Source: Plantactinospora sp. KBS50 (GTDB lineage: Bacteria > Actinomycetota > Actinomycetes > Mycobacteriales > Micromonosporaceae). Taken from it: a stretch of 64,000 nt of DNA. A program made the position numbers and the translations under genes. The DNA lies in the NCBI RefSeq assembly GCF_002285795.1, contig NZ_CP022961.1, positions 4,592,001 to 4,656,000 on the forward strand, read 5' to 3'. Of the stretch, positions 1 through 64,000 are shown in pieces. The notes under the pieces are model-generated. The model worked only from the letters and a program-made list of their open reading frames with translations. It was not told where the DNA came from and did no database searches. Within the stretch, counting starts at the first letter, position 1, and each line of letters starts with the position of its first letter.

Positions 1-1350
1 CGGCTCGATGAAGCCGCGCACGATCATGGCCATCGCCTCGTCCTCGCTCAGGCCCCGGCTCATCAGGTAGAAGAGCTGGTCCTCGCTGACCTTGGAGACG
101 GTGGCCTCGTGTCCCATCGCCACGTCATCCTCGCGGATGTCGACGTACGGGTAGGTGTCCGACCGGGAGATCGCGTCGACCAGCAGCGCGTCGCACTTCA
201 CGGTGCTGCGGCTGTTGCTGGAACCCTCCAGCACCTGCACCAGGCCGCGGTAGGAGGTACGGCCGCCGCCCCGGGCGATCGACTTGGAGACGATCGTGCT
301 GGAGGTGTGCGGCGCGGCGTGCACCATCTTGGCGCCGGCGTCCTGGTGCTGCCCCTCGCCGGCCATCGCCACCGAGAGCACCTCGCCCTTGGCGTGCTCG
401 CCGGTCAGGTAGACCGCGGGGTACTTCATGGTCACCTTGGAGCCGATGTTGCCGTCGATCCACTCCATCGTGCCGCCCTCGTGGCAGACGGCGCGCTTGG
501 TGACCAGGTTGTACACGTTGTTCGACCAGTTCTGGATGGTCGTGTACCGGCACCGGGCGTTCTTCTTCACGACGATCTCCACGACCGCGCTGTGCAGCGA
601 GTCGGAGGAGTAGATCGGCGCCGTGCAGCCCTCGACGTAGTGCACGTACGCACCCTCGTCGACGATGATCAGGGTCCGCTCGAACTGGCCCATGTTCTCG
701 GTGTTGATCCGGAAGTACGCCTGCAGCGGGATCTCCACGTGCACGCCCTTCGGCACGTAGATGAACGAGCCGCCGGACCACACCGACGTGTTCAGCGCGG
801 CGAACTTGTTGTCGCCGACCGGGATGACGGTGCCGAAGTACTCCTTGAACAGGTCCTCGTGCTCCTTGAGCGCGGTGTCGGTGTCCAGGAAGACGACACC
901 CTGCTCCTCCAGGTCGTCGCGGATCTTGTGGTAGACCACCTCGGACTCGTACTGCGCCGCCACGCCGGCGATCAGCCGCTGCTTCTCCGCCTCCGGGATG
1001 CCCAGCTTGTCGTACGTCCGCTTGATGTCCTCGGGCAGGTCGTCCCAGCTGGCCGCCTGCTTCTCGGTGGACCGGACGAAGTACTTGATGTTGTCGAAGT
1101 CGATGCCCGTGAGGTCGGCGCCCCAGGCCGGCATCGGCTTGCGGCCGAACAGCCGCAACCCCTTGAGCCGCAGGTCGAGCATCCAGTCCGGCTCGTTCTT
1201 CTTCGCGGAGATGTCCCGCACCACCGCCTCGTTGAGGCCACGCTGGGCGGAGGCGCCGGCGATGTCGGAGTCGGACCAGCCGTACTCGTACCGGCCCAGG
1301 GCGGCGAGGTGCTCCTCCTGGGTGACGGGCTGGACGATCTGCTCGGTCAT
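1..1350 (-). CDS. sufB: Fe-S cluster assembly protein SufB (3' end outside window)
   Basis: SufB is the core scaffold subunit of the SufBCD iron-sulfur cluster assembly complex in the cytoplasm. The visible 450 residues match the SufB family through most of its length, beginning [14 protein letters not shown] and including the conserved stretches [17 protein letters not shown] and [13 protein letters not shown]. The family is usually about 470 residues, so roughly 20 C-terminal residues and the stop lie beyond the left edge. The start ATG overlaps the stop of the upstream sufR gene in an ATGA arrangement, so the two are very probably translationally coupled and co-regulated by SufR. The remaining suf genes would be expected further left. 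Confidence 0.95.
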
Positions 1351-2231
1351 CTATCTGTCCTCACAGTGGTGACGGTGTATCCGGTATGCGTCGTGCCGGT
1401 CGGCGCCGACGTCGGTCTGCCGCGCTGGGCCTGGGCCGGGATGTGCGTGGTGCACACCCCGTCACCGTGCGCGATGGTCGCGAGCCGCTGCACGTGCGTG
1501 CCGACCAGGCGGGAGATGACCGCCGTCTCGGCCTCGCAGAGCTGCGGAAACTCGGCGGCGACGTGCGCCACCGGGCAGTGGTGCTGGCAGAGCTGGCCAC
1601 CGCTGGCGATGGTGGACGCGTTGGCAGCGTAACCCTCCGCGGTGAGCACCCCGGCCAGGGCCTCGGCCCTGGCCAGCGGATCGTCCCCGGCGTCCGCCAT
1701 GGCCGCCCGGCACCGCGCCTCCAGCGCCGCGACCTGCTCGTTGGCGAAGTCGCCGACCGCGTCCGCGCCGCAGTGCCGGACGATCCAGCGCAGCGCCGCG
1801 GTGGCCATGCCGTCGTAGGTGTGCGTGCCGCAGCGGACCCGACCGGAGTCGGTCAGCAGGAACACCTTGGCCGGCCGGCCCCGCCGCCGGCCGCCGGGGG
1901 CGGCCTGCTCGCGGGCGGTGACGTCGCCGTCGGCCTGCATGGCGTCCAGGTGCCGGCGGATGGCCGCCGGGCTCAGCCCGAGCTCGTCGCCGAGCTGGGC
2001 GGCGGTGGCGGCGCCGTGGACCAGCAGCAGCCGGGTGACCCGGTCGCGGGTGCGGCCGTCGGCTCCCGCCGGCTCCCGCCGGGTCGCCGGGTCGGCACCG
2101 GCCGGTCCGGGCGCGGCCGGCGGCACCGAACGGGTCGCGGCGGGCGGCATCGAACGGGTGGCGGCGGGCGCGGCCGAGCCGGCGGCCGGACCGGCCGCCG
2201 CGCGCTCGGAGGGCATCGCCGCGTTTTTCAC
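1347..2231 (-). CDS. sufR: SufR-family Fe-S sensing transcriptional repressor
   Basis: Predicted 294-residue regulator of the suf operon. After an Ala/Pro-rich N-terminal tail of about 50 residues there is a winged helix-turn-helix ([24 protein letters not shown], positions split across the fold) and a C-terminal sensor region with a cysteine cluster [10 protein letters not shown]...LCEAE. That is the pattern of the Fe-S-binding cysteines in SufR. The GTG start at 2231 is preferred because a TAACGT -10-like hexamer lies exactly 7 bases upstream, as expected for a leaderless mRNA. An alternative ATG lies at 2216. The stop overlaps sufB by 4 bp. It is divergent from ctaA, with a near-palindromic sequence over its own -10. 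Confidence 0.88.
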
Positions 2232-2234
2232 AAC

Positions 2235-2254
2235 GCCAACGTTACGTAATTGGC
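2235..2254. promoter_or_regulatory. Candidate SufR operator over the sufR -10
   Basis: GCCAA and TTGGC arms flank an inner TTACGTAA palindrome just upstream of the sufR GTG. The block overlaps the TAACGT hexamer (minus strand, 2244-2239) that fits as the sufR -10. This would suit autorepression. The centres of the inner and outer repeats differ by one base, so the site is imperfect, and its use by SufR is inference. Confidence 0.35.
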
Positions 2255-2334
2255 CCGAGGCTCGCAAACCCGCCCCCGGTGATCCGAACCACCGGGCGCC
2301 GGCCGGGGTGGGCGACTTCAGTACGATGGGCGCC

Positions 2335-3438
2335 GTGAGCCGATTCGGCCCCTTGAGCAGCCCTTTGGTACTAACCCGGTTGGCCGCCGCGGCGGTGGTC
2401 GCCAACGTCGTGCTGGTCGTCACCGGCGGCGCCGTCCGGTTGACCGACTCCGGCCTCGGCTGCCCGACCTGGCCCCGCTGCACCGCCGACTCGTACCGGA
2501 CCACGCCCGAGATGGGCGTGCACGGCATGATCGAGTACGGCAACCGCCTGCTGTTCTTCGTGATCGCCGGGATCGCGGTGGCCGGCCTGCTCGCCGCGCT
2601 CGCGCAGCGGCCCCGGCGGCGCGGTCTGGTGCCGCTGGCCGTGGCCGCCGGGCTGGGCATCCCGGCCCAGGCCGTGATCGGCGGCATCACCGTGCTGACC
2701 AACCTCAACCCGTGGGTGGTCGGGCTGCACTTCCTGGCCTCGATGGCGGTGCTCGCCGGCGCGTACGCGTTCTGGCGCCGGGCCGCCGGGTCGCCCCGGG
2801 CCGGCGCCAGGCCCACCGGGCCGGAGGCCGGGGCCGCCGGCTCCGGCCGGCCGGAGGTGCCCGGACCTCTGCGCACCCTGGCCGGCCTGCTGACCGCGGT
2901 CAGCGCCCTCGTGCTGGTGCTCGGCACGTTCGTCACGGGCAGCGGCCCGCACTCGGGCGACCATGGCGCCGCCCGCAACGGGTTGGATCCGGCCGCCATC
3001 GCCCAGCTGCACGCCGACGCCGTGTTCCTGCTGATCGGGCTCTCCGTGGCTGCGTGGTTCGCGCTGCGCGCCGTGGGCGCCCCTCGGGCGGCCCGGGCCG
3101 CGGCCGTGCTGGTGGCGGTGGAACTCGGGCAGGGCGTGATCGGGTTCGTCCAGTACTTCACCCACCTGCCGATCGTGCTGGTCGGCGCGCACATGCTGGG
3201 CTCGGCCCTGGTCTGGCTGGCCACCCTCGCGCTGCTCTGGTCCACCCGGGTACGCCGGCCCGCGACCGTCGCCGCCGGCCCGCCGGTCGACGACCCCGAC
3301 CCCGGCTCCGACCCCGACCCCGGCTCCGGCTCCGGCTCCGGCTCCGGGGCGGGTGTACCTGCCGACGAGCTTCCCGCCGGCGGCCCGCCGGATGACGATC
3401 TTCCCACCGGGCCGGACGTGCTGGCCGGAGCGCGGTAG
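2335..3438 (+). CDS. ctaA: Heme A synthase (COX15/CtaA family)
   Basis: Integral membrane enzyme that oxidises heme O to heme A for cytochrome c oxidase. The protein has about eight hydrophobic segments in two four-helix halves. Conserved features include the GGAVRLTDSGLGCPTWPRC start of the first half (with a cysteine pair), EYGNRLL, and heme-ligand histidines in WVVGLHFL, QLHADAVF and VGAHMLGS. The start is taken as GTG 2335 because a TACGAT -10-like hexamer ends 7 bases upstream. An in-frame ATG at 2326 would overlap that hexamer. The C-terminal 50 residues are a low-complexity Asp/Pro/Gly/Ser tail (DPDPGSGSGSG) not typical of the catalytic domain. It is divergent from sufR and ends at a strong terminator. 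Confidence 0.9.
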   Translation: MSRFGPLSSPLVLTRLAAAAVVANVVLVVTGGAVRLTDSGLGCPTWPRCTADSYRTTPEMGVHGMIEYGNRLLFFVIAGIAVAGLLAALAQRPRRRGLVPLAVAAGLGIPAQAVIGGITVLTNLNPWVVGLHFLASMAVLAGAYAFWRRAAGSPRAGARPTGPEAGAAGSGRPEVPGPLRTLAGLLTAVSALVLVLGTFVTGSGPHSGDHGAARNGLDPAAIAQLHADAVFLLIGLSVAAWFALRAVGAPRAARAAAVLVAVELGQGVIGFVQYFTHLPIVLVGAHMLGSALVWLATLALLWSTRVRRPATVAAGPPVDDPDPGSDPDPGSGSGSGSGAGVPADELPAGGPPDDDLPTGPDVLAGAR

Positions 3439-3460
3439 CCGGACGGCCGTCAACAAGAGA

Positions 3461-3486
3461 GCGGCCCGGGGATCCCCCCGGGCCGC
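3461..3486. terminator. Bidirectional terminator between ctaA and the 109-aa gene
   Basis: A perfect 11-bp stem (GCGGCCCGGGG / CCCCGGGCCGC) with a 4-base loop lies between two convergent genes. It is flanked by AAGAGA on the left and TTGATCATTCTT on the right, so it can serve both strands. Confidence 0.85.
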
Positions 3487-3507
3487 TTGATCATTCTTCG
3501 ACAGTTA

Positions 3508-3837
3508 TCAGCGCGCCATCGTGCGGCGCGCCATCGAACGCCAGAGGTCGTTGCTCGGGCGCATCTGGTCCATCAGCTCGCGTTCCCATTCGTTCTCCAC
3601 GGTGATGCCCGCGGTGCCACATGCCTCTCGGGCAACGTCCGTGCCATCGGCGAATTGGTCGGCCCACTCCCCGTCGGAGCCCACCAGGACGATCCGTGCC
3701 CCCCGCTTGCCGACGTACTCGATGACCGCCCGCGCACCCCCGTGCTCGGCGGCGAACGCCTTGAGGCCGGCCACGAGCCCCGTGGGAGCCGGGCTGGCCT
3801 TCTCGGTCGTCAGCGTCGTATCGGAACCATCTGCCAT
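3508..3837 (-). CDS. Conserved hypothetical protein, 109 aa
   Basis: Small soluble acidic-to-neutral protein (MADGSDTTLTTEKAS...) with no signal peptide or membrane segment. I do not recognise a named family. The sequence LKAFAAEHGGARAVIEYVGKRGARIVLVGSDGEWADQFAD suggests a compact alpha/beta domain, and the C-terminal third is helical and Arg/Met-rich. The start ATG 3837 is supported by a TACGCT hexamer six bases upstream, giving a leaderless transcript. The longer in-frame start, TTG at 3900, has no support. It lies alone between ctaA (convergent) and ctaB (same strand). Its position between two heme A genes hints at, but does not prove, a link to that pathway. Confidence 0.75.
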   Translation of the reverse strand: MADGSDTTLTTEKASPAPTGLVAGLKAFAAEHGGARAVIEYVGKRGARIVLVGSDGEWADQFADGTDVAREACGTAGITVENEWERELMDQMRPSNDLWRSMARRTMAR

Positions 3838-4056
3838 GTCCGAAGCGTAAACAGACAGCGGCTCACGTGCCGGCCTGTTGTCGACATTATGTGATGGCAA
3901 TTACCAGCAGGTTTAAGCGGGACGAAAGGCGATTCCGCCCCTTTTACCCCCGTCATCCCCAGGTAATAGCCCTACAAAACGGTCAATCCATCGATCGGGC
4001 TGGTTGGGATCGGAAGCCGGACATCGCCCGGGGTGAAACTCGACACCCGTCGGAAA

Positions 4057-5019
4057 TCAGACCAGCGCGTCGAGCGCGGCGCCCAGGAAGAGAATCGTGA
4101 GATAGGTGGTGGACCAGTGGAAAAGCCGCATCGGCCGCATCGGCTCACCCCGGCCGGCCCGGCCCGCGAGTCGATGGGCCTCGATCAGGAAGATCGAACC
4201 GACGGTCAGCGCCGGCACCAGGTACACCGGCCCGATGCCGTCGCCCAGCGGCCAGACCAGCAGCGAGGCCAGCACCGTGAGCCAGGAGAACAGCAGGATC
4301 TCGACGTTCACCCGCCGCACCGAGGCCACCACGGGGAGCATCGGGATGTTCGCCCGGGCGTAGTCCGTCCGGTACTTGATGGCCAGCGCGTAGAAGTGCG
4401 GCATCTGCCAGAAGAAGACCACCGCGAACAGCGCCCACGCGACCGGGTCGAGCGAGCCGGTCACCGCCACCCAGCCGATCAGCACCGGAGTGGCGCCGCA
4501 GATCCCGCCCCAGAACGTGTTCTGGGTGGTCGTCCGCTTCAACCACAGCGTGTAGACCAGGTCGTAGTAGGCGATCGAGGCCAGCGTCAGCAGGGTGGCC
4601 GGCCAGTTGGTGAAGGCCGCCATCAGCACGGTGGAGACCGCCGCCAGGACCAGGCCGAAGACCAGCGCGCTGCGCGGGGAGACGGTGTGCGACGGCAGCG
4701 GGCGGCGCTTCGTGCGGCGCATCACCTGGTCGATGTCCCGGTCGATGTAGCAGTTGATCACGCTGGCCGCTCCGGCGGCCAGCGAACCGCCCAGCAGCAC
4801 CACCGCGATCAGCCAGAGCGACGGCAGGCCGCCGGCGGCGAGCATCATCGGCGGCACGGTCGTGACCAGCAGTTGCTCGACGATGCGCGGCTTGGTCAAC
4901 AGCACGTACGCCCGCAGGACCGCCCGCCAGTCACCGCGCGCCGTGGCACCGCTCGCCGCGTTCGCCCGCGCCGGTGACCCGGCCGCGGTGGAGACGGGGC
5001 GCTCGGTGATCATGCTCAC
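4057..5019 (-). CDS. ctaB: Protoheme IX farnesyltransferase (heme O synthase)
   Basis: UbiA-superfamily membrane prenyltransferase that adds a farnesyl group to heme B to give heme O, the substrate of CtaA. Visible hallmarks are the first aspartate-rich motif [21 protein letters not shown], the YT-WLKR-T-QN segment, and about nine membrane helices after a roughly 40-residue cytoplasmic N-terminus ([18 protein letters not shown] begins helix 1). Length is about 320 residues, normal for the family. The GTG at 5019 is chosen because a GGAAGG sequence lies 9 bases upstream. The ATG at 5013 would be too far from it. It is divergent from tkt. Confidence 0.93.
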
Positions 5020-5328
5020 GGATTGCCACCTTCCGGCATCGGCAGGCAAGTTCTGGGTCGGCAGCCGAGCTGGAATGCGTCTGCTCGCCGCGTCAACAGC
5101 GTACGCGTCGCCATCTGGGCGGCCCGGCCGACCCGGCAACGGTGCCAGCGATCACACCCGGTCGAGCCCGTTCCGGCGTCCGCGACCGAGTAGCGGTGCG
5201 CTCCGACGGGTAGTCAACCGGTACGTGTCCCACTGGGCGGTGGCGCACCGATCCGCGACCGGGCGTTCATCCGCGCTCGATAGGGTCACCACTGAGGGTT
5301 CCGCCCATCCGTGAGGAGCAGATCGATC
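5020..5328. promoter_or_regulatory. Divergent ctaB-tkt intergenic region
   Basis: This 309-bp stretch holds no supported gene. On the plus strand a TAGGGT hexamer at 5281-5286 is a plausible -10 for tkt, and GAGGAGC at 5314-5320 is its ribosome binding site. On the minus strand a TTGACG hexamer (5096-5091) resembles a -35 for ctaB but lacks a convincing -10. No clear operator was seen. Confidence 0.5.
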
Positions 5329-7467
5329 GTGGCTGAAAAACGACGCGAGCCAAGCCCGCTGAACTGGTCCGACCTCGACCGCCGGGCCGTCGACACCGTA
5401 CGCGTCCTGGCCATGGACGCCGTCGAGAAGGCCGGAAACGGACATCCCGGGACGGCGATGAGCCTGGCCCCCGCCGCGTACCTGCTCTTCAACCGCATGA
5501 TGCGGCACGACCCCACCGACCCGGACTGGGCCGGCCGGGACCGCTTCGTGCTCTCGGCCGGGCACAGCAGCCTCACCCTCTACATCCAGCTCTACCTCTC
5601 CGGCTACGGCCTGAGCCTGGAGGACCTGGGATCGCTGCGGCAGTGGGGCTCGCTCACCCCCGGCCACCCCGAACACGGGCACACGGCCGGGGTGGAGACC
5701 ACCACCGGCCCGCTGGGCCAGGGCGTCGGCAACGCGGTCGGGATGGCCATGGCCGCCCGGCGCGAGCGCGGGCTGTTCGACCCCGACACCGCGGCCGGCC
5801 AGTCGGTCTTCGACCACCACATCTGGTGCATCGCCTCCGACGGCGACATGGAGGAGGGCATCAGCCACGAGGCCGCCGCGCTCGCCGGGCACCAGAAGCT
5901 CGGCAACCTGATCATGATCTACGACGACAACGAGATCTCGATCGAGGACGACACCCGGATCGCCAAGAGCGAGGACGTGGCCGCCCGGTACGCCGCCTAC
6001 GGCTGGCACGTGCAGACCGTCGACTGGCGCAGCGGCGACGCCGACCAGGGCAAGTACCACGAGGACGTCGACGCGCTGCACCGGGCGCTGGCCGAGGCCC
6101 GGGCGGAGACCGGCCGGCCGTCCTTCATCGCGCTGCGCACCATCATCGCCTGGCCCGCCCCCACCAAGCAGAACACCGGCAAGTCGCACGGCTCCGCACT
6201 GGGCGCCGACGAGGTGGCGGCCACCAAGAAGCTGCTCGGCTTCGACCCGGCGCAGAACTTCGCCGTGGACGAGAAGGTGCTCGCGCACGCCCGCGAGGCG
6301 GCCCAGCGGGGTCGCGACGCGCACGCGCGGTGGCAGCGGGAGTTCGACACGTGGGCGCAGGCCAATCCGGAGCGCCGGGCGCTCTACGACCGGATGCGCA
6401 CCCGTACCCTGCCGGAAGGCTGGACCGAGGCGCTGCCGGAGTTCCCCGCGGACGCCAAGGGGGTGGCCACCCGCGCCGCCTCCGGCAAGGTGCTCGCCGC
6501 GCTGGCCCCGGTGCTGCCCGAACTGTGGGGCGGCTCGGCCGACCTGGCCGAGAGCAACAACACCACGATGAAGGACGAGCCTTCGTTCGTGCCCACCGAG
6601 TACGCCACCAAGGAGTTCCCGGGCAACGAGTACGGCCGCACGCTGCACTTCGGCATCCGGGAACACGCCATGGGCGCCGCCCTGAACGGCATCGCCCTGC
6701 ACGGCGGCACCCGGCCCTACGGCGGCACGTTCCTGGTGTTCAGCGACTACATGCGGCCCTCGGTGCGGCTCGCCGCGCTGATGAAGCTCCCGGTGGTCTA
6801 CGTCTGGACGCACGACTCGATCGGGCTGGGCGAGGACGGACCCACCCACCAGCCGATCGAGCACCTGAGCGCGCTGCGCGCCATCCCCGGCCTGGACGTG
6901 GTACGCCCCGCCGACGCCAACGAGACGGCCTGGGCCTGGCGGATGGCGCTGGAGCACACCGACCGGCCGACCGCGCTGGCGCTCAGCCGGCAGGCCCTGC
7001 CGACCATGGACCGGGCCGCCGTGGCCGCCGCCGAGGGCGTGGCCAAGGGCGGGTACGTGCTGGCCGACGCCTCCGGCGGGCAGCCCGAGGTGATCCTCGT
7101 CGGCACCGGGTCGGAGGTGCAGCTCTGCCTGACCGCCCGGGAGCGCCTGGAGGCCGACGGCACGCCCACCCGGGTCGTCTCGATGCCCTGCCAGGAGTGG
7201 TTCCGGGCGCAGGACGAGGCGTACCGGGAATCGGTCCTGCCGCGCGGGGTGCGGGCGCGGGTCAGCGTCGAGGCGGGCGTCGCGATGTCCTGGCGCGACC
7301 TGGTCGGCGACTGCGGCGAGTGCGTGAGCATTGAACACTACGGGGCCAGTGCCCCGTACCAGGTGCTGTTCGAGCAGTTCGGGTTCACCCCGGACCGGGT
7401 CGTGGCCGCCGCGCACGCGTCGCTGGCCCGGGTGGGCTCGATCACCGGCAACACCACCGGTAACTAA
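5329..7467 (+). CDS. tkt: Transketolase
   Basis: Thiamine-diphosphate enzyme moving two-carbon units between sugar phosphates in the non-oxidative pentose phosphate pathway. The 712-residue protein has the standard order: the TPP-binding domain with [17 protein letters not shown] and the GD-type motif [13 protein letters not shown]; the pyrimidine-binding domain with the FGIREHAMG catalytic glutamate segment and [15 protein letters not shown]; and a C-terminal transketolase domain. GTG 5329 has GAGGAGC 8-9 bases upstream. It is the first gene of the tkt-tal-pgi-like-zwf-opcA-pgl operon, with tal starting 16 bases after its stop. Confidence 0.97.
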
Positions 7468-7483
7468 GGGAGTGAGGTCAGCG

Positions 7484-8662
7484 ATGACGGACAGACTGGG
7501 CGAACTCACCGCCGCCGGAGTGGCGGTCTGGCTCGACGACCTGTCTCGGGTACGGCTGAGTTCAGGCGGCCTGGACCGGATGCGCCGGGAGGACCATCTG
7601 GTCGGCGTGACGTCGAACCCGACGATCTTCGCGAAGGCGCTCGGTGACGCGCAGGAGTACAACGCGCAGCTGCGCGAGCTGGCCACCCGCGGCGTCTCGG
7701 TGGAGGAGGCGGTCCGCCTGCTCACCGCGTACGACGTGCGGTGGGCGTGCGACGTGATGCGGCCCGCGTACGACGCCAGTTCGGGCGTGGACGGCCGGAT
7801 CTCGCTGGAGGTCGACCCGCGGCTGGCGTACGAGACCGAGAAGACGGTCGCCGAGGCCAAGGCGCTGTGGTGGCTGGTGGACCGGCCGAACCTGTTCATC
7901 AAGATCCCGGCGACCGAGGCCGGGCTGCCGGCGATCACCGCCACCCTGGCCGCGGGGATCAGCGTCAACGTCACGCTGATCTTCGGCCTGGACCGCTACT
8001 CGGCCGTGATGGACGCCTTCCTGGCCGGCCTCGAACAGGCCAAGGCCAACGGGCACGACCTGTCCACCATCGGCTCGGTGGCGTCGTTCTTCGTCTCCCG
8101 GGTGGACAGCGAGGTGGACAGCCGGCTGGAGAAGATCGGCTCGGAGGAGGCCAGGGCGCTGCGCGGCAAGGCCGCCGTGGCCAACGCCCGGCTCGCCTAC
8201 CAGCGGTACGCCGAGGTCTTCGCCTCGGACCGGTGGCAGGCGCTGGCCGACGCCGGTGCCCACCCGCAGCGCCCGCTGTGGGCGTCCACCTCGACGAAGA
8301 ACCCGGACTACCCGGACGTCATCTACGTCGAGGAGCTGATCGCGCCGGGCACCGTGAACACGATGCCCGAGTCGGTGATCCGGGCGTACGCCGACCACGG
8401 CGAGACCCGCGGCGACACGGTGACCGGCGGCTACGAGGACGCCCGTCGGGTGATCGACGCCCTGGGCTCGGTCGGGGTCGACTTCGACGACGTGATCCAG
8501 ACCCTGGAGCGGGAGGGCGTGGAGAAGTTCGAGGCCAGCTGGCAGGAACTGCTCGACGGGGTGCGCAGGTCCCTCACGGCCGCCGCCCAGGGGCAGGGCA
8601 GCCCGAACGAGGCCGCGAAGGGCAGCGCGGACGCGGCCGTCCGCGCCGGGGGCAACGCGTGA
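7484..8662 (+). CDS. tal: Transaldolase
   Basis: Transfers a dihydroxyacetone unit between pentose-phosphate-pathway sugars. The 392-residue protein belongs to the actinobacterial/plant-type transaldolases. It shows [12 protein letters not shown] near residue 45 and the Schiff-base lysine at about residue 140 in LFIKIPAT, followed by [14 protein letters not shown]. The C-terminus ends in a short Ala/Gly-rich tail. ATG 7484 follows a GGGAGTGAGG ribosome-binding region just after the tkt stop. The next gene begins 4-16 bases downstream, so it is clearly in the same operon. Confidence 0.96.
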
Positions 8663-8666
8663 CCCG

Positions 8667-9770
8667 GTGGACCTCGCCATGACCGACCTGCTGACCGGCC
8701 CGGTGACGGCCGGCGGTGGGCTGGCCGTGTACGGCGCCGCGGCGCTGGACCGGCCGGACCCCGCCGGCACCCTGACCGCCCTGGCGGCGGCCGGGACACC
8801 GGGCCGGTTGGCGGACATCCCCCGCCGCAGCCGTGAGCTGCTGCCGCAGGTGGCCGAGCTCTGCGACGAGCTGGCAGACCTCGGCCGGGTGGTGCTGGTC
8901 GGCGCGGGTGCCGCCGCGCTGGCCCCGGCGGCCATGGCCCGCACCGTGGGCCGGCCGCTGACAGTGGTGGACGACACCGACCCCGGGCGGATCGGGGCTG
9001 CCCTCGGCGGGCCGCTGGAGCGTACCGTCGTGGTCGTGTCCGCCGAGTCCGGGTCGGCGTCCGAGACGGACAGCCGGTGCCGCGCCTGTTTGCGGGCGTT
9101 GCTGGACTCCGGCCGCAGCGCCGCCGAGGCGGGCCGGCACCTCGTGGTCGTCACCGCGCCGGACTCCCCGGCGGCCAAGGCCGCCGCCGGGACGGGCGCC
9201 TTCGTGGTGCCCGCCGATCCGCGGCCCGGTGGGCCGTTCTCCGCGCTGACCGCGTACGGGCTGGTGCCCGCGGCGCTGGCCGGGGTTGCGGTCGTCGAGC
9301 TGCTGGACCAGGCGCAGGAGTTGGCCGGCACACTGACCGGCGAACGGGACAATCCGGCCCTGGCACTGGGCGGCGCGCTCGGCACGGCCGCCGCGCTCGG
9401 CCGCGACCGGGTGCTGCTGCGCGGCGACGGCACCGGACTGGACGGGCTGGGCGACTGGATCGCGCGGCTGCTCGCCGGGGCGACCGGCGGGGCCGGGCTC
9501 GGCATCCGGCCGACGGTCGTCGAGCCCACGGACCACCCCGGACCGGCCGGTCCGGACACCGTGGCGGTCAGCTACGGCGGAGCGCTGCGGGCCGGCGACG
9601 TACCGGGCGGCGGCACCGGCCCCGACCTGGCCGTCAACGGCCCGCTCGGCGCGCAGTTCCTGGCCTGGGAGTACGCGGCGGCGGTCGCGGCCGGCGTGCT
9701 CGGCGTCGACCCGTTCCAGGACCCGTTCCACCAGCCGGACGATGCGGACCCGACCGGGCCGCCGGATTGA
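8667..9770 (+). CDS. Degenerate glucose-6-phosphate isomerase-like (SIS fold) protein
   Basis: 367 residues alignable by eye to the two SIS domains of glucose-6-phosphate isomerase but lacking its key residues. The usual GMGGSSLAPE is GAGAAALAPA (residues 79-88). The PGI signature GGRYSALTAFGLVP reads GGPFSALTAYGLVP (188-201), losing the arginine. The catalytic-glutamate segment AESTGK reads AGATGG (270-275). The C-terminal FDQPDVE..K motif is reduced to DPFQDPFHQPDDADP just before the stop, and the usual further roughly 100 residues are missing. It probably cannot isomerise G6P. Its operon position between tal and zwf suggests a structural or regulatory role, or slow decay. GTG 8667 or ATG 8679 may start it. 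Confidence 0.85.
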   Translation: MDLAMTDLLTGPVTAGGGLAVYGAAALDRPDPAGTLTALAAAGTPGRLADIPRRSRELLPQVAELCDELADLGRVVLVGAGAAALAPAAMARTVGRPLTVVDDTDPGRIGAALGGPLERTVVVVSAESGSASETDSRCRACLRALLDSGRSAAEAGRHLVVVTAPDSPAAKAAAGTGAFVVPADPRPGGPFSALTAYGLVPAALAGVAVVELLDQAQELAGTLTGERDNPALALGGALGTAAALGRDRVLLRGDGTGLDGLGDWIARLLAGATGGAGLGIRPTVVEPTDHPGPAGPDTVAVSYGGALRAGDVPGGGTGPDLAVNGPLGAQFLAWEYAAAVAAGVLGVDPFQDPFHQPDDADPTGPPD

Positions 9771-9843
9771 ACCAGTTGCTGCGCCTCGTGCGTAGTCTGC
9801 GGAGTTGAGAATGAGCCAGCGGACGACAGAGCAAGGAGGAGGA

Positions 9844-11358
9844 GTGAATCCTCTGCGGGACCCGCAGGATCGGCGCCTACCGCGGATACCTGAGCCGTGT
9901 GCCCTGGTGATCTTCGGGGTGACCGGCGACCTGGCCCGGAAGAAACTGCTGCCGGCCGTGTACGACCTGGCCAACCGCGGCCTGCTGCCGCCGGGCTTCG
10001 TGGTGCTCGGCTTCGCCCGCCGCGACTGGGGCGACGGGGACTTCGAGTCCTCGGCCTACGAGGCGGCCCGCAAGCACGCCCGGACACCCTGGCGGGACGA
10101 GGTGTGGGCGCGGCTGGCCGGCAACATCAAGTTCGTGGGTGGGTCCTTCGACGACGACGCCGCGTTCGACCGGCTCGCCCAGACCCTGGACGACCTGCGC
10201 GCCAGCCACGGCATCCACGGCAACGCCGCGTTCTACTTCTCCATCCCCCCGGCCGCCTTCCCGGTGGTGCTCAAGCAGCTTGCCCGCACCGGGATGGCGG
10301 ACAACGACAAGTCCGGCGGCTGGCGGCGGGTCGTCGTGGAGAAGCCGTTCGGCAAGGACCTCGAATCGGCCAAGGAACTCAACGACCTGGTGGACGACGT
10401 GTTCACCCGGGAAGACGTGTTCCGCATCGACCACTACCTCGGCAAGGAAACCGTCCAGAACATCATGGCGCTGCGGTTCGCCAACAACCTGTTCGAGCCG
10501 CTGTGGAACTCCAAGTACGTCGACTCGGTGCAGATCACGATGGCCGAGGACGTCGGCATCGGCACGCGGGCCGGCTTCTACGACTCGGCCGGCGCCGCCC
10601 GCGACGTGTTGCAGAACCACCTGCTCCAGCTGCTGGCCCTGGTCGCCATGGAGGAGCCGACCAGCTTCGACGCCAGCGAGATCCGGGCCGAGAAGCTCAA
10701 GGTGCTCAAGGCCATCAAGCTGCCGCGGGATCCGCACCTGGACACCGTCCGCGGTCAGTACCTGGCCGGGTGGGTGGCCGGCGAGCGGGCCGTCGGGTAC
10801 CACGAGGAGGAGGGGGTGCCGGCCGACTCCACCACCGAGACGTACGTGGCGGTGAAGCTGGCCATCCAGAACCGGCGCTGGGCCGAGGTGCCCTTCTACA
10901 TCCGGGCCGGGAAGCGGCTGCCCCGCCGGGTCACCGAAGTGGCGATCATGTTCAAGAAGGCCCCGCACCTGCCGTTCAACGCCACCGACATGGAGATGCT
11001 GGGCAACAACCAGCTGGTCATCCGGGTGCAGCCGGACGAGGGCGTGGTGCTGAAGTTCGGTTCCAAGGTCCCCGGCACCACCATGGAGGTCCGGGACATC
11101 GCCATGGACTTCCAGTACGGCGAGGCGTTCACCGAGTCCAGCCCGGAGGCGTACGAGCGGCTGGTGCTGGACGTGCTGATCGGGGACCGGACGCTGTTCC
11201 CGGACGCCGCCGAGGTCGAGCAGAGCTGGCAGGTCGTGGACCCGCTGGAGGACGCCTGGCGGGGCACCAAGCCGGAGCCGTACCGGGCCGGTGAGTGGGG
11301 TCCGCGGGCCTCCGACGAGATGCTGGCCCGGGACGGCCGGGCCTGGCGCCGGGCGTGA
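9844..11358 (+). CDS. zwf: Glucose-6-phosphate 1-dehydrogenase
   Basis: First enzyme of the oxidative pentose phosphate pathway, oxidising glucose-6-phosphate to 6-phosphogluconolactone with NAD(P). The 504 residues show the Rossmann nucleotide loop FGVTGDLARKKLLPA near residue 24, EKPFG, and the active-site signature RIDHYLGKE with the catalytic His. GTG 9844 is preferred because AAGGAGGAG precedes it by 4-5 bases. An upstream ATG at 9811 lacks a ribosome binding site. It lies 73 bases after the pgi-like gene and 41 before opcA, its usual allosteric partner in actinobacteria. Confidence 0.97.
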   Translation: MNPLRDPQDRRLPRIPEPCALVIFGVTGDLARKKLLPAVYDLANRGLLPPGFVVLGFARRDWGDGDFESSAYEAARKHARTPWRDEVWARLAGNIKFVGGSFDDDAAFDRLAQTLDDLRASHGIHGNAAFYFSIPPAAFPVVLKQLARTGMADNDKSGGWRRVVVEKPFGKDLESAKELNDLVDDVFTREDVFRIDHYLGKETVQNIMALRFANNLFEPLWNSKYVDSVQITMAEDVGIGTRAGFYDSAGAARDVLQNHLLQLLALVAMEEPTSFDASEIRAEKLKVLKAIKLPRDPHLDTVRGQYLAGWVAGERAVGYHEEEGVPADSTTETYVAVKLAIQNRRWAEVPFYIRAGKRLPRRVTEVAIMFKKAPHLPFNATDMEMLGNNQLVIRVQPDEGVVLKFGSKVPGTTMEVRDIAMDFQYGEAFTESSPEAYERLVLDVLIGDRTLFPDAAEVEQSWQVVDPLEDAWRGTKPEPYRAGEWGPRASDEMLARDGRAWRRA

Positions 11359-11399
11359 GCGACCGTGAGTGAGCCGGACGAACGAACCTGGAGGATCCG

Positions 11400-12419
11400 T
11401 TGATCGGGTTGTGGGACACCACCGGCAACGAGGTGGTCAAGGCGCTGGCCGCGGAGCGGCGCAGCGCCGGCGGGGTGGCCAGCGGGATGGCGCTCACGCT
11501 GATCGTGGTGGTGGACGAGAAGCGGGTCCGGGAGGCCGAGGCGGCGGCGACCGTGGCGGCCGCCGCGCACCCGTGCCGGCTGCTCGTGGTCGTCCGCTCC
11601 GACGTGGACCGCGACCGCAACCGGCTGGACGCCGAGATCGTGGTGGGCGGCCGGCTCGGCCCGTGCGAGGCCGTGGTGATGCGGATGTACGGCCGGCTCG
11701 CGCTGCACGCAGAGTCGGTGGTGATGCCGCTGCTGGTGCCTGACGTTCCGGTCGTCACGTGGTGGCACGGTGAACCGCCGGACCACATCGCCAACGACTA
11801 CCTGGGCGTGGTGGCCGACCGGCGGATCACCGACTCGGCCCAGTCGAAGGACCCGATCGCCGCGCTGCACCAGCGGGCCGAGGACTACGCGCCGGGCGAC
11901 AGCGACCTGGCCTGGACCCGGATCACCCCGTGGCGCACGCTGGTGGCCGGGGCGTTCGACACCCGGGCCGCGGAGATCACCGAGGCGCACGTGGTGGCAC
12001 CGCCCAGCGACCCCACGGCGGCGCTCATGTGCGGCTGGTTGAAGGCCCGGCTGGGCGTCCAGCCGACCTGGCAGCACACCGAGGACTTCCCGCGGATGCG
12101 CTCGGTGCGGCTGCGCTGCGCCAACGGGGACGAGTTGGAGCTGGTCCGGGACGACTCGGTGGCCACGTTCCGCCGGACCGGCCAGGCCGACCGGCAACTG
12201 CCCCTGGTCCGTCGCCCGCTGGGCGACGAGTTGGCCGAGGAGCTGCGCCGGTTGGACGCCGACCAGGTGTACGCGGAGGCGCTGTGCGGGATGACCGGGC
12301 TGCGCGGCCTGGACCGCCGGCCCCGGCAGCGGGTGCACATCTGGAAGGATCCGGCCACCGCCGAGCGCGCCGAGGCGGGCGTGAGCGCGCACGCCGGTCC
12401 CACCGAGCTGGACGCCTGA
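11400..12419 (+). CDS. opcA: Glucose-6-phosphate dehydrogenase assembly/activator protein OpcA
   Basis: OpcA proteins are needed for full activity or oligomerisation of glucose-6-phosphate dehydrogenase in cyanobacteria and actinobacteria. The 339-residue protein starts MIGLWDTTGNEVVKAL and carries the family blocks GGRLGPCEAVVMRMYG, PDVPVVTWWHGEPP and DLAWTRITPWRTLVAG. The start codon is TTG at 11400, chosen because GGAGGATCCG sits immediately upstream and no better start fits the family N-terminus. It is followed after 3 bases by pgl, so co-translation is likely. Confidence 0.95.
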   Translation: MIGLWDTTGNEVVKALAAERRSAGGVASGMALTLIVVVDEKRVREAEAAATVAAAAHPCRLLVVVRSDVDRDRNRLDAEIVVGGRLGPCEAVVMRMYGRLALHAESVVMPLLVPDVPVVTWWHGEPPDHIANDYLGVVADRRITDSAQSKDPIAALHQRAEDYAPGDSDLAWTRITPWRTLVAGAFDTRAAEITEAHVVAPPSDPTAALMCGWLKARLGVQPTWQHTEDFPRMRSVRLRCANGDELELVRDDSVATFRRTGQADRQLPLVRRPLGDELAEELRRLDADQVYAEALCGMTGLRGLDRRPRQRVHIWKDPATAERAEAGVSAHAGPTELDA

Positions 12420-12422
12420 ACC

Positions 12423-13190
12423 GTGAGCGAGACGAGTGTGGTCGTCCACGCCGACCCGGAGGTGCTGGCGCAGGCGGTGGCCGCACGGCTGATCGTCGGG
12501 CTGATCGACGCGCAGGCCGAACGGGGCGAGGCCGGCGTGGTGCTCACCGGCGGCCGGGTGGCCGCGGCGGTGTACCGGGCGATCCGGGAGCTGCCGGCCC
12601 GGGACGCGGTCGACTGGCGGCGGGTGGACGTGTGGTGGGGCGACGAGCGCTTCGTCCCGGCCGGCCACCCGGACCGCAACGACACCCAGGCCCGGTCGGC
12701 GCTGCTGGACATGTTGCCGCTGGATCCCGCCCGGGTGCACCCGATGCCGGCCGCGGACGGGCCGGCGGGTGACGACCCGGAGGCCGCGGCCGCGTGGTAC
12801 GCCGCCGAACTGGCCGCCGCCGCCCCCGGCACGGCCGCCCTGCCCCACTTCGATGTGCTGCTGCTCGGGGTTGGCGAGGACGGCCACGTGGCGTCCGTGT
12901 TCCCCGAGCATCCGGTGGCCTACGAGTCGCGCCCGGTCGGTGCGGTGCGGGGCAGCCCCAAGCCACCGCCGGTCCGGCTCACCCTCACGCTGCCGGCCAT
13001 CAACACCGCCGACGAGGTGTGGCTGGTGGCCGCGGGTCCGGACAAGGCCCGACCGGTGGGGATGGCGCTGGCCGGCGCCGGGCCGGTGCAGTTGCCGGCG
13101 GCCGGCGTGCACGGATTGAGCCGTACCCGCTGGCTGCTGGACCGGGAGGCGGCGGCCGAGGTGAAGCCGAGGTTCCGCAGCCTGCGCTGA
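12423..13190 (+). CDS. pgl: 6-phosphogluconolactonase
   Basis: Hydrolyses 6-phosphogluconolactone to 6-phosphogluconate, the step after Zwf. The 255-residue protein has the NagB/DevB fold with LTGGRVAAAVYRA near the N-terminus, the WGDERFVPAGHPDRN motif, and LLGVGEDGHVASVFPEHP, the family's active-site glycine/histidine stretch. GTG 12423 follows the opcA stop after 3 bases. It is the last intact gene of the pentose phosphate operon. Decayed sequence and a strong terminator follow. Confidence 0.95.
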   Translation: MSETSVVVHADPEVLAQAVAARLIVGLIDAQAERGEAGVVLTGGRVAAAVYRAIRELPARDAVDWRRVDVWWGDERFVPAGHPDRNDTQARSALLDMLPLDPARVHPMPAADGPAGDDPEAAAAWYAAELAAAAPGTAALPHFDVLLLGVGEDGHVASVFPEHPVAYESRPVGAVRGSPKPPPVRLTLTLPAINTADEVWLVAAGPDKARPVGMALAGAGPVQLPAAGVHGLSRTRWLLDREAAAEVKPRFRSLR

Positions 13191-13200
13191 CCCTCGGCCG

Positions 13201-13404
13201 GGCTTCCGCTTCGCGCTCGACCAGCTCACCGCGTCGTTCCCGAGGTTGGTCGATCCGACCCGGGTGGCCGTCGGGGGCCACTCCATCGGCGGGGCGAACG
13301 GTGTCACGGCGGCGCTGAGGGATCTCGCCCGGTCCCAGCTGACCGGCGACCGGTACTGGCCGGGCGTGGCCGGGGCCGGGCACCACGCGTTCAGCGGGCA
13401 CTGA
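13201..13404 (+). pseudogene. Remnant of an alpha/beta hydrolase (chlorophyllase/PAF-acetylhydrolase-like)
   Basis: Only 68 codons are open in this frame. They read as two ends of a hydrolase brought together. One piece has the nucleophile elbow in VAVGGHSIGGANG, preceded by a helix and PTRVAV strand. The other is the terminal catalytic-His-like segment VAGAGHHAFSGH before TGA. The N-terminal half and the region between nucleophile and histidine, normally more than 80 residues, are missing, and no start with a ribosome binding site exists. I infer a deleted pseudogene inside the pgl-secG gap. Confidence 0.7.
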
Positions 13405-13426
13405 CGCCGACGGGCCGCCGCACACG

Positions 13427-13465
13427 CGAACCGCGCGTGCTCCCGGTGGGAGCACGCGCGGTTCG
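13427..13465. terminator. Strong terminator between pgl and secG
   Basis: An 18-bp perfect stem (13427-13444 with 13448-13465) closed by a GGT loop, followed by AGGTTTT on the plus strand. It sits between the convergent plus-strand pentose phosphate operon and the minus-strand glycolytic block. Confidence 0.9.
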
Positions 13466-13533
13466 AGGTTTTCCGGGCCGATCCGGAACGGTTCCTCGGG
13501 GCGGCCAGGACGGCGCGGGGGCCGTCCCGGGCG

Positions 13534-13797
13534 TCAGGAAGCGCCGGCGGCCATCTGGAGCTTGAGCCAGAGGCCGATGCCGACAATAGAGGCGAACCAG
13601 ACAACACCCACCAGCACCGTGTACCGGTCGAGGTTCCTCTCGGCAACGGACGAACCGGCCAGGCTGGAGCTGACGCCACCGCCGAACATGCTCGAAAGGC
13701 CACCACCCTTGCCGCGGTGCAACAGGATGAGCAGCGTCAGCAGCACGCTCGTGATCAGCAGCAACACGACCATCGTGTACGCGAACCAGGTGGGCAT
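13534..13797 (-). CDS. secG: Preprotein translocase subunit SecG
   Basis: Small accessory subunit of the SecYEG protein-export channel. The 87 residues form two transmembrane helices (about residues 4-26 and 60-80) separated by a cytoplasmic loop with the family's glycine-rich LHRGKGGGLSSMFGGG motif. Length and layout are normal for actinobacterial SecG. It is the last gene of the gap-pgk-tpiA-secG run, 96 bases after tpiA. Confidence 0.95.
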   Translation of the reverse strand: MPTWFAYTMVVLLLITSVLLTLLILLHRGKGGGLSSMFGGGVSSSLAGSSVAERNLDRYTVLVGVVWFASIVGIGLWLKLQMAAGAS

Positions 13798-13893
13798 GGT
13801 GTCCGGTCAGTCCTCTCGTTCCGATCCTCGCCTCGGGCGTCGACCACGTAGCGGCACCGACCTGAGGGCGGGCTCGTCAAGGATAGCGGCCCG

Positions 13894-14684
13894 TCAGCGG
13901 GTGATGTGCTCCGGGAAGCGGCAGATGTTCGCGAACTCCTCGGCGTCCAGGCTCGCGCCGCCGACCAGGCCGCCGTCCACGTCCGGCTGGGCCATGATCG
14001 AGGCGATGTTGTTCGCCTTCACCGAGCCGCCGTACAGGATCCGGACCTGGTCGGCCGTGGCCTGGTCGTAGGTCTCGGCGATCCGCTGGCGGAGCTGCCC
14101 GCACACCTCCTGGGCGTCCTGCGGGGTGGCGGTCTTGCCGGTGCCGATCGCCCAGACCGGCTCGTACGCCACGACCACCTTGGTGACCTGCTCGGCGGTG
14201 AGGCCACGCAGCGCCGCGTCGAGCTGCGCACGGCAGTGCGCCACGTGCCGCAGTTCCTCGCGTACCTCCAGCCCCTCCCCCACGCAGAGGATCGGGGTGA
14301 GGTCGTTCGCCAGCGCCGCCGCCACCTTCGCGTTGACCACCGCGTCGTCCTCGTGGTGGTGGCTGCGCCGCTCCGAGTGGCCGACCACCACGTACGAGCA
14401 GCCCAGCTTCGCCAGCATGGCGCCGGAGATGTCCCCGGTGTACGCCCCGGACCGGTACGGCGACAGGTCCTGCGCGCCGTACCCGAGCTGGAGCTTGTCC
14501 CCCTCGATCAGGGTCTGCACCCCGCGCAGGTCGGTGAAGGGCGGCAGCACCACCGTCTCCACCGCGGCGAGCTGCTGCTCGCTGAGGCTGAACGCCAACT
14601 TCTGGACCAGGCCGATGGCCTCCAGGTGGTTGAGGTTCATCTTCCAGTTGCCGGCCATCAGCGGCCGGCGGACCTGATCCGCCA

Positions 14685-14685
<1 letters not shown>
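13894..14685 (-). CDS. tpiA: Triosephosphate isomerase
   Basis: Interconverts dihydroxyacetone phosphate and glyceraldehyde-3-phosphate. The 263-residue TIM barrel shows the N-terminal AGNWKMNLN lysine motif, the catalytic-His segment [11 protein letters not shown], the catalytic-Glu signature [16 protein letters not shown] with its flexible loop, and [11 protein letters not shown] and GGLVGGASL phosphate-binding turns. ATG 14685 overlaps the pgk stop as TGATG, indicating translational coupling. An in-frame GTG lies one codon upstream. Confidence 0.97.
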
Positions 14686-18113
<3,428 letters not shown>

Positions 18114-18167
18114 CGTGTCGTCACCTCGTGTGCCCGTTCCGGCATGATGCCGGGAATCCGTACGTGC

Positions 18168-19291
18168 TTAACGATCGGCGCCAAGGAGAGGCACCAGCGC
18201 GGCGCCCAGAGCGGCCGGGTCGTGCCGGGGTGTGCCGTCCGAGACGGCCACGGGGGCGAGCACGAGCCGGGCGCCCAGTGATTCTGCCGCACGCTCGACC
18301 GGTTCGGGATCGCCAACCGCCTTGGCATCGGCGAGAACCAGGTTGACCGTCAGGCCCGGCAGGTACCACCGCAGCGCCGCGAGGTGATCGGCGACCGACA
18401 ATCCGAGGGTCTCCTTCTCCGCCGCCAGGTTGAGCGTGACCAGCCGTCTGGCCGGGCTGGCGACGATCGCCGCGGCCAACTCGGGCACCAACAGGTGCGG
18501 GATGACGCTCGTGTACCAACTGCCCGGGCCGAAAATCAGCCAATCGGCCTCGGCTACCGCCGCAAGGGCCTGGGGGCACGCTGGCGGGGCAACCGGCGAC
18601 AGTCTCAACGACTCCACCCGCCCCGGGTTACGGCCACCGCGTGCTGTCCGCGCACGATCACCGTCTGCGACCGGCGGGCCGGGTCCACCCCGCGGACCGA
18701 CGCCTCGATCCCGACCGGCGTACAGGACATCGGCAGCACCCGCCCGACCGCGCCGAGCATCCCGCCGGCGTGCTCCAACGCCGCCACCGGATCGCCGAGC
18801 AGCTCCATCAGGCCACACAGCACCAGGTTGCCCACGGCGTGCCCGGCCAGCGGGTCGGCGGTGGTGGAATTGGCCTGGCCGGCGGCGAAGCGGTGCTGGA
18901 ACAGTTCGGCGCTGCGCCGGGCCGCCGGCTCGTCGGCGGCCAGCGCGGCCAGCGCCTGCCGCAGGTCGCCGGGGGGCAGGGCGCCACGCTCGGCCCGCAA
19001 CCGGCCGCTCGACCCGCCGTCGTCGCCGACCGTCACCACCGCGGTGATGTCCGGGTCCAGCTCCGGGGCGCAGCGGCGCAGCGCACGCAGCGACGCGGCC
19101 AACCCGTGCCCACCGCCGAACGCCACCACCCGGAGCCGGTGGGGCGGACGGTCGCCGCCGGGCACACGGCCGCCGCCCGTACCGCCGCCGCCCGTACCGC
19201 CGCCGCCCGTACCGCCGCCGGGCGTACGGTCGGCCCCACGGGACGTACCGGTGTCGCCGGAGCGGCCGGCGCCACCCGGCGCCGTCGTCAT
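18168..19291 (-). pseudogene. yvcK: YvcK/CofD-like gluconeogenesis factor, split by a one-base frameshift
   Basis: YvcK proteins bind UDP-GlcNAc and support cell-wall synthesis during gluconeogenic growth. The first 228 codons (19291-18605) give a glycine-rich tail, then VVAFGGGHGLAASLRAL and TVGDDGGSSGRLR, ending VAVTRGGWSR-stop. The family continues in the next frame as PGRVESLRLSP...EADWLIFGPGSWYTSVIPHLL to the stop at 18168. Adding one C in the ACCCGGGG run (minus strand, about 18628-18621) restores a normal full-length protein. This is either a real lesion or an assembly deletion in a G/C run. The ATG overlaps the rapZ stop by 4 bp. Confidence 0.85.
19166..19225. repeat. 15-bp tandem repeat in yvcK N-terminal tail
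   Basis: Four adjacent copies of ACCGCCGCCGCCCGT with one or two mismatches in the outer copies. On the minus strand they encode the (GGGTG)n tail of the YvcK protein. Being a multiple of three, copy-number change would leave the frame intact. Confidence 0.85.
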
Positions 19292-20217
19292 TCCCGCCCC
19301 AGGTCGCGGTGGTGGGCGTGCGCGGACAGCCGCAGCTCGCGGAGCTGCTCGGCCAGTTCCTCGGCGATGGCCACGCTGCGGTGCTTGCCGCCGGTGCAGC
19401 CGACCGCCACCGTCAGGTAGCGCTTGCCCTCCCGCTCGAAGCCGGGCGCCGTCTCCCCGATCAACCGCGCGTACGTCGCCACGAAGCCCACCGCACCGGG
19501 CTGGTCCAGGACGTACCGGCTGACGTCCCTGTCCCGACCGGTGTGCTCGCGCAACTCGGGCACCCAGTACGGATTGGGAAGGAACCGGGCATCCATCACG
19601 TAGTCGGCGTCCGGCGGCAGGCCGTACTTGAACCCGAAGGACAGCACCGTCACCCGCAGCCGGCGGGCATCCTCGCCGCCGAACAGCTCCTCCACCCGGC
19701 TGCGAAGCTGGTTCACGTTGAGGTGGCTGGTGTCGATGATCACGTCGGCCAGGTCGCGGGCCTCCTCCAGCAGGCCGCGTTCCACGGCGATGCCGTCGGC
19801 CAGCCGGCCGTCCCCCTGCAACGGGTGCGACCGCCGGACACTCTCGAACCGCCGGATCAGCACCTCGTCGTCCGCGTCCACGAACACCACCTGGGGGCTG
19901 AACCCGCGCTCCTTGAGCGCGCGGATCGCCTCGGCCAGGTCCGTCGAGAAGGCCCGGCTGCGCACGTCCAGCACCATCGCGGTACGCCGGGCCGCGCCGC
20001 CGGCCCGCAACGCCAGCTCCGCCATGTCCAGCATGAGCGCCTGCGGCAGGTTGTCCACCACGTAGAAACCGACGTTCTCCAGGGCCCGCGCCACGGTGCT
20101 GCGCCCGCCGCCGGAGACACCGGTCACCACCACCAGGGTGGTGTCCCGCTCGGGCTCGCCGGCCACGTCACCGCCGTGTGTCCCGTGCGGCCCCGGCGCC
20201 GTACGCATCTCGCTCAC
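19288..20217 (-). CDS. rapZ: RapZ-family nucleotide-binding protein
   Basis: RapZ/YvcJ family P-loop protein. In E. coli it controls glmS through small RNAs and senses GlcN6P. In Gram-positives the role is less clear. The 309 residues contain VVTGVSGGGRSTVARALEN as the P-loop (Arg in place of Lys, usual in actinobacteria), YVVDNLP, VFVDADDEVLIRRF and the C-terminal GCTGGKHRSV signature. GTG 20217 is taken as the start; ATG 20208 is possible. It overlaps yvcK by 4 bp. Upstream, instead of uvrC as in mycobacteria, lies an inserted plus-strand operon. Confidence 0.93.
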   Translation of the reverse strand: MSEMRTAPGPHGTHGGDVAGEPERDTTLVVVTGVSGGGRSTVARALENVGFYVVDNLPQALMLDMAELALRAGGAARRTAMVLDVRSRAFSTDLAEAIRALKERGFSPQVVFVDADDEVLIRRFESVRRSHPLQGDGRLADGIAVERGLLEEARDLADVIIDTSHLNVNQLRSRVEELFGGEDARRLRVTVLSFGFKYGLPPDADYVMDARFLPNPYWVPELREHTGRDRDVSRYVLDQPGAVGFVATYARLIGETAPGFEREGKRYLTVAVGCTGGKHRSVAIAEELAEQLRELRLSAHAHHRDLGRE

Positions 20218-20378
20218 CAGCCTGCCCCCCAGCCGACCCACCCCCGCGCGGTCAAGCTGCGACTGTATCGCGCCAGGGGTGAGCCGTCGGGACACCACCC
20301 GAGGATCCACCCCACCGCTCCGATCCGACCAGGAGCCGGCAGGTGGACGCAGCCACCGACGCCCCGGGCAACGATCGT

Positions 20379-20401
20379 GAAATGGTCGCCACGGCCATTT
20401 C
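20379..20401. promoter_or_regulatory. Inverted repeat upstream of the 66-aa/DUF6879/GNAT/STAND operon
   Basis: GAAATGG and CCATTTC arms separated by 9 bases, with an additional matched CG pair inside. It lies about 30 bases upstream of the promoter -35 of the inserted operon. It is a candidate operator; the binding protein is unknown. Confidence 0.45.
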
Positions 20402-20431
20402 GCAAATTGCAACTTGCGCCTTTATCACCGA

Positions 20432-20460
20432 TTGCCGATCGCGACAGTGTCTCATATACT
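20432..20460 (+). promoter_or_regulatory. Sigma-70-type promoter of the inserted operon
   Basis: TTGCCG (20432-20437), 17-bp spacer, TATACT (20455-20460). The region is unusually A/T-rich for this window. An AGGAGGAG ribosome binding site at about 20479-20486 precedes the first ATG. Confidence 0.7.
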
Positions 20461-20489
20461 TTTTTCACGAAACTCGCCAGGAGGAGCCG

Positions 20490-20690
20490 ATGAAGCTACG
20501 CTTTCTCACCACGTCGAGCAATGCCGGATCCTGCCCCAGCCTCTACGAGACCGACAATGGGGACATCGTGGTCCAGGGCCACGAACTCACCGACCCCGAG
20601 GCCCTTGCACAGCTCCGTGACGTGCTTCCAAACGAGAGGTTCGTCGTTGTACCGAGGGAGCTAATGTCCTGGTTTGCCCAGAAAGGCTAG
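20490..20690 (+). CDS. Small conserved protein accompanying DUF6879 genes, 66 aa
   Basis: 66-residue protein MKLRFLTTSSNAGSCPSLYETDNGD... with DIVVQGHELTDPEALAQLRDVLPNERFVVVPRELM. It has no signal peptide or membrane segment. Small proteins of this type are commonly found next to DUF6879 genes in actinomycete regulatory cassettes, but I know of no demonstrated function. ATG 20490 has a near-perfect AGGAGGAG 3-10 bases upstream and a strong promoter. It is followed after two bases by the DUF6879 gene. Confidence 0.8.
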   Translation: MKLRFLTTSSNAGSCPSLYETDNGDIVVQGHELTDPEALAQLRDVLPNERFVVVPRELMSWFAQKG

Positions 20691-20692
20691 GG

Positions 20693-21223
20693 ATGCCGAA
20701 CATCATCACCGACCCCGACGCGTTCGATTCCCTGTTTGCCGATTTCGACCACACCGCCTTCAAACTCGAAGTAAGGAGATCCTACGGCGTAACGTCGGAG
20801 GATCTTCCCTATCAGCAATTTCTACGCGGCGAGGATCCCGGAATCGAATGGCTACGGCCCTGGCTCGACACGATGCGAGCGCAGACCTCGCTCGGCAAAC
20901 GGGTGGAGCGCGTCCGGGTGGTCGATGATCCGCCAAGCGACTACCTGCGGTTCGAGATGTCCGTGACGCCGTACAACCTCGAGGCGGGCGAGGACATCAG
21001 GTTTCTCCTTCGGACCGACGCCGGCCGGCTCGACCTGCCGGACCACGACTTCTGGCTCTTCGACTCACGGCTCGTGGCGTTCCTGCACTTCGCGGACGAC
21101 GATCGATTTCTCGGATTCACGACGTCCGAGGATCCGACCACGGTCTCCCAGCACTGTCGCTGGCGGGACGCCGCCTGGGCCACGGCCGTCCGACTGCGCA
21201 GTCCGCACGCACGGACATCCTGA
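20693..21223 (+). CDS. DUF6879 family protein
   Basis: 176-residue protein recognised by the family blocks FADFDHTAFKLEVRRSYGV, RVERVRVVDDPPSDYLRFEM, AGEDIRFLLR, LPDHDFWLFDSRLVAFLHF and HCRWRDAAWATAV. The biochemical role of DUF6879 is unknown. The genes typically sit with small proteins and helix-turn-helix regulators in streptomycete and micromonosporal accessory cassettes. Codon use is less G/C-biased than the neighbouring housekeeping genes (for example CTA, GAA, ATT, TCC codons), consistent with acquisition by transfer. It is tightly packed after the 66-aa gene and 26 bases before the GNAT gene. Confidence 0.85.
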   Translation: MPNIITDPDAFDSLFADFDHTAFKLEVRRSYGVTSEDLPYQQFLRGEDPGIEWLRPWLDTMRAQTSLGKRVERVRVVDDPPSDYLRFEMSVTPYNLEAGEDIRFLLRTDAGRLDLPDHDFWLFDSRLVAFLHFADDDRFLGFTTSEDPTTVSQHCRWRDAAWATAVRLRSPHARTS

Positions 21224-21249
21224 CCTCCGGCAGACGGACAGGCTGACGG

Positions 21250-21813
21250 ATGGGCTCCCTCTGGGCTGGAAACCTCGTACGGCTGCGAGCGATCGAGCCG
21301 ACCGACGAGCGGTACTACCGCGACTTCCTTTCCGACAGCGACGACGCACGCGCCGTGTTCCGGGTGGAACCGCCGCAGTCGGCCGGTCAGTTGCGGCGGG
21401 AGCTGGAAGGACTCGCACTCCAGAGCGTCGAGGGTGACCGCTTCGCGCTGGCCGTCGAACGGCACGCGGAGCCGGGCATGGTCGGCGCCGTCTCCACCCG
21501 CCGCCCGGACCTGCGCACCGGCACGTTCAGCTACGGGGTAGCCATCGCCAGCGCACATCGACGCCGGGGCTACGCGACCGAGGCGGCGCTCATGATCCTC
21601 CGATACATGTTCGCCGAACGGCGCTACCACAAGTGTCTGGTCGAGATCCACGACACGAACGTTGCCTCGATCCGACTCCACGCCCGGCTCGGATTCGTCC
21701 GTGAGGGTCTGCTCCGTGAACAGGAATACCTGGCCGGACGCCGACACGACGTCCTACTGATGGGGCTGCTGCGGGAACAGTTTCTCGCTTCGCGGTCGGT
21801 CGGCCCGTCATGA
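21250..21813 (+). CDS. GNAT-family N-acetyltransferase (RimJ/RimL-like)
   Basis: 187-residue acetyl-CoA-dependent acetyltransferase. LVRLRAIEPTDERYY opens the fold, SYGVAIASAHRRRGYATEAALMILRYMF is the acetyl-CoA-binding motif A (R-R-G-Y-A pattern), and NVASIRLHARLGFVREG is the motif B region with the conserved Asn. The substrate is unknown. RimJ/RimL relatives modify protein N-termini or small molecules. The last codons overlap the next gene as ATGA, so the acetyltransferase and the STAND ATPase are translationally coupled, implying matched dosage and a shared function. Confidence 0.88.
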   Translation: MGSLWAGNLVRLRAIEPTDERYYRDFLSDSDDARAVFRVEPPQSAGQLRRELEGLALQSVEGDRFALAVERHAEPGMVGAVSTRRPDLRTGTFSYGVAIASAHRRRGYATEAALMILRYMFAERRYHKCLVEIHDTNVASIRLHARLGFVREGLLREQEYLAGRRHDVLLMGLLREQFLASRSVGPS

Positions 21814-23948
21814 CCGCGCGGGACGACAGCACCGTGAACGAATTCGCGGGCCAGGCCGGCGGCGTCGTACAGGCCGGACAGGTCTTCGGTGGCATCCACT
21901 TCCGGGTGGTCAACGAGACCGGGCTGCCGTCGCCGCGCCAACTGCCCCCGGCGACAAAGGGCTTTGTGGACCGTGAGGTACACATCCATCAGCTCGACTC
22001 GTTGCTCGACGAGGCCGAGCTACGAAGCGTCGGCGACACACTGCCGGTGGTGACGATCACCACCATCTCCGGCAGCGCCGGGGTGGGCAAGACGGCGCTT
22101 GCCGTGCACTGGGCACATCGCGTCCGGGAACGCTTTCCCGACGGCGACCTCTACATCAACCTCCGCGGCTACGACGCGGTGCCGCCGTTGACACCGCAGG
22201 AGGCGCTGGAGGGCTTCCTGCGCGCCATGGACGTACCGCCAGAGAAGATTCCGGTGGACCTGCACGACCGAGCCGCGCTCTACCGGTCGCTCACCACCGG
22301 CCGACGGATGCTCGTGCTGCTCGACAACGCCTCCAGCGCCGAACAGGTTCGGCCCCTGCTGCCCGCCGCGCCGAGTTGCATGGCGATCGTCACGAGTCGC
22401 AGCCGACTTTCGGGGCTGGCCGTACGGGACGGCGCCATCCGCGCGACGCTGGACATCCTGACCCCGGCCGACTCGGTACGGCTGCTACGGGCGACGGCGG
22501 GCACGCCGCGAGTGGACGCCGACCCCCGGTCGGCCATGGAGCTGGCAGCCCTCTGCTCGCAGCTTCCACTCGCGCTGCGAATCGTGGCCGACCGGATCAT
22601 CGCGAACCCGGAGACCGAACTCGCCGACTACGTACGAGAATTGCGGGAGGAGGGCGGACGGCTGGACGCCCTGGCCGTCCAGGATGACGAGCTGTCGGCC
22701 GTACGCACGATCTTCTCCTGGTCGTACCGGGCGTTGTCGCCCGAGAACGCCCGGATGTTCCGGCTCCTGGGACTGCACCCCGGCGCTGATCTGTCCGTGC
22801 CGGCGGCCGCACAGCTGGCCGCCGTACCCGTATCGGCCGCACGGCGAAGCCTCGACTCACTGGTGGGCGTCCACCTGCTCGGCCGGGTGGGCGCACACCG
22901 GTACCGGCTGCACGACCTGTTGCGGTTGTACGCGGTGGAGCGGTCCCGACTCGACGAGACGGCCGACGAGGTGGAGCGCGCACGTGACCGGATCCTCCGC
23001 TGGTATCTGGATCGCGCCTACGCCGCGTACCGGATCATCCTCCCGCAGGGTCGGCCGGTCCCAGGATTGGCGGTGACCGACGGGGACCTCCTCTTCGGGG
23101 ACCTTGACGAGGCGTTGCGGTGGTGCGAGGCGGAACGGCTGAACCTGCTGGACATCATCCGCCTGGCCGAGGCCACCGGAAACCACGCGTACGCCTGGCA
23201 GACCGCCCTCGCCTGCATGGCCTTCTTCGAACGGCGGTCGTACTGGAACAGCTGGGTGGACAGTCACCTGATCGGCCTGCGGTGCGCCCGACGTCACGAC
23301 GACCGGGTGGCCGAGGGCTTGCTCCTGCTCTGCCTCGGTGACGCGTACTGGGACCGCAGGCAGCTCGACCAGGCGCTGCATCACTACTCCGCGGCGCTCG
23401 CGGCGGGTCAGGACGCGGGTGACCGGTGGACAGCGGGCTTCGCACTACGCGGCCGCGGGCTCGTGCACGAGGACTCCGGACAGTTCGAGGCCGCGATCGA
23501 GTTCGCCGAGGGATCGCTTGACATGTTCCGGGAGTTGGGTGAGGAGCGCGGCGAGGGGCTCTCCCTGATGAGTCTCGGCAACGCCTTCCGCGGTCTCGGG
23601 CGCTCCGCCGAGGCGATCAACGCGTACGAGTCGGCGACGGCCATCTTCCGCCGGCTCGACAACGCCTGGAGCCAGGCCCTCGTCGAACTGCACCTCGGGC
23701 AGGCACTACGCCAGGCCGCCGACAACGTCGGCGCGTTCACGGTGCTCTCCCGGGCCGGGGAGCGGTTCGGCCGGCTGGGCGACAAACGGCACGCGGCAAT
23801 CGCGGCGGACCACGCCGGTGACGCGGCACTGGCCGACGGCCGGCGCGACGAGGCGCGGAACCTCTGGTCATCGGCGCTGCTCACCCTGGTCAACCTCGAC
23901 GATCCGCTGGCCGCCGAGGTCGAACGCAAGCTGGCCGAGCTGGGATGA
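21810..23948 (+). CDS. STAND NTPase: amyloid-like N-terminal motif, NB-ARC, TPR repeats
   Basis: 712 residues. A short N-terminal tail carries GVVQAGQVFGGIHF (residues 18-31), resembling the RHIM-like amyloid signalling motifs of bacterial NLR-type proteins. NB-ARC follows with Walker A GSAGVGKT (88-95), Walker B RRMLVLLDNAS, the QLPLAL motif and a winged-helix segment ending HRYRLHDLLRLYAVER. The C-terminal 250 residues are TPR-like helical repeats (for example EAINAYESATAIFRRLDN). It lacks the SARP DNA-binding domain of AfsR relatives and any obvious catalytic effector. It may be a switch ATPase that sequesters or nucleates a partner. The upstream GNAT is the nearest candidate partner. Confidence 0.88.
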   Translation: MTARDDSTVNEFAGQAGGVVQAGQVFGGIHFRVVNETGLPSPRQLPPATKGFVDREVHIHQLDSLLDEAELRSVGDTLPVVTITTISGSAGVGKTALAVHWAHRVRERFPDGDLYINLRGYDAVPPLTPQEALEGFLRAMDVPPEKIPVDLHDRAALYRSLTTGRRMLVLLDNASSAEQVRPLLPAAPSCMAIVTSRSRLSGLAVRDGAIRATLDILTPADSVRLLRATAGTPRVDADPRSAMELAALCSQLPLALRIVADRIIANPETELADYVRELREEGGRLDALAVQDDELSAVRTIFSWSYRALSPENARMFRLLGLHPGADLSVPAAAQLAAVPVSAARRSLDSLVGVHLLGRVGAHRYRLHDLLRLYAVERSRLDETADEVERARDRILRWYLDRAYAAYRIILPQGRPVPGLAVTDGDLLFGDLDEALRWCEAERLNLLDIIRLAEATGNHAYAWQTALACMAFFERRSYWNSWVDSHLIGLRCARRHDDRVAEGLLLLCLGDAYWDRRQLDQALHHYSAALAAGQDAGDRWTAGFALRGRGLVHEDSGQFEAAIEFAEGSLDMFRELGEERGEGLSLMSLGNAFRGLGRSAEAINAYESATAIFRRLDNAWSQALVELHLGQALRQAADNVGAFTVLSRAGERFGRLGDKRHAAIAADHAGDAALADGRRDEARNLWSSALLTLVNLDDPLAAEVERKLAELG

Positions 23949-23952
23949 GCGC

Positions 23953-24855
23953 TCAGTGGCGGCGGGCCAGGACGGTCACGCCGGTCCGGCCCACCACGGG
24001 CAGGTAGTCCTCGGGAGCGTCCAGACACGAGAGGCCGTCGGCGGCCGCGACGATGTCCAGCAGCCGCCCGATCAACTCGTCCGGGTCCGGCTGCACGTCC
24101 TCGCAGAGCTGGACGTGGATGGCCCGCAGCTCGTCGCCGATCTCGGCCGGGTCGGTGTCGCGGACCGCGTACGCGTCATGCAGGTGAACGGCGAGCGAGT
24201 CCCACAGCCGCGCGGCGTGCTCGACGACCAGCAACGCGCCGTCGGTCGGCGGACGCTCGGCGAGCACGGCCAGCTCCTCGATCATGCACCGGCCCGCCTG
24301 CACGATGTCGTGCAGCTGCCAGCGGCCGGACACGGCGCCGGCCGCGGCGCCGTCCAGCGTCTCGCGCACCGCGTCCAGCTCGGCGTCGCTCGACGGTCCG
24401 GCCCGGTCCGCGTACGCCAGCAGCCGGGCCGCCAGGCGGCGGTCGGTGGCCGCGTGTTCGGCGACCAGCAGGGCCAGCCGGCGGGCCGGAACGCCGCTGG
24501 CGACCTCAGCCAGGTGCCGTACCTGCGGATCCAGGGGTACGCCCGAGGGCGGCGTGGCCGACGACGACCATGCGAAGTCCTCCCGGAGCGCGGCCATGGT
24601 CAGCGCCACGCCGTGCGAGCACAGCCCGTCGGGGACGGATTCGGCGCAGTCGCACTCGACGGTGAACCCGTCGGCGGTGACGCCCACCCACACCTCGTAC
24701 GGCGGTTGCGCGTCGGCCCGCGCGACGCTGCTGGCGCCCCCACCGGCCGGCTGGATCTGGGCGAGCGCACCCCCGGCCAGCAGCTTGTCGGCCGCTTCGG
24801 CGACCGACGCCCCGGCGGCGGCGCGGACGGCGTCGACATCAATTCGGACAGCCAC
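23953..24855 (-). CDS. SWIM zinc-finger domain protein
   Basis: 300-residue cytoplasmic protein with a SWIM-type zinc-binding motif near residue 70 (ECDCAESVPDGLCSHGVAL, the C-x-C...C-x-H pattern). SWIM domains mediate DNA or protein contacts. The remaining two thirds is helical and acidic, without a motif I recognise. GTG 24855 starts 8 bases after the uvrC stop, so it is probably co-transcribed with uvrC, which suggests but does not prove a DNA-repair-related role. It ends four bases from the convergent STAND gene with no visible terminator between them. Confidence 0.8.
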   Translation of the reverse strand: MAVRIDVDAVRAAAGASVAEAADKLLAGGALAQIQPAGGGASSVARADAQPPYEVWVGVTADGFTVECDCAESVPDGLCSHGVALTMAALREDFAWSSSATPPSGVPLDPQVRHLAEVASGVPARRLALLVAEHAATDRRLAARLLAYADRAGPSSDAELDAVRETLDGAAAGAVSGRWQLHDIVQAGRCMIEELAVLAERPPTDGALLVVEHAARLWDSLAVHLHDAYAVRDTDPAEIGDELRAIHVQLCEDVQPDPDELIGRLLDIVAAADGLSCLDAPEDYLPVVGRTGVTVLARRH

Positions 24856-24863
24856 CCGGACAT

Positions 24864-26819
24864 CTAACCGGTAGACCGCCCGCCGCGCGTGCCGGGGGTC
24901 GGGCTCTCGCTCAGCGCGGCCAGGATCGCCTCGGCGGTCCGCCGGCCGATCCCGGGCACCTCGGTGATCTCGTCGACGCCGGCCGCGGCCAGCCGCTTCA
25001 CCGACCCGAAGTGCCGCAGCAGCGCCTTGCGGCGTACCTCACCCAGGCCCGGCACGTCGTCCAGCCCGGACGCAGTCATCCGCTTGGAGCGGCGCTGCCG
25101 GTGGAAGGTGATGGCGAACCGGTGCGCCTCGTCGCGGACCCGCTGCATCAGATAGAGCGCCTCGGACCCGCGCGGCAGGATCACCGGGAAGTCGTCGCCG
25201 GGCAGCCAGACCTCCTCCATCCGCTTGGCCAGCCCGCACAGCGCGATGTCGTCGATGCCCAGCCCGGCCAGCACCGCCGCCGCGGCGGCGACCTGCGGCT
25301 GGCCGCCGTCCACCACCACCAACTGCGGCGGGTACGCGAACCTGCGCGGCCGGCCGGTCGTGGGGTCGATGCCCGGCCGGTCGGGGTCGACCGCGGTCTC
25401 GTCGCCGATCTCGCCGGTCTCGGCCCGGGTGTCCAGGTAGCGGGCGAACCGGCGGCGCAGCGTCTCGGAGAGCGCCGACAGGTCGTCGGTGGCGCCCCGG
25501 ATGGCGAACCGCCGGTATTCGCCCTTGCGCGGCAGCCCGTCCTCGAACACCACCATGCTGGCCACCACGTCGGTGCCCTGGATCTGCGACACGTCGTAGC
25601 ACTCGATCCGCAGCGGCGCGGTGGCCAGGCCCAGCGCCTCGGCCAGCTCGTCGAGGGCCTGGCCGCGGGTGGTCAGGTCGCCCGAGCGGCGCAGCTTGTG
25701 CCGGGTCAGCGCCTCGGCGGCGTTGCGGCCGACGGTTTCCAGCAGGGTCCGCTTGTCGCCCCGCTGCGGCACCCGCAGCGCGACCCGGCTGCCCCGCTTG
25801 CCGGACAGCCAGTCGGCCAGGGCGTCCGCGTCGGCCGGCAGCGCCGGCACCAGCAGTTCGCGCGGCACGTCCGCCTCGCCGTGCTCGGCGCCGTAGACCT
25901 GAGTGCAGAAGTGGTGCACCAGATCGCCGGTGGACAGCTCCTCAACCTTCTCCACCACCCAGCCGCGCTGGCCGCGTACCCGGCCGTCGCGGACGTGGAA
26001 GACCTGCACGGCCGCCTCCAGCGGATCCTCGGCGAAGGCCACCACGTCGGCGTCGGTGCCGTCACCGAGCACCACGGCCTGCTTCTCGGTGGCCCGGCGC
26101 AGCGCCGCCAGGTCGTCCCGGAGCCGGGCCGCCAGCTCGAACTCCAGCGCCGAGCTGGCCTCGGTCATCTCCCGCTCCAGCCGGCGGGCCATCGTGTCGG
26201 TGCGGCCGGCCATGAAGTCGCAGAAGTTGTCGACGATCTGCCGGTGCTCGGCGGCCGTCACCCGGCCCACGCAGGGCGCCGCGCACTTGCCGATGTCGCC
26301 CAGCAGGCACGGCCGGCCGACCTGGCCGGCCCGCTTGAACACCCCGGACGAGCAGGTGCGCGCCGGGAAGACCCGCAACAGCAGGTCGAGCGTCTCGCGG
26401 ATCGCCCAGGCGTGCGAGTACGGCCCGAAGTAGCGCACCCCCTTGCGCTTGGCGCCGCGCATCACCTGTAGCCGGGGGAACTCCTCGTCCAGGGTGACCG
26501 CCAGGTAGGGGTAGGACTTGTCGTCCCGGTAGCGCACGTTGAAGCGCGGGTCGTACTGCTTGATCCAGGTGAACTCCTGCTGGAGCGCCTCGACCTCGGT
26601 GCCCACCGTGATCCAGTCCACCGCGGCGGCGGTGGTGACCATCTGCCGGGTGCGCTGGTGCAGTCCCCACGGGTCGGCGAAGTAGGAATTGAGGCGGCTG
26701 CGCAGGTTCTTCGCCTTGCCGACGTAGATCACCCGGCCGGTGGCGTCCCGGAAGCGGTAGACACCCGGCGACTCCGGAATGGTGCCGGGAGCGGGGCGGT
26801 ACGTCGACGGATCTGCCAC
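24864..26819 (-). CDS. uvrC: Excinuclease ABC subunit UvrC
   Basis: Nuclease subunit that makes both incisions in nucleotide excision repair. The 651-residue protein has the N-terminal GIY-YIG domain ([22 protein letters not shown]), the cysteine-containing [15 protein letters not shown], and a UVR (UvrB-binding) segment. The RNase H-like C-terminal nuclease half follows with [24 protein letters not shown] and VVDGGQPQV, then tandem helix-hairpin-helix motifs ending near residue 640. GTG 26819 has TACCCT six bases upstream, which supports a leaderless start. Its usual neighbour rapZ is displaced by the inserted operon. Confidence 0.97.
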
Positions 26820-26984
26820 GCCACCAGGGTAGTCCGACCCCCTGTCACGAATTGCGATCCCGTGTCCGGGCCGGCCGCGTAGGGAAAACCCCGATTCCTC
26901 GGTCCCGGCCCGTCCGTAGCGTCGCAGCCGTGACCGGCGCCCCGTTGCGGTGACCGGTCCGCATCACGGTGACGGAGGAATGAG

Positions 26985-27502
26985 ATGCGACGTCTGGCGG
27001 TGCCCGTACTCCTGCTCGCCCTGCTGGCCCCGGTGGCCTGCTCGGCCGGCGACGGGCCGTCGATCATCGGTTCGGACCCGGTGGCCGACGGCGATGACGG
27101 CACGGACGGCGGCCTGCTCGACGGCGGCGCGGCGGCGGCCCCGCCCGCGTGTCCGTTCAGCGCGGCCGACATCTCGGAGCTGGTCGGCCGGAAGCTTGTC
27201 GAGGAGGGCAAATGCTCGTTCGGCGACGGCAAGGGGTGGCCAGCCTCAGCATCACCACCTCCTCGAAGCTGGCCGGCGAGGCGACCTACGACTACCAGCG
27301 CCAGCAGGCCGACCCGCAGTACGACCGGGTGATCGATCTCGAAGCCGGGGACCGGGCGTACCTGGCGGCCAAGGACATCCGGGCCGAGGCCGTGCTGATC
27401 TCCGATCAGGGCGCCTACACCGTGACGATGAGCAGTTTCAGCTTCGACCTGGACCGGTACGAGCGGACCCTGCGCGCCATCCTCGACAAGATCCTGGCCT
27501 GA
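26985..27502 (+). pseudogene. DUF3558-like lipoprotein interrupted by a one-base frameshift
   Basis: ATG 26985 has a good GAGGAA ribosome binding site and opens a lipoprotein signal peptide (MRRLAVPVLLLALLAPVAC with lipobox PVAC). A Gly/Asp linker and CPFSAADISELVGRKLVEEGKCSFGDGKG follow. The continuation VASLSITTSSKLAGEA... to the stop at 27502 lies one frame over. Adding one G in the GGGG run at 27233-27236 restores a protein of about 172 residues, the size of its neighbour. As with yvcK, this may be a true mutation or an indel in assembly. The paired cysteines resemble DUF3558-type secreted lipoproteins of unknown function. Confidence 0.75.
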
Positions 27503-27516
27503 TCGGAGCCGCCGCC

Positions 27517-28065
27517 ATGTCCTCGTCCCACCCCGTGCGCCGGTCCCGCCCCCTGCTCGCGCTCGCCCTGCTGGCGGTGCTGGCCGGCTGCGGCCGGGCC
27601 GGCGACGACGCCGGAACCGCCGCACCGGCCTTCCCGCCCGACCTCGTCGCCAGCGACGAACCGGCCGCGCCCACCGCGGACGATGAGCCGGCACCGGCCG
27701 AACTGCCCGACGCCTGCGCGTTGCTGCCCAGGGCGGACGCCGAGAAGCTGGCCGGTACGCCGTTGGACGACCCGATCGCGGTCCGCGAGACCTGCACCTA
27801 CACCGCCCCGGTGAGCGGGCCGACCGCGCAGGTGGAGGTGTACGTCGGGGACGGCGCCAAGAAGATGCTGGACGTCGACCGCGAGCTGGGCCACGAGCTG
27901 ACGCCGCTGACCGGCGCCGGTGACGAGGGCTACCTGGAGGACGGGAACGCGTTCTTCGCCCGGTCCGGCGTCTGGGTGTCCATCCGGCTGGTCCGGCTCA
28001 ACGACCCGGCGGAGAACCGCGGGCCGCTGACGGCCGCCGCGCGCGCCGCCGCCGGCCGGATGTGA
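27517..28065 (+). CDS. DUF3558-like lipoprotein
   Basis: 182-residue predicted lipoprotein. The signal peptide ends in the lipobox LAGC (about residue 26). An Ala/Pro/Asp-rich linker follows, then a globular domain with DACALLPRADAEKLAGTPL and RETCTYTAP. This two-cysteine layout recalls DUF3558 lipoproteins. Function is unknown. It starts 14 bases after the frameshifted paralogue and its stop overlaps the next lipoprotein gene by 4 bp (GTGA), so the three genes form an operon of surface lipoproteins. Confidence 0.8.
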   Translation: MSSSHPVRRSRPLLALALLAVLAGCGRAGDDAGTAAPAFPPDLVASDEPAAPTADDEPAPAELPDACALLPRADAEKLAGTPLDDPIAVRETCTYTAPVSGPTAQVEVYVGDGAKKMLDVDRELGHELTPLTGAGDEGYLEDGNAFFARSGVWVSIRLVRLNDPAENRGPLTAAARAAAGRM

Positions 28066-29585
28066 CAGGCGTGCGCCCGGCGCGTACCCGGGTCCTGCGG
28101 GCGAGGCGGGCCACGGCACCGCCGCCCGGCGGTCCGCGCCGGGCGCGGGCGCTGCTCGCGGGCGCGGTGGCCGCGCTGGTCCTGCTCGCCGGCTGCGGCC
28201 CCGGGCGCCCGGACGGGTCCGGGTCCCCGGGCGGCACCGGCCAGGACGACCTGCGGTACGGCGCTCCGCCGGCGCCCGGTCCGGGCGTCACCCTCCAGCC
28301 GGACGTGGTGATCGTCGGCGGGGGCGGCCGGTCGATCCGGTCGGTGAGTGCCGACGGGCTGACCTGGCGCATCGACGGGCGGGCCGGCCGCGCGGGTGAG
28401 CTGACGCCCGGCAAGGTCATGTTCCTGACCGGGCGCGCCGTGGGCCGGGTGCTCGATGTCGGGCACGACGGCCGGGACCTGTTGGTGACGGTCGGCCCGG
28501 TGGACATCACCGAGGTGATCCGGGACGGCACCTTCGACAGGAAGGGCATCGCCCTCGACGAGCCGGTGATCTACCCGGCCGGCGAGCCGTTCTGGGCCGA
28601 GGACGAACCCGCGCCGCCGAGCCGGGCCGGCCGGGCCGGACCGGCGGTCCGCGTGCCGCTGCGGGCCGGCGGCGACCAGCCGCCCCCGCAGCGCGGTGGC
28701 GGCGGGGTCACCACCAGGTCGCACGGCTACTCGGTCTATTCGAGCTGCTGCACCGACGGCGTCGGGGTCCACTTCGGGTACGACGACGGCGGGGTCCGGC
28801 TGGCCGGCACCACCACGCTCACCTTCCGGCGCCCGGACGCCACCTTCCACCTCGCCATCGGGGGCGGCACGGTGACCCGGGCCGAGCTGGAGATCAGCGG
28901 CGGGTTCGGCATCAAGGTGGAGTTCGAGGCCGGCATCCAGGACGGGCAGAACCACCGCAAGGCGTTCCCGGTCGGGGTGGACCTGTCGTTCCCGATCGGT
29001 CAGGTGATCGGGATCCCGCTCAGCTTCACGGTCAGTCAGACCCTGGCCGTACGGACCGCGTTCGGCGCCAAGCTGGGCACGATCAAGGGGTCCGGGGAGT
29101 TCTCCCTGGCCGGGTCGCTCGGCTTCGGGTACGCCGGCGGGCGCTTCGGCCCGCGGGTGAGCACGAACGTGCAGCGCCGGGCCAGCCTGCTCAACTCGCT
29201 CACCGGAGTCCCGGTCGGGGTGATGGGCCTGGTGATCGAGCACGGCGTGCGGTTCACGGTGGGGATCAGTGCGTTCCTGTTCACCGCGGGTGTCTACTTC
29301 GAGCTGACCACCGCGTACGGGAGCACGCTGGGCTCGGCGCTGGGTGCGCCGTACGCGCAGTGCCGGGGGGTGGGGCTGGGCGTGCACGCGGTGTTCGGCA
29401 TCGGCTACCGCATCCTGGAGCCCGTGGTGAAGGTGATCAACAAGTTCCTCAGCCTGCTGACACCCGTCACGGGCCGGCCGATCCCCCCGATCAGCACCGA
29501 ACACGGCATCAGCACCCGGAGCACGGTCTACCGCAACTCAGAGGTCATCCCGAACTCTCCCATCTGCGGCCGCCCGCCGGTCTGA
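28062..29585 (+). CDS. Lipoprotein of unknown function, beta-rich, 507 aa
   Basis: N-terminus of about 30 residues rich in Arg, then a hydrophobic stretch and lipobox (LVLLAGC, Cys about residue 45). A small beta domain with DVVIVGGGGRSIRSV and PGKVMFLTGRAVGRVLDV follows. After a Pro/Gly/Arg linker there is a C-terminal 280-residue domain of alternating hydrophobic strands, starting GYSVYSSCCTDGVGVHFGYDDGGV and including FHLAIGGGTVTRAELEISGGFGIKVEFEAGI. The strand pattern suggests a beta-sheet or barrel-like fold, but I recognise no family. The GTG start overlaps the upstream stop, so it is coupled to the two small lipoproteins. Confidence 0.75.
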   Translation: MTGVRPARTRVLRARRATAPPPGGPRRARALLAGAVAALVLLAGCGPGRPDGSGSPGGTGQDDLRYGAPPAPGPGVTLQPDVVIVGGGGRSIRSVSADGLTWRIDGRAGRAGELTPGKVMFLTGRAVGRVLDVGHDGRDLLVTVGPVDITEVIRDGTFDRKGIALDEPVIYPAGEPFWAEDEPAPPSRAGRAGPAVRVPLRAGGDQPPPQRGGGGVTTRSHGYSVYSSCCTDGVGVHFGYDDGGVRLAGTTTLTFRRPDATFHLAIGGGTVTRAELEISGGFGIKVEFEAGIQDGQNHRKAFPVGVDLSFPIGQVIGIPLSFTVSQTLAVRTAFGAKLGTIKGSGEFSLAGSLGFGYAGGRFGPRVSTNVQRRASLLNSLTGVPVGVMGLVIEHGVRFTVGISAFLFTAGVYFELTTAYGSTLGSALGAPYAQCRGVGLGVHAVFGIGYRILEPVVKVINKFLSLLTPVTGRPIPPISTEHGISTRSTVYRNSEVIPNSPICGRPPV

Positions 29586-29632
29586 CCCTCCTGGGTTGGA
29601 TCGTTGTTGCCGGGGCATGCCATGATCCGGCC

Positions 29633-32503
29633 GTGGATGCCTCGCTGGCCGGCCGGGACACGGGCGGCCGGGACACGGGCGGCCGGGAACGGTCCCGGCC
29701 GGACCTGGTCGGTCGGGACCCGGTGCTGGACCGCGCCCGGCGGGCGCTCGAGCGCGGCAGCCACGTCCTGCTGGAGGGTCCGGCCGGGATCGGCAAGACG
29801 GCGATCTGGCAGGCCCTGGTCGACACGGCGGACCGGGCCGGCTGGCTCGTGCTGGCCTGCGCGCCGACCGAGACCGAGACCGCCCTGCCCTTCGCGGCCC
29901 TCGCCGACCTGCTCGGACCACTCGCCGACGGGATAGCGGCGCTGCCGCCGCCGCAGCGGATGGCGGCCGAGGTCGCCCTGCTGGCCGCCCATCCGAGCGT
30001 CGCCATCGACGAGCGGGCGGTCGGCGCCGCCACCCGTTCCCTGCTGGCCGCGGCGCTGGCCGGTGCGGACCGGCCGGTGCTGCTCGCCGTGGACGACGCG
30101 CCCTGGCTGGATCCACCGAGCGAACGGTGCCTGCGGTTCGCGCTGCGCCGGCTCGCGGTCCGGCCGGCCGTGCTGGTCAGCCGCCGCACCGAGGACGCGG
30201 GCGAGGCGCCGGTGCCGCTCGGGCTGGACGAGATCCCGGCCGGCGGGCCGGTCCGCCGGTTCGGCGTCACGCCGCTCGGGGTGGCCGCGCTGCACCACAT
30301 CCTGCGATCCCGGCTGGGGCGTACGCTCAGCCGCCCGCTGCTGGCCCGGATCGCCCGGGACGCCGGCGGCAACCCGCTGCTGGCCATCGAGATGACCCGC
30401 GCGGTGCTCCGGTTGCCCAGCCCGCCCCGCCCGGGTGACGACCTGCCGGTCGCCTCGTCCACCCAGCAGTTGCTCACCGACACGCTCCGCACGCTGCCGG
30501 AGGGCACCCGGGACGCGGTCCGGCTGGCCGCCCTGCTGGCCGTGCCGACGCTCGGCGATCTCGCGGCGGCCGGCGTACCGGCCAGCGCGCTGGACCCGGC
30601 CGAGGAGGCGGGGCTGGTCACGGTGACCGACCGGGTGTGCTTCGCCCATCCGGCGTACGCGGCGGCCATCCGCGCCGGCATCCCGCCGGGCATCGGCCGG
30701 CGGCTGCGGCAACGGCTGGCCGCGGCCGTGACGGATCCGGACGAACGCGCCCGCCAGCTCGCCCGGTGCACGATCGCGCCGGATCCGCGGGTCGCGGCGG
30801 AGCTGGCCCGGGCGGCCGACCGGCAGCGCGCCCGTGGCGCCTGCGAGGCCGCGACCGAGCTGTACGAGCGGGCCGCCGAGCTGACCCCGCCGGCCTCCGG
30901 CGCCGATCGCGGCCGGTGGCAGCTCGCCGCCGTGCGGAGCCGCTTCGACAGCGGCGACTTCGGTGCCGCGGGCGCGGCGGCCGAGCTGGCCGCGGCCGGG
31001 CTGACCGGCGACCAGCGGGCCGAGGCGCTGCTGCTGCGCGCGATGGTCGGCTGGGCCGCGGACGACCTCGGCACCACCCTGGCGGTCGCCGACCGGGCGC
31101 TCGCGGCGGCCCGGCCCGGCACGCCGCTGGCCGGACGCATCCACGCGCACCTGGCGCTGTTCTGGGACGAACCCGAACCGGGGCGGCGGCACGCCGAGAG
31201 CGCGCTCGCGTTGCTGCCGGCCGGCTCCGGCGACCGGGACCTGCTGATCGGCTCGCTGCTGCACCTGTTCTTCCACGAGGTGCGGGCCGGTCGGCCCGCC
31301 CGCACCGAACTGCTCGACCGGGCGCTGGCTCTGGAGGACGGCGAACCGGCCTGGCTCTCCGGCACGGTGCCGGCGATCTGGTGGAAGGCGGTGGACGACC
31401 ACGATCGGGCCCGGACCCGGCTGGCCGGCATGTTCGACCGGGCGGTGGCCCGCGGCGACGAACCGTGGCAGCACGAACTGCTCACCCACCTGGGTGAGAC
31501 CGAGCTGCTGGCGGCCCGGTTCGCCGCCGCCGAGCGGCACATCGTGGCGGCCCGCGAGCTGGGCGAGCAGGTGGGCTCCGGGCTGGCCGCCGAGACGTGG
31601 CTGGCCGGCACGCTCGACGCCTACCGGGGTGACCTCGCCCCGGCCGGCGCGGCGGCCGAGGCCGGCCTGCGCCGCGCCGAGGAGCTGGGCAACCCGTGGG
31701 CGCGGCGGATCAACCTGCAACTGGCCGGGCTGGTCGCGCTCTCCGCGGGCCGGATGGGCGCCGCCGCGAGCGCGTACGGCCAGCTCGCGACGGCGCTGGC
31801 CGGCTCGGGGGTGGTCGAGCCGATCGCGTTGCGGTTCGAACCGGACTGGATCGAGGCGTGCGTCGGTGCCGGCGACACCGGCACGGCCGCCGCGGTGCTC
31901 GACCGGCTCGCCGAGCGGCACGCCCGGCTGCCCCGGCCGTGGACGGCGCTGGGTCTGGCCCGTGGTCGGGTCCTGCTGCGCGGCGCCGCCGGCGAGGATC
32001 CGGCCGAGGAGTTGGCCGAGCTGGCCGCGGCGCGTGCGGACGTACCGGCGGATGTGCTGCCGCTGGACCGGGCCCGCTGCCTGCTGGTGGCGGGGGTGGC
32101 GCACCGCCGGGCGCGCCGCAAGCGGCCGGCCCGCGAGGCGCTGGAGGCGGCGGTCGCGGAGTTCGTGGCGCTCGGCGCCGGCGCCTTCGCCGAGCGGGCG
32201 CGGGCGGAGCTGGTCCGGGTCGCCGGCCGGGTGTCGGCGCCCACCGAACTCACCGCGACCGAGCAGCGGGTGGCGGGGCTGGCCGCCCGGGGCGGCACCA
32301 ACCGGGCCATCGCCGACGCGCTGTTCATCAGCCCGAAGACGGTGGAGGCCAACCTGGCCCGGGTCTACCGCAAGCTCGGCATCTCCCGGCGCGCCGAACT
32401 CGGCACGGCGATGGCCGAGCGCCGCGCCGAACCCGGCGCCGCGGCGGCCGAGCGCCGCGCCGAACCCGGCGCCACGGCGGCCGAGCGGCGTCGCGGTCGG
32501 TAG
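29633..32503 (+). CDS. Large ATP-binding LuxR-family (LAL) transcriptional regulator
   Basis: 956-residue regulator of the LAL class. It has a short tail with a duplicated GRDTG unit, then an AAA/STAND ATPase with Walker A LLEGPAGIGKTAIW and Walker B VLLAVDDAPWLD. A long helical TPR-like middle precedes a C-terminal LuxR helix-turn-helix (LTATEQRVAGLAARG..NRAIADALFISPKTVEANLARVY). LAL proteins often control sugar use or secondary metabolism in response to ligands. The start GTG 29633 has CATGAT six bases upstream, suggesting a leaderless transcript. It is convergent with the alpha-glucan locus, so a role there is possible but unproven. Confidence 0.92.
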   Translation: MDASLAGRDTGGRDTGGRERSRPDLVGRDPVLDRARRALERGSHVLLEGPAGIGKTAIWQALVDTADRAGWLVLACAPTETETALPFAALADLLGPLADGIAALPPPQRMAAEVALLAAHPSVAIDERAVGAATRSLLAAALAGADRPVLLAVDDAPWLDPPSERCLRFALRRLAVRPAVLVSRRTEDAGEAPVPLGLDEIPAGGPVRRFGVTPLGVAALHHILRSRLGRTLSRPLLARIARDAGGNPLLAIEMTRAVLRLPSPPRPGDDLPVASSTQQLLTDTLRTLPEGTRDAVRLAALLAVPTLGDLAAAGVPASALDPAEEAGLVTVTDRVCFAHPAYAAAIRAGIPPGIGRRLRQRLAAAVTDPDERARQLARCTIAPDPRVAAELARAADRQRARGACEAATELYERAAELTPPASGADRGRWQLAAVRSRFDSGDFGAAGAAAELAAAGLTGDQRAEALLLRAMVGWAADDLGTTLAVADRALAAARPGTPLAGRIHAHLALFWDEPEPGRRHAESALALLPAGSGDRDLLIGSLLHLFFHEVRAGRPARTELLDRALALEDGEPAWLSGTVPAIWWKAVDDHDRARTRLAGMFDRAVARGDEPWQHELLTHLGETELLAARFAAAERHIVAARELGEQVGSGLAAETWLAGTLDAYRGDLAPAGAAAEAGLRRAEELGNPWARRINLQLAGLVALSAGRMGAAASAYGQLATALAGSGVVEPIALRFEPDWIEACVGAGDTGTAAAVLDRLAERHARLPRPWTALGLARGRVLLRGAAGEDPAEELAELAAARADVPADVLPLDRARCLLVAGVAHRRARRKRPAREALEAAVAEFVALGAGAFAERARAELVRVAGRVSAPTELTATEQRVAGLAARGGTNRAIADALFISPKTVEANLARVYRKLGISRRAELGTAMAERRAEPGAAAAERRAEPGATAAERRRGR
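32414..32488. repeat. 33-bp tandem repeat at the 3' end of the LuxR-type gene
   Basis: Two full copies (32414-32446, 32447-32479) and a 9-base partial copy encode AERRAEPGAAA units after the HTH. The tail is outside the known domain and has probably grown by slippage. Confidence 0.8.
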
Positions 32504-32555
32504 CTTCCCCGCGGGAAGCCACCGGGCCGCCGGGACGGTGGTCCCGGCGGCCCGG
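32503..32555. terminator. Double hairpin terminator between LuxR-type gene and GH87 gene
   Basis: A 7-bp hairpin (GCTTCCC/GGGAAGC, 32503-32519) is followed by a 15-bp perfect stem (32522-32536 with 32541-32555, loop GGTG). The genes on either side converge, so it probably serves both strands. Confidence 0.85.
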
Positions 32556-32561
32556 CCCGGA

Positions 32562-35500
32562 TCAGTTCCGGTTGATGGTGAACGTGCTGGTGGTGTTCCT
32601 GATGTCCTGGTAGTTGTCGCTCAGCCGCAGGTTGGTGAAGCTGGCCGAGCCCACCGCCGGACCCTGGCCGGCCTCGGGCATCTCGTTCACCCAGATCCCG
32701 AAGCCGGACTTGGCGTCGAAGGCGTCACCGCTGCGCCGGGCACCGGAGATCGACACGTTGGTGAAGACCGTGTCGGTGATCGGGTTCTGCGGCTGGCCGC
32801 CGGAGTAGTTGGTCTGGAACATGATTCCCGAGTACGTCGGGTCGACGATGTCGACGTTGGAGATCCGGATACCGCGGAACTCCTTCGAGGCGGAGAAGAG
32901 CCACATCGCCGGGAACGTCTGGTTGCCCCAGAAGTGCCCGCCGGAGCGGACCAGCGACACGTCCTCGAACCGGGTCGGCGGGTTCGCGCCGAACCCGACG
33001 AACGGGTAGCCGAAGTCCAGCGAGCTGATCGTCACCCCCGAGTAGGTGAGCTGGTCGGCGATGTAGAGGTTGCGGAACACGTTGTCGTAGCCGCCGTACA
33101 CGGCGATCCCGGCCGCCCGCCAGGTGAGCGTGGCGGACAGGTTCTCGAACACGTTGCCGTGGTTGCCCTCTCCGGCGCCCTGGTCGGTGGCCGAGAACAG
33201 CGCGAACGCGTCGTCACCGGTGGAGCGCCCCTCCGAGTTGGTGACCAGGTTGTTGGTGCTGCCGTTGGTCATGTTGACCGCGTCGGCGAAGGTGTTCCGG
33301 AACCGGCTGTCCCGGATGGTCAGCCCGCTGACGCTCACGCCCCAGTACGCGCAGACGGTGTGCTCGACCCAGACGCTGTCCAGGGTCAGGTTGTCCACGT
33401 CCCGCAGCTCGCCCCAGACCTTGCCCGGGCCGTCGATCCGGTTCGTGTAGTTGCCGAAGAACGCCAGGTGCGCGAAGGTCGAGCCGCTGGCCGAGGACTC
33501 CACCCGGAAGCCCGCGTCGGTGTTCTGCTGGCTCGGCGGGGTCTGGAAGCGGGTGTACCACATGCCCGCCCCGATCACCCGTACCGCCTTGCCGTACACC
33601 TGGAACTTCTGCGCGGTCTCGTAGGTGCCCGCCGGCAGGTAGACCCCGATCAGGTTGCCGGTGGTGTCCATCCGCACCTTGTCCAGGGCGTTCTGCACGT
33701 CGGACTGGCCGAACCCGGTGGGTACGACGTAGCGCGCCGGGTCGGGGTTGGCCCGCGGCGACACCAGTTCGGTGTTGATGAAGTCGATCGCGTACCGGCT
33801 GGTGTTGGCCGCGTCCTTCTGCAACCGGATGGTCGCGCCCGCCGGCACCGTGGAGTTCAGCATCACGTTGGCCTCGTCGTAGATGTGCCGCGGTGCGCCC
33901 GCGCTCGGCGAGTCGCTCGGGCTCGCCTCGGCGCCGTAGAGCCAGATGTGCTTGGAGGTCAGGTTGATCGGCTTGTGCAGCACGCCGTTGACGTAGATGT
34001 TCAGCGTCGCGTCGATCCCGCCGCCACCGGCCGAGTCCGGGATGGAGAAGCGGGTGACCAGGGTGTTGGTGGCCGCCCGGGTGGTCCACTCGACGTACGC
34101 GCCGGTGCTGTTGAGGGTGACCGCCCGGCGTCCGGACGCCTCGCCGGCCAGGTCGCCGATGGTCCGGTTCGGCCCGACCACCTGCGCCCCGCCGCCGATC
34201 CGGCCGTCCTCGGCCTCGTACATGTCGTACGCCAGGTTGGCGCCGCGGCCCACGAACAGCGGCCGTTCCGAGGTGTTGTTCTGCTGCTTGGCCGGCAGTT
34301 CGTTGGCGTCGGCCGCGAGCACCACCCGGACGGTGTAGCGCCCGTTGGCCGCCGTCCAGGTGCCGAGGTTGACCGCCGGGCTGGTCGCGCCGGCCGCCAG
34401 CGTGCCGCTGTACGAGCCGGTGAGGGTGCGCAGGGTGGCGCCGGTGTCGGAGAGCACGGTGAGGGTGATGCCGTGCGCGCCGCCGGCCGAGGCGATCGTG
34501 CCGGCGTTGCGGATCGACACCGAGAAGGTCACCGTGGCGCCGGCGCTGGGGGCGCTGGGCGACCAGGTGACCGCGCCGGCGACCAGGTCGGAGCTGGGCA
34601 CCGCGCCGACCGTGAGCGAGGCCGTACGGCTGTTGTTCGTCTCGTCCTGCTCGACCACCGTGTTGGCCTCGTCGACCGTGGCGGTGATCTCGTAGCTGCC
34701 GGCGGCCCGGACTCCGATGCCCGCGGACACCGTGCTGGACGCCCCGGCGGCCAGCGCGCCGACGTTTGCGGTGCCGACCTTCGTCGTACCCAGGTAGAAG
34801 CTGACCGCGGTGGCGGGCGAGGCGGCGGTGCCGGCGTTGCGGACGGTGGCCGACAGGGTGACCGGGTCGGTCTCGGACGGTGCGGCCGGGCTGCTCGTCA
34901 GCGCGGTGACGGTCAGGTCGGGGTTCGGCGCGGGGGTGCCGAGCACCTGGAATTCGGCGACCTGGCCGTTGCCGGCGCCCGAGTTGGCGGTGAACTGGAG
35001 CCGGACGTCCGCGGCGGTCGCGCTGACCGGGATGGTCACGGTGTTGCCGCTGGCCGGCGAGAAGGAGTACGTGGCCGAGCCGACCAGGCTGCCGAAGCCG
35101 CTGGCCGACTGCTCACGGCCGAGCACCTGGAAGGTCTGGGTACGCGGTCCCCAGGCGGAGTCCGGGTTCAGCTTCACCACGATGCCGCTGATGCTGGCGT
35201 TCGCCCCGAGCGCGACGGTAAGCGTGCTCGGGTACGCCCCCGGCGCGCCCTCCCAGTAGGTCGCCAGGTCGCCGTCGTTGGCGTTGGTCGCGGCGTAGAG
35301 GTACTCGGTGGAGGAGGCGGTGATCGGCTTGCCGAGCGCCAGGTTCGCGCCGGTGGGCGGCGGCGGATCGGTGGTCCCGCCGGGGCCGTAGACCTCCAGT
35401 TCGGACAGTTGCCCGGCCGGCCAGCCGGTGTTCGCGGTGAACAGCGCCCGCACGTACCGGGTGCTGGCGGTGGCCAGGCTGATCGTCACGGTGTTGCCGG

Positions 35501-35912
35501 TGGACGGGTTGAAGGCGTACGAGGCCGAGCCGACCAGGGTGCTGAAGCTCGACCCGTTGGTGCTGCCCTGCACGGTCAGCGTCTGGTTGCGGGCTCCCCA
35601 GCCGGTCGGCAGCTTGAGCACGACCTGGTTGACGCTGGTGGCCGCGGCCAGGTCGACCTGGATCCACTGCGGGAACGCGTTGTTCGTGCTCTCCCAGTAG
35701 CTGGCGGCGTTCCCGTCGTTGGCGTTGCCGGCCACGTAGACGTCGGCGTGGCTGCTCGCGGTCATGGTGCGGCCCAGCGCGAGGTTGGTGCTGGCGGCGA
35801 GGGCCGCGGCGGGTTGGGGCGGGGCCGCTGCCGCCGACCCGGCGGGGGCCGCGGCGGCGACCAGGCCGACCGCGGCGAGCGCCGCGATGGCGCGGGTACG
35901 GAATCTGGACAT
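32562..35912 (-). CDS. Secreted multidomain GH87 alpha-1,3-glucanase (mutanase/mycodextranase family)
   Basis: 1116 residues. A signal peptide (about 1-30) precedes two F5/8-type discoidin (CBM32-like) domains (about 40-178 and 185-325). Two CARDB adhesion-type domains (about 335-560), a CBM6/35-like beta-sandwich (560-720) and a C-terminal right-handed beta-helix follow. The helix carries FADAVN and, 23-24 residues later, STGDDAF. This D...DD spacing equals that of the catalytic aspartates reported for GH87 alpha-1,3-glucanases. The enzyme should cut alpha-1,3-glucan (fungal wall or mutan) outside the cell. ATG 35912. It is the last gene of the glucan locus. Confidence 0.87.
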   Translation of the reverse strand: MSRFRTRAIAALAAVGLVAAAAPAGSAAAAPPQPAAALAASTNLALGRTMTASSHADVYVAGNANDGNAASYWESTNNAFPQWIQVDLAAATSVNQVVLKLPTGWGARNQTLTVQGSTNGSSFSTLVGSASYAFNPSTGNTVTISLATASTRYVRALFTANTGWPAGQLSELEVYGPGGTTDPPPPTGANLALGKPITASSTEYLYAATNANDGDLATYWEGAPGAYPSTLTVALGANASISGIVVKLNPDSAWGPRTQTFQVLGREQSASGFGSLVGSATYSFSPASGNTVTIPVSATAADVRLQFTANSGAGNGQVAEFQVLGTPAPNPDLTVTALTSSPAAPSETDPVTLSATVRNAGTAASPATAVSFYLGTTKVGTANVGALAAGASSTVSAGIGVRAAGSYEITATVDEANTVVEQDETNNSRTASLTVGAVPSSDLVAGAVTWSPSAPSAGATVTFSVSIRNAGTIASAGGAHGITLTVLSDTGATLRTLTGSYSGTLAAGATSPAVNLGTWTAANGRYTVRVVLAADANELPAKQQNNTSERPLFVGRGANLAYDMYEAEDGRIGGGAQVVGPNRTIGDLAGEASGRRAVTLNSTGAYVEWTTRAATNTLVTRFSIPDSAGGGGIDATLNIYVNGVLHKPINLTSKHIWLYGAEASPSDSPSAGAPRHIYDEANVMLNSTVPAGATIRLQKDAANTSRYAIDFINTELVSPRANPDPARYVVPTGFGQSDVQNALDKVRMDTTGNLIGVYLPAGTYETAQKFQVYGKAVRVIGAGMWYTRFQTPPSQQNTDAGFRVESSASGSTFAHLAFFGNYTNRIDGPGKVWGELRDVDNLTLDSVWVEHTVCAYWGVSVSGLTIRDSRFRNTFADAVNMTNGSTNNLVTNSEGRSTGDDAFALFSATDQGAGEGNHGNVFENLSATLTWRAAGIAVYGGYDNVFRNLYIADQLTYSGVTISSLDFGYPFVGFGANPPTRFEDVSLVRSGGHFWGNQTFPAMWLFSASKEFRGIRISNVDIVDPTYSGIMFQTNYSGGQPQNPITDTVFTNVSISGARRSGDAFDAKSGFGIWVNEMPEAGQGPAVGSASFTNLRLSDNYQDIRNTTSTFTINRN

Positions 35913-35949
35913 GGTGGATGGACACCTTCTTCCGGAAACGTGGCGAGGT

Positions 35950-36010
35950 GTGTGGGGTGGGTGTGGAGGTGGGGTGGGTGCGGGGTGGGGTGGGTGCGGG
36001 GTGGGTGCGC
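35950..36010. repeat. G-rich tandem repeat between the two GH87 genes
   Basis: Irregular copies of GGGGTGGGTGCG on the plus strand, with at least seven runs of three or more G separated by one to a few bases. The transcript of the locus (minus strand) is C-rich here, so any G-quadruplex would form on the template DNA strand. Confidence 0.75.
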
Positions 36011-36048
36011 GGCGGGGGCCGGTCCGCTGCCGGCCCCCGCCGCACCGG

Positions 36049-38499
36049 TCAGGAGGCGTAGACCTCGAACTCACCGACCTGGCCGGCCGGCCAGCCGGTG
36101 TTGCCGGTGAACGTCAACCGCACGAACCGGCGGGCGCCGCTGGGCAGCGGGATCGACACCGTGTTGCCGGTGGCCGGGTTGAAGACGTACCCGGCGGACG
36201 AGCGGAGGGTGCTCCAGTTCGACCCGTTCGTCGAACCGAGCACGGACAGCGTCTGGGTACGGGTCTGCCAGGCGGCGGCGGGCGGAAGCTTCAGCACCAC
36301 CCGGGCGACCGGCAGGGCGCTGCCCAGGTCGACGGTGATCGACTGCGGGAACGCGTTGTTGGCGCTCTCCCAGTAGCTGTTCGCGTTCCCGTCCACCGCG
36401 TTGCCGGCCGGGTACACGTCGGTGTGGCTGGTCTCGCTGACCGGCCGGCCCAGGGCCAGGTTGCCGGCCGGCACGGTCGGGGTCGGGCTGGCCGTCGGGG
36501 TCGGGCTCGCGGTCGGCGTGGGGCTGGCCGTCGGGGTCGGGCTCGCCGTCGGGGTCGGGCTGGTGGAGGTCGGCGGGGTGGACGGGCCGTTGCCCCACTG
36601 CGGCTCCGGCCACGGCCCGCAGTACGGGCTGGCCGAGTACCACCCCGAGTTGCCGGCGCCCTGGCTGATCTGGAACGAGCCGCCCACGCAGTTGTACATC
36701 GGGTTGGTCTGCGCGATGCCGGTGGCCCGGACGTTGGTGAAGCTCACCTGGCTGGGCGCCTGCACCTGCAGCGCGAACGTGCCGGCACCGTCGATCCGGA
36801 CGTTGTTCAGGTTGATGCCGCTGCTCTGTCCCTCGATCCACTGCAGCGCCGCGTACGAGCTGTCCAGGATATCGGTGTCGGTGACGTTGATGGTGGCACC
36901 CTGGAGCGGCTCGTTCAGTCCGTCGAACCACAGCGCACCGACGCCGAAGTTCCAGTTGTAGTCGGAGTTGCCGTTACGGATCATCGTGTTGCGGGCGACG
37001 GTGATCGTGCCGGCCACCGCGGTCGGCCCGTTCACCCCGGGGTAGCGGTTGGCGATGTGGATGCCGCCGCCGTTGGTGACCGAGTCGGCGGTGACGTTGT
37101 CGGTGATCGAGATGTTCCGGCCGCCGTACGTGACCAGGTTGTTCGCCAGGATCGTGACGCCGACGGTGTTGTGCGTGAACGAGTTGTTGACGTTCGGCAC
37201 GTTCTGCGCCCACATGGCCAGGCCGTCGTCGCCGGTGTTGCGGACGAAGGTGTTGGTGACCGTGGAGTTGGTGACACCCCAGTGGAAGTTCACCCCGTCG
37301 GCGGTCTGGTCGAGGATCCGGCTGTTGCGGATGGTGAAGTTGTCCATCGGCCCGTCCATCCAGGCACCGACCTTGGTGTGCTGCAACCACAGGTTGTCCA
37401 CCACCGAGTCGGACAGCGCCCCGCCCAGGGCGTTGACCTGGTCCTCGTCGACCCGCTCCCGGATGTCGCCGATGATCGCGAAGTCCCGCAGCGTGACGTT
37501 GCGGCTCGGGCCGCCGGCCTCCTGCGACCGGATCTCACCGCCGTAGCCACCTCCGGCGACGTACTTGCCGTAGATGCCGGCGGCGCGCCGGCGGTCGGTG
37601 GGGTGCCGGCCGCCGAGCACCGAGTACCACGGGCCGGCGCCGCGCAGGGTCACCCGGTCGACGACCACGTGGTCCCAGAGCGTGAACGTGCCGGCCGGGA
37701 TCCACACGGTTCTGCCCTGGTCCCGCCCGGCGTTCACGGCGGCCTGGAACTTCGCGGTGGAGTCGGTGGCGCCGGTCGGATCGGCACCGAAGTCGGTGAC
37801 CACGTCGAGCGCGCCGGCGGGCTTGGCGATCGGGCCGCCGACCAGCTCGAAGTCGGCCAGGTCGATGGTGAAGGTGGGCGACTGCGCGGTCGAGGAGACC
37901 TGGAGCCGGATCTTCGTACCGGCCGGGTAGGTGGTGCCGAACAGGGCGCGGGCCTCGTCGTAGAAGTGGTGCGGGTTGTTGTCGCCCGGGTTGTTGTTGA
38001 ACGGGTAGCCGCCGTAGTACCAGCCGTACCGGGAGGTGACCGGCACCGACTTGACCAGCGTGCCGTTGGCGCGCAGGTCGATGCTGGCGTCCCGGCCGGT
38101 GCCGGCGGCGTTGTCCGGGAGGCTGTACCGGAAGGTGATCGCGTCGGCCGGCTTGCTGAGGGTGAACTCGACGTACTCGCCGACGGCGTCGAGGGTCACC
38201 GCCTCCCGGCCGGACGCCTCCGAGGGCAGGGTGCCGTAGCGCCGGTCCGGCCCGATCCGGGTGCCGGTGTACGTGGCCCGCTCCGCCTCCTGCTCGGTGA
38301 ACGGAACGGTGGCGCCGCGGCCGGTGATGTCGAACGGGGACAGCCCGGCGGCGCGGGCCGGGGTGGCGGTGCCGGTCAGGGCGATGGCGGTGAGCGAGGT
38401 CGCGGCCAGGGCGACCCCGGCGAGGGCGGCGAGGCCGCGGCGGGTGGGGTTGGTGATCCGGGGTGGGGGTGTGGGGTTGGGGGTGGTGTGGTCGGGCAT
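36049..38499 (-). CDS. Secreted GH87 alpha-1,3-glucanase with C-terminal CBM32
   Basis: 816 residues. A long signal peptide with a Pro-rich start (helix LAALAGVALAATSLTAIALTG) and a CBM6/35-like beta-sandwich (about 50-230) come first. A GH87-type beta-helix (235-620) follows, with TADGVN and NTGDDGLAMW at the same 23-24-residue spacing as catalytic aspartates. An (SPTPTA)n linker (about 625-665) and a discoidin/CBM32 domain (670-816) end the protein. ATG 38499 has GGGAGAG nine bases upstream. It shares the catalytic fold with the neighbouring GH87 protein but has a different accessory-domain order, so the two probably act on different polymer forms. Confidence 0.87.
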   Translation of the reverse strand: MPDHTTPNPTPPPRITNPTRRGLAALAGVALAATSLTAIALTGTATPARAAGLSPFDITGRGATVPFTEQEAERATYTGTRIGPDRRYGTLPSEASGREAVTLDAVGEYVEFTLSKPADAITFRYSLPDNAAGTGRDASIDLRANGTLVKSVPVTSRYGWYYGGYPFNNNPGDNNPHHFYDEARALFGTTYPAGTKIRLQVSSTAQSPTFTIDLADFELVGGPIAKPAGALDVVTDFGADPTGATDSTAKFQAAVNAGRDQGRTVWIPAGTFTLWDHVVVDRVTLRGAGPWYSVLGGRHPTDRRRAAGIYGKYVAGGGYGGEIRSQEAGGPSRNVTLRDFAIIGDIRERVDEDQVNALGGALSDSVVDNLWLQHTKVGAWMDGPMDNFTIRNSRILDQTADGVNFHWGVTNSTVTNTFVRNTGDDGLAMWAQNVPNVNNSFTHNTVGVTILANNLVTYGGRNISITDNVTADSVTNGGGIHIANRYPGVNGPTAVAGTITVARNTMIRNGNSDYNWNFGVGALWFDGLNEPLQGATINVTDTDILDSSYAALQWIEGQSSGINLNNVRIDGAGTFALQVQAPSQVSFTNVRATGIAQTNPMYNCVGGSFQISQGAGNSGWYSASPYCGPWPEPQWGNGPSTPPTSTSPTPTASPTPTASPTPTASPTPTASPTPTVPAGNLALGRPVSETSHTDVYPAGNAVDGNANSYWESANNAFPQSITVDLGSALPVARVVLKLPPAAAWQTRTQTLSVLGSTNGSNWSTLRSSAGYVFNPATGNTVSIPLPSGARRFVRLTFTGNTGWPAGQVGEFEVYAS
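36470..36565. repeat. 18-bp tandem repeat encoding the SPTPTA linker
   Basis: About five copies of an 18-bp unit (GGTCGGGCTSGCSGTCGG type) encode the (SPTPTA)n linker of the GH87/CBM32 protein. Such Thr-Pro linkers are typical of secreted carbohydrate-active enzymes. Confidence 0.85.
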
Positions 38500-38603
38500 G
38501 AGCGGGGCTCTCCCTTTCCGTGGCGACCGGGCGGCCGGCGGGGGGTCGGCGGCTCCGGTGGTGTCGCGGCGCCGGCCGGCGGGGGCGCCGGCGCCGCGAC
38601 GGG

Positions 38604-40235
38604 TCAGGCGGTACGCAGCCAGACGGCGGTGTCCGGCGGCAGCCGGTCCTCCTCGATCGGACCGCTGGCCAGCAGCAGCCGGCGGTGTTGGGGTAGCGGT
38701 ACGGCGGTGCCGGAGAGGTTGACCAGGCAGGTGAACTCCGGGTCGCGGGTGAACGCGAGCACCCGGTCGGGGGCGGGCAGCCAGCTCAGCGTGCCGTCGC
38801 CGAGCGCAGGCTCGACCCGGCGGATCGCGATGGCCGTCCGGTACAGCTCCAGCATCGAGTGCGGGTCGCCGCTCTGGGCGCTGACCGTGCGGTCCTTCCA
38901 GTCCCGCGGCTGCGGCAGCCAGGGTGCCGCCGCCGCGCCGTCCGGGCTGAACCCGAACGGCGGCGCGTCGCCGCCCCACGGCAGCGGGACCCGACAGCCG
39001 TCCCGGCCGGGGTCGACCCGCCCGGAGCGTTCCCACATCGGGTCCTGACGCAGCGCGTACGGGATGTCCTCCACCTCCCACAGCCCCAGCTCCTCGCCCT
39101 GGTAGAGGTAGGCGGCGCCGGGCAGGGCGAGGCTGAGCAGCACGGCGGCGCGGGCGCGGCGGGTACCCAGTTCCAGGTCCGTGGGGATGCCCTCGCGCTT
39201 GGCCGCGAAGCTGAAGGTGGTGTCGGCCCGGCCGTAGCGGGTGACCGGCCGGGTGACGTCGTGGTTGGACAGCACCCAGGTCGCCGGGGCGCCGACCAGG
39301 GCGTGTGCGGTCAGGGTGCCGTCGATGCTCTCGCGCAGCGCGTCGGCCTCCCAGGCGCAGCCGAGGAAGTCGAAGTTGAACGCCGCGTGCAGTTCGTCCG
39401 GGCGCAGGTAGTTGGCGAACCGCTGCCGGTCCGGCAGCCAGACCTCGCCGATCAGCGCCCGGTCCCCCGGGTAGCTGTCGGCGATCCGCCGCCAGCCGCG
39501 GTAGATCTCGTGTACGCCGTCGAGGTCGTGGAACGGGTGCGGCCGGTCCGGGCCGGGCTCGGGCAGGCTGCCGTCCTTGACCAGCAGTCCCGCCGAGTCG
39601 ATCCGGATGCCGTCCACCCCGCGGTCGAACCAGAACCGCAGGATGTCCTCGAACTCGGCGCGTACCCGGGGATGGTCCCAGTTGAAGTCCGGTTGCTGCG
39701 GGGCGAACAGGTGCAGGTACCAGTCGCCGGGGCTGCCGTCCGGGTTGGTGGTGCGGGTCCAGGTCGGTCCGCCGAACTCGCCGACCCAGTCGGTCGGCCG
39801 CTGGTCCCCGTTCGGCCCCCGGCCGGGGCGGAACCAGAACAGCTCCCGCTCGGGTGCGCCCGGTCCGCCGGCCAGGGCGGCCTGGAACCAGGGGTGCGCG
39901 TCCGAGCAGTGGTTGGGCACCACGTCGACGATGCTGCGGATGCCGAGCGCGTGCGCGGCCTCGATCAGCTCCTCCACCTCGGCCAGGGTGCCGAAGACCG
40001 GGTCGATGTCCCGGTAGTCGGCCACGTCGTAGCCGGCGTCGGCCATCGGGGACGGGTACCACGGGCTGAACCAGATCGCGTCGACGCCGAGGTCGGCCAG
40101 GTAGCCCAGCCGGGAGCGGATGCCCGCGACATCGCCGATGCCGTCACCGCTGCCGTCGGCGAAGCTTCGCGGATACACCTGGTAGATCACCGCTGCACGC
40201 CACCACGGACCTCTGTCTGGTGTGGACACGAGCAC
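38604..40235 (-). CDS. GH13 alpha-glucosidase (oligo-1,6-glucosidase/alpha-glucosidase subfamily)
   Basis: 543-residue TIM-barrel glucosidase acting on short alpha-glucosides, presumably in the cytoplasm as there is no signal peptide. Motifs are IYQVYPRSFADGSGDGIGD, DVVPNHCS, GVDGIRIDSA (nucleophile Asp), LIGEVWLP (acid/base Glu) and VLSNHDVTR (third Asp). The QIYPRSF-like opening and length fit alpha-glucosidases such as AglA. GTG 40235 or GTG 40229 could start it. The latter is closer to an AGCAGG sequence. It lies 76 bases after the permease gene and should hydrolyse the imported nigero- or isomalto-type oligosaccharides. Confidence 0.9.
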   Translation of the reverse strand: MLVSTPDRGPWWRAAVIYQVYPRSFADGSGDGIGDVAGIRSRLGYLADLGVDAIWFSPWYPSPMADAGYDVADYRDIDPVFGTLAEVEELIEAAHALGIRSIVDVVPNHCSDAHPWFQAALAGGPGAPERELFWFRPGRGPNGDQRPTDWVGEFGGPTWTRTTNPDGSPGDWYLHLFAPQQPDFNWDHPRVRAEFEDILRFWFDRGVDGIRIDSAGLLVKDGSLPEPGPDRPHPFHDLDGVHEIYRGWRRIADSYPGDRALIGEVWLPDRQRFANYLRPDELHAAFNFDFLGCAWEADALRESIDGTLTAHALVGAPATWVLSNHDVTRPVTRYGRADTTFSFAAKREGIPTDLELGTRRARAAVLLSLALPGAAYLYQGEELGLWEVEDIPYALRQDPMWERSGRVDPGRDGCRVPLPWGGDAPPFGFSPDGAAAAPWLPQPRDWKDRTVSAQSGDPHSMLELYRTAIAIRRVEPALGDGTLSWLPAPDRVLAFTRDPEFTCLVNLSGTAVPLPQHRRLLLASGPIEEDRLPPDTAVWLRTA

Positions 40236-40311
40236 CTGCTTTCTGCGTCGGTACGTCGGCGTCGCCGCCGGTACAGGGCTGCCGGGCGAGCGGCCGTCGA
40301 TCGCCCGGCGG

Positions 40312-41199
40312 CTAACCCTTGAGGCTGCCCGTGGTCAAACCGGACATGATGTTCCGCTGGAAGATCAGGAAGATGACGACGGTCGGGATCGCCGCGATGA
40401 CCGAGGCGGCGACGACGACGTTCATCGGGGTGCCGCCGGAGAAGGCGTAGATGCCGACGCTGACCGTGCGGGTCTCGGGCGAGGGCATGACCAGCTTCGG
40501 CCAGAGGAAGTCCTTCCACACGGCGGTCACCCCGAGGATCGAGACGACGCCCAGGATGGGACGCGACATCGGCAGGATGATCGACCAGAGCGTGCGCAGC
40601 GGGGTCGCCCCGTCCATCAGGGCGGCGGCCATCAGGTCGTCCGGGATCGAGTCGAAGAAGCGCTTCAGCAGGAAGATGTTGAACGCGTTGGCGACCAGGG
40701 GCAGCCAGATCGCGAACGGCGAGTCGAGCAGGTTGAGGTGCAGGATCGGCAGGTCGATCACGGTCACGTACTGCGGGACGATGAGGACCATGGCCGGGAT
40801 CATCAGGGTGGCCAGCATCAGGGCGAGGATCACGTTGCCGAACGCCGGCCGCAGCTTGGACAGCGCGTACGCCGCCGCGGTGTCCAGGACGAGTTGGAAC
40901 ACCACCGCGCCGGCCGCGTAGTAGAACGTGTTGAACAGCAGCTTCGCGAGGTTGAGGTTGGTCCACGCGTCGACGTAGTTCTGCGGCTGCGGGTCCGCGG
41001 GGAACAGCGTCGGCGGGACCTGGGCGATCTCCTGGCCGGACTTGAGCGCGCCGGTGACCATCCAGTAGAGCGGGCCGATGAAGACCAGGGTGAACCCCAG
41101 GACGACGACCGTGAGCAGGGTCCAGTAGATCACCCGGCCGCGCCCGCGACGCAGCTGGGCATGGGAGACCAGGGTGCGGGTCCCGGTGTCCGGTGCCAT
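40312..41199 (-). CDS. Carbohydrate ABC transporter permease (MalG type)
   Basis: 295-residue inner-membrane permease with six predicted helices. The EAA-type cytoplasmic loop reads DDLMAAALMDGATPLRTLWSIILPMSRPIL, the site that contacts the ATPase. The long N-terminal segment ending in YWMVTGALKSGQE is typical of MalG-type subunits. It follows the MalF-type permease after 55 bases. No ATP-binding subunit is encoded anywhere in this locus. Confidence 0.92.
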   Translation of the reverse strand: MAPDTGTRTLVSHAQLRRGRGRVIYWTLLTVVVLGFTLVFIGPLYWMVTGALKSGQEIAQVPPTLFPADPQPQNYVDAWTNLNLAKLLFNTFYYAAGAVVFQLVLDTAAAYALSKLRPAFGNVILALMLATLMIPAMVLIVPQYVTVIDLPILHLNLLDSPFAIWLPLVANAFNIFLLKRFFDSIPDDLMAAALMDGATPLRTLWSIILPMSRPILGVVSILGVTAVWKDFLWPKLVMPSPETRTVSVGIYAFSGGTPMNVVVAASVIAAIPTVVIFLIFQRNIMSGLTTGSLKG

Positions 41200-41254
41200 G
41201 GGTGGTGCCTCCTACGCCGGTGGGTGGGGTGGGCTCGGTCGGTCCTGGCGCGCG

Positions 41255-42205
41255 TCAGTCCTGGCGCGCGGTCAGCCGCGCGTAGCCGGCGGAGAATCCG
41301 GCCAGCACCACGAGCATGATCACGCCGAGTGCCGCGGCGCCGTTCAGGTCGCTCTGGAAGAAGCCGTGCTGGTAGATGAGGTACGCGACCGAGGTCGCCG
41401 AGTCCTGCGTACCGGCGCCGTTGGCGAGGATCAGCGGCTCGATGAACAACTGCATCGTGGCGACGACCTGGAGCATCGCCAGCAGCAGCAGGATCAGCCG
41501 GGTCTGCGGGATGGTGACGTGCCGGATCCGCCGCCAGATGCCGGCGCCGTCGAGTTCGGCGGCCTCGTACAGCTCGCCCGGGATGTTCTGCAACGCCGCC
41601 AGATAGATCAGTACGGCGCTGCCCATGTTCATCCAGGTCGACGCGAGCACCATGGCCGGCATCGTCATCCGGGGTGACTGCATCCACTCCGAGGTCGGCA
41701 GGTGCAGCGCCGAGAGGACCGCGTTGAACAGGCCGGCGTCGCTGGGGTCGTAGGCGTAGAACTTGAACAGGAACAGCGCCGAGGCCGGCGGAAGCATCAC
41801 CGGCAGGTAGACCAGCAGCCGCAGATATCCCTGGGCGTGCCGGAACTCGTTGAGCAGGATCGCCACCAGGAACGGCAGCACGTAGCCGAGGATGAGGGCG
41901 AGCAGCGTGAAGTAGAGGGTGTTCTTCCAGGCGGTCCAGAAGCTGGGATCGGCGACGATCCGCACGTAGTTGTCCCAGCCGACCCAGCTCGTCTCGCCGC
42001 GGCGGGTGCGCTGGAAACTCATGATCACGCCGCGGACCATGGGATACCAGGAGAAGACCGCGAAGCACAGGACCGCCCCGATCAGGAACGCGTGCCCCGT
42101 GAGGTGGTGCCGGACCCGGCGGCCGAGGCTGCTCCGTCGTGGCCCGGTCCCGGGCACGGGCCGCGGGGTTCGCCGGGTGGGCGGCGGGGCGGTGGTGGTC
42201 GCCAA
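41255..42205 (-). CDS. Carbohydrate ABC transporter permease (MalF type)
   Basis: 316-residue membrane subunit with a basic, Pro-rich cytoplasmic N-terminus, six helices and the EAA loop GELYEAAELDGAGIWRRIRHVTIPQTRLIL. The helix-1 region AFLIGAVLCFAVFSWYPMVRGVIMSF and NTLYFT match MalF/UgpA-type permeases. It forms the transmembrane pair with the downstream MalG-type gene and receives substrate from the lipoprotein encoded upstream. Confidence 0.92.
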   Translation of the reverse strand: MATTTAPPPTRRTPRPVPGTGPRRSSLGRRVRHHLTGHAFLIGAVLCFAVFSWYPMVRGVIMSFQRTRRGETSWVGWDNYVRIVADPSFWTAWKNTLYFTLLALILGYVLPFLVAILLNEFRHAQGYLRLLVYLPVMLPPASALFLFKFYAYDPSDAGLFNAVLSALHLPTSEWMQSPRMTMPAMVLASTWMNMGSAVLIYLAALQNIPGELYEAAELDGAGIWRRIRHVTIPQTRLILLLLAMLQVVATMQLFIEPLILANGAGTQDSATSVAYLIYQHGFFQSDLNGAAALGVIMLVVLAGFSAGYARLTARQD

Positions 42206-42275
42206 GGCAGACTCCTGGGGTGAGGGCTCGATCGGTGGGCTGGGTGGGGGCCGGCGGACCGGCCCCCACCCGGGG

Positions 42276-43652
42276 TCAGCTCTGTGCCGCCAGGAGCTGG
42301 TTGACCTTGTCCTCGGCCGTCTTGAGCAGGCCGTCGATGTTCGCCTTGGGGTTCGTCAACACCCCCGACATCGCCGAGTCGAGCACCGCGTAGATCGCCT
42401 GCGCGTTGCGCGGCTCACCCTTGATCGGTACCGGGTTCGCCTCGAACACCGCGAAGTTCGCGGTGTCGATGTTCGCGTTGGCCTTGCGCAGGTCGAGTTC
42501 CTGCTTCTGCGCGTCGCTGCCGTTGGTGAACAGCAGCGGCTGGGGCAGGCCGACGGGGTAGTTCTGCGGCTTGGACCGGGCGTAGTCGAACTGACCCTTG
42601 CCGGGCGTCAGCTTCTCGTACGCGATCCACTTGAGACCGGCCTTGACCTGCTCGGGGGTGAGGCCCTTCTTGAAGAAGTAGCCCTCGCCACCGCCGAGCG
42701 TCGCCTTCGCCGGGCCGTCCTGGCCGGGCAGCGGACCCATGGCCCAGTCCTGGAACTTGCCCTGGAACTGGCTGACGATCGCCTGGGTGGCGTCCGGCGC
42801 CCCGACGAACATGCCGACCTTGCCGGCGGCGGCGTTGGTCAACAGGTCGCCCCACTGCAGGAGCTGGCGGTCCCCCATGCTGTCGTCGCCGTACCGCATG
42901 TCGTTCAGGTTCTGCAGGACCTGCTTGCCCATCGCGTTGTTGAAGTCGGCCTTCTGGCCGTCGGCGGTCAGGATCTGGCCGCCCTGCGAGTACAGCAACG
43001 CGGTGAAGTGCCAGCCACCGGTGTTGCCCGCGCTGTACTCCGAGTAGCCGGCGATGCCGTCACCGAGCGCGGCGATCTTCTTGGCCGCCGCCCGCACCTC
43101 CGGCCAGGTCTTCGGCGGGTTGTTCACGTCCAGTCCGGCCCGCTGGAACAGGACCTTGTTGTAGACCAGACCCATCGAGTAGTTCTTCACCGGGATGGCG
43201 TACAGCTTGCCGTTGTCGGTGAACACGTCCTTGATCGCCGGGTCCACGCTGTCCCAGGTCGGGATCGTGTCCTTGCCGACGTACTCCGTGACGTCCATCG
43301 CCTGCCCGGAGTCGAGGACCTGCTGGAGATCGGTCATGTATCCGTAGAACACGTCGGTCACGGTGCCGCCGGCGAGCCGGGCGGTGAAGTCCGGCGGGTT
43401 GTTGCACTGCTCGCCGACGCTCACGCTCTTGATGACGATATCGGGGTTCTGCCGCTGAAATTCTGCGACGTCTTCGTTCCAGTTCTGCAGCAGCTCTTTC
43501 TGCGAGCCGACCGGCTGACAGTCGACGGTGATCGTGACCTTGCCGGCGGCGTCGTTCGATCCGCTGCTCTTCGTGGAGCACGCCGCGAGGCTGAGCCCCA
43601 GGCCGGCCACGAGCGCTAACGCCGCAGCCTTCCGGTACTGCGGTACGGACAT
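42276..43652 (-). CDS. Carbohydrate-binding lipoprotein of the ABC transporter
   Basis: 458-residue extracytoplasmic solute-binding protein. The signal peptide ends with lipobox SLAAC (Cys about 25) and a Ser/Gly linker. A type-1 family sugar-binding fold follows, with VTITVDCQPVG, YAIPVKNYSMGLVYNKVLFQRAGLD and the hinge region GGGEGYFFKKG. It anchors to the outer membrane leaflet and would capture alpha-glucan oligosaccharides released by the GH87 enzymes. A well-formed promoter (TTGCGG-17-TACGGT) and a 5' hairpin lie upstream. It is the first gene of the structural operon. Confidence 0.92.
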   Translation of the reverse strand: MSVPQYRKAAALALVAGLGLSLAACSTKSSGSNDAAGKVTITVDCQPVGSQKELLQNWNEDVAEFQRQNPDIVIKSVSVGEQCNNPPDFTARLAGGTVTDVFYGYMTDLQQVLDSGQAMDVTEYVGKDTIPTWDSVDPAIKDVFTDNGKLYAIPVKNYSMGLVYNKVLFQRAGLDVNNPPKTWPEVRAAAKKIAALGDGIAGYSEYSAGNTGGWHFTALLYSQGGQILTADGQKADFNNAMGKQVLQNLNDMRYGDDSMGDRQLLQWGDLLTNAAAGKVGMFVGAPDATQAIVSQFQGKFQDWAMGPLPGQDGPAKATLGGGEGYFFKKGLTPEQVKAGLKWIAYEKLTPGKGQFDYARSKPQNYPVGLPQPLLFTNGSDAQKQELDLRKANANIDTANFAVFEANPVPIKGEPRNAQAIYAVLDSAMSGVLTNPKANIDGLLKTAEDKVNQLLAAQS

Positions 43653-43743
43653 CTGTCCATCCCTTCGGGAACGGGTGTCTCCATGGCCTGATCCGTGGCG
43701 ACGCCCGCAGACAGGCCCTGCGGCGGCCCGCGTTCGCCACCTG

Positions 43744-43771
43744 ACCTGCCCCGGCGTACACCGGGGCAGGT
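43744..43771. other. 11-bp hairpin in the lacI-lipoprotein intergenic region
   Basis: ACCTGCCCCGG / CCGGGGCAGGT with a 6-base loop. It lies about 13 bases downstream of the predicted -10 of the lipoprotein gene, so it would form at the extreme 5' end of the operon mRNA. It could also serve as terminator for lacI, but no T-run follows. Confidence 0.6.
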
Positions 43772-43783
43772 GTGAGTGGAGTC

Positions 43784-43812
43784 ACCGTAACGAGGACGAC
43801 TCATTTCCGCAA
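43784..43812 (-). promoter_or_regulatory. Promoter of the alpha-glucan structural operon
   Basis: On the minus strand: TTGCGG (43812-43807), 17-bp spacer, TACGGT (43789-43784). The -35 is embedded in CTTGCGGAA, which resembles half of the TTCTTGCAAGAA palindrome at lacI. A second similar half-site (TCTTGCGAA, around 43850-43858) lies 40 bases upstream. LacI control is therefore plausible. Confidence 0.6.
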
Positions 43813-43908
43813 GGTATCGATCCTGTGTTGAAAAGATTCGACCTGTGGTTCGCAAGATGCGGACAGCATGAGTCGCCACGCCCGAAAGGAGATGTCTTGT
43901 GGCCGTTC

Positions 43909-44916
43909 CTAGGGGTTTCGCACCGGCGCCGGACCGGTGGAGCCGCGCACCACCAGCTCCGGCTCGAACAGCAGCTCGTCGTGCAGCACGCCGGCGCCCT
44001 CCATCTGGCTCACCAGCAGGTCCACCGCGGCCTGGCCCATCATCTCGATCGGCTGCCGCACGGTGGTCAGCGGCGGATCGGTGCAGGTCATGAAGACCGA
44101 GTCGTCGAAGCCGACCACCGACACGTCGGTGGGCACCGCCCGGCCGAGCCGCCGCGCGGCCCGGATGCTGCCCAGCGCCAGCACGTCGCTGGCGCAGATG
44201 ATGCCGGTCATGCCGCGTTCGATCAGCCGGGTCGCCGCGACCCGGGCGCCCTCCATCGAGAAGTTGGCCCGCTCGACGTACTCGGCGGCATCGAGCCAGC
44301 CGGCGATGTTGGCCATCGCGGCCCACTTGCGCCGGGACGGGACGTGGTCCTCCGACCCGAGCACCATGCCGATCCGCTCGTGCCCGAGCGACCGCAGGTG
44401 CCCGTACGCCTGCTCCACCGCGACCGCGTCGTCGGTGGAGACCCGCGGGAAGCCGAGGTCGTCGACGCCCGCGTTGACCAGCACCACCGGCAGGCCACGA
44501 TCGGTCAACCGGCGGTAGTGCTCGTGCGCGGCGTTCGCCAGCGCGTACGAGCCGCCCGCGAAGATCACCCCGGAGACCTGGTGGTCCAGCAGCATCTCCA
44601 CGTAGCCCGACTCGGGCACGCCGCCGATGGTGCGGGCGCAGAGCGCCGGGGTGAATCCCCGCTGGGCCAGGGAGCCGGTGACCACCTCGGCCAGCGCCGG
44701 GAAGATCGGATTCTGCAACTCCGGCAGCACCAGGCCGACCAGCCGGGCGCGCTCACCGCGCAGTTTCGTGGGCCGCTCGTAGCCGAGCACGTCCAGCGCG
44801 GTCAGCACCGCGGTCCGGGTCGCCTCCGACACCCCACCCCGGCCGTTGAGCACCCGGCTCACGGTCGCCTCGCTGACGCCCGCCTTGCGGGCCACCTCCG
44901 TCAAGCGTTTCGTCAC
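43909..44916 (-). CDS. LacI-family transcriptional repressor
   Basis: 335-residue regulator with the N-terminal LacI helix-turn-helix and hinge (RLTEVARKAGVSEATVSRVLNGRGGVSEATR) and a periplasmic-binding-protein-like sensor domain (VGLVLPELQNPIFPALAEVV at its start, VSVVGFDDS and PPLTTVRQPIEMMG near the end). GTG 44916 is supported by a TAGCAT hexamer seven bases upstream (leaderless). It sits at the head of the alpha-glucan locus and probably represses it and itself until an oligosaccharide binds. Confidence 0.93.
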   Translation of the reverse strand: MTKRLTEVARKAGVSEATVSRVLNGRGGVSEATRTAVLTALDVLGYERPTKLRGERARLVGLVLPELQNPIFPALAEVVTGSLAQRGFTPALCARTIGGVPESGYVEMLLDHQVSGVIFAGGSYALANAAHEHYRRLTDRGLPVVLVNAGVDDLGFPRVSTDDAVAVEQAYGHLRSLGHERIGMVLGSEDHVPSRRKWAAMANIAGWLDAAEYVERANFSMEGARVAATRLIERGMTGIICASDVLALGSIRAARRLGRAVPTDVSVVGFDDSVFMTCTDPPLTTVRQPIEMMGQAAVDLLVSQMEGAGVLHDELLFEPELVVRGSTGPAPVRNP

Positions 44917-44936
44917 GACCGAAATGCTACGTCAGA

Positions 44937-44948
44937 TTCTTGCAAGAA
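44937..44948. promoter_or_regulatory. LacI operator (perfect palindrome TTCTTGCAAGAA)
   Basis: Perfect 12-bp palindrome lying immediately upstream of the lacI -10 (TAGCAT, minus strand 44929-44924), where a bound repressor would block RNA polymerase. Its symmetry and position are typical of LacI-family autoregulatory operators. Confidence 0.65.
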
Positions 44949-44980
44949 CTGAACCGGGTCCGGTGGTCAGTTGTCACCCA

Positions 44981-45505
44981 TCAGGCAAGGCTGATGCTGT
45001 CTCCGGTGACCGTGATGTTCTGCTCGTCCAGCGGACGCGGCGCCGGACCGGCCTGCACGGAGCCGTCCGCGATGGAGAACCGACTGCCGTGGCAGGTGCA
45101 TTCGATCGTGCCGCCCTCGACCCGGGACACCGGGCAGCCCTGGTGCGTGCAGATCGCGCTGAACCCCTTGAACTGGCCCGCCGTGGGCTGGGTCACCACC
45201 ACGGCCTGCGACCCGAAGATCTTGCCGCCGCCGACCGGGATCTCCGACGTTTTGGCCAGGGCCGTACCGCCCTCGGAACCGGAACCGGCGGTCGACCCCG
45301 TCCCGGAGTCACCCGGCGCGCCCCCGCCGGTGGCGCCGTTGCCCGCCGGTTGGCCGCTGTCGCCGCCCGAGTCGCCGCAGCCGGCCAGCAGCACGGCCGC
45401 TCCGGCCACGCCGGCGCCGGCCAGCAGGGCCCGCCGGGTACGAACCTCGGCCGGCGCCGGTGGCAGCCCCGCCGCGTCGTCGCTCGTCATCCGGTCCTCG
45501 CTCAT
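44981..45505 (-). CDS. Tat-exported Rieske 2Fe-2S lipoprotein
   Basis: 174-residue exported electron carrier. The N-terminus has a twin-arginine motif followed by a hydrophobic stretch and lipobox ([21 protein letters not shown]). A Gly/Ser/Thr-rich linker leads to a C-terminal Rieske domain with cluster ligands CTHQGC and CTCHGSRF. Export of a folded 2Fe-2S protein by Tat fits. ATG 45505 has AGAGGAAA upstream. The electron partner is not evident. It stands alone between lacI and uvrA and is divergent from neither. Confidence 0.9.
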
Positions 45506-45683
45506 GCTCGTTTCCTCTCTCGGAGTGGGCGCGGCGCAGCCGCCGGCCCGGTCCACAGGTAGACACGGGGTAGCACGACGGCCGGTTCAGGGCTGTCTCG
45601 ACGCCGGTGCGGCCATTGACGCCGCCGTCCGCCCGGCGCCACCGACCGGTCCAGCCCCCGCCCGGCCCCGGTCCCGGCCCCGG

Positions 45684-48650
45684 TCAGACCTTCGACGCGG
45701 TCCGCCGGGTGCGGCCGCCGGTCCTGGTCCGGGTGCCGGTGGAGCCGGGGACGCCGTTGGCCTTCGCCGCCCGGGCGGTGGCCTCCGGGGCACCGGCCGG
45801 GGCACCTGTCAACCCGAGGATGTGCCGCAGGTACTGCCCGGTGTGGCTCTCCGGCACCTCGGCCACCTCCTCGGGCGTGCCGGCGGCGAGCACGGTGCCG
45901 CCCCGGTGCCCGCCCTCGGGACCCATGTCGATCAACCAGTCGGCCGTCTTGATCACGTCGAGGTTGTGCTCGATCGTGATCACGGTGTTGCCCTTGTCGA
46001 CCAGCCCCTCCAGCACGGTCAGCAGCTTGCGGATGTCCTCGAAGTGCAGGCCGGTGGTCGGCTCGTCCAGCACGTACACGGTCCGGCCGGTGGACCGCTT
46101 CTGCAGCTCGGAGGCCAGCTTGACGCGCTGCGCCTCGCCGCCGGAGAGCGTCGGGGCCGGCTGGCCCAGCCGCACGTAGCCCAGCCCCACGTCCACAAGG
46201 GTCTTGAGGTGCCGGTGGATCGCCGGGATCGGCTCGAAGAAGCCGGCGGCCTCCTCGATCGGCATCTCCAGCACGTCCGAGACGGTCTTGCCCTTGTAGT
46301 GGACCTCCAGGGTCTCCCGGTTGTACCGGGCGCCCTTGCACACCTCGCACGGGACGTACACGTCGGGGAGGAAGTTCATCTCGATCTTGATGGTGCCGTC
46401 CCCGCTGCACGCCTCGCACCGGCCGCCCTTGACGTTGAACGAGAACCGACCCGGGCCGTACCCCCGGACCTTGGCCTCGGTCGTCTCGGCGAACAGCTTG
46501 CGGACGTGGTCCCAGACCCCGGTGTAGGTGGCCGGGTTGGACCGCGGGGTGCGGCCGATCGGCGACTGGTCGACGCCCACCACCTTGTCCACCAGGTCGA
46601 GCCCGCTGACCCGGGTGTGCCGGCCGGGCACCATCCGTGCCCCGTTGATCTGGTTGGCCAGCACGGCGTGCAGGATGTCGTTGACCAGGGTCGACTTGCC
46701 CGAGCCGCTGACCCCGGTGACCGCGATCAGCTGACCGAGCGGGAAGCTGACGCTGATGTTGCGCAGGTTGTGCTCCCGCGCGCCGTGCACCACGATCTGC
46801 CGGTCCGGCGTCTGCGCCCGGCGCCGGGCCGGAGTCGGGATGGAGCGCCGGCCGGCCAGATAGGCGCCGGTCAGCGACTCGTCGTTGCCCAGCAGCTCGG
46901 CCACCGAGCCGCTGTGCACGATCCGGCCACCGTGCTCGCCGGCGCCCGGGCCGATGTCGACCACCCAGTCGGCGGTCCGGATGGTGTCCTCGTCGTGCTC
47001 CACCACGATCAGCGTGTTGCCCAGCCCCTTGAGCCGGACCAGCGTCTCGATCAGGCGGTGGTTGTCCCGCTGGTGCAGGCCGATGGACGGCTCGTCCAGC
47101 ACGTAGAGCACGCCGACCAGCCCCGAGCCGATCTGGGTGGCCAGCCGGATCCGCTGCGCCTCGCCGCCGGAGAGCGTGCCGGCGGGCCGGTCCAGCGAGA
47201 GGTAGTCCAGACCCACGTCGACCAGGAAGCGCAGCCGGGCGTTGATCTCCTTGAGCACCCGCTCGGCGATCAGCTTCTGCCGGTCGGTGAGGGTCATCGC
47301 GGCCAGCAGCTCGGCGCACTCCCCCACCGACAGCGCGCACACCTCGGCGATGCTGCGGCCCGCGAGGGTCACCGCCAGCACCTCCGGCTTGAGCCGGGCA
47401 CCGCCGCAGGACGCGCACGGCACGTCCCGCATGTAGCCCTCGTACTTGTCCCGGGACCAGTCCGACTCGGTGTCCGAGTGCCGGCGCTCGATCCACTGCA
47501 CCACGCCCTCGAAGCCGGTGTAGTAGGACCGCTCCCGGCCGTACTTGTTGCGGTAGCGGACGTGCACCTGGTCGCCGGAGCCGTGCAGGATCGTCTTCTG
47601 CGCCCGGGACGGCAGCTTGCGCCACGGGGTGTCGAGGTCGAAGTGCTCCGACTCGCCGAGCGCCTCCAGCAGGCGCAGGAAGTATTCCAGGGTGTGCCCG
47701 CCGGACCACGGCTGGATCGCACCGTCCCGCAGCGTGCGCTCCGGGTCCGGTACCAGCAGCTCGGGGTCGACCTCCTTCTTGGTGCCCAGGCCGGTGCACT
47801 CCGGGCAGGCGCCGTAGGGCGCGTTGAACGAGAAGACCCGCGGTTCCAGGTCCTCGATCGCGAGGGGGTGGTCGTTCGGGCAGGCCAGGTGCTCGGAGTA
47901 GCGCCGCTCGCGCTGCGGGTCGTCCTCGGCCAGGTCGACGAAGTCGAGCAGGACCAGGCCGCCGGAGAGCGCCAGCGCGGACTCGACCGAGTCGGTGAGC
48001 CGCTGCTTGGCGCTGGCCTTGACGGTCAGCCGGTCGACCACCACCTCGATGGTGTGCTTCTCCTGCTTCTTCAGCTTGGGCGGCTCGGTCAGCGGGTGCA
48101 CCACGCCGTCCACCCGGGCCCGCGCGTAGCCCTTGGCCTGCAACTCGGCGAAGAGATCGACGTACTCGCCCTTGCGGCCGCGGATCACCGGCGCCAGCAC
48201 CATGAACCGGGTGCCCTCGGCCATCGCGAGGACCCGGTCGACGATCTGCTGCGGGCTCTGCCGGGAGATCCGCTCGCCGCAGACCGGGCAGTGCGGCTCC
48301 CCGACCCGGGCGAACAGCAGCCGCAGGTAGTCGTAGACCTCGGTGATCGTGCCCACCGTCGAGCGCGGGTTGCGCGAGGTCGACTTCTGGTCGATGGAGA
48401 CCGCCGGGCTCAGCCCCTCGATGAAGTCGACGTCGGGCTTGTCCATCTGACCGAGGAACTGCCGGGCGTACGAGGACAGCGACTCCACGTACCGGCGCTG
48501 GCCCTCCGCGAAGATCGTGTCGAAGGCCAGGCTCGACTTCCCGGATCCGGACAGACCGGTGAACACGATGAGCGCGTCCCGGGGAAGGTCGAGGCTCACA
48601 TCGCGCAGGTTGTGCTCACGCGCGCCACGGATGATCAGTCGGTCGACCAC
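45684..48650 (-). CDS. uvrA: Excinuclease ABC subunit UvrA
   Basis: DNA damage-recognition ATPase of nucleotide excision repair. The 988-residue protein carries two ABC ATPase modules (Walker [14 protein letters not shown] and [16 protein letters not shown] signatures [12 protein letters not shown] and [12 protein letters not shown]). It has zinc-binding cysteine pairs, including the C-terminal-module [19 protein letters not shown]...CEVCKG. The GTG at 48650 gives the family N-terminus [15 protein letters not shown]. Sequence upstream in frame has no support. The C-terminal 40 residues are a basic Arg/Thr/Gly tail. Confidence 0.97.
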
Positions 48651-48819
48651 GGTAAGGAAGCTCCCGGGAGAAGAATGTGCGAATCTGTCCGAATATTGCC
48701 TGGCGTGCGGAAGCGCCTCGGCAACTCTAGCCCCGGGGTACGACACTTTCCCCGACCCGCACATTCCCCCAGCTCACACCGGCCCCGCTCGGCGACCGCC
48801 CGGGTCCCGCCACCCCGTT

Positions 48820-49878
48820 TCAGGGCCGGGCGTAGCCGCGATCCCGGCGCTGCCGGCGCCACCCGGCGCGCCGCGCCGCCAACCGGGCGTCCCGGCGGTC
48901 GGTCTCCACCGCCACCTCCCGGTTCAGCCGCTGCCAGCTCTCCCACCGCCGGGGCGGCAGCTCGCCGGACTCCAGCGCGGCCCGGACCGCGCAGCCCGGT
49001 TCCGCCTCGTGCCGGCAGTCCCCGAACCGGCAGGCCGCGACCAGCTCCGCGATCTCGGCGAACGCCCTGGCCAGCCCGTCGCCCGCGGCCTGCAGCCCGA
49101 CGGCCCGGATGCCCGGGGTGTCCAGCACGGCGCCGCCGCCCGGCACCGGGATCAACGCCCGGTACGTGGTGGTGTGCCGCCCCTTGCCGTCGACCCGGCG
49201 GATCGTCTGGGTGGCCATCGCGGTGCCCCCGACCAGGCCGTTGACCACCGAGGACTTCCCGGCCCCGGAGGGCCCGAGCAGGCCGAGCGTCCGGCCGGCG
49301 GCCACGAACGGGCGCAGCGCGTCCAGCCCGCCGGGCCGCTGCGCGCTGACCGGCAGCACCGCCACCCGCGGCGCCACCTCGGCGATCTGGGCGGCCACCG
49401 CCGCCGGATCCGCCGCCAGGTCACACTTGGTCAGCACCACCAGGGGCTGCGCGCCGGACTCCCAGGCCAACGCGAGCAGCCGCTCGATCCGGCCCACGTC
49501 CGGCTCCGGATGGACCGGCTCCACCACGGCCGCCGTGTCCACGTTCGCCGCGAGCACCTGGCCGGTGGAATCCTTGCCGGCCGTCCGCCGGATCACCGCG
49601 GTCGAGCGCGGCAGCAGCTTCTCCGCGGTCACCCGGCCGTCCGGCCAGTCGCGGACCAGCACCCAGTCGCCGGCGCACGGGAGTTCGGCCGGATCGGCGG
49701 CCGCGGCCGCGAGCACCGCGCCGGCCAGGCTGGCCCGGACCGGGCCATCGGCGCAGAGCGTGGTCAGTACGCCGCGGTCGGCCCGGACGACCCGGCCCGG
49801 TCGCAACCGTGCCCCGCATCGCGCGGCACGCTCAGCCAGCGCCGGGCTCCAGCCCAGCGCATAGAGATCGACGGTCAT
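48820..49878 (-). CDS. rsgA: Ribosome small-subunit-dependent GTPase A
   Basis: Circularly permuted GTPase assisting late 30S ribosome maturation. The 352 residues show an N-terminal OB-like domain, the permuted G motifs (G4-like VLTKCDLAAD, then G1 GPSGAGKSSVVNGLVG, G3 DTPG) and the C-terminal zinc motif CRFGDCRHEAEPGC. ATG 49878 has AAGGG upstream. A TACCGT -10 and a 12-bp palindrome lie about 90 bases upstream, implying a leader of roughly 95 bases. Confidence 0.94.
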   Translation of the reverse strand: MTVDLYALGWSPALAERAARCGARLRPGRVVRADRGVLTTLCADGPVRASLAGAVLAAAAADPAELPCAGDWVLVRDWPDGRVTAEKLLPRSTAVIRRTAGKDSTGQVLAANVDTAAVVEPVHPEPDVGRIERLLALAWESGAQPLVVLTKCDLAADPAAVAAQIAEVAPRVAVLPVSAQRPGGLDALRPFVAAGRTLGLLGPSGAGKSSVVNGLVGGTAMATQTIRRVDGKGRHTTTYRALIPVPGGGAVLDTPGIRAVGLQAAGDGLARAFAEIAELVAACRFGDCRHEAEPGCAVRAALESGELPPRRWESWQRLNREVAVETDRRDARLAARRAGWRRQRRDRGYARP

Positions 49879-49965
49879 GTCAGCCCTTCGTCGACGGTGG
49901 GGAGACGGGGAGATGCCGCGCGTGCACGGTGGCCGGCATGTCCCACCTCCCTTCCACGGATCCGG

Positions 49966-49977
49966 GTGACGCGTCAC
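49966..49977. promoter_or_regulatory. 12-bp palindrome at the rsgA start site
   Basis: GTGACGCGTCAC is perfectly palindromic and sits where transcription from the rsgA -10 (TACCGT, minus strand 49987-49982) should begin. It is a candidate operator; the regulator is unknown. Confidence 0.4.
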
Positions 49978-50061
49978 GTTGACGGTAGGCGCCGGGTCGC
50001 GCCGATCGAAAGCGATTTCCGGTACGGCGGCGGTAACGATCACCGCCTAGGGTGTTCAGGC

Positions 50062-50778
50062 GTGACCGTTGATCCGCTGCTGCTGATGCCCGAGGTCGAC
50101 CGGGCCACCGAACGACTCCTGCGCACCGCCGACCGGCTGGACGACGCCGCGGCGCGCGGTCCGTCGCTGCTGCCCGGCTGGACCCGCGGACACGTGCTGA
50201 CGCACCTCGCCCGCCAGGCCGACGCGCAGGTCAACCTGCTCACCTCGGCGCGTACCGGCGAGGTCATCCCGGCGTACCGGGACGAACAGGCCCGGGCGAC
50301 GGACATCGCGGCGGGCGCGGACCGCTCTCCCGCGGACCTGGCCGCCGACCTGCGGGCCGCGGCCGCGCGGCTGGTGGACGCCTGCGCGGCGATGCCGCCG
50401 CAGGCGTGGTCCGCGCAGGTCATCGGGCGGCGCGGCCCCCAACCGGCCGCCACCGTGCTGTGGGGCCGGCTGCGGGAGGTGGAGGTGCACCACGTCGACC
50501 TCGCCGCCGGGTACGCGCCGATCGACTGGCCGGCGGCGTTCGCGCACCGGCTGCTGCACGAGGTGACCGCCGACCTGGACGGGCGGCCCGGCCGGCCGGC
50601 GCTGGTGCTGCGGCCGTGCGAGCGGCGGCACGAGCTGACCGTCGGCGAGCCGGAGGGCGCGCCCACCGTGTCGGGACCCGCGTACGCCATCGCCGCGTGG
50701 CTGACCGGTCGCGGCGACGGCGATGGGCTTACGGTGAGCCCGGACGGACCCCTGCCGACCCCACCCGAATGGATCTAG
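50062..50778 (+). CDS. Maleylpyruvate isomerase family / DinB-type mycothiol-dependent protein
   Basis: 238-residue protein of the DinB/MDMPI superfamily. Metal-ligand motifs are GWTRGHVLTHLARQ near residue 45 and LREVEVHHVDLAAGY near residue 145. The C-terminal domain matches the MDMPI C-terminal module. In relatives these enzymes use mycothiol for isomerisation or transferase reactions; the substrate here is unknown. GTG 50062 has TAGGGT eight bases upstream, a leaderless arrangement. A metallo-beta-lactamase-fold gene follows after 8 bases, a pairing that suggests thiol-adduct metabolism. Confidence 0.85.
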   Translation: MTVDPLLLMPEVDRATERLLRTADRLDDAAARGPSLLPGWTRGHVLTHLARQADAQVNLLTSARTGEVIPAYRDEQARATDIAAGADRSPADLAADLRAAAARLVDACAAMPPQAWSAQVIGRRGPQPAATVLWGRLREVEVHHVDLAAGYAPIDWPAAFAHRLLHEVTADLDGRPGRPALVLRPCERRHELTVGEPEGAPTVSGPAYAIAAWLTGRGDGDGLTVSPDGPLPTPPEWI

Positions 50779-50786
50779 AGATACCG

Positions 50787-51440
50787 ATGACCTACACCGG
50801 AGACGTCACCACCGGCGGCCCGACCGACGTACGCGAGCTGCCCGACCTCACCATCACCAAGGTGTCGGTGGGTCCGATGGACAACAACGCCTACCTGCTG
50901 CGCTGCCGGTCCACCGGCGAGCAGTTGCTGATCGACGCGGCCAACGAGGCGCCGCGGCTGCTGGAACTGGCCGGCACCGGCGGCCTGGCCACCGTGGTCA
51001 CCACGCACCGGCACATGGACCACTGGGTCGCACTGGAGGAGACGGTCGCCGACACCGGTGCCCGCTCGGTGGCCCACGTCGACGACGCCGAGGGGCTGCC
51101 CATCCCGTCCGACACGGTGACCGACGGCGAGACGGTACGCGTCGGCGACTGCGCCCTGGAGGTGATCCACCTCGTCGGGCACACCCCGGGTTCGATCGCG
51201 CTGCTGTACCGGGACCCCACCGGCGAACCGCACCTTTTCACGGGGGACTCCCTCTTTCCGGGCGGGGTGGGAAACACCCACCAGGACGCCGCCGCGTTCG
51301 CCAGCCTGATCGACGACGTCGAACACAAGCTGTTCGACCGGCTGCCCGACGGCACCTGGGTCTACCCGGGCCACGGCCGGGACACCACGCTCGGTGCCGA
51401 GCGTCCCGCCCTGCCCGACTGGCGAGCCCGCGGCTGGTGA
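50787..51440 (+). CDS. Metallo-beta-lactamase-fold hydrolase (glyoxalase II-like)
   Basis: 217-residue MBL-fold protein with the zinc-binding motif THRHMDHW near residue 73. Further ligands are LVGHTPGSI, FTGDSLFPGG and the C-terminal YPGHGRDT. Size and motif spacing fit the glyoxalase II/persulfide-hydrolase-like group of thioester hydrolases. It is co-transcribed with the upstream MDMPI-type gene. In a mycothiol organism the natural substrate could be an S-acyl mycothiol, but this is inference. Confidence 0.88.
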   Translation: MTYTGDVTTGGPTDVRELPDLTITKVSVGPMDNNAYLLRCRSTGEQLLIDAANEAPRLLELAGTGGLATVVTTHRHMDHWVALEETVADTGARSVAHVDDAEGLPIPSDTVTDGETVRVGDCALEVIHLVGHTPGSIALLYRDPTGEPHLFTGDSLFPGGVGNTHQDAAAFASLIDDVEHKLFDRLPDGTWVYPGHGRDTTLGAERPALPDWRARGW

Positions 51441-51567
51441 GTCGGACCGTCCAGCCGCCCACCTGACCGCCGGCCGGTTGACCGGACGACTTGCGGCCGG
51501 ACGACCACTGATCATCGGAAGGCGCACGATTCCGCTGGTCGAGACGGGTACGGCTAGGGTTCACCGG

Positions 51568-52191
51568 GTGAACTGGCTCGACGCGATCGGCTGGACCGGC
51601 TCCGCCCTGCTGGTCTGGTCCCTGCTACAGACCCGCATCCTGCGACTGCGGGCGCTCAACCTGGTCGGCTGCCTGGTGCTGATCGGGTTCAACGCCGCCC
51701 TGGCCGTCTGGCCGATGGTGGGGCTGAACATCGTCCTCGCCGTGATCAACATCTGGTACCTGGTGCGGATGCTGGCCACCCGGCACGACGAGCGGACGTA
51801 CCAGGTGGCCGAGGTGGGCACCGCCGACGACTTCCTCGGGCACGTGCTGCGGGTGCACGCCGCCGACATCGACCGGTTCAACCCGGGTTTCGCCTGGTCG
51901 GCCTCCCCTGGCCGGTCGGCCTTCCTGGTCCTGCGCGGCGACGAGATCGTGGGCGTGGTGCTGGTCCGCGACGCCGGTGACGAGGTGGCGCAGATCGAGC
52001 TGGACTACGTGACGCCCCGTTTCCGGGACCTCACCCCGGGCGAGTTCGTCTACCGGCGCAGCCCGCTGTTCACCGAGCGCGGCTTCCGCCGGGTGGTCAC
52101 TCCGCCGGGCATGGTCGCTCCGTACTACGACCGGCTCGGGTTCCGCCGGACCGGCCGGTCGTACGTGCTCGACCTGCCCGGCGCCGCCTGA
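51568..52191 (+). CDS. Membrane-anchored GNAT-like protein, 207 aa
   Basis: The N-terminal 70 residues form two to three membrane helices (WLDAIGWTGSALLVWSLLQ; LVGCLVLIGFNAALAVW; MVGLNIVLAVINIWYLV), reminiscent of YgjV/PnuC-like small membrane modules. The cytoplasmic C-terminal half looks like an acetyltransferase-type sheet with AFLVLRGDEIVGVVLVRDAG and PYYDRLGFRRTG. No classical acetyl-CoA loop is evident. GTG 51568 has TAGGGT seven bases upstream (leaderless). I am not aware of a function for this arrangement. Confidence 0.75.
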   Translation: MNWLDAIGWTGSALLVWSLLQTRILRLRALNLVGCLVLIGFNAALAVWPMVGLNIVLAVINIWYLVRMLATRHDERTYQVAEVGTADDFLGHVLRVHAADIDRFNPGFAWSASPGRSAFLVLRGDEIVGVVLVRDAGDEVAQIELDYVTPRFRDLTPGEFVYRRSPLFTERGFRRVVTPPGMVAPYYDRLGFRRTGRSYVLDLPGAA

Positions 52192-52324
52192 ACTCCGGAC
52201 GCCGCGCCGGCCGGGCCACCTTCGGCGATCTCCCGGCGCAGCGCCGGGCGCCGGGCCGGCGCGGGCGCAACATCTCTTGTGCAACTACGGTTCGCCTTGC
52301 TCGTTTCCGCTCCTGGCGGACAGG

Positions 52325-52341
52325 TTCTGCCGGCGGCAGAA
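52325..52341. promoter_or_regulatory. Inverted repeat upstream of the SDR gene
   Basis: TTCTGCC-GGC-GGCAGAA, 7-bp perfect arms, centred about 40 bases upstream of the TAGCGT -10 (52371-52376) of the SDR gene. It is a candidate binding site for a dimeric regulator. Confidence 0.4.
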
Positions 52342-52382
52342 GCTCCTTCCGGCCCGACCGGCCGGCCGCCTAGCGTCGGCGC

Positions 52383-53435
52383 ATGACGAAGACAGCACTG
52401 GTCATCGGCGCGACCGGGCAGGTGGGGCGGGCCACCGTCGCGGCGCTGGTCGAGGACGGCTGGCGGGTCCGGGCCGCCGCCAGAGGCGAACGGGGGGCGG
52501 CGGACCGGGCCCGGGACGGTGCGATCGAACCGGTACGCCTGGACCGCGCCGACGACGCCGCGCTGGCCGCCGCCGTCGGCGCCGGCTGCGACCTGGTCGT
52601 CGACATGGTCGCGTACGGGCGGCGGCACGCAGACCAGTTGCTCGGGCTGGCCGACCGGATCGGCTCGGCCGTCGTGCTCTCCAGCGCCGCCGTCTACGCC
52701 GACGACGACGGGCACCCGTTCGGCGCGGAGCGGGCCAGGTTCCCCGTACCGATCGGCGAGCGGCAGCGCACGGTGCCCGGCGGCACCGACGACCTCGGCG
52801 CCGAGGACTACGCCGCGGGCAAGGTCGACCTGGAGCGGCGGCTGCTCGACGCCGGCGACCGGCTGCCGTGCACCCTGCTGCGGGCCGGCGCGATCCACGG
52901 CCCGCACACGGTGTTCCCGCGCGAGTGGTACTTCATCAAGCGCGCCCTGGACCGCCGGCCGGTGCGGATCCTCTGCCATGCCGGCGCCAGCCGGTTCCAG
53001 CCGATCGGCACGGCGAACCTGGCGGAACTGATCCGGCTCGCGGCGGCCCGACCGGGATCCCGGGTGCTCAACGCGGGCGACCCCGACGCGCCCACCGTAC
53101 GGGAGATCGGCGCGACCATCGCGGACCTGCTCGACGATCCGGCCGAGGAGATCCTCGTCGACGGGCCGTCGCCGGCACCGCCGGTCGGCGAGACGCCCTG
53201 GTCGGTCCCCGCGCCGGTGGTGCTGGACATGACGGCCGCCGCACGGGAACTCGGCTACCGTCCCCGGACCGACTACGCCGGCGCGCTGCCCGGGACGATC
53301 GAGTGGCTGCTGCGGACGGTTCGGGAACGCGACTGGCGTACCGCGTTCCCGGGCATGACGGCCGACTCCGGCACCGACTTCTTCGACTACCCCGCCGAGG
53401 ATGCCTGGCTGGCCGGGCCCCGCCGGCCGGCCTGA
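52383..53435 (+). CDS. NAD(P)-dependent epimerase/reductase (extended SDR family)
   Basis: 350-residue SDR with the nucleotide-binding loop ALVIGATGQVGRA at the N-terminus, VVLSSAAVYADDDG (catalytic Ser region) and DYAAGKVDLE, a Y-x-x-x-K motif. A C-terminal substrate-binding part follows, with FQPIGTANLAELI. Close families include NAD-dependent epimerase/dehydratases and isoflavone-reductase-like proteins. The substrate is unknown. ATG 52383 has TAGCGT six bases upstream (leaderless). It ends at a strong terminator. Confidence 0.85.
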   Translation: MTKTALVIGATGQVGRATVAALVEDGWRVRAAARGERGAADRARDGAIEPVRLDRADDAALAAAVGAGCDLVVDMVAYGRRHADQLLGLADRIGSAVVLSSAAVYADDDGHPFGAERARFPVPIGERQRTVPGGTDDLGAEDYAAGKVDLERRLLDAGDRLPCTLLRAGAIHGPHTVFPREWYFIKRALDRRPVRILCHAGASRFQPIGTANLAELIRLAAARPGSRVLNAGDPDAPTVREIGATIADLLDDPAEEILVDGPSPAPPVGETPWSVPAPVVLDMTAAARELGYRPRTDYAGALPGTIEWLLRTVRERDWRTAFPGMTADSGTDFFDYPAEDAWLAGPRRPA

Positions 53436-53473
53436 CCCGGGCGGCGGATCCGCCGGTGGGTCCGCCGGTGGGC

Positions 53474-53506
53474 CGAGCCGGGCCGGCGGTCCGCCGGCCC
53501 GGCTCG
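53474..53506. terminator. Terminator between SDR gene and holin-like gene
   Basis: A near-perfect 16-base inverted repeat (CGAGCCGGGCCGGCGG / CCGCCGGCCCGGCTCG) around a single T, giving a stem of about 13 bp with a 7-base loop. It lies between convergent genes. Confidence 0.8.
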
Positions 53507-53507
53507 T

Positions 53508-53559
53508 GGGTTCAGCCGGTGGGTTCAGCCGGTGGGTTCACCGGCGGGTTCAGTCGGCG
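53508..53559. repeat. 13-bp tandem repeats after the SDR terminator
   Basis: About four copies of GGGTTCAGCCGGT (the third and fourth diverged), running into the stop codon of the holin-like gene. Confidence 0.7.
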
Positions 53560-53852
53560 GCGAGCGGGTCGGTGGCCGGGCGGTCGGCGGCCGGTTCGGC
53601 GGCGGTCCCGTCCTCGCCGGACCGGGGGCGGACGATCGACGCGGCCCGCGGGGAGTGCCGCGCCAGCCAACCCCCGATGAACGTGCAGAGTCCGGTCACC
53701 ACCAGGCCGATCACCCCGACCAGCGGCAGCGGGACCTCACCGCCGGCGAAGAAGAGCTGCCCGACCAGCCAGATCACGAACGGGGTCAGCACACCGGCCG
53801 AGCCCGCGCCGGCCGCGGTGGCGGCCTTCACCTTCGTTTCGATGGGACGCAT
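53550..53852 (-). CDS. Holin-like small membrane protein, 100 aa
   Basis: Two predicted membrane helices (about residues 22-37, FVIWLVGQLFF region, and 43-62, LVGVIGLVVTGLCTFIGG) follow a short cationic N-terminus and precede a charged, disordered C-terminal tail. This two-helix layout, its size and its place seven bases after an endolysin-like gene fit a phage holin, although holins cannot be named by sequence alone. It may instead be a domesticated export or lysis helper. It is on the minus strand downstream of the endolysin-like gene. Confidence 0.65.
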   Translation of the reverse strand: MRPIETKVKAATAAGAGSAGVLTPFVIWLVGQLFFAGGEVPLPLVGVIGLVVTGLCTFIGGWLARHSPRAASIVRPRSGEDGTAAEPAADRPATDPLAAD

Positions 53853-53859
53853 GGCGGGC

Positions 53860-54837
53860 CTACCGGGGCGGCGGGACGGCGCCGGCCGGCGCGGCGGTCG
53901 AGGACTCCGCGGTTCTGGCGGTCGCGCTCGGCGCGGCGGCGAGCCGGGCGGCCAGCTCGTCGACCACCTGCTGGGCGACGGTGGGCGGGATGGCCGCGGC
54001 GATCTCCTCGGGCGACAGGCCGGCCAGTACGCCCTCGACGATGGCCTGGGCCGTGGGGTCCCGGCCGACCAGGTCGTTCACCTTGGCCACCAGGTCCGGG
54101 TACGACTTGGCCATCGCCGCCAGGAGCTGTGCCGGCGAGCCGTCGGCCGGCGGCCCGACCGTCTCGCCGCCGATCGGTGTCCAGAACCAGTTGCGCAGGT
54201 TCTGCAGATCGGCAAAGACGTGCCCCACCGTACGGCCGCTCCAGCCGGTGTCGTGCAGGAGCTTGTCGGACTGTTGCATCTCAGCCTCCGGAGGTGTCGG
54301 CGGCGCGATCAGACCGATGTCGGTCAGGTATCGCGTATAAAGTGGACGAAGATCCCGGTTGGCCTTTGTGGCGTCCCGGAAGTAGCTGAAGTGGGTGTGC
54401 CACAGGTGCGACGAGTCGCCCGTGGTGCGTTTGCCGAGCCGGTCCCAGCGGCGCACGGTCTTGCCGTCCGGCGAATAGATGATCTCCCTGAGATCGGCGG
54501 TGTCCGCCGTGTTCGCCCGGCACTGGGTGACGCACCAGGTGGAGAAGGTCCGCAGGTTGTGCAGACCGCTGGCGGTTCTGATCTCGAACCACCCGACGTC
54601 CAGTGCCGATGCGTAGATCGTGAGTCCGGACCGGTCGCGTGGGGACTCCACCACGGAGTAGTCGTTGGTGACCACCCGGTCTGATCCACAGTGGTAGCCA
54701 CCCTTGTGGGACGGATCGCCGACAATGCCGACCTCGGCCGGATCAAGGTCGGAATCCACCGTTGTCCCGGGATGCACATCGAGATACTCAAGCAACAAAC
54801 TACGTACGGTCATCAAATTGGCTGGTGCCTGCGTCAT
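53860..54837 (-). CDS. Endolysin-like zinc peptidase (M15-type, actinophage lysin-like)
   Basis: 325 residues. The N-terminal 165 carry a zinc peptidase pattern: DPSHKGGYHCG (His49), YASALD (Asp80) and SSHLWHTHFSYF (His147/149), the H...D...HxH order of M15 D-Ala-D-Ala-type peptidases. Phage- or phage-derived lysins of actinomycetes have the same blocks. The C-terminal part (LLHDTGWSGRTVGHVFADLQNLRNWFW, then helical) resembles a wall-binding or coiled region. ATG 54837 has GGGGAGG five bases upstream. Codon and base composition, particularly upstream, is more A/T-rich than neighbours, consistent with phage origin. No capsid, integrase or terminase genes are present. Confidence 0.75.
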   Translation of the reverse strand: MTQAPANLMTVRSLLLEYLDVHPGTTVDSDLDPAEVGIVGDPSHKGGYHCGSDRVVTNDYSVVESPRDRSGLTIYASALDVGWFEIRTASGLHNLRTFSTWCVTQCRANTADTADLREIIYSPDGKTVRRWDRLGKRTTGDSSHLWHTHFSYFRDATKANRDLRPLYTRYLTDIGLIAPPTPPEAEMQQSDKLLHDTGWSGRTVGHVFADLQNLRNWFWTPIGGETVGPPADGSPAQLLAAMAKSYPDLVAKVNDLVGRDPTAQAIVEGVLAGLSPEEIAAAIPPTVAQQVVDELAARLAAAPSATARTAESSTAAPAGAVPPPR

Positions 54838-55033
54838 GTCGCCTCCCCGCAGCCGAGCAAAGATCAGGCTGTTCGAGCGCCTTTTGCCTGGTCAAAACCT
54901 ACTACCAGCAAGTGTGGAAAGTTACTCATCTCAATTGATTGCGAGGGCCGCGAGCCGCGCCGTAACCCAGAGTGAATCTTTACTGAGCGCGACCATGCCG
55001 TTACTCAGATGCGCTTTGGGCGAAAAGTAATGA

Positions 55034-55050
55034 CTTCGTATGGCGCGAAG
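55034..55050 (-). terminator. Weak terminator after the CocE-type gene
   Basis: On the minus strand a CTTCG...CGAAG stem with a 7-base loop is followed by TCATTACTTTT. It is weak but correctly placed 20 bases after the CocE-type stop codon. Confidence 0.4.
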
Positions 55051-55070
55051 CCGCGGCCGGGCGGGCCGGT

Positions 55071-56747
55071 TCAGCCCGCGACGACCGGGAGGACAACCAT
55101 CGACGGGCGATCGGGATCGTGCCAGATCTCGCGCCACCCGGCCCGCAGCCGCACGGCGCTGCCCAACGGCTCGCCCGTACCCGGATTGCGCGCGTACCGC
55201 GGATGGGCGCCGCCGCTGACCTGCACCCGCACCCGGTGCCCCGGGCGGAAGCGGTGCGCCACCGGCCACAGGGTCACCGGCACCCGCAGCACGCCCGCGT
55301 CGTCGGGCGGAAACCGGCCCGGCTCCACCCGGACCAGACCGTCACACAGGTTCCACGACCGGCCCCGCGGATCCACATCGCACAGCCGCAGGAACAGGTC
55401 GAAGTGCGCGAGCGCGCTGCGCACGTACACCTGCGCGGTCACCGGACCGATCACCTCCAGCGGGGCGTCGAGCCGGGTGCCGGTGTAGACCAGCACGTCG
55501 GCGCGGGCCTCGACCGGCCGGTTGTCCACCGGGCCGGCGCGCTGCGCCACCAGCAGCGGGCCGCCCAGCGACGGGGTCGGGTCGGCCGGGTCGTACCGGA
55601 AGGTGTCCGGCGCGGACGGCACCGGCGGTGCCGGGCGCAGCCCCCGGTCCGGATGCAGGTGCCACGCCGTGCCGGTGGCCGGTGGCGGCCAGTCCGGCAG
55701 GTCCCGCCAACCGGCCCCGCCGCCCAGGTGGACCCGCACCGGCGGCCGGCGGGACGCCGGTGCCGCCGTACCGCGCGGCGGCGCCGGGGCACCCGGTGGC
55801 CCCGCGTCGGCCAGTTGACCCCGCAGCCAGGGCACGCCCTCGCGCAACGCGGCCGCGAGCAGTCCCGGGCTGCCGTGCGTCCACGGGCCGACGGTCAGCG
55901 TCGGGTGACCGCCGGCCGCACGCAGCGCGGCGTAGTCGGCCAACTGGGCCGGCAGGAAGATGTCGTGCCAGCCGGTCACCATCGCCACCGGCGTGCGGAT
56001 CTCGGCCATCCGCGCGTCGAACATCCGGGACCGCCAGTACGACGCCCCGGGCGTGTGCTCGACCAGCCACTCCTGGAAGAACGGCACGGTGCCGCCGGTG
56101 GCGACCCGGTCCGCCTCGGCCAGCGGCAGGTGGGCCAGCCCGGCCAGCAGCCGGGGCTGCCCGCGGCGCAGTTCGAGCTGGCGGGCCAGCCAGGGCACGG
56201 CCTGCGCCTCCAGCAGCTCGGCCCAGGTCAGCACCGTGTCCAGCGAGAACGATCCGCCCGCGTACGTGGAATCCCGGACGCTGGCCGCGGTCACCACCGC
56301 CACCATGGCCCGCAGGTCCTCGACCTCGGCGGCCAGCGCCCACTGCACGAAGCCCTGGTAGCTGGCCCCGAACATGCCGAACCGGCCGGCGTACCAGGGC
56401 TGCCGGCGCAGCCAGTCCACGGTGTCCAGGCCGTCGGCCCGCTCGTGCACCAGGGGCGTGAACCGGCCGGCCGAACCGAACGTCCCCCGGCAGGACTGGA
56501 TCACGGTGTGGAAGCCCTGCTCGGCCAGCAGCCGGCCGAGCAGCCGGACCGGGCCACCCCGCCCGTACGGGGTGCGGATCAGCAGCGTCGGGGCGCCGGC
56601 CCGGTCGGGGGCGTAGTGGTCGGTGAGCAGCGGCACCCCGTCGCGGACCCGGACCCGGATGTTGCGGGTGACCACCACCCGACGGGTACCCGTCGGCGGC
56701 AGCCCGAGCAGCCGGCCGGCGAGCCGCGCGGCGAGCCGGCCGATCAC
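55071..56747 (-). CDS. CocE/NonD-family alpha/beta hydrolase (X-Pro dipeptidyl-peptidase type)
   Basis: 558-residue cytoplasmic serine hydrolase of the peptidase S15/cocaine-esterase family. The N-terminal alpha/beta domain has GASYQGFVQWA (nucleophile Ser), VTGWHDIFLP (Asp) and VGPWTHGSPG (His). The C-terminal jelly-roll domain characteristic of the family ends in IWHDPDRPSMVVLPV. Family members cleave esters, amides or acyl groups; the substrate here is unknown. The GTG start is at 56747. The C-terminus of the upstream transglycosylase gene lies 46 bases away. Confidence 0.9.
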   Translation of the reverse strand: MIGRLAARLAGRLLGLPPTGTRRVVVTRNIRVRVRDGVPLLTDHYAPDRAGAPTLLIRTPYGRGGPVRLLGRLLAEQGFHTVIQSCRGTFGSAGRFTPLVHERADGLDTVDWLRRQPWYAGRFGMFGASYQGFVQWALAAEVEDLRAMVAVVTAASVRDSTYAGGSFSLDTVLTWAELLEAQAVPWLARQLELRRGQPRLLAGLAHLPLAEADRVATGGTVPFFQEWLVEHTPGASYWRSRMFDARMAEIRTPVAMVTGWHDIFLPAQLADYAALRAAGGHPTLTVGPWTHGSPGLLAAALREGVPWLRGQLADAGPPGAPAPPRGTAAPASRRPPVRVHLGGGAGWRDLPDWPPPATGTAWHLHPDRGLRPAPPVPSAPDTFRYDPADPTPSLGGPLLVAQRAGPVDNRPVEARADVLVYTGTRLDAPLEVIGPVTAQVYVRSALAHFDLFLRLCDVDPRGRSWNLCDGLVRVEPGRFPPDDAGVLRVPVTLWPVAHRFRPGHRVRVQVSGGAHPRYARNPGTGEPLGSAVRLRAGWREIWHDPDRPSMVVLPVVAG

Positions 56748-56793
56748 CGCGGGCTCCCCGTCCGCCCGGACCCCTCCCGGCGCGGCCCGCGGA

Positions 56794-57642
56794 TCAGACG
56801 CTCAGGCAGGTGCATTCGGTCATCAGCGCCCGCACGTTCTGCACGTACCGGGGGTTGGGGATGACCAGCCCGCTGTCCGTGGCCACCGCGCCGGGCCCGA
56901 AGTTGTACGCGGCGATCACCGCGTTGAGCAGGCAGGAGTTCAGCTCGGCGGTGCAGTTGGCCGCGTCCAGGCTGTAGTCGCTGTCGAAGTAGGCGTCGCC
57001 GATGTACTTGGTCAGCCAGGCGAGGTAGTTGGCGCCCAGGGTGGCGTTGTCCCGGTAGTCCTCGATGTCGTAGGACTGCTCGAACCGCTGGTTGACGAAG
57101 TCGGCCGTCGGCTCCATCACCTGCATCAGTCCCACCCCGCCGTCGCAGGCGATGATGTTGGACTGCCACCCGCTCTCCTGCCAGGCCACCGCCTTGACCA
57201 GGTTCACCGGCACCCTCAGGCTCGGCGCCGACGAGGGCCAGTACGTCCGGCCCGCCGCGGCCGTCAACGCGTCCCGGACCTGGCTCTGGGTCGCCTTGGT
57301 CCCCCGGTACGACGGCGTGCAGTCCGCGGCCGGCGCGGGTGGCGGCGGCGGCAGGGTCTTCTCGGTCGGCGGCTTCGGCTTGGCCCGTGGCGTCGGCGCC
57401 CGGTGCGCGCTCGGGCTCGACCCGGCCGCCGCGGACCGGCTCGGCGACGGGCTGGCCGCCGGTGTGCTCGGTGCCGGCCCGAGCAGCGCCTCCGCGCTCA
57501 CCTCGGCGGTGGCCTCCGCCACCACCTCCGGCCCGGTCGGCCGTTGCACGGGCGGCGCGCCCCCGCAGCCGGACGACACGAACCCCACCGCCACGATCAG
57601 CACCGTGGCCCGGACACCGACCCGCCCCGTTCCGTGTCTCAC
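56794..57642 (-). CDS. Lytic transglycosylase (SLT domain) lipoprotein
   Basis: 282-residue exported peptidoglycan transglycosylase. The N-terminal signal ends in a lipobox-like SSGC, followed by a long Pro/Ser/Ala-rich linker (about residues 40-115). A C-terminal SLT domain has catalytic Glu in VAWQESGWQSN, then GLMQVMEP, NATLGANYLAWLT and AAYNFGPGAVAT. It should cleave the glycan strand, releasing anhydromuropeptides. GTG 57642 is chosen because TACGGT lies eight bases upstream. In-frame sequence further upstream lacks a signal-like start. Confidence 0.9.
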   Translation of the reverse strand: MRHGTGRVGVRATVLIVAVGFVSSGCGGAPPVQRPTGPEVVAEATAEVSAEALLGPAPSTPAASPSPSRSAAAGSSPSAHRAPTPRAKPKPPTEKTLPPPPPAPAADCTPSYRGTKATQSQVRDALTAAAGRTYWPSSAPSLRVPVNLVKAVAWQESGWQSNIIACDGGVGLMQVMEPTADFVNQRFEQSYDIEDYRDNATLGANYLAWLTKYIGDAYFDSDYSLDAANCTAELNSCLLNAVIAAYNFGPGAVATDSGLVIPNPRYVQNVRALMTECTCLSV

Positions 57643-57723
57643 GAGCGCCGACCGTAGCAGTCGGAGGTGTCCGGCGACGTCCCGTGAGTACGCCGTCACC
57701 GGCGCCGGATGCCGGAACGGGTC

Positions 57724-59307
57724 TCACGAGTCCGGATCCGGCGCGGCCGCCCGGTCCCGGTTGCGCCAGGCCACGATGAGGAAGACCGTCCACAGCGCCC
57801 CGAGCAGCACCGCCGTCACCGTCTCGCTGGCCGTGTCGAGGCCCAGGTAGAGCCGGGCCAGCGCGACGATCGCCACACCGACCGCGGCACCGGTCCAGCC
57901 GGTCACCGCGCCCGCCCAGTGCGTGCCCCGGGACAGCAGCCAGGCCATCGTGCACAGGCTTCCCGTCACCACGGCGTTCTGGCTGGGGAACAGCGCGCCG
58001 GGACCGCCGCCGACCGCCGCCGGCCGGAACTGGTCCGGCCGGGTGAGTTCGGCCACCAGGGCCAGCAGCAGCAACGGCACGAACGCGCCCGCGGTGCCCA
58101 GCACGTCCACCAGGTTCGTCCGGCGCTCCGGGGCGTCGCCGGCCGGGTCCCGATCGTCGACCGGATCCCGATCATCGACCCGGTCCGGGTCACCGGCCCG
58201 GTCCGGATCATCGACCGGATCCCGATCGTCGACCGGGTCCGGGTCACCGGCCCGGTCCAGGCCGCCGGGCCGATCCCGGTCACCGGCCGGGTCGGGGTCG
58301 CCCGGCGGGGCGGGCGACCCCGACCGGCGGCCGAGCGCCAGCGTGAGTATCGCCACACCAAGGATCAGCACCGGCCCGCGGAGCACCCCCAGCAGCGCCC
58401 CCGCCACCTCGACGGCGCCCGGGGTACGCCGGGCCGCGAACCAGTCGCCGATCGCCCCGTCGACGACGGCCAGGCCGCTGTGCCCCACCAGGACGCGCAG
58501 CAGCCAGCCCAGCCCCAACCCCAGGCCGAACAGCAGCCCCAGCCCGACCAGCAGGTTGACCGCCAGCGCCCAGCCGGTGCCGAGCCGGTCGGACAGCCGC
58601 CGCGCCCACTCGCCGTACCGGCGGCTGGCCCACCGCGACGGTGGCAGCGCCGCGGCCCGCGCGGCCAGCGCCCGGACCGGATCCGGATGCCGGCCCAGCC
58701 ACCGGCCGAGCAGCACCAGGGCGGCCACGCAGGCCAGCAGCGCCAGCACCGCCCCGGTCGCGTTCCCCAGCAGCGCGCTCACCCGGTGGAACGATTCGCC
58801 CGCCAGGTAGCCGACCAGCACCGTGGTGCCCACCCAGGTCAGCACCCCGGCCAGGTTCCAGGGCAGGAACCGCCGGTACGGCATGCCCGCCGCCCCGGCC
58901 AGCCGGGGCGCCACGGTGCGGACGAAGGCCAGCCACCGGGCGGCCAGGATGCCCCGGCCGCCGATCCGGTGCACCAGGCGCTCGGCCCGGGCCCAGCGCC
59001 GGTCCCCCACCCGGGCGCCCAGCCGACCGGCCCGCAGCGCCGGTCCGCGCCGGCGACCGCTGCGGAACGCGAGCGTGTCGCCGAGCGCCGCCGCGGCCAT
59101 CATGATGATCATGATGGGGGCGAGGCGCACCGTTCCGGCGTATGCTAGGAAGCCGACCAGCAGCAGGGTGGCCTCGGCGGGCATCATCAGCCCGACGATC
59201 ACCGCCGTCTCCCCAGCCACCAGCGTCGCCGCCACGACGTAGACAAGCCACGACGGCAACTGCTGCAACAGCGTCGACAGGTCGAGCACCGCGGTCCCCC
59301 CGGACAT
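57724..59307 (-). CDS. DedA family protein fused to a degenerate PAP2 phosphatase domain
   Basis: 527-residue membrane protein. The N-terminal DedA half (about 1-190) shows the family's [24 protein letters not shown] and [15 protein letters not shown]...PWNLAG motifs. Linker helices then lead into a PAP2-type half split by an Asp/Pro/Arg repeat loop. The expected phosphatase motif PSGH is FPSQN (440-444), and SR-x5-H-x3-D is [12 protein letters not shown]. Both catalytic histidines are absent, so the phosphatase half is probably inactive. DedA relatives flip undecaprenyl phosphate. The fusion may bind lipid phosphates. ATG 59307 (or GTG 59334). Confidence 0.85.
58137..58310. repeat. Imperfect tandem repeats in the DedA-PAP2 gene
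   Basis: Repeated blocks such as GGATCCCGATCGTCGACCGG and CGGGTCACCGGCCCGG, in alternating order, encode the [18 protein letters not shown] loop. The loop lies between membrane segments of the PAP2 half and keeps the reading frame. Confidence 0.85.
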
Positions 59308-59400
59308 GTCGGTCAGCCGGCCACCCGAGCCCACCGGCGATCAGCCAGCCCGCGCGCCCCCGGCGCGCCCCGACCGGACCGACCACGAAGAATGGACCCC

Positions 59401-61266
<1,866 letters not shown>

Positions 61267-61290
61267 CGCCGGATCCGCTACGGTCCAGGC

Positions 61291-62244
61291 ATGACCTGGG
61301 CGGATCTCGACGAGCAGCTGGCGGCCGTGCCCGGCACGATCTCGGTGTACGCCGCACGGCTGGACCACCCGCCCGCCTACGCCCGGCTGCCGGACACCCC
61401 GCACTACGCGGCCAGCACCATGAAGGTGGCGGTGCTGGCCGCGCTGTTCCGGGCCGCCGAGGCCGGCCGGCTCGACCTGGACACGCCGGTGCCGGTCGGC
61501 AACGAGTTCGCCTCGGCGCTGCCCGGGGCGCCCCGCTTCTCCTGCCAGCGCGGCTACGACAACGACGAGGCGGTGTGGGAGCGGGTCGGCGCCGACGCGC
61601 CGCTGCGCTGGCTCGCCGAGCGCATGATCGTCCGGTCCAGCAACCTGGCCACCAACATCGTCCTCACGCACGTCGGCCAGCCGGCTGTGGCCCAGGTGTG
61701 GTCCCTGGCCGGCGCCCGCAACAGCGTCACCGGCCGCGGGATCGAGGACTTCGCGGCCCGGGAGGCCGGGATCACCAACCTGGTCACCGCCGCCGACCTG
61801 GCGGCCCTGCTCGGGGCGGTGGCGCGCGGCGCCGAAGCCGCAGCCGCAGCCGCAGCCGAGGAGGACGACCGCGGCACGCGGCCGGATCGACCGGTGGACC
61901 GGCCGGACCCCGCCAGCGGCCCGTCCGATCCGCCCGACCTACCCGACCTACCCGACCTGCCCGGCCCGCTGGCCGGCCGGGCGAGTTGCGCCGCCATGCT
62001 GGAGATGCTGTTCCGCCAGGAGCACCGCGAGGACCTGGCCGCCGGGCTGCCGCCGCACGTCCGCGTCGCGCACAAGAACGGCTGGGTGCAGGGCGTACGG
62101 CACGGCGCCGGGGTGGTTTTTCCCGACGACGCGCCCCCGTACGCCGTGGTGGCCTGCACCAGCACCGACCTGGCCGACGAGGCGTGCCGGCTGATCGCCC
62201 GGATCTCCGCGGCGGTCTGGGCCGCCCGGCACCACCTGGCCTGA
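61291..62244 (+). CDS. Serine hydrolase of the class A beta-lactamase fold
   Basis: 317 residues with the serine-acylase triad of motifs: YAASTMKVAVL (S-x-x-K), RSSNLATN (S-x-N type) and AHKNGWVQG (K-x-G). No signal peptide is visible, unusual for a true beta-lactamase, so a cytoplasmic or unusually exported peptidase/esterase role is more likely. A Pro/Asp insertion with a PDLPDLPDL repeat lies before the last motif. ATG 61291 has TACGGT six bases upstream (leaderless). Its neighbours are a dipeptide epimerase and an SH3-domain protein, pointing to murein-peptide processing. Confidence 0.85.
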   Translation: MTWADLDEQLAAVPGTISVYAARLDHPPAYARLPDTPHYAASTMKVAVLAALFRAAEAGRLDLDTPVPVGNEFASALPGAPRFSCQRGYDNDEAVWERVGADAPLRWLAERMIVRSSNLATNIVLTHVGQPAVAQVWSLAGARNSVTGRGIEDFAAREAGITNLVTAADLAALLGAVARGAEAAAAAAAEEDDRGTRPDRPVDRPDPASGPSDPPDLPDLPDLPGPLAGRASCAAMLEMLFRQEHREDLAAGLPPHVRVAHKNGWVQGVRHGAGVVFPDDAPPYAVVACTSTDLADEACRLIARISAAVWAARHHLA

Positions 62245-62338
62245 GCGCCTCGACCCCGCATCACGACGCCGGGGCGCGCAGCACACCCGGGCGGGGCGAG
62301 GGGCGGTTCGCCCAGGTCGACGACATAGGGTGCGCTAC

Positions 62339-63457
62339 ATGACGATCACGGCCGTACGCACCCACCGGCTGTCGGCGCCGCTGCACACCCCGTTCGTCAC
62401 GGCGCTGCGCCGCACGAGCACGGTGGAGACGCTTGTGGTCGAGATCGTGGACGCCGACGGCCGGTCCGGCTTCGGCGAGGCCCCGCAGGTGTGGCAGGTG
62501 ACCGGAGCCTCCATCGCCGGCGCCGAGGCGTGCGTGACCGACCAGCTCGCCCCGCGGATCGCCGGCCGCGACCCGGACGACCTGCTGGCCCGCTGCGCCG
62601 AGGTGCGGCGCGCGGTCGCCGGAAACGAGGCCGCCAAGGGCGCCGTGGACACCGCGCTGCACGATCTGGCCGCGCGCCGGCTCGGCGTACCGCTGGTCCG
62701 GCTGCTCGGCGGCACCCGCCGGCGGATACCGACCGACGTGACCCTGTCCGCCGGCGACGCGCCGGAACTGGCGACCACCGCCACGCGGCGGGTCGCCGAC
62801 GGCTTCACCGTGCTCAAGCTGAAGGTGGGTACCGACGCCGCGGGGGACCTGGACCGGGTACGCGCCGTCCGGGCGGCCGTGGGCGGTGCCGTCCGGATCC
62901 GGCTGGACGCGAACCAGGGCTGGAGCCCCCGCGAGGCGGTCCGGGTGATCCGCGGCATCGAGGACGCCGGGCTGGACGTGGAACTGGTCGAGCAGCCGGT
63001 CGCCCGGCGCGACATCGAGGGGCTGGCCTGGGTCAGCGACCGGGTCGACACCCCGATCCTGGCCGACGAGGCCGTCTTCGACGTACCGGACCTGGTCGAG
63101 GTGATCCGGCGCCGCGCGGCCGACATGGTCAACGTGAAGCTGGCCAAGTGCGGCGGCCTGAGCGCCGCCCGCACGCTGCTGGAGCTGGCGACCGCGCAGG
63201 GCATGGGCACCATGGTCGGCTCGATGATGGAAAGCCAGGTCGGGCTCGGCGCCGCGGCCAGCCTGGTCGGCGCGTACGGCACGAGCGCCGTTTCCGACCT
63301 GGACGCGGCGTGGTGGCTGGCCGCCACGCCGGTGCGGGGCGGCATCCGGTACGACGGGCCGGAGGTGGTGCTTCCCGACGCGCCCGGGTCGGGTATCACC
63401 GGCCTGGCCGGCGCCGGGGACCCCGCCGCCGGGCAGAGGTCCACCGAACAGACGTGA
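62339..63457 (+). CDS. Dipeptide epimerase (L-Ala-D/L-Glu epimerase type)
   Basis: 372-residue enolase-superfamily enzyme of the muconate-lactonizing subgroup. Catalytic lysine pair: LKLKVGT (K-x-K) and VKLAKCGG. Metal ligands: RLDANQGW, LVEQPV and ILADEAVF. GSMMESQVGLGA closes the barrel. This pattern matches L-Ala-D/L-Glu epimerases that recycle peptidoglycan peptides. ATG 62339 has TAGGGT seven bases upstream (leaderless). The Thr/Pro/Ala-rich C-terminal tail is outside the domain. The downstream NlpC/P60-like gene fits as the endopeptidase that supplies its dipeptide. Confidence 0.88.
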   Translation: MTITAVRTHRLSAPLHTPFVTALRRTSTVETLVVEIVDADGRSGFGEAPQVWQVTGASIAGAEACVTDQLAPRIAGRDPDDLLARCAEVRRAVAGNEAAKGAVDTALHDLAARRLGVPLVRLLGGTRRRIPTDVTLSAGDAPELATTATRRVADGFTVLKLKVGTDAAGDLDRVRAVRAAVGGAVRIRLDANQGWSPREAVRVIRGIEDAGLDVELVEQPVARRDIEGLAWVSDRVDTPILADEAVFDVPDLVEVIRRRAADMVNVKLAKCGGLSAARTLLELATAQGMGTMVGSMMESQVGLGAAASLVGAYGTSAVSDLDAAWWLAATPVRGGIRYDGPEVVLPDAPGSGITGLAGAGDPAAGQRSTEQT

Positions 63458-63542
63458 CGGAAGTAAGCATCAGCATGTTGCCCCGCACCGAGACCCTTCG
63501 TAGGGTCGCGGTCAGGCACCGGAAAGGAAGGCGGTACGGGTC

Positions 63543-64000
63543 GTGACGCTCCAACCCGGCCAGGAGGCCGTCGTCCACGTCGCCGTCGCCACCCTGTGGA
63601 CCCGGCCGGAGGCCGTCCGCGCGGTCGATGCGCCGGCGCTGGCCAACCGGACCGACATCCGCGGCTGGATCGCCGCCATGAACACCGATCAGCAGGTGGG
63701 CGACTGCGTGCTCAGCCAGCTCCTGCTCGGCGAACGGGTGCTGGTACGCCAGGTCCGCCCGGACGGCTGGGTGCACGTGCTGGCGCTGGAGCAACCCGCC
63801 GCCAAACTGGACCCGCGGGGCTACCCCGGCTGGCTGCCGGCCGACCAGTTGGCCCCGGCGGAGCCCGATCGGGACGACGAGCCGGACAACCGGCTCGTCG
63901 TCGACACCACGGCCACGGTGCTGCACGCCAGCCCCGACGGGCCGCCGGTGCTGCCGGGCGTGATGCTCGGCACCCGGCTGGCCGTGGCCGGTCCGGCCCG
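63543..64000 (+). CDS. SH3-domain protein, probable NlpC/P60 murein endopeptidase (3' end outside window)
   Basis: 152 codons are visible. GTG 63543 follows AAAGGAAGG at about 63522-63530 and a TAGGGT -10 at 63501-63506. The sequence contains bacterial SH3-like modules (AVVHVAVATLWTRPEAV...; VTLLGERVLVRQ-type strand: SQLLLGERVLVRQVRPDGWVHV; then WLPADQL). In YkfC-type gamma-D-glutamyl-L-diamino-acid endopeptidases such modules precede a C-terminal NlpC/P60 domain, which would lie past the right edge. The pairing with a dipeptide epimerase supports that role, but the catalytic part is not visible. Confidence 0.8.
   Translation, partial: MTLQPGQEAVVHVAVATLWTRPEAVRAVDAPALANRTDIRGWIAAMNTDQQVGDCVLSQLLLGERVLVRQVRPDGWVHVLALEQPAAKLDPRGYPGWLPADQLAPAEPDRDDEPDNRLVVDTTATVLHASPDGPPVLPGVMLGTRLAVAGPA

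Follow-up and report, generated by a model that had tools for sequence, protein, structure and literature searches.

The window, meaning the whole 64,000-nt stretch of Plantactinospora sp. KBS50 DNA that was analysed, contains a lysin gene and a holin-like gene that are co-oriented on the minus strand, with the lysin first and a gap of 7 nt between them. The adjacent pair that the first-pass annotation had placed at 53550-54837 was thereby confirmed. The features considered are:

53860-54837, minus strand: lysin ORF, 325 aa, a phage-type endolysin, cytosolic
54691-54693, minus strand: lysin H49, invariant
54598-54600, minus strand: lysin D80, invariant
54397-54399, minus strand: lysin H147, invariant
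54391-54393, minus strand: lysin H149, invariant
53860-54285, minus strand: C-terminal helical region of the lysin (residues ~185-325), fast-evolving, helices in the AlphaFold model
53550-53852, minus strand: holin-like ORF, 100 aa, beginning 7 nt past the lysin stop
54838-55070, minus strand: A/T-richer intergenic stretch, presumed promoter and 5' leader
55071-56747, minus strand: CocE/NonD-type hydrolase (Peptidase_S15 and PepX_C), upstream neighbour (context only)
48820-51440: rsgA, MDMPI-type isomerase and metallo-hydrolase, bounding the other side of the slot (context only)

The A/T-richer region described ahead of the pair was also recovered. GC content was 58.4% across the 233-nt gap between the lysin and the next (upstream) gene, and 62.5% in the lysin catalytic part compared with 76.8% and 75.9% in two neighbour genes, with the 1-kb GC profile standing at 0.637 for 54-55 kb of the window. 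Based on Pfam names, the neighbours are housekeeping genes (rsgA, MDMPI-type isomerase, metallo-hydrolase, epimerase, CocE-type hydrolase, SLT transglycosylase, VTT-domain protein and typA), and a UvrA-like gene was recognised among them by eye. Four of the 10 neighbouring proteins scanned matched PHROG families (a hydrolase, the SLT transglycosylase with an 'endolysin' family, the VTT-domain protein and TypA), while none of the 10 matched a head, tail or packaging family. In the whole window genome, the two families searched, PF04860 (portal) and PF04984 (sheath), gave no match at E ≤ 0.001. The earlier statement that no other phage genes are visible therefore held, and the genome yielded no tail-sheath or PF04860 portal gene hinting at cargo. 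No tRNA was found in the window. Close to the pair lie genes for an SLT transglycosylase and a Beta-lactamase2-family protein (56794-57699 and 61291-62244), so the neighbourhood has further possible wall-related genes.

One explanation is a prophage scar or insertion hot spot, in which the slot gathers lysis genes of decaying prophages and has no role for the host. It would account for both window genes being of phage type and for the lysin being A/T-richer than its neighbours, but it sits poorly with the lack of phage structural genes around the pair.

Predicted properties of the lysin and the holin-like protein

The lysin had no significant match among Pfam, PHROG or NCBIfam models. The lysin of Micromonospora phage pMLP1 had no PHROG match at E ≤ 0.01 either, and the model libraries therefore seem not to contain this family. 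Weak model rows for window proteins (cytochrome oxidase IV, DSHCT, SCO2097 family and others) were chance-like and were dropped. Across 79 homologue rows, the invariant residues include H49, D80 and both histidines of an H147-x-H149 motif. Histidine and aspartate are the zinc ligands of LAS-type peptidases. The HxH motif of this group is given in PMC11667670. In the AlphaFold model, block pLDDT was 91-98 across residues 1-180. The MT3 domain of VldE topped the list obtained via structural comparison (Z 7.2 and 7.1; next rows 5.2), although the best alignment (9flh: Z 7.2, rmsd 3.0, 98 aligned residues, 12% identity) falls below the guide value of Z 8. Foldseek returned no PDB match at E ≤ 0.001 (rows were mostly HSP90-type), and the only match in the viral structure library was an uncharacterised Caudovirales protein. 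A profile run against solved structures listed a single ribosomal protein (E 0.95), which was dropped. Given the Z score below 8 and the lack of a Foldseek PDB match, the LAS-type assignment stands on the motif plus the rank. Residues 1-180 are probably a LAS-type zinc peptidase with predicted stem-peptide cleavage; the earlier call of a zinc peptidase thus gained invariant His/Asp residues and a predicted fold, but not a family-model match. VldE (Spr1875) MT3 is described as a LAS-family L,D-endopeptidase with an HxH motif (9flh; PMC11667670). The window lysin shares that motif, whereas VldE also binds the wall through an N-terminal module and is targeted to the septum (PMC11667670).

Hydropathy indicated no hydrophobic signal or transmembrane segment in the lysin. 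By eye, a stretch of its C-terminus ('GVLAGL..E.IAAAIP...A..V.DEL..RL') reappears on other lysins and, more loosely, on amidase-type ones.

The holin-like protein has two hydrophobic regions and a charged C-terminal tail in its 100 aa (Kyte-Doolittle hydropathy), and is thus small with transmembrane helices, as a holin would be. Hydropathy and phage relatives upheld its description as a two-helix membrane protein, and neither it nor the tested phage relatives had a significant Pfam, PHROG or NCBIfam match. It is 67% identical to the product of the gene at the same locus in another genome of the family (G035), and second codon positions of the two genes were 0.90 identical compared with 0.58 for third positions (72 codons), as expected of constrained coding sequence. 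At E ≤ 0.01 the protein was matched in 26 of the 354 family genomes, the window genome included; the credible matches besides the window were in G035 (67%), G327 (52%, one stop) and G245 (38%). With the single sequence there was no match in phage records, and a pattern search of IMG/VR gave 31 stretches, none of them confirmed. A three-row alignment recovered 16 holin-like relatives from IMG/VR, 12 of which start directly after an endolysin-like ORF as judged by reading translations. We consider the product of 53550-53852 best called holin-like, with holin activity a prediction from its sequence.

With tblastn, the holin-like protein had no relative next to the lysin in 57 syntenic loci from named genomes (E ≤ 1e-6), in 80 kept IMG/VR lysin loci (E ≤ 1e-6), or in the ~1.5 kb flanks of 46 other, non-window lysin loci (best E 0.16). 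Given this absence from the 57 syntenic loci, the pair as a unit was seen in just two places, the window genome and, with another type of lysin, the genus of G035.

A chromosomal slot in Micromonosporaceae

The lysin was matched at E ≤ 0.001 in 211 of 354 family genomes. In all 20 relatives hand-picked from the listed lysin matches, typA is on one side of it and the metallo-hydrolase/rsgA/uvrA block on the other, with the CocE gene adjoining in 19, and synteny places the CocE/NonD-type hydrolase upstream of the slot in several genera. A scan of named genomes gave 101 stretches and 87 relatives, of which 80 were kept; 57 of the 80 loci were syntenic, with CocE inside the stretch in 45. Every syntenic genome carries a Micromonospora title apart from Verrucosispora sioxanthis and Micromonosporaceae bacterium KJ-029, and we infer that genus group g3 is Micromonospora. 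Conservation in relatives, which had been proposed as a check, therefore held for the locus (57 of the 80) but not for the pair: the locus is conserved and the pair is not.

Over 52 syntenic loci, lysin distances correlated with those of CocE (0.66), the metallo-hydrolase (0.66) and rsgA (0.56), and the correlations among the neighbours themselves were 0.69, 0.72 and 0.60; 0 of 999 permutations reached any observed value. Median dN/dS was 0.27 for the catalytic domain (2953 pairs with dS 0.05-0.8, from 80 syntenic ORFs of 262-311 aa) and 0.87 for the C-terminal part in syntenic relatives, values calculated by the Nei-Gojobori method that composition and saturation may bias. These values support purifying selection on the catalytic domain.

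Among 22 lysin-poor g3 genomes picked for inspection, 17 have a slot that is intact apart from the missing lysin, and the stretch covered gave no verdict for the other five; the lysin is therefore dispensable. Copies of the lysin with a leader (described below) were also seen at a second chromosomal home (L142:6001-7246, L157:6001-6924, L159:6001-7349, L195:5932-7139 and L137:1330-2574), where by eye they adjoin SRPBCC-, GNAT- and DUF2231-like genes. There, the gene after the lysin encodes a protein with a weak likeness to spanins in L142 (phrog_214, E 0.001) and a member of a holin family in L159 (phrog_9752, E 1e-5).

The clean absence of the lysin from many genomes, and holin- or spanin-like neighbours at the second place, are what a hot spot for decaying prophages would produce. 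Such a history would not, however, be expected to leave lysin distances that track those of the neighbour genes, or purifying selection. The local prophage scar offered as an alternative by the first-pass annotation is therefore disfavoured by the conserved place, the tracking distances and the constrained catalytic domain, and we regard a scar or hot spot as unlikely. Because relatives keep the lysin at the same spot with no virus around it, the arrangement looks like viral lysis machinery that was made the host's own, and domestication of the lysin locus is likely.

Chromosomal lysins of Micromonospora further share their upstream sequence, a block of ~130 nt common to the syntenic copies. 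A covariance model of this leader (R1), built from 35 syntenic Micromonospora sequences, gave 130 matches at E ≤ 0.01. They fall in 127 of the 354 family genomes, exclusively within g3, and up to 35 of them are the training sequences themselves. When compared with the 149 lysin rows of the lysin match list, 121 of the 130 matches end at the lysin start codon, six lie 29-72 nt ahead of a listed lysin match (that in G327 itself begins at residue 29), and three are without a listed lysin (G206, G263 and G237). The G206 lysin scored under the listed part of the lysin matches, and the G263 case is a marginal second R1 match. In G237 the lysin is gone and the leader persists in the slot (L320:5357-5475, minus strand), which looks like a deletion scar. 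Of the 149 lysin rows, 22 lack an R1 match, at least two of them syntenic (G002 and G329). Examples of the leader are found at L065:10196-10324 (minus strand), L052:10118-10249 (minus strand) and L128:5874-6003. In a targeted R1 search, all eight matches at E ≤ 1 sit at a lysin start or, for G237, in the emptied slot. In one R1 genome search the strong matches came from six training genomes, which are therefore no independent test.

In the predicted leader helices, 97.6% of cells pair, and double-sided changes numbered 11 versus 3.1 in shuffles (0/500) and 0-2 when slid; as the structure was derived from the same sequences as those tested, and single sequences fold variously, this is support for an RNA, short of proof. 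Rfam gave only chance-level rows in the window upstream stretch and in five other loci, and the Micromonospora leader could be a new regulatory RNA. The leader is tied to chromosomal copies (127 of 130 matches beside a listed lysin), which also tells against a prophage scar. Among the 39 IMG/VR loci searched, out of 80 kept, R1 matched only L203, a second-locus-type copy, and it gave no match in pMLP1. This IMG/VR contig (L203, 137-1161 and 6001-7245) has the second-locus-type lysin and leader with pMLP1-like ORFs a few kb off (by eye), and may represent either the edge of a provirus or a phage into which the host module was taken up.

R1 had no match in the window genome, and on the minus strand inside 54838-55070 it reached at most 1.0 bit, so that this stretch is not recognisably homologous to the Micromonospora leader. 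The best R1 row of the window search (8.6 bits at 55086-55187) falls inside the CocE gene. GTNAC-like (MtrA-type) sites seen by eye upstream of the lysin did not exceed what chance would give and were discarded. As the window lacks the leader and Micromonospora lacks a recognisable adjacent holin, these features belong to the locus and not all of them to the pair.

Different enzymes occupy the slot in other genera. In G035, an Amidase_2 protein matching a PHROG endolysin family precedes the holin-like gene, and a stretch resembling the leader runs right up to the amidase ATG (26.4 bits, E 0.0035 over 1.1 Mb); it came from targeted searches only and is absent from the genome-wide R1 listings, one of which lists two other weak places in G035. 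The slots of G019 and G031 contain amidases related to that of G035 (68% and 75%); neither slot yielded a holin relative or a leader, and R1 gave nothing convincing upstream. A different Amidase_2 protein follows CocE in G033, and on one IMG/VR contig a relative of the G035 amidase (62%) accompanies tail-like ORFs. An SH3-glucosaminidase that is apparently secreted comes after CocE in G036, G005 and G017, where the far flank is displaced; in G027 and G029 its place is between the typA and metallo-hydrolase genes. The same or corresponding slot of other genera has this enzyme at L336:11308-12390 (minus strand), L345:4071-5162 (minus strand), L352:11106-12167 and L099:3336-4403. Glucosaminidase in the slot suggests that one wall enzyme was replaced by an unrelated one.

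The secreted glucosaminidase, the SLT transglycosylase two genes upstream of the lysin and the Micromonospora copies without a recognisable adjacent holin would all suit a housekeeping wall enzyme, that is, a peptidoglycan hydrolase for growth, sporulation or spore release and no lysis device, with the holin as export route where present. This explanation overlaps with our preferred one on domestication. We nevertheless judge it somewhat unlikely, as the lysin has no hydrophobic signal or transmembrane segment, a holin-like gene is retained beside a lysin in two genera, and many species tolerate its loss.

Possible exchange of lysins with phages

Homologues of the lysin occur in phages beside tail and lysis genes, as for an endolysin. 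The single match of the window lysin in phage records was to Micromonospora phage pMLP1 (CP058906.1), at 52.7% identity over residues 1-293, and this element is also present in a chromosome contig of Micromonospora sp. ATCC 39149. The two lysins share the catalytic core and the C-terminal motif. Unlike that of the window, the pMLP1 lysin comes after tape-measure- and tail-like ORFs and ahead of small ones (by reading translations), and is without an R1 leader. A scan of IMG/VR gave 143 lysin relatives, and the chromosomal flank genes were found in none of the 80 loci kept.

Phage and chromosomal catalytic domains were intermixed in the lysin tree, partly because rows labelled as phage included second chromosomal locus copies (L137, L142, L157, L159 and L195). 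A single clade of chromosomal lysins found no support, as the starred branches require at least 12 label changes, and no starred set contained the window lysin. The intermixing may reflect repeated re-entry from phages, and would also be expected from a slot that collects decaying prophage genes.

In 13 same-genome pairs, assembled by hand from same-strain loci and excluding the second-locus copies L159 and L195, the chromosomal lysin of the same host came out as the closest of 57 to the non-syntenic lysin in seven (one tied). The mean relative rank was 0.105, beneath all 20000 random assignments. Four of the 13 pairs have a phage-gene match (L178, L183, L185 and L186), three more have phage-like genes by reading (L166, L173 and L174), and the other six are presumed prophage. 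The prophage or presumed-prophage lysins that ranked their own host's copy first were L145, L174, L178, L185, L186, L193 and L201. The pattern fits capture from the host, replacement by the prophage and co-divergence alike, and does not separate them. It is also what would be seen if the resident lysin hindered incoming phages or served as their recombination partner. Yet host-restricted phages co-diverging with their hosts would yield the same ranks, and six of the 13 paired lysins are only presumed prophage; we hold such a conflict role to be very unlikely.

A putative wall-hydrolase slot and its parallels

We regard it as fairly probable that the locus is a domesticated, exchangeable slot for a lysis or wall-hydrolase function, with the window pair as its local form and the function itself putative. 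The domesticated cassette of the first-pass annotation thus stands for the lysin locus, given its fixed place, vertical signal, purifying selection and, in Micromonospora, leader, but not for the pair as a unit. The slot, between the CocE-like hydrolase and the rsgA-uvrA block, would be an old, host-owned place for a wall-cutting enzyme in Micromonosporaceae; that enzyme is of phage type in Micromonospora and the window, and parts would be swapped with phages. Following classical holin-endolysin logic, once some trigger switched on the operon, the holin-like protein would open the membrane, the lysin would reach the wall and cut stem peptides, and the cell or hyphal compartment would lyse or release its contents, presumably in a regulated manner and to the host's benefit. 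Lacking a recognisable adjacent holin, the Micromonospora lysin would have to rely on a holin that is remote or escaped recognition, do its work once the cell has died, or be exported by another route. More tentatively, and with somewhat less than even confidence, we suggest a Micromonosporaceae lysis locus of phage ancestry that in Micromonospora has its own promoter and structured leader RNA. Its address would be kept throughout and the leader in two genera, enzyme and holin would be exchanged, and phages would repeatedly take lysin catalytic domains from the host copy.

If this is correct, a lysis-gene slot that has been retained by a large set of soil bacteria known for making antibiotics, with the leader as a possible switch, would make regulated self-lysis directly testable in actinomycetes. 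It would also suggest that phages and hosts take wall-cutting domains from a common stock, to which the host chromosome contributes permanently. Among the matches listed in the open-access literature, we found nothing on the slot locus, its leader or a Micromonospora chromosomal endolysin, and the part of PMC13277306 available, on actinobacterial contractile-system effectors, makes no mention of endolysin or holin.

The closest working parallel is the type 10 secretion system. As outlined in three papers (PMC9527704, PMC10847048 and PMC10101115), these systems are chromosomal holin-endolysin cassettes, e.g., in Yersinia entomophaga, and such cassettes are release devices in Yersinia and Salmonella, with a holin in Clostridioides difficile. 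By sequence, the window pair is likewise a phage-derived holin-like gene and a peptidoglycan hydrolase gene on a chromosome outside a prophage, and content release is linked to type 10 systems in the same papers. The window pair differs in belonging to an actinomycete family in which the enzyme type varies by genus and the holin is often missing. Mycobacteriophage F1 lysis cassettes, as described in PMC13056207, contain two holin-like proteins (LysF1a/b). By that description they resemble the window pair in placing a small two-transmembrane protein alongside an endolysin, whereas LysF1a/b act within phage infection (PMC13056207).
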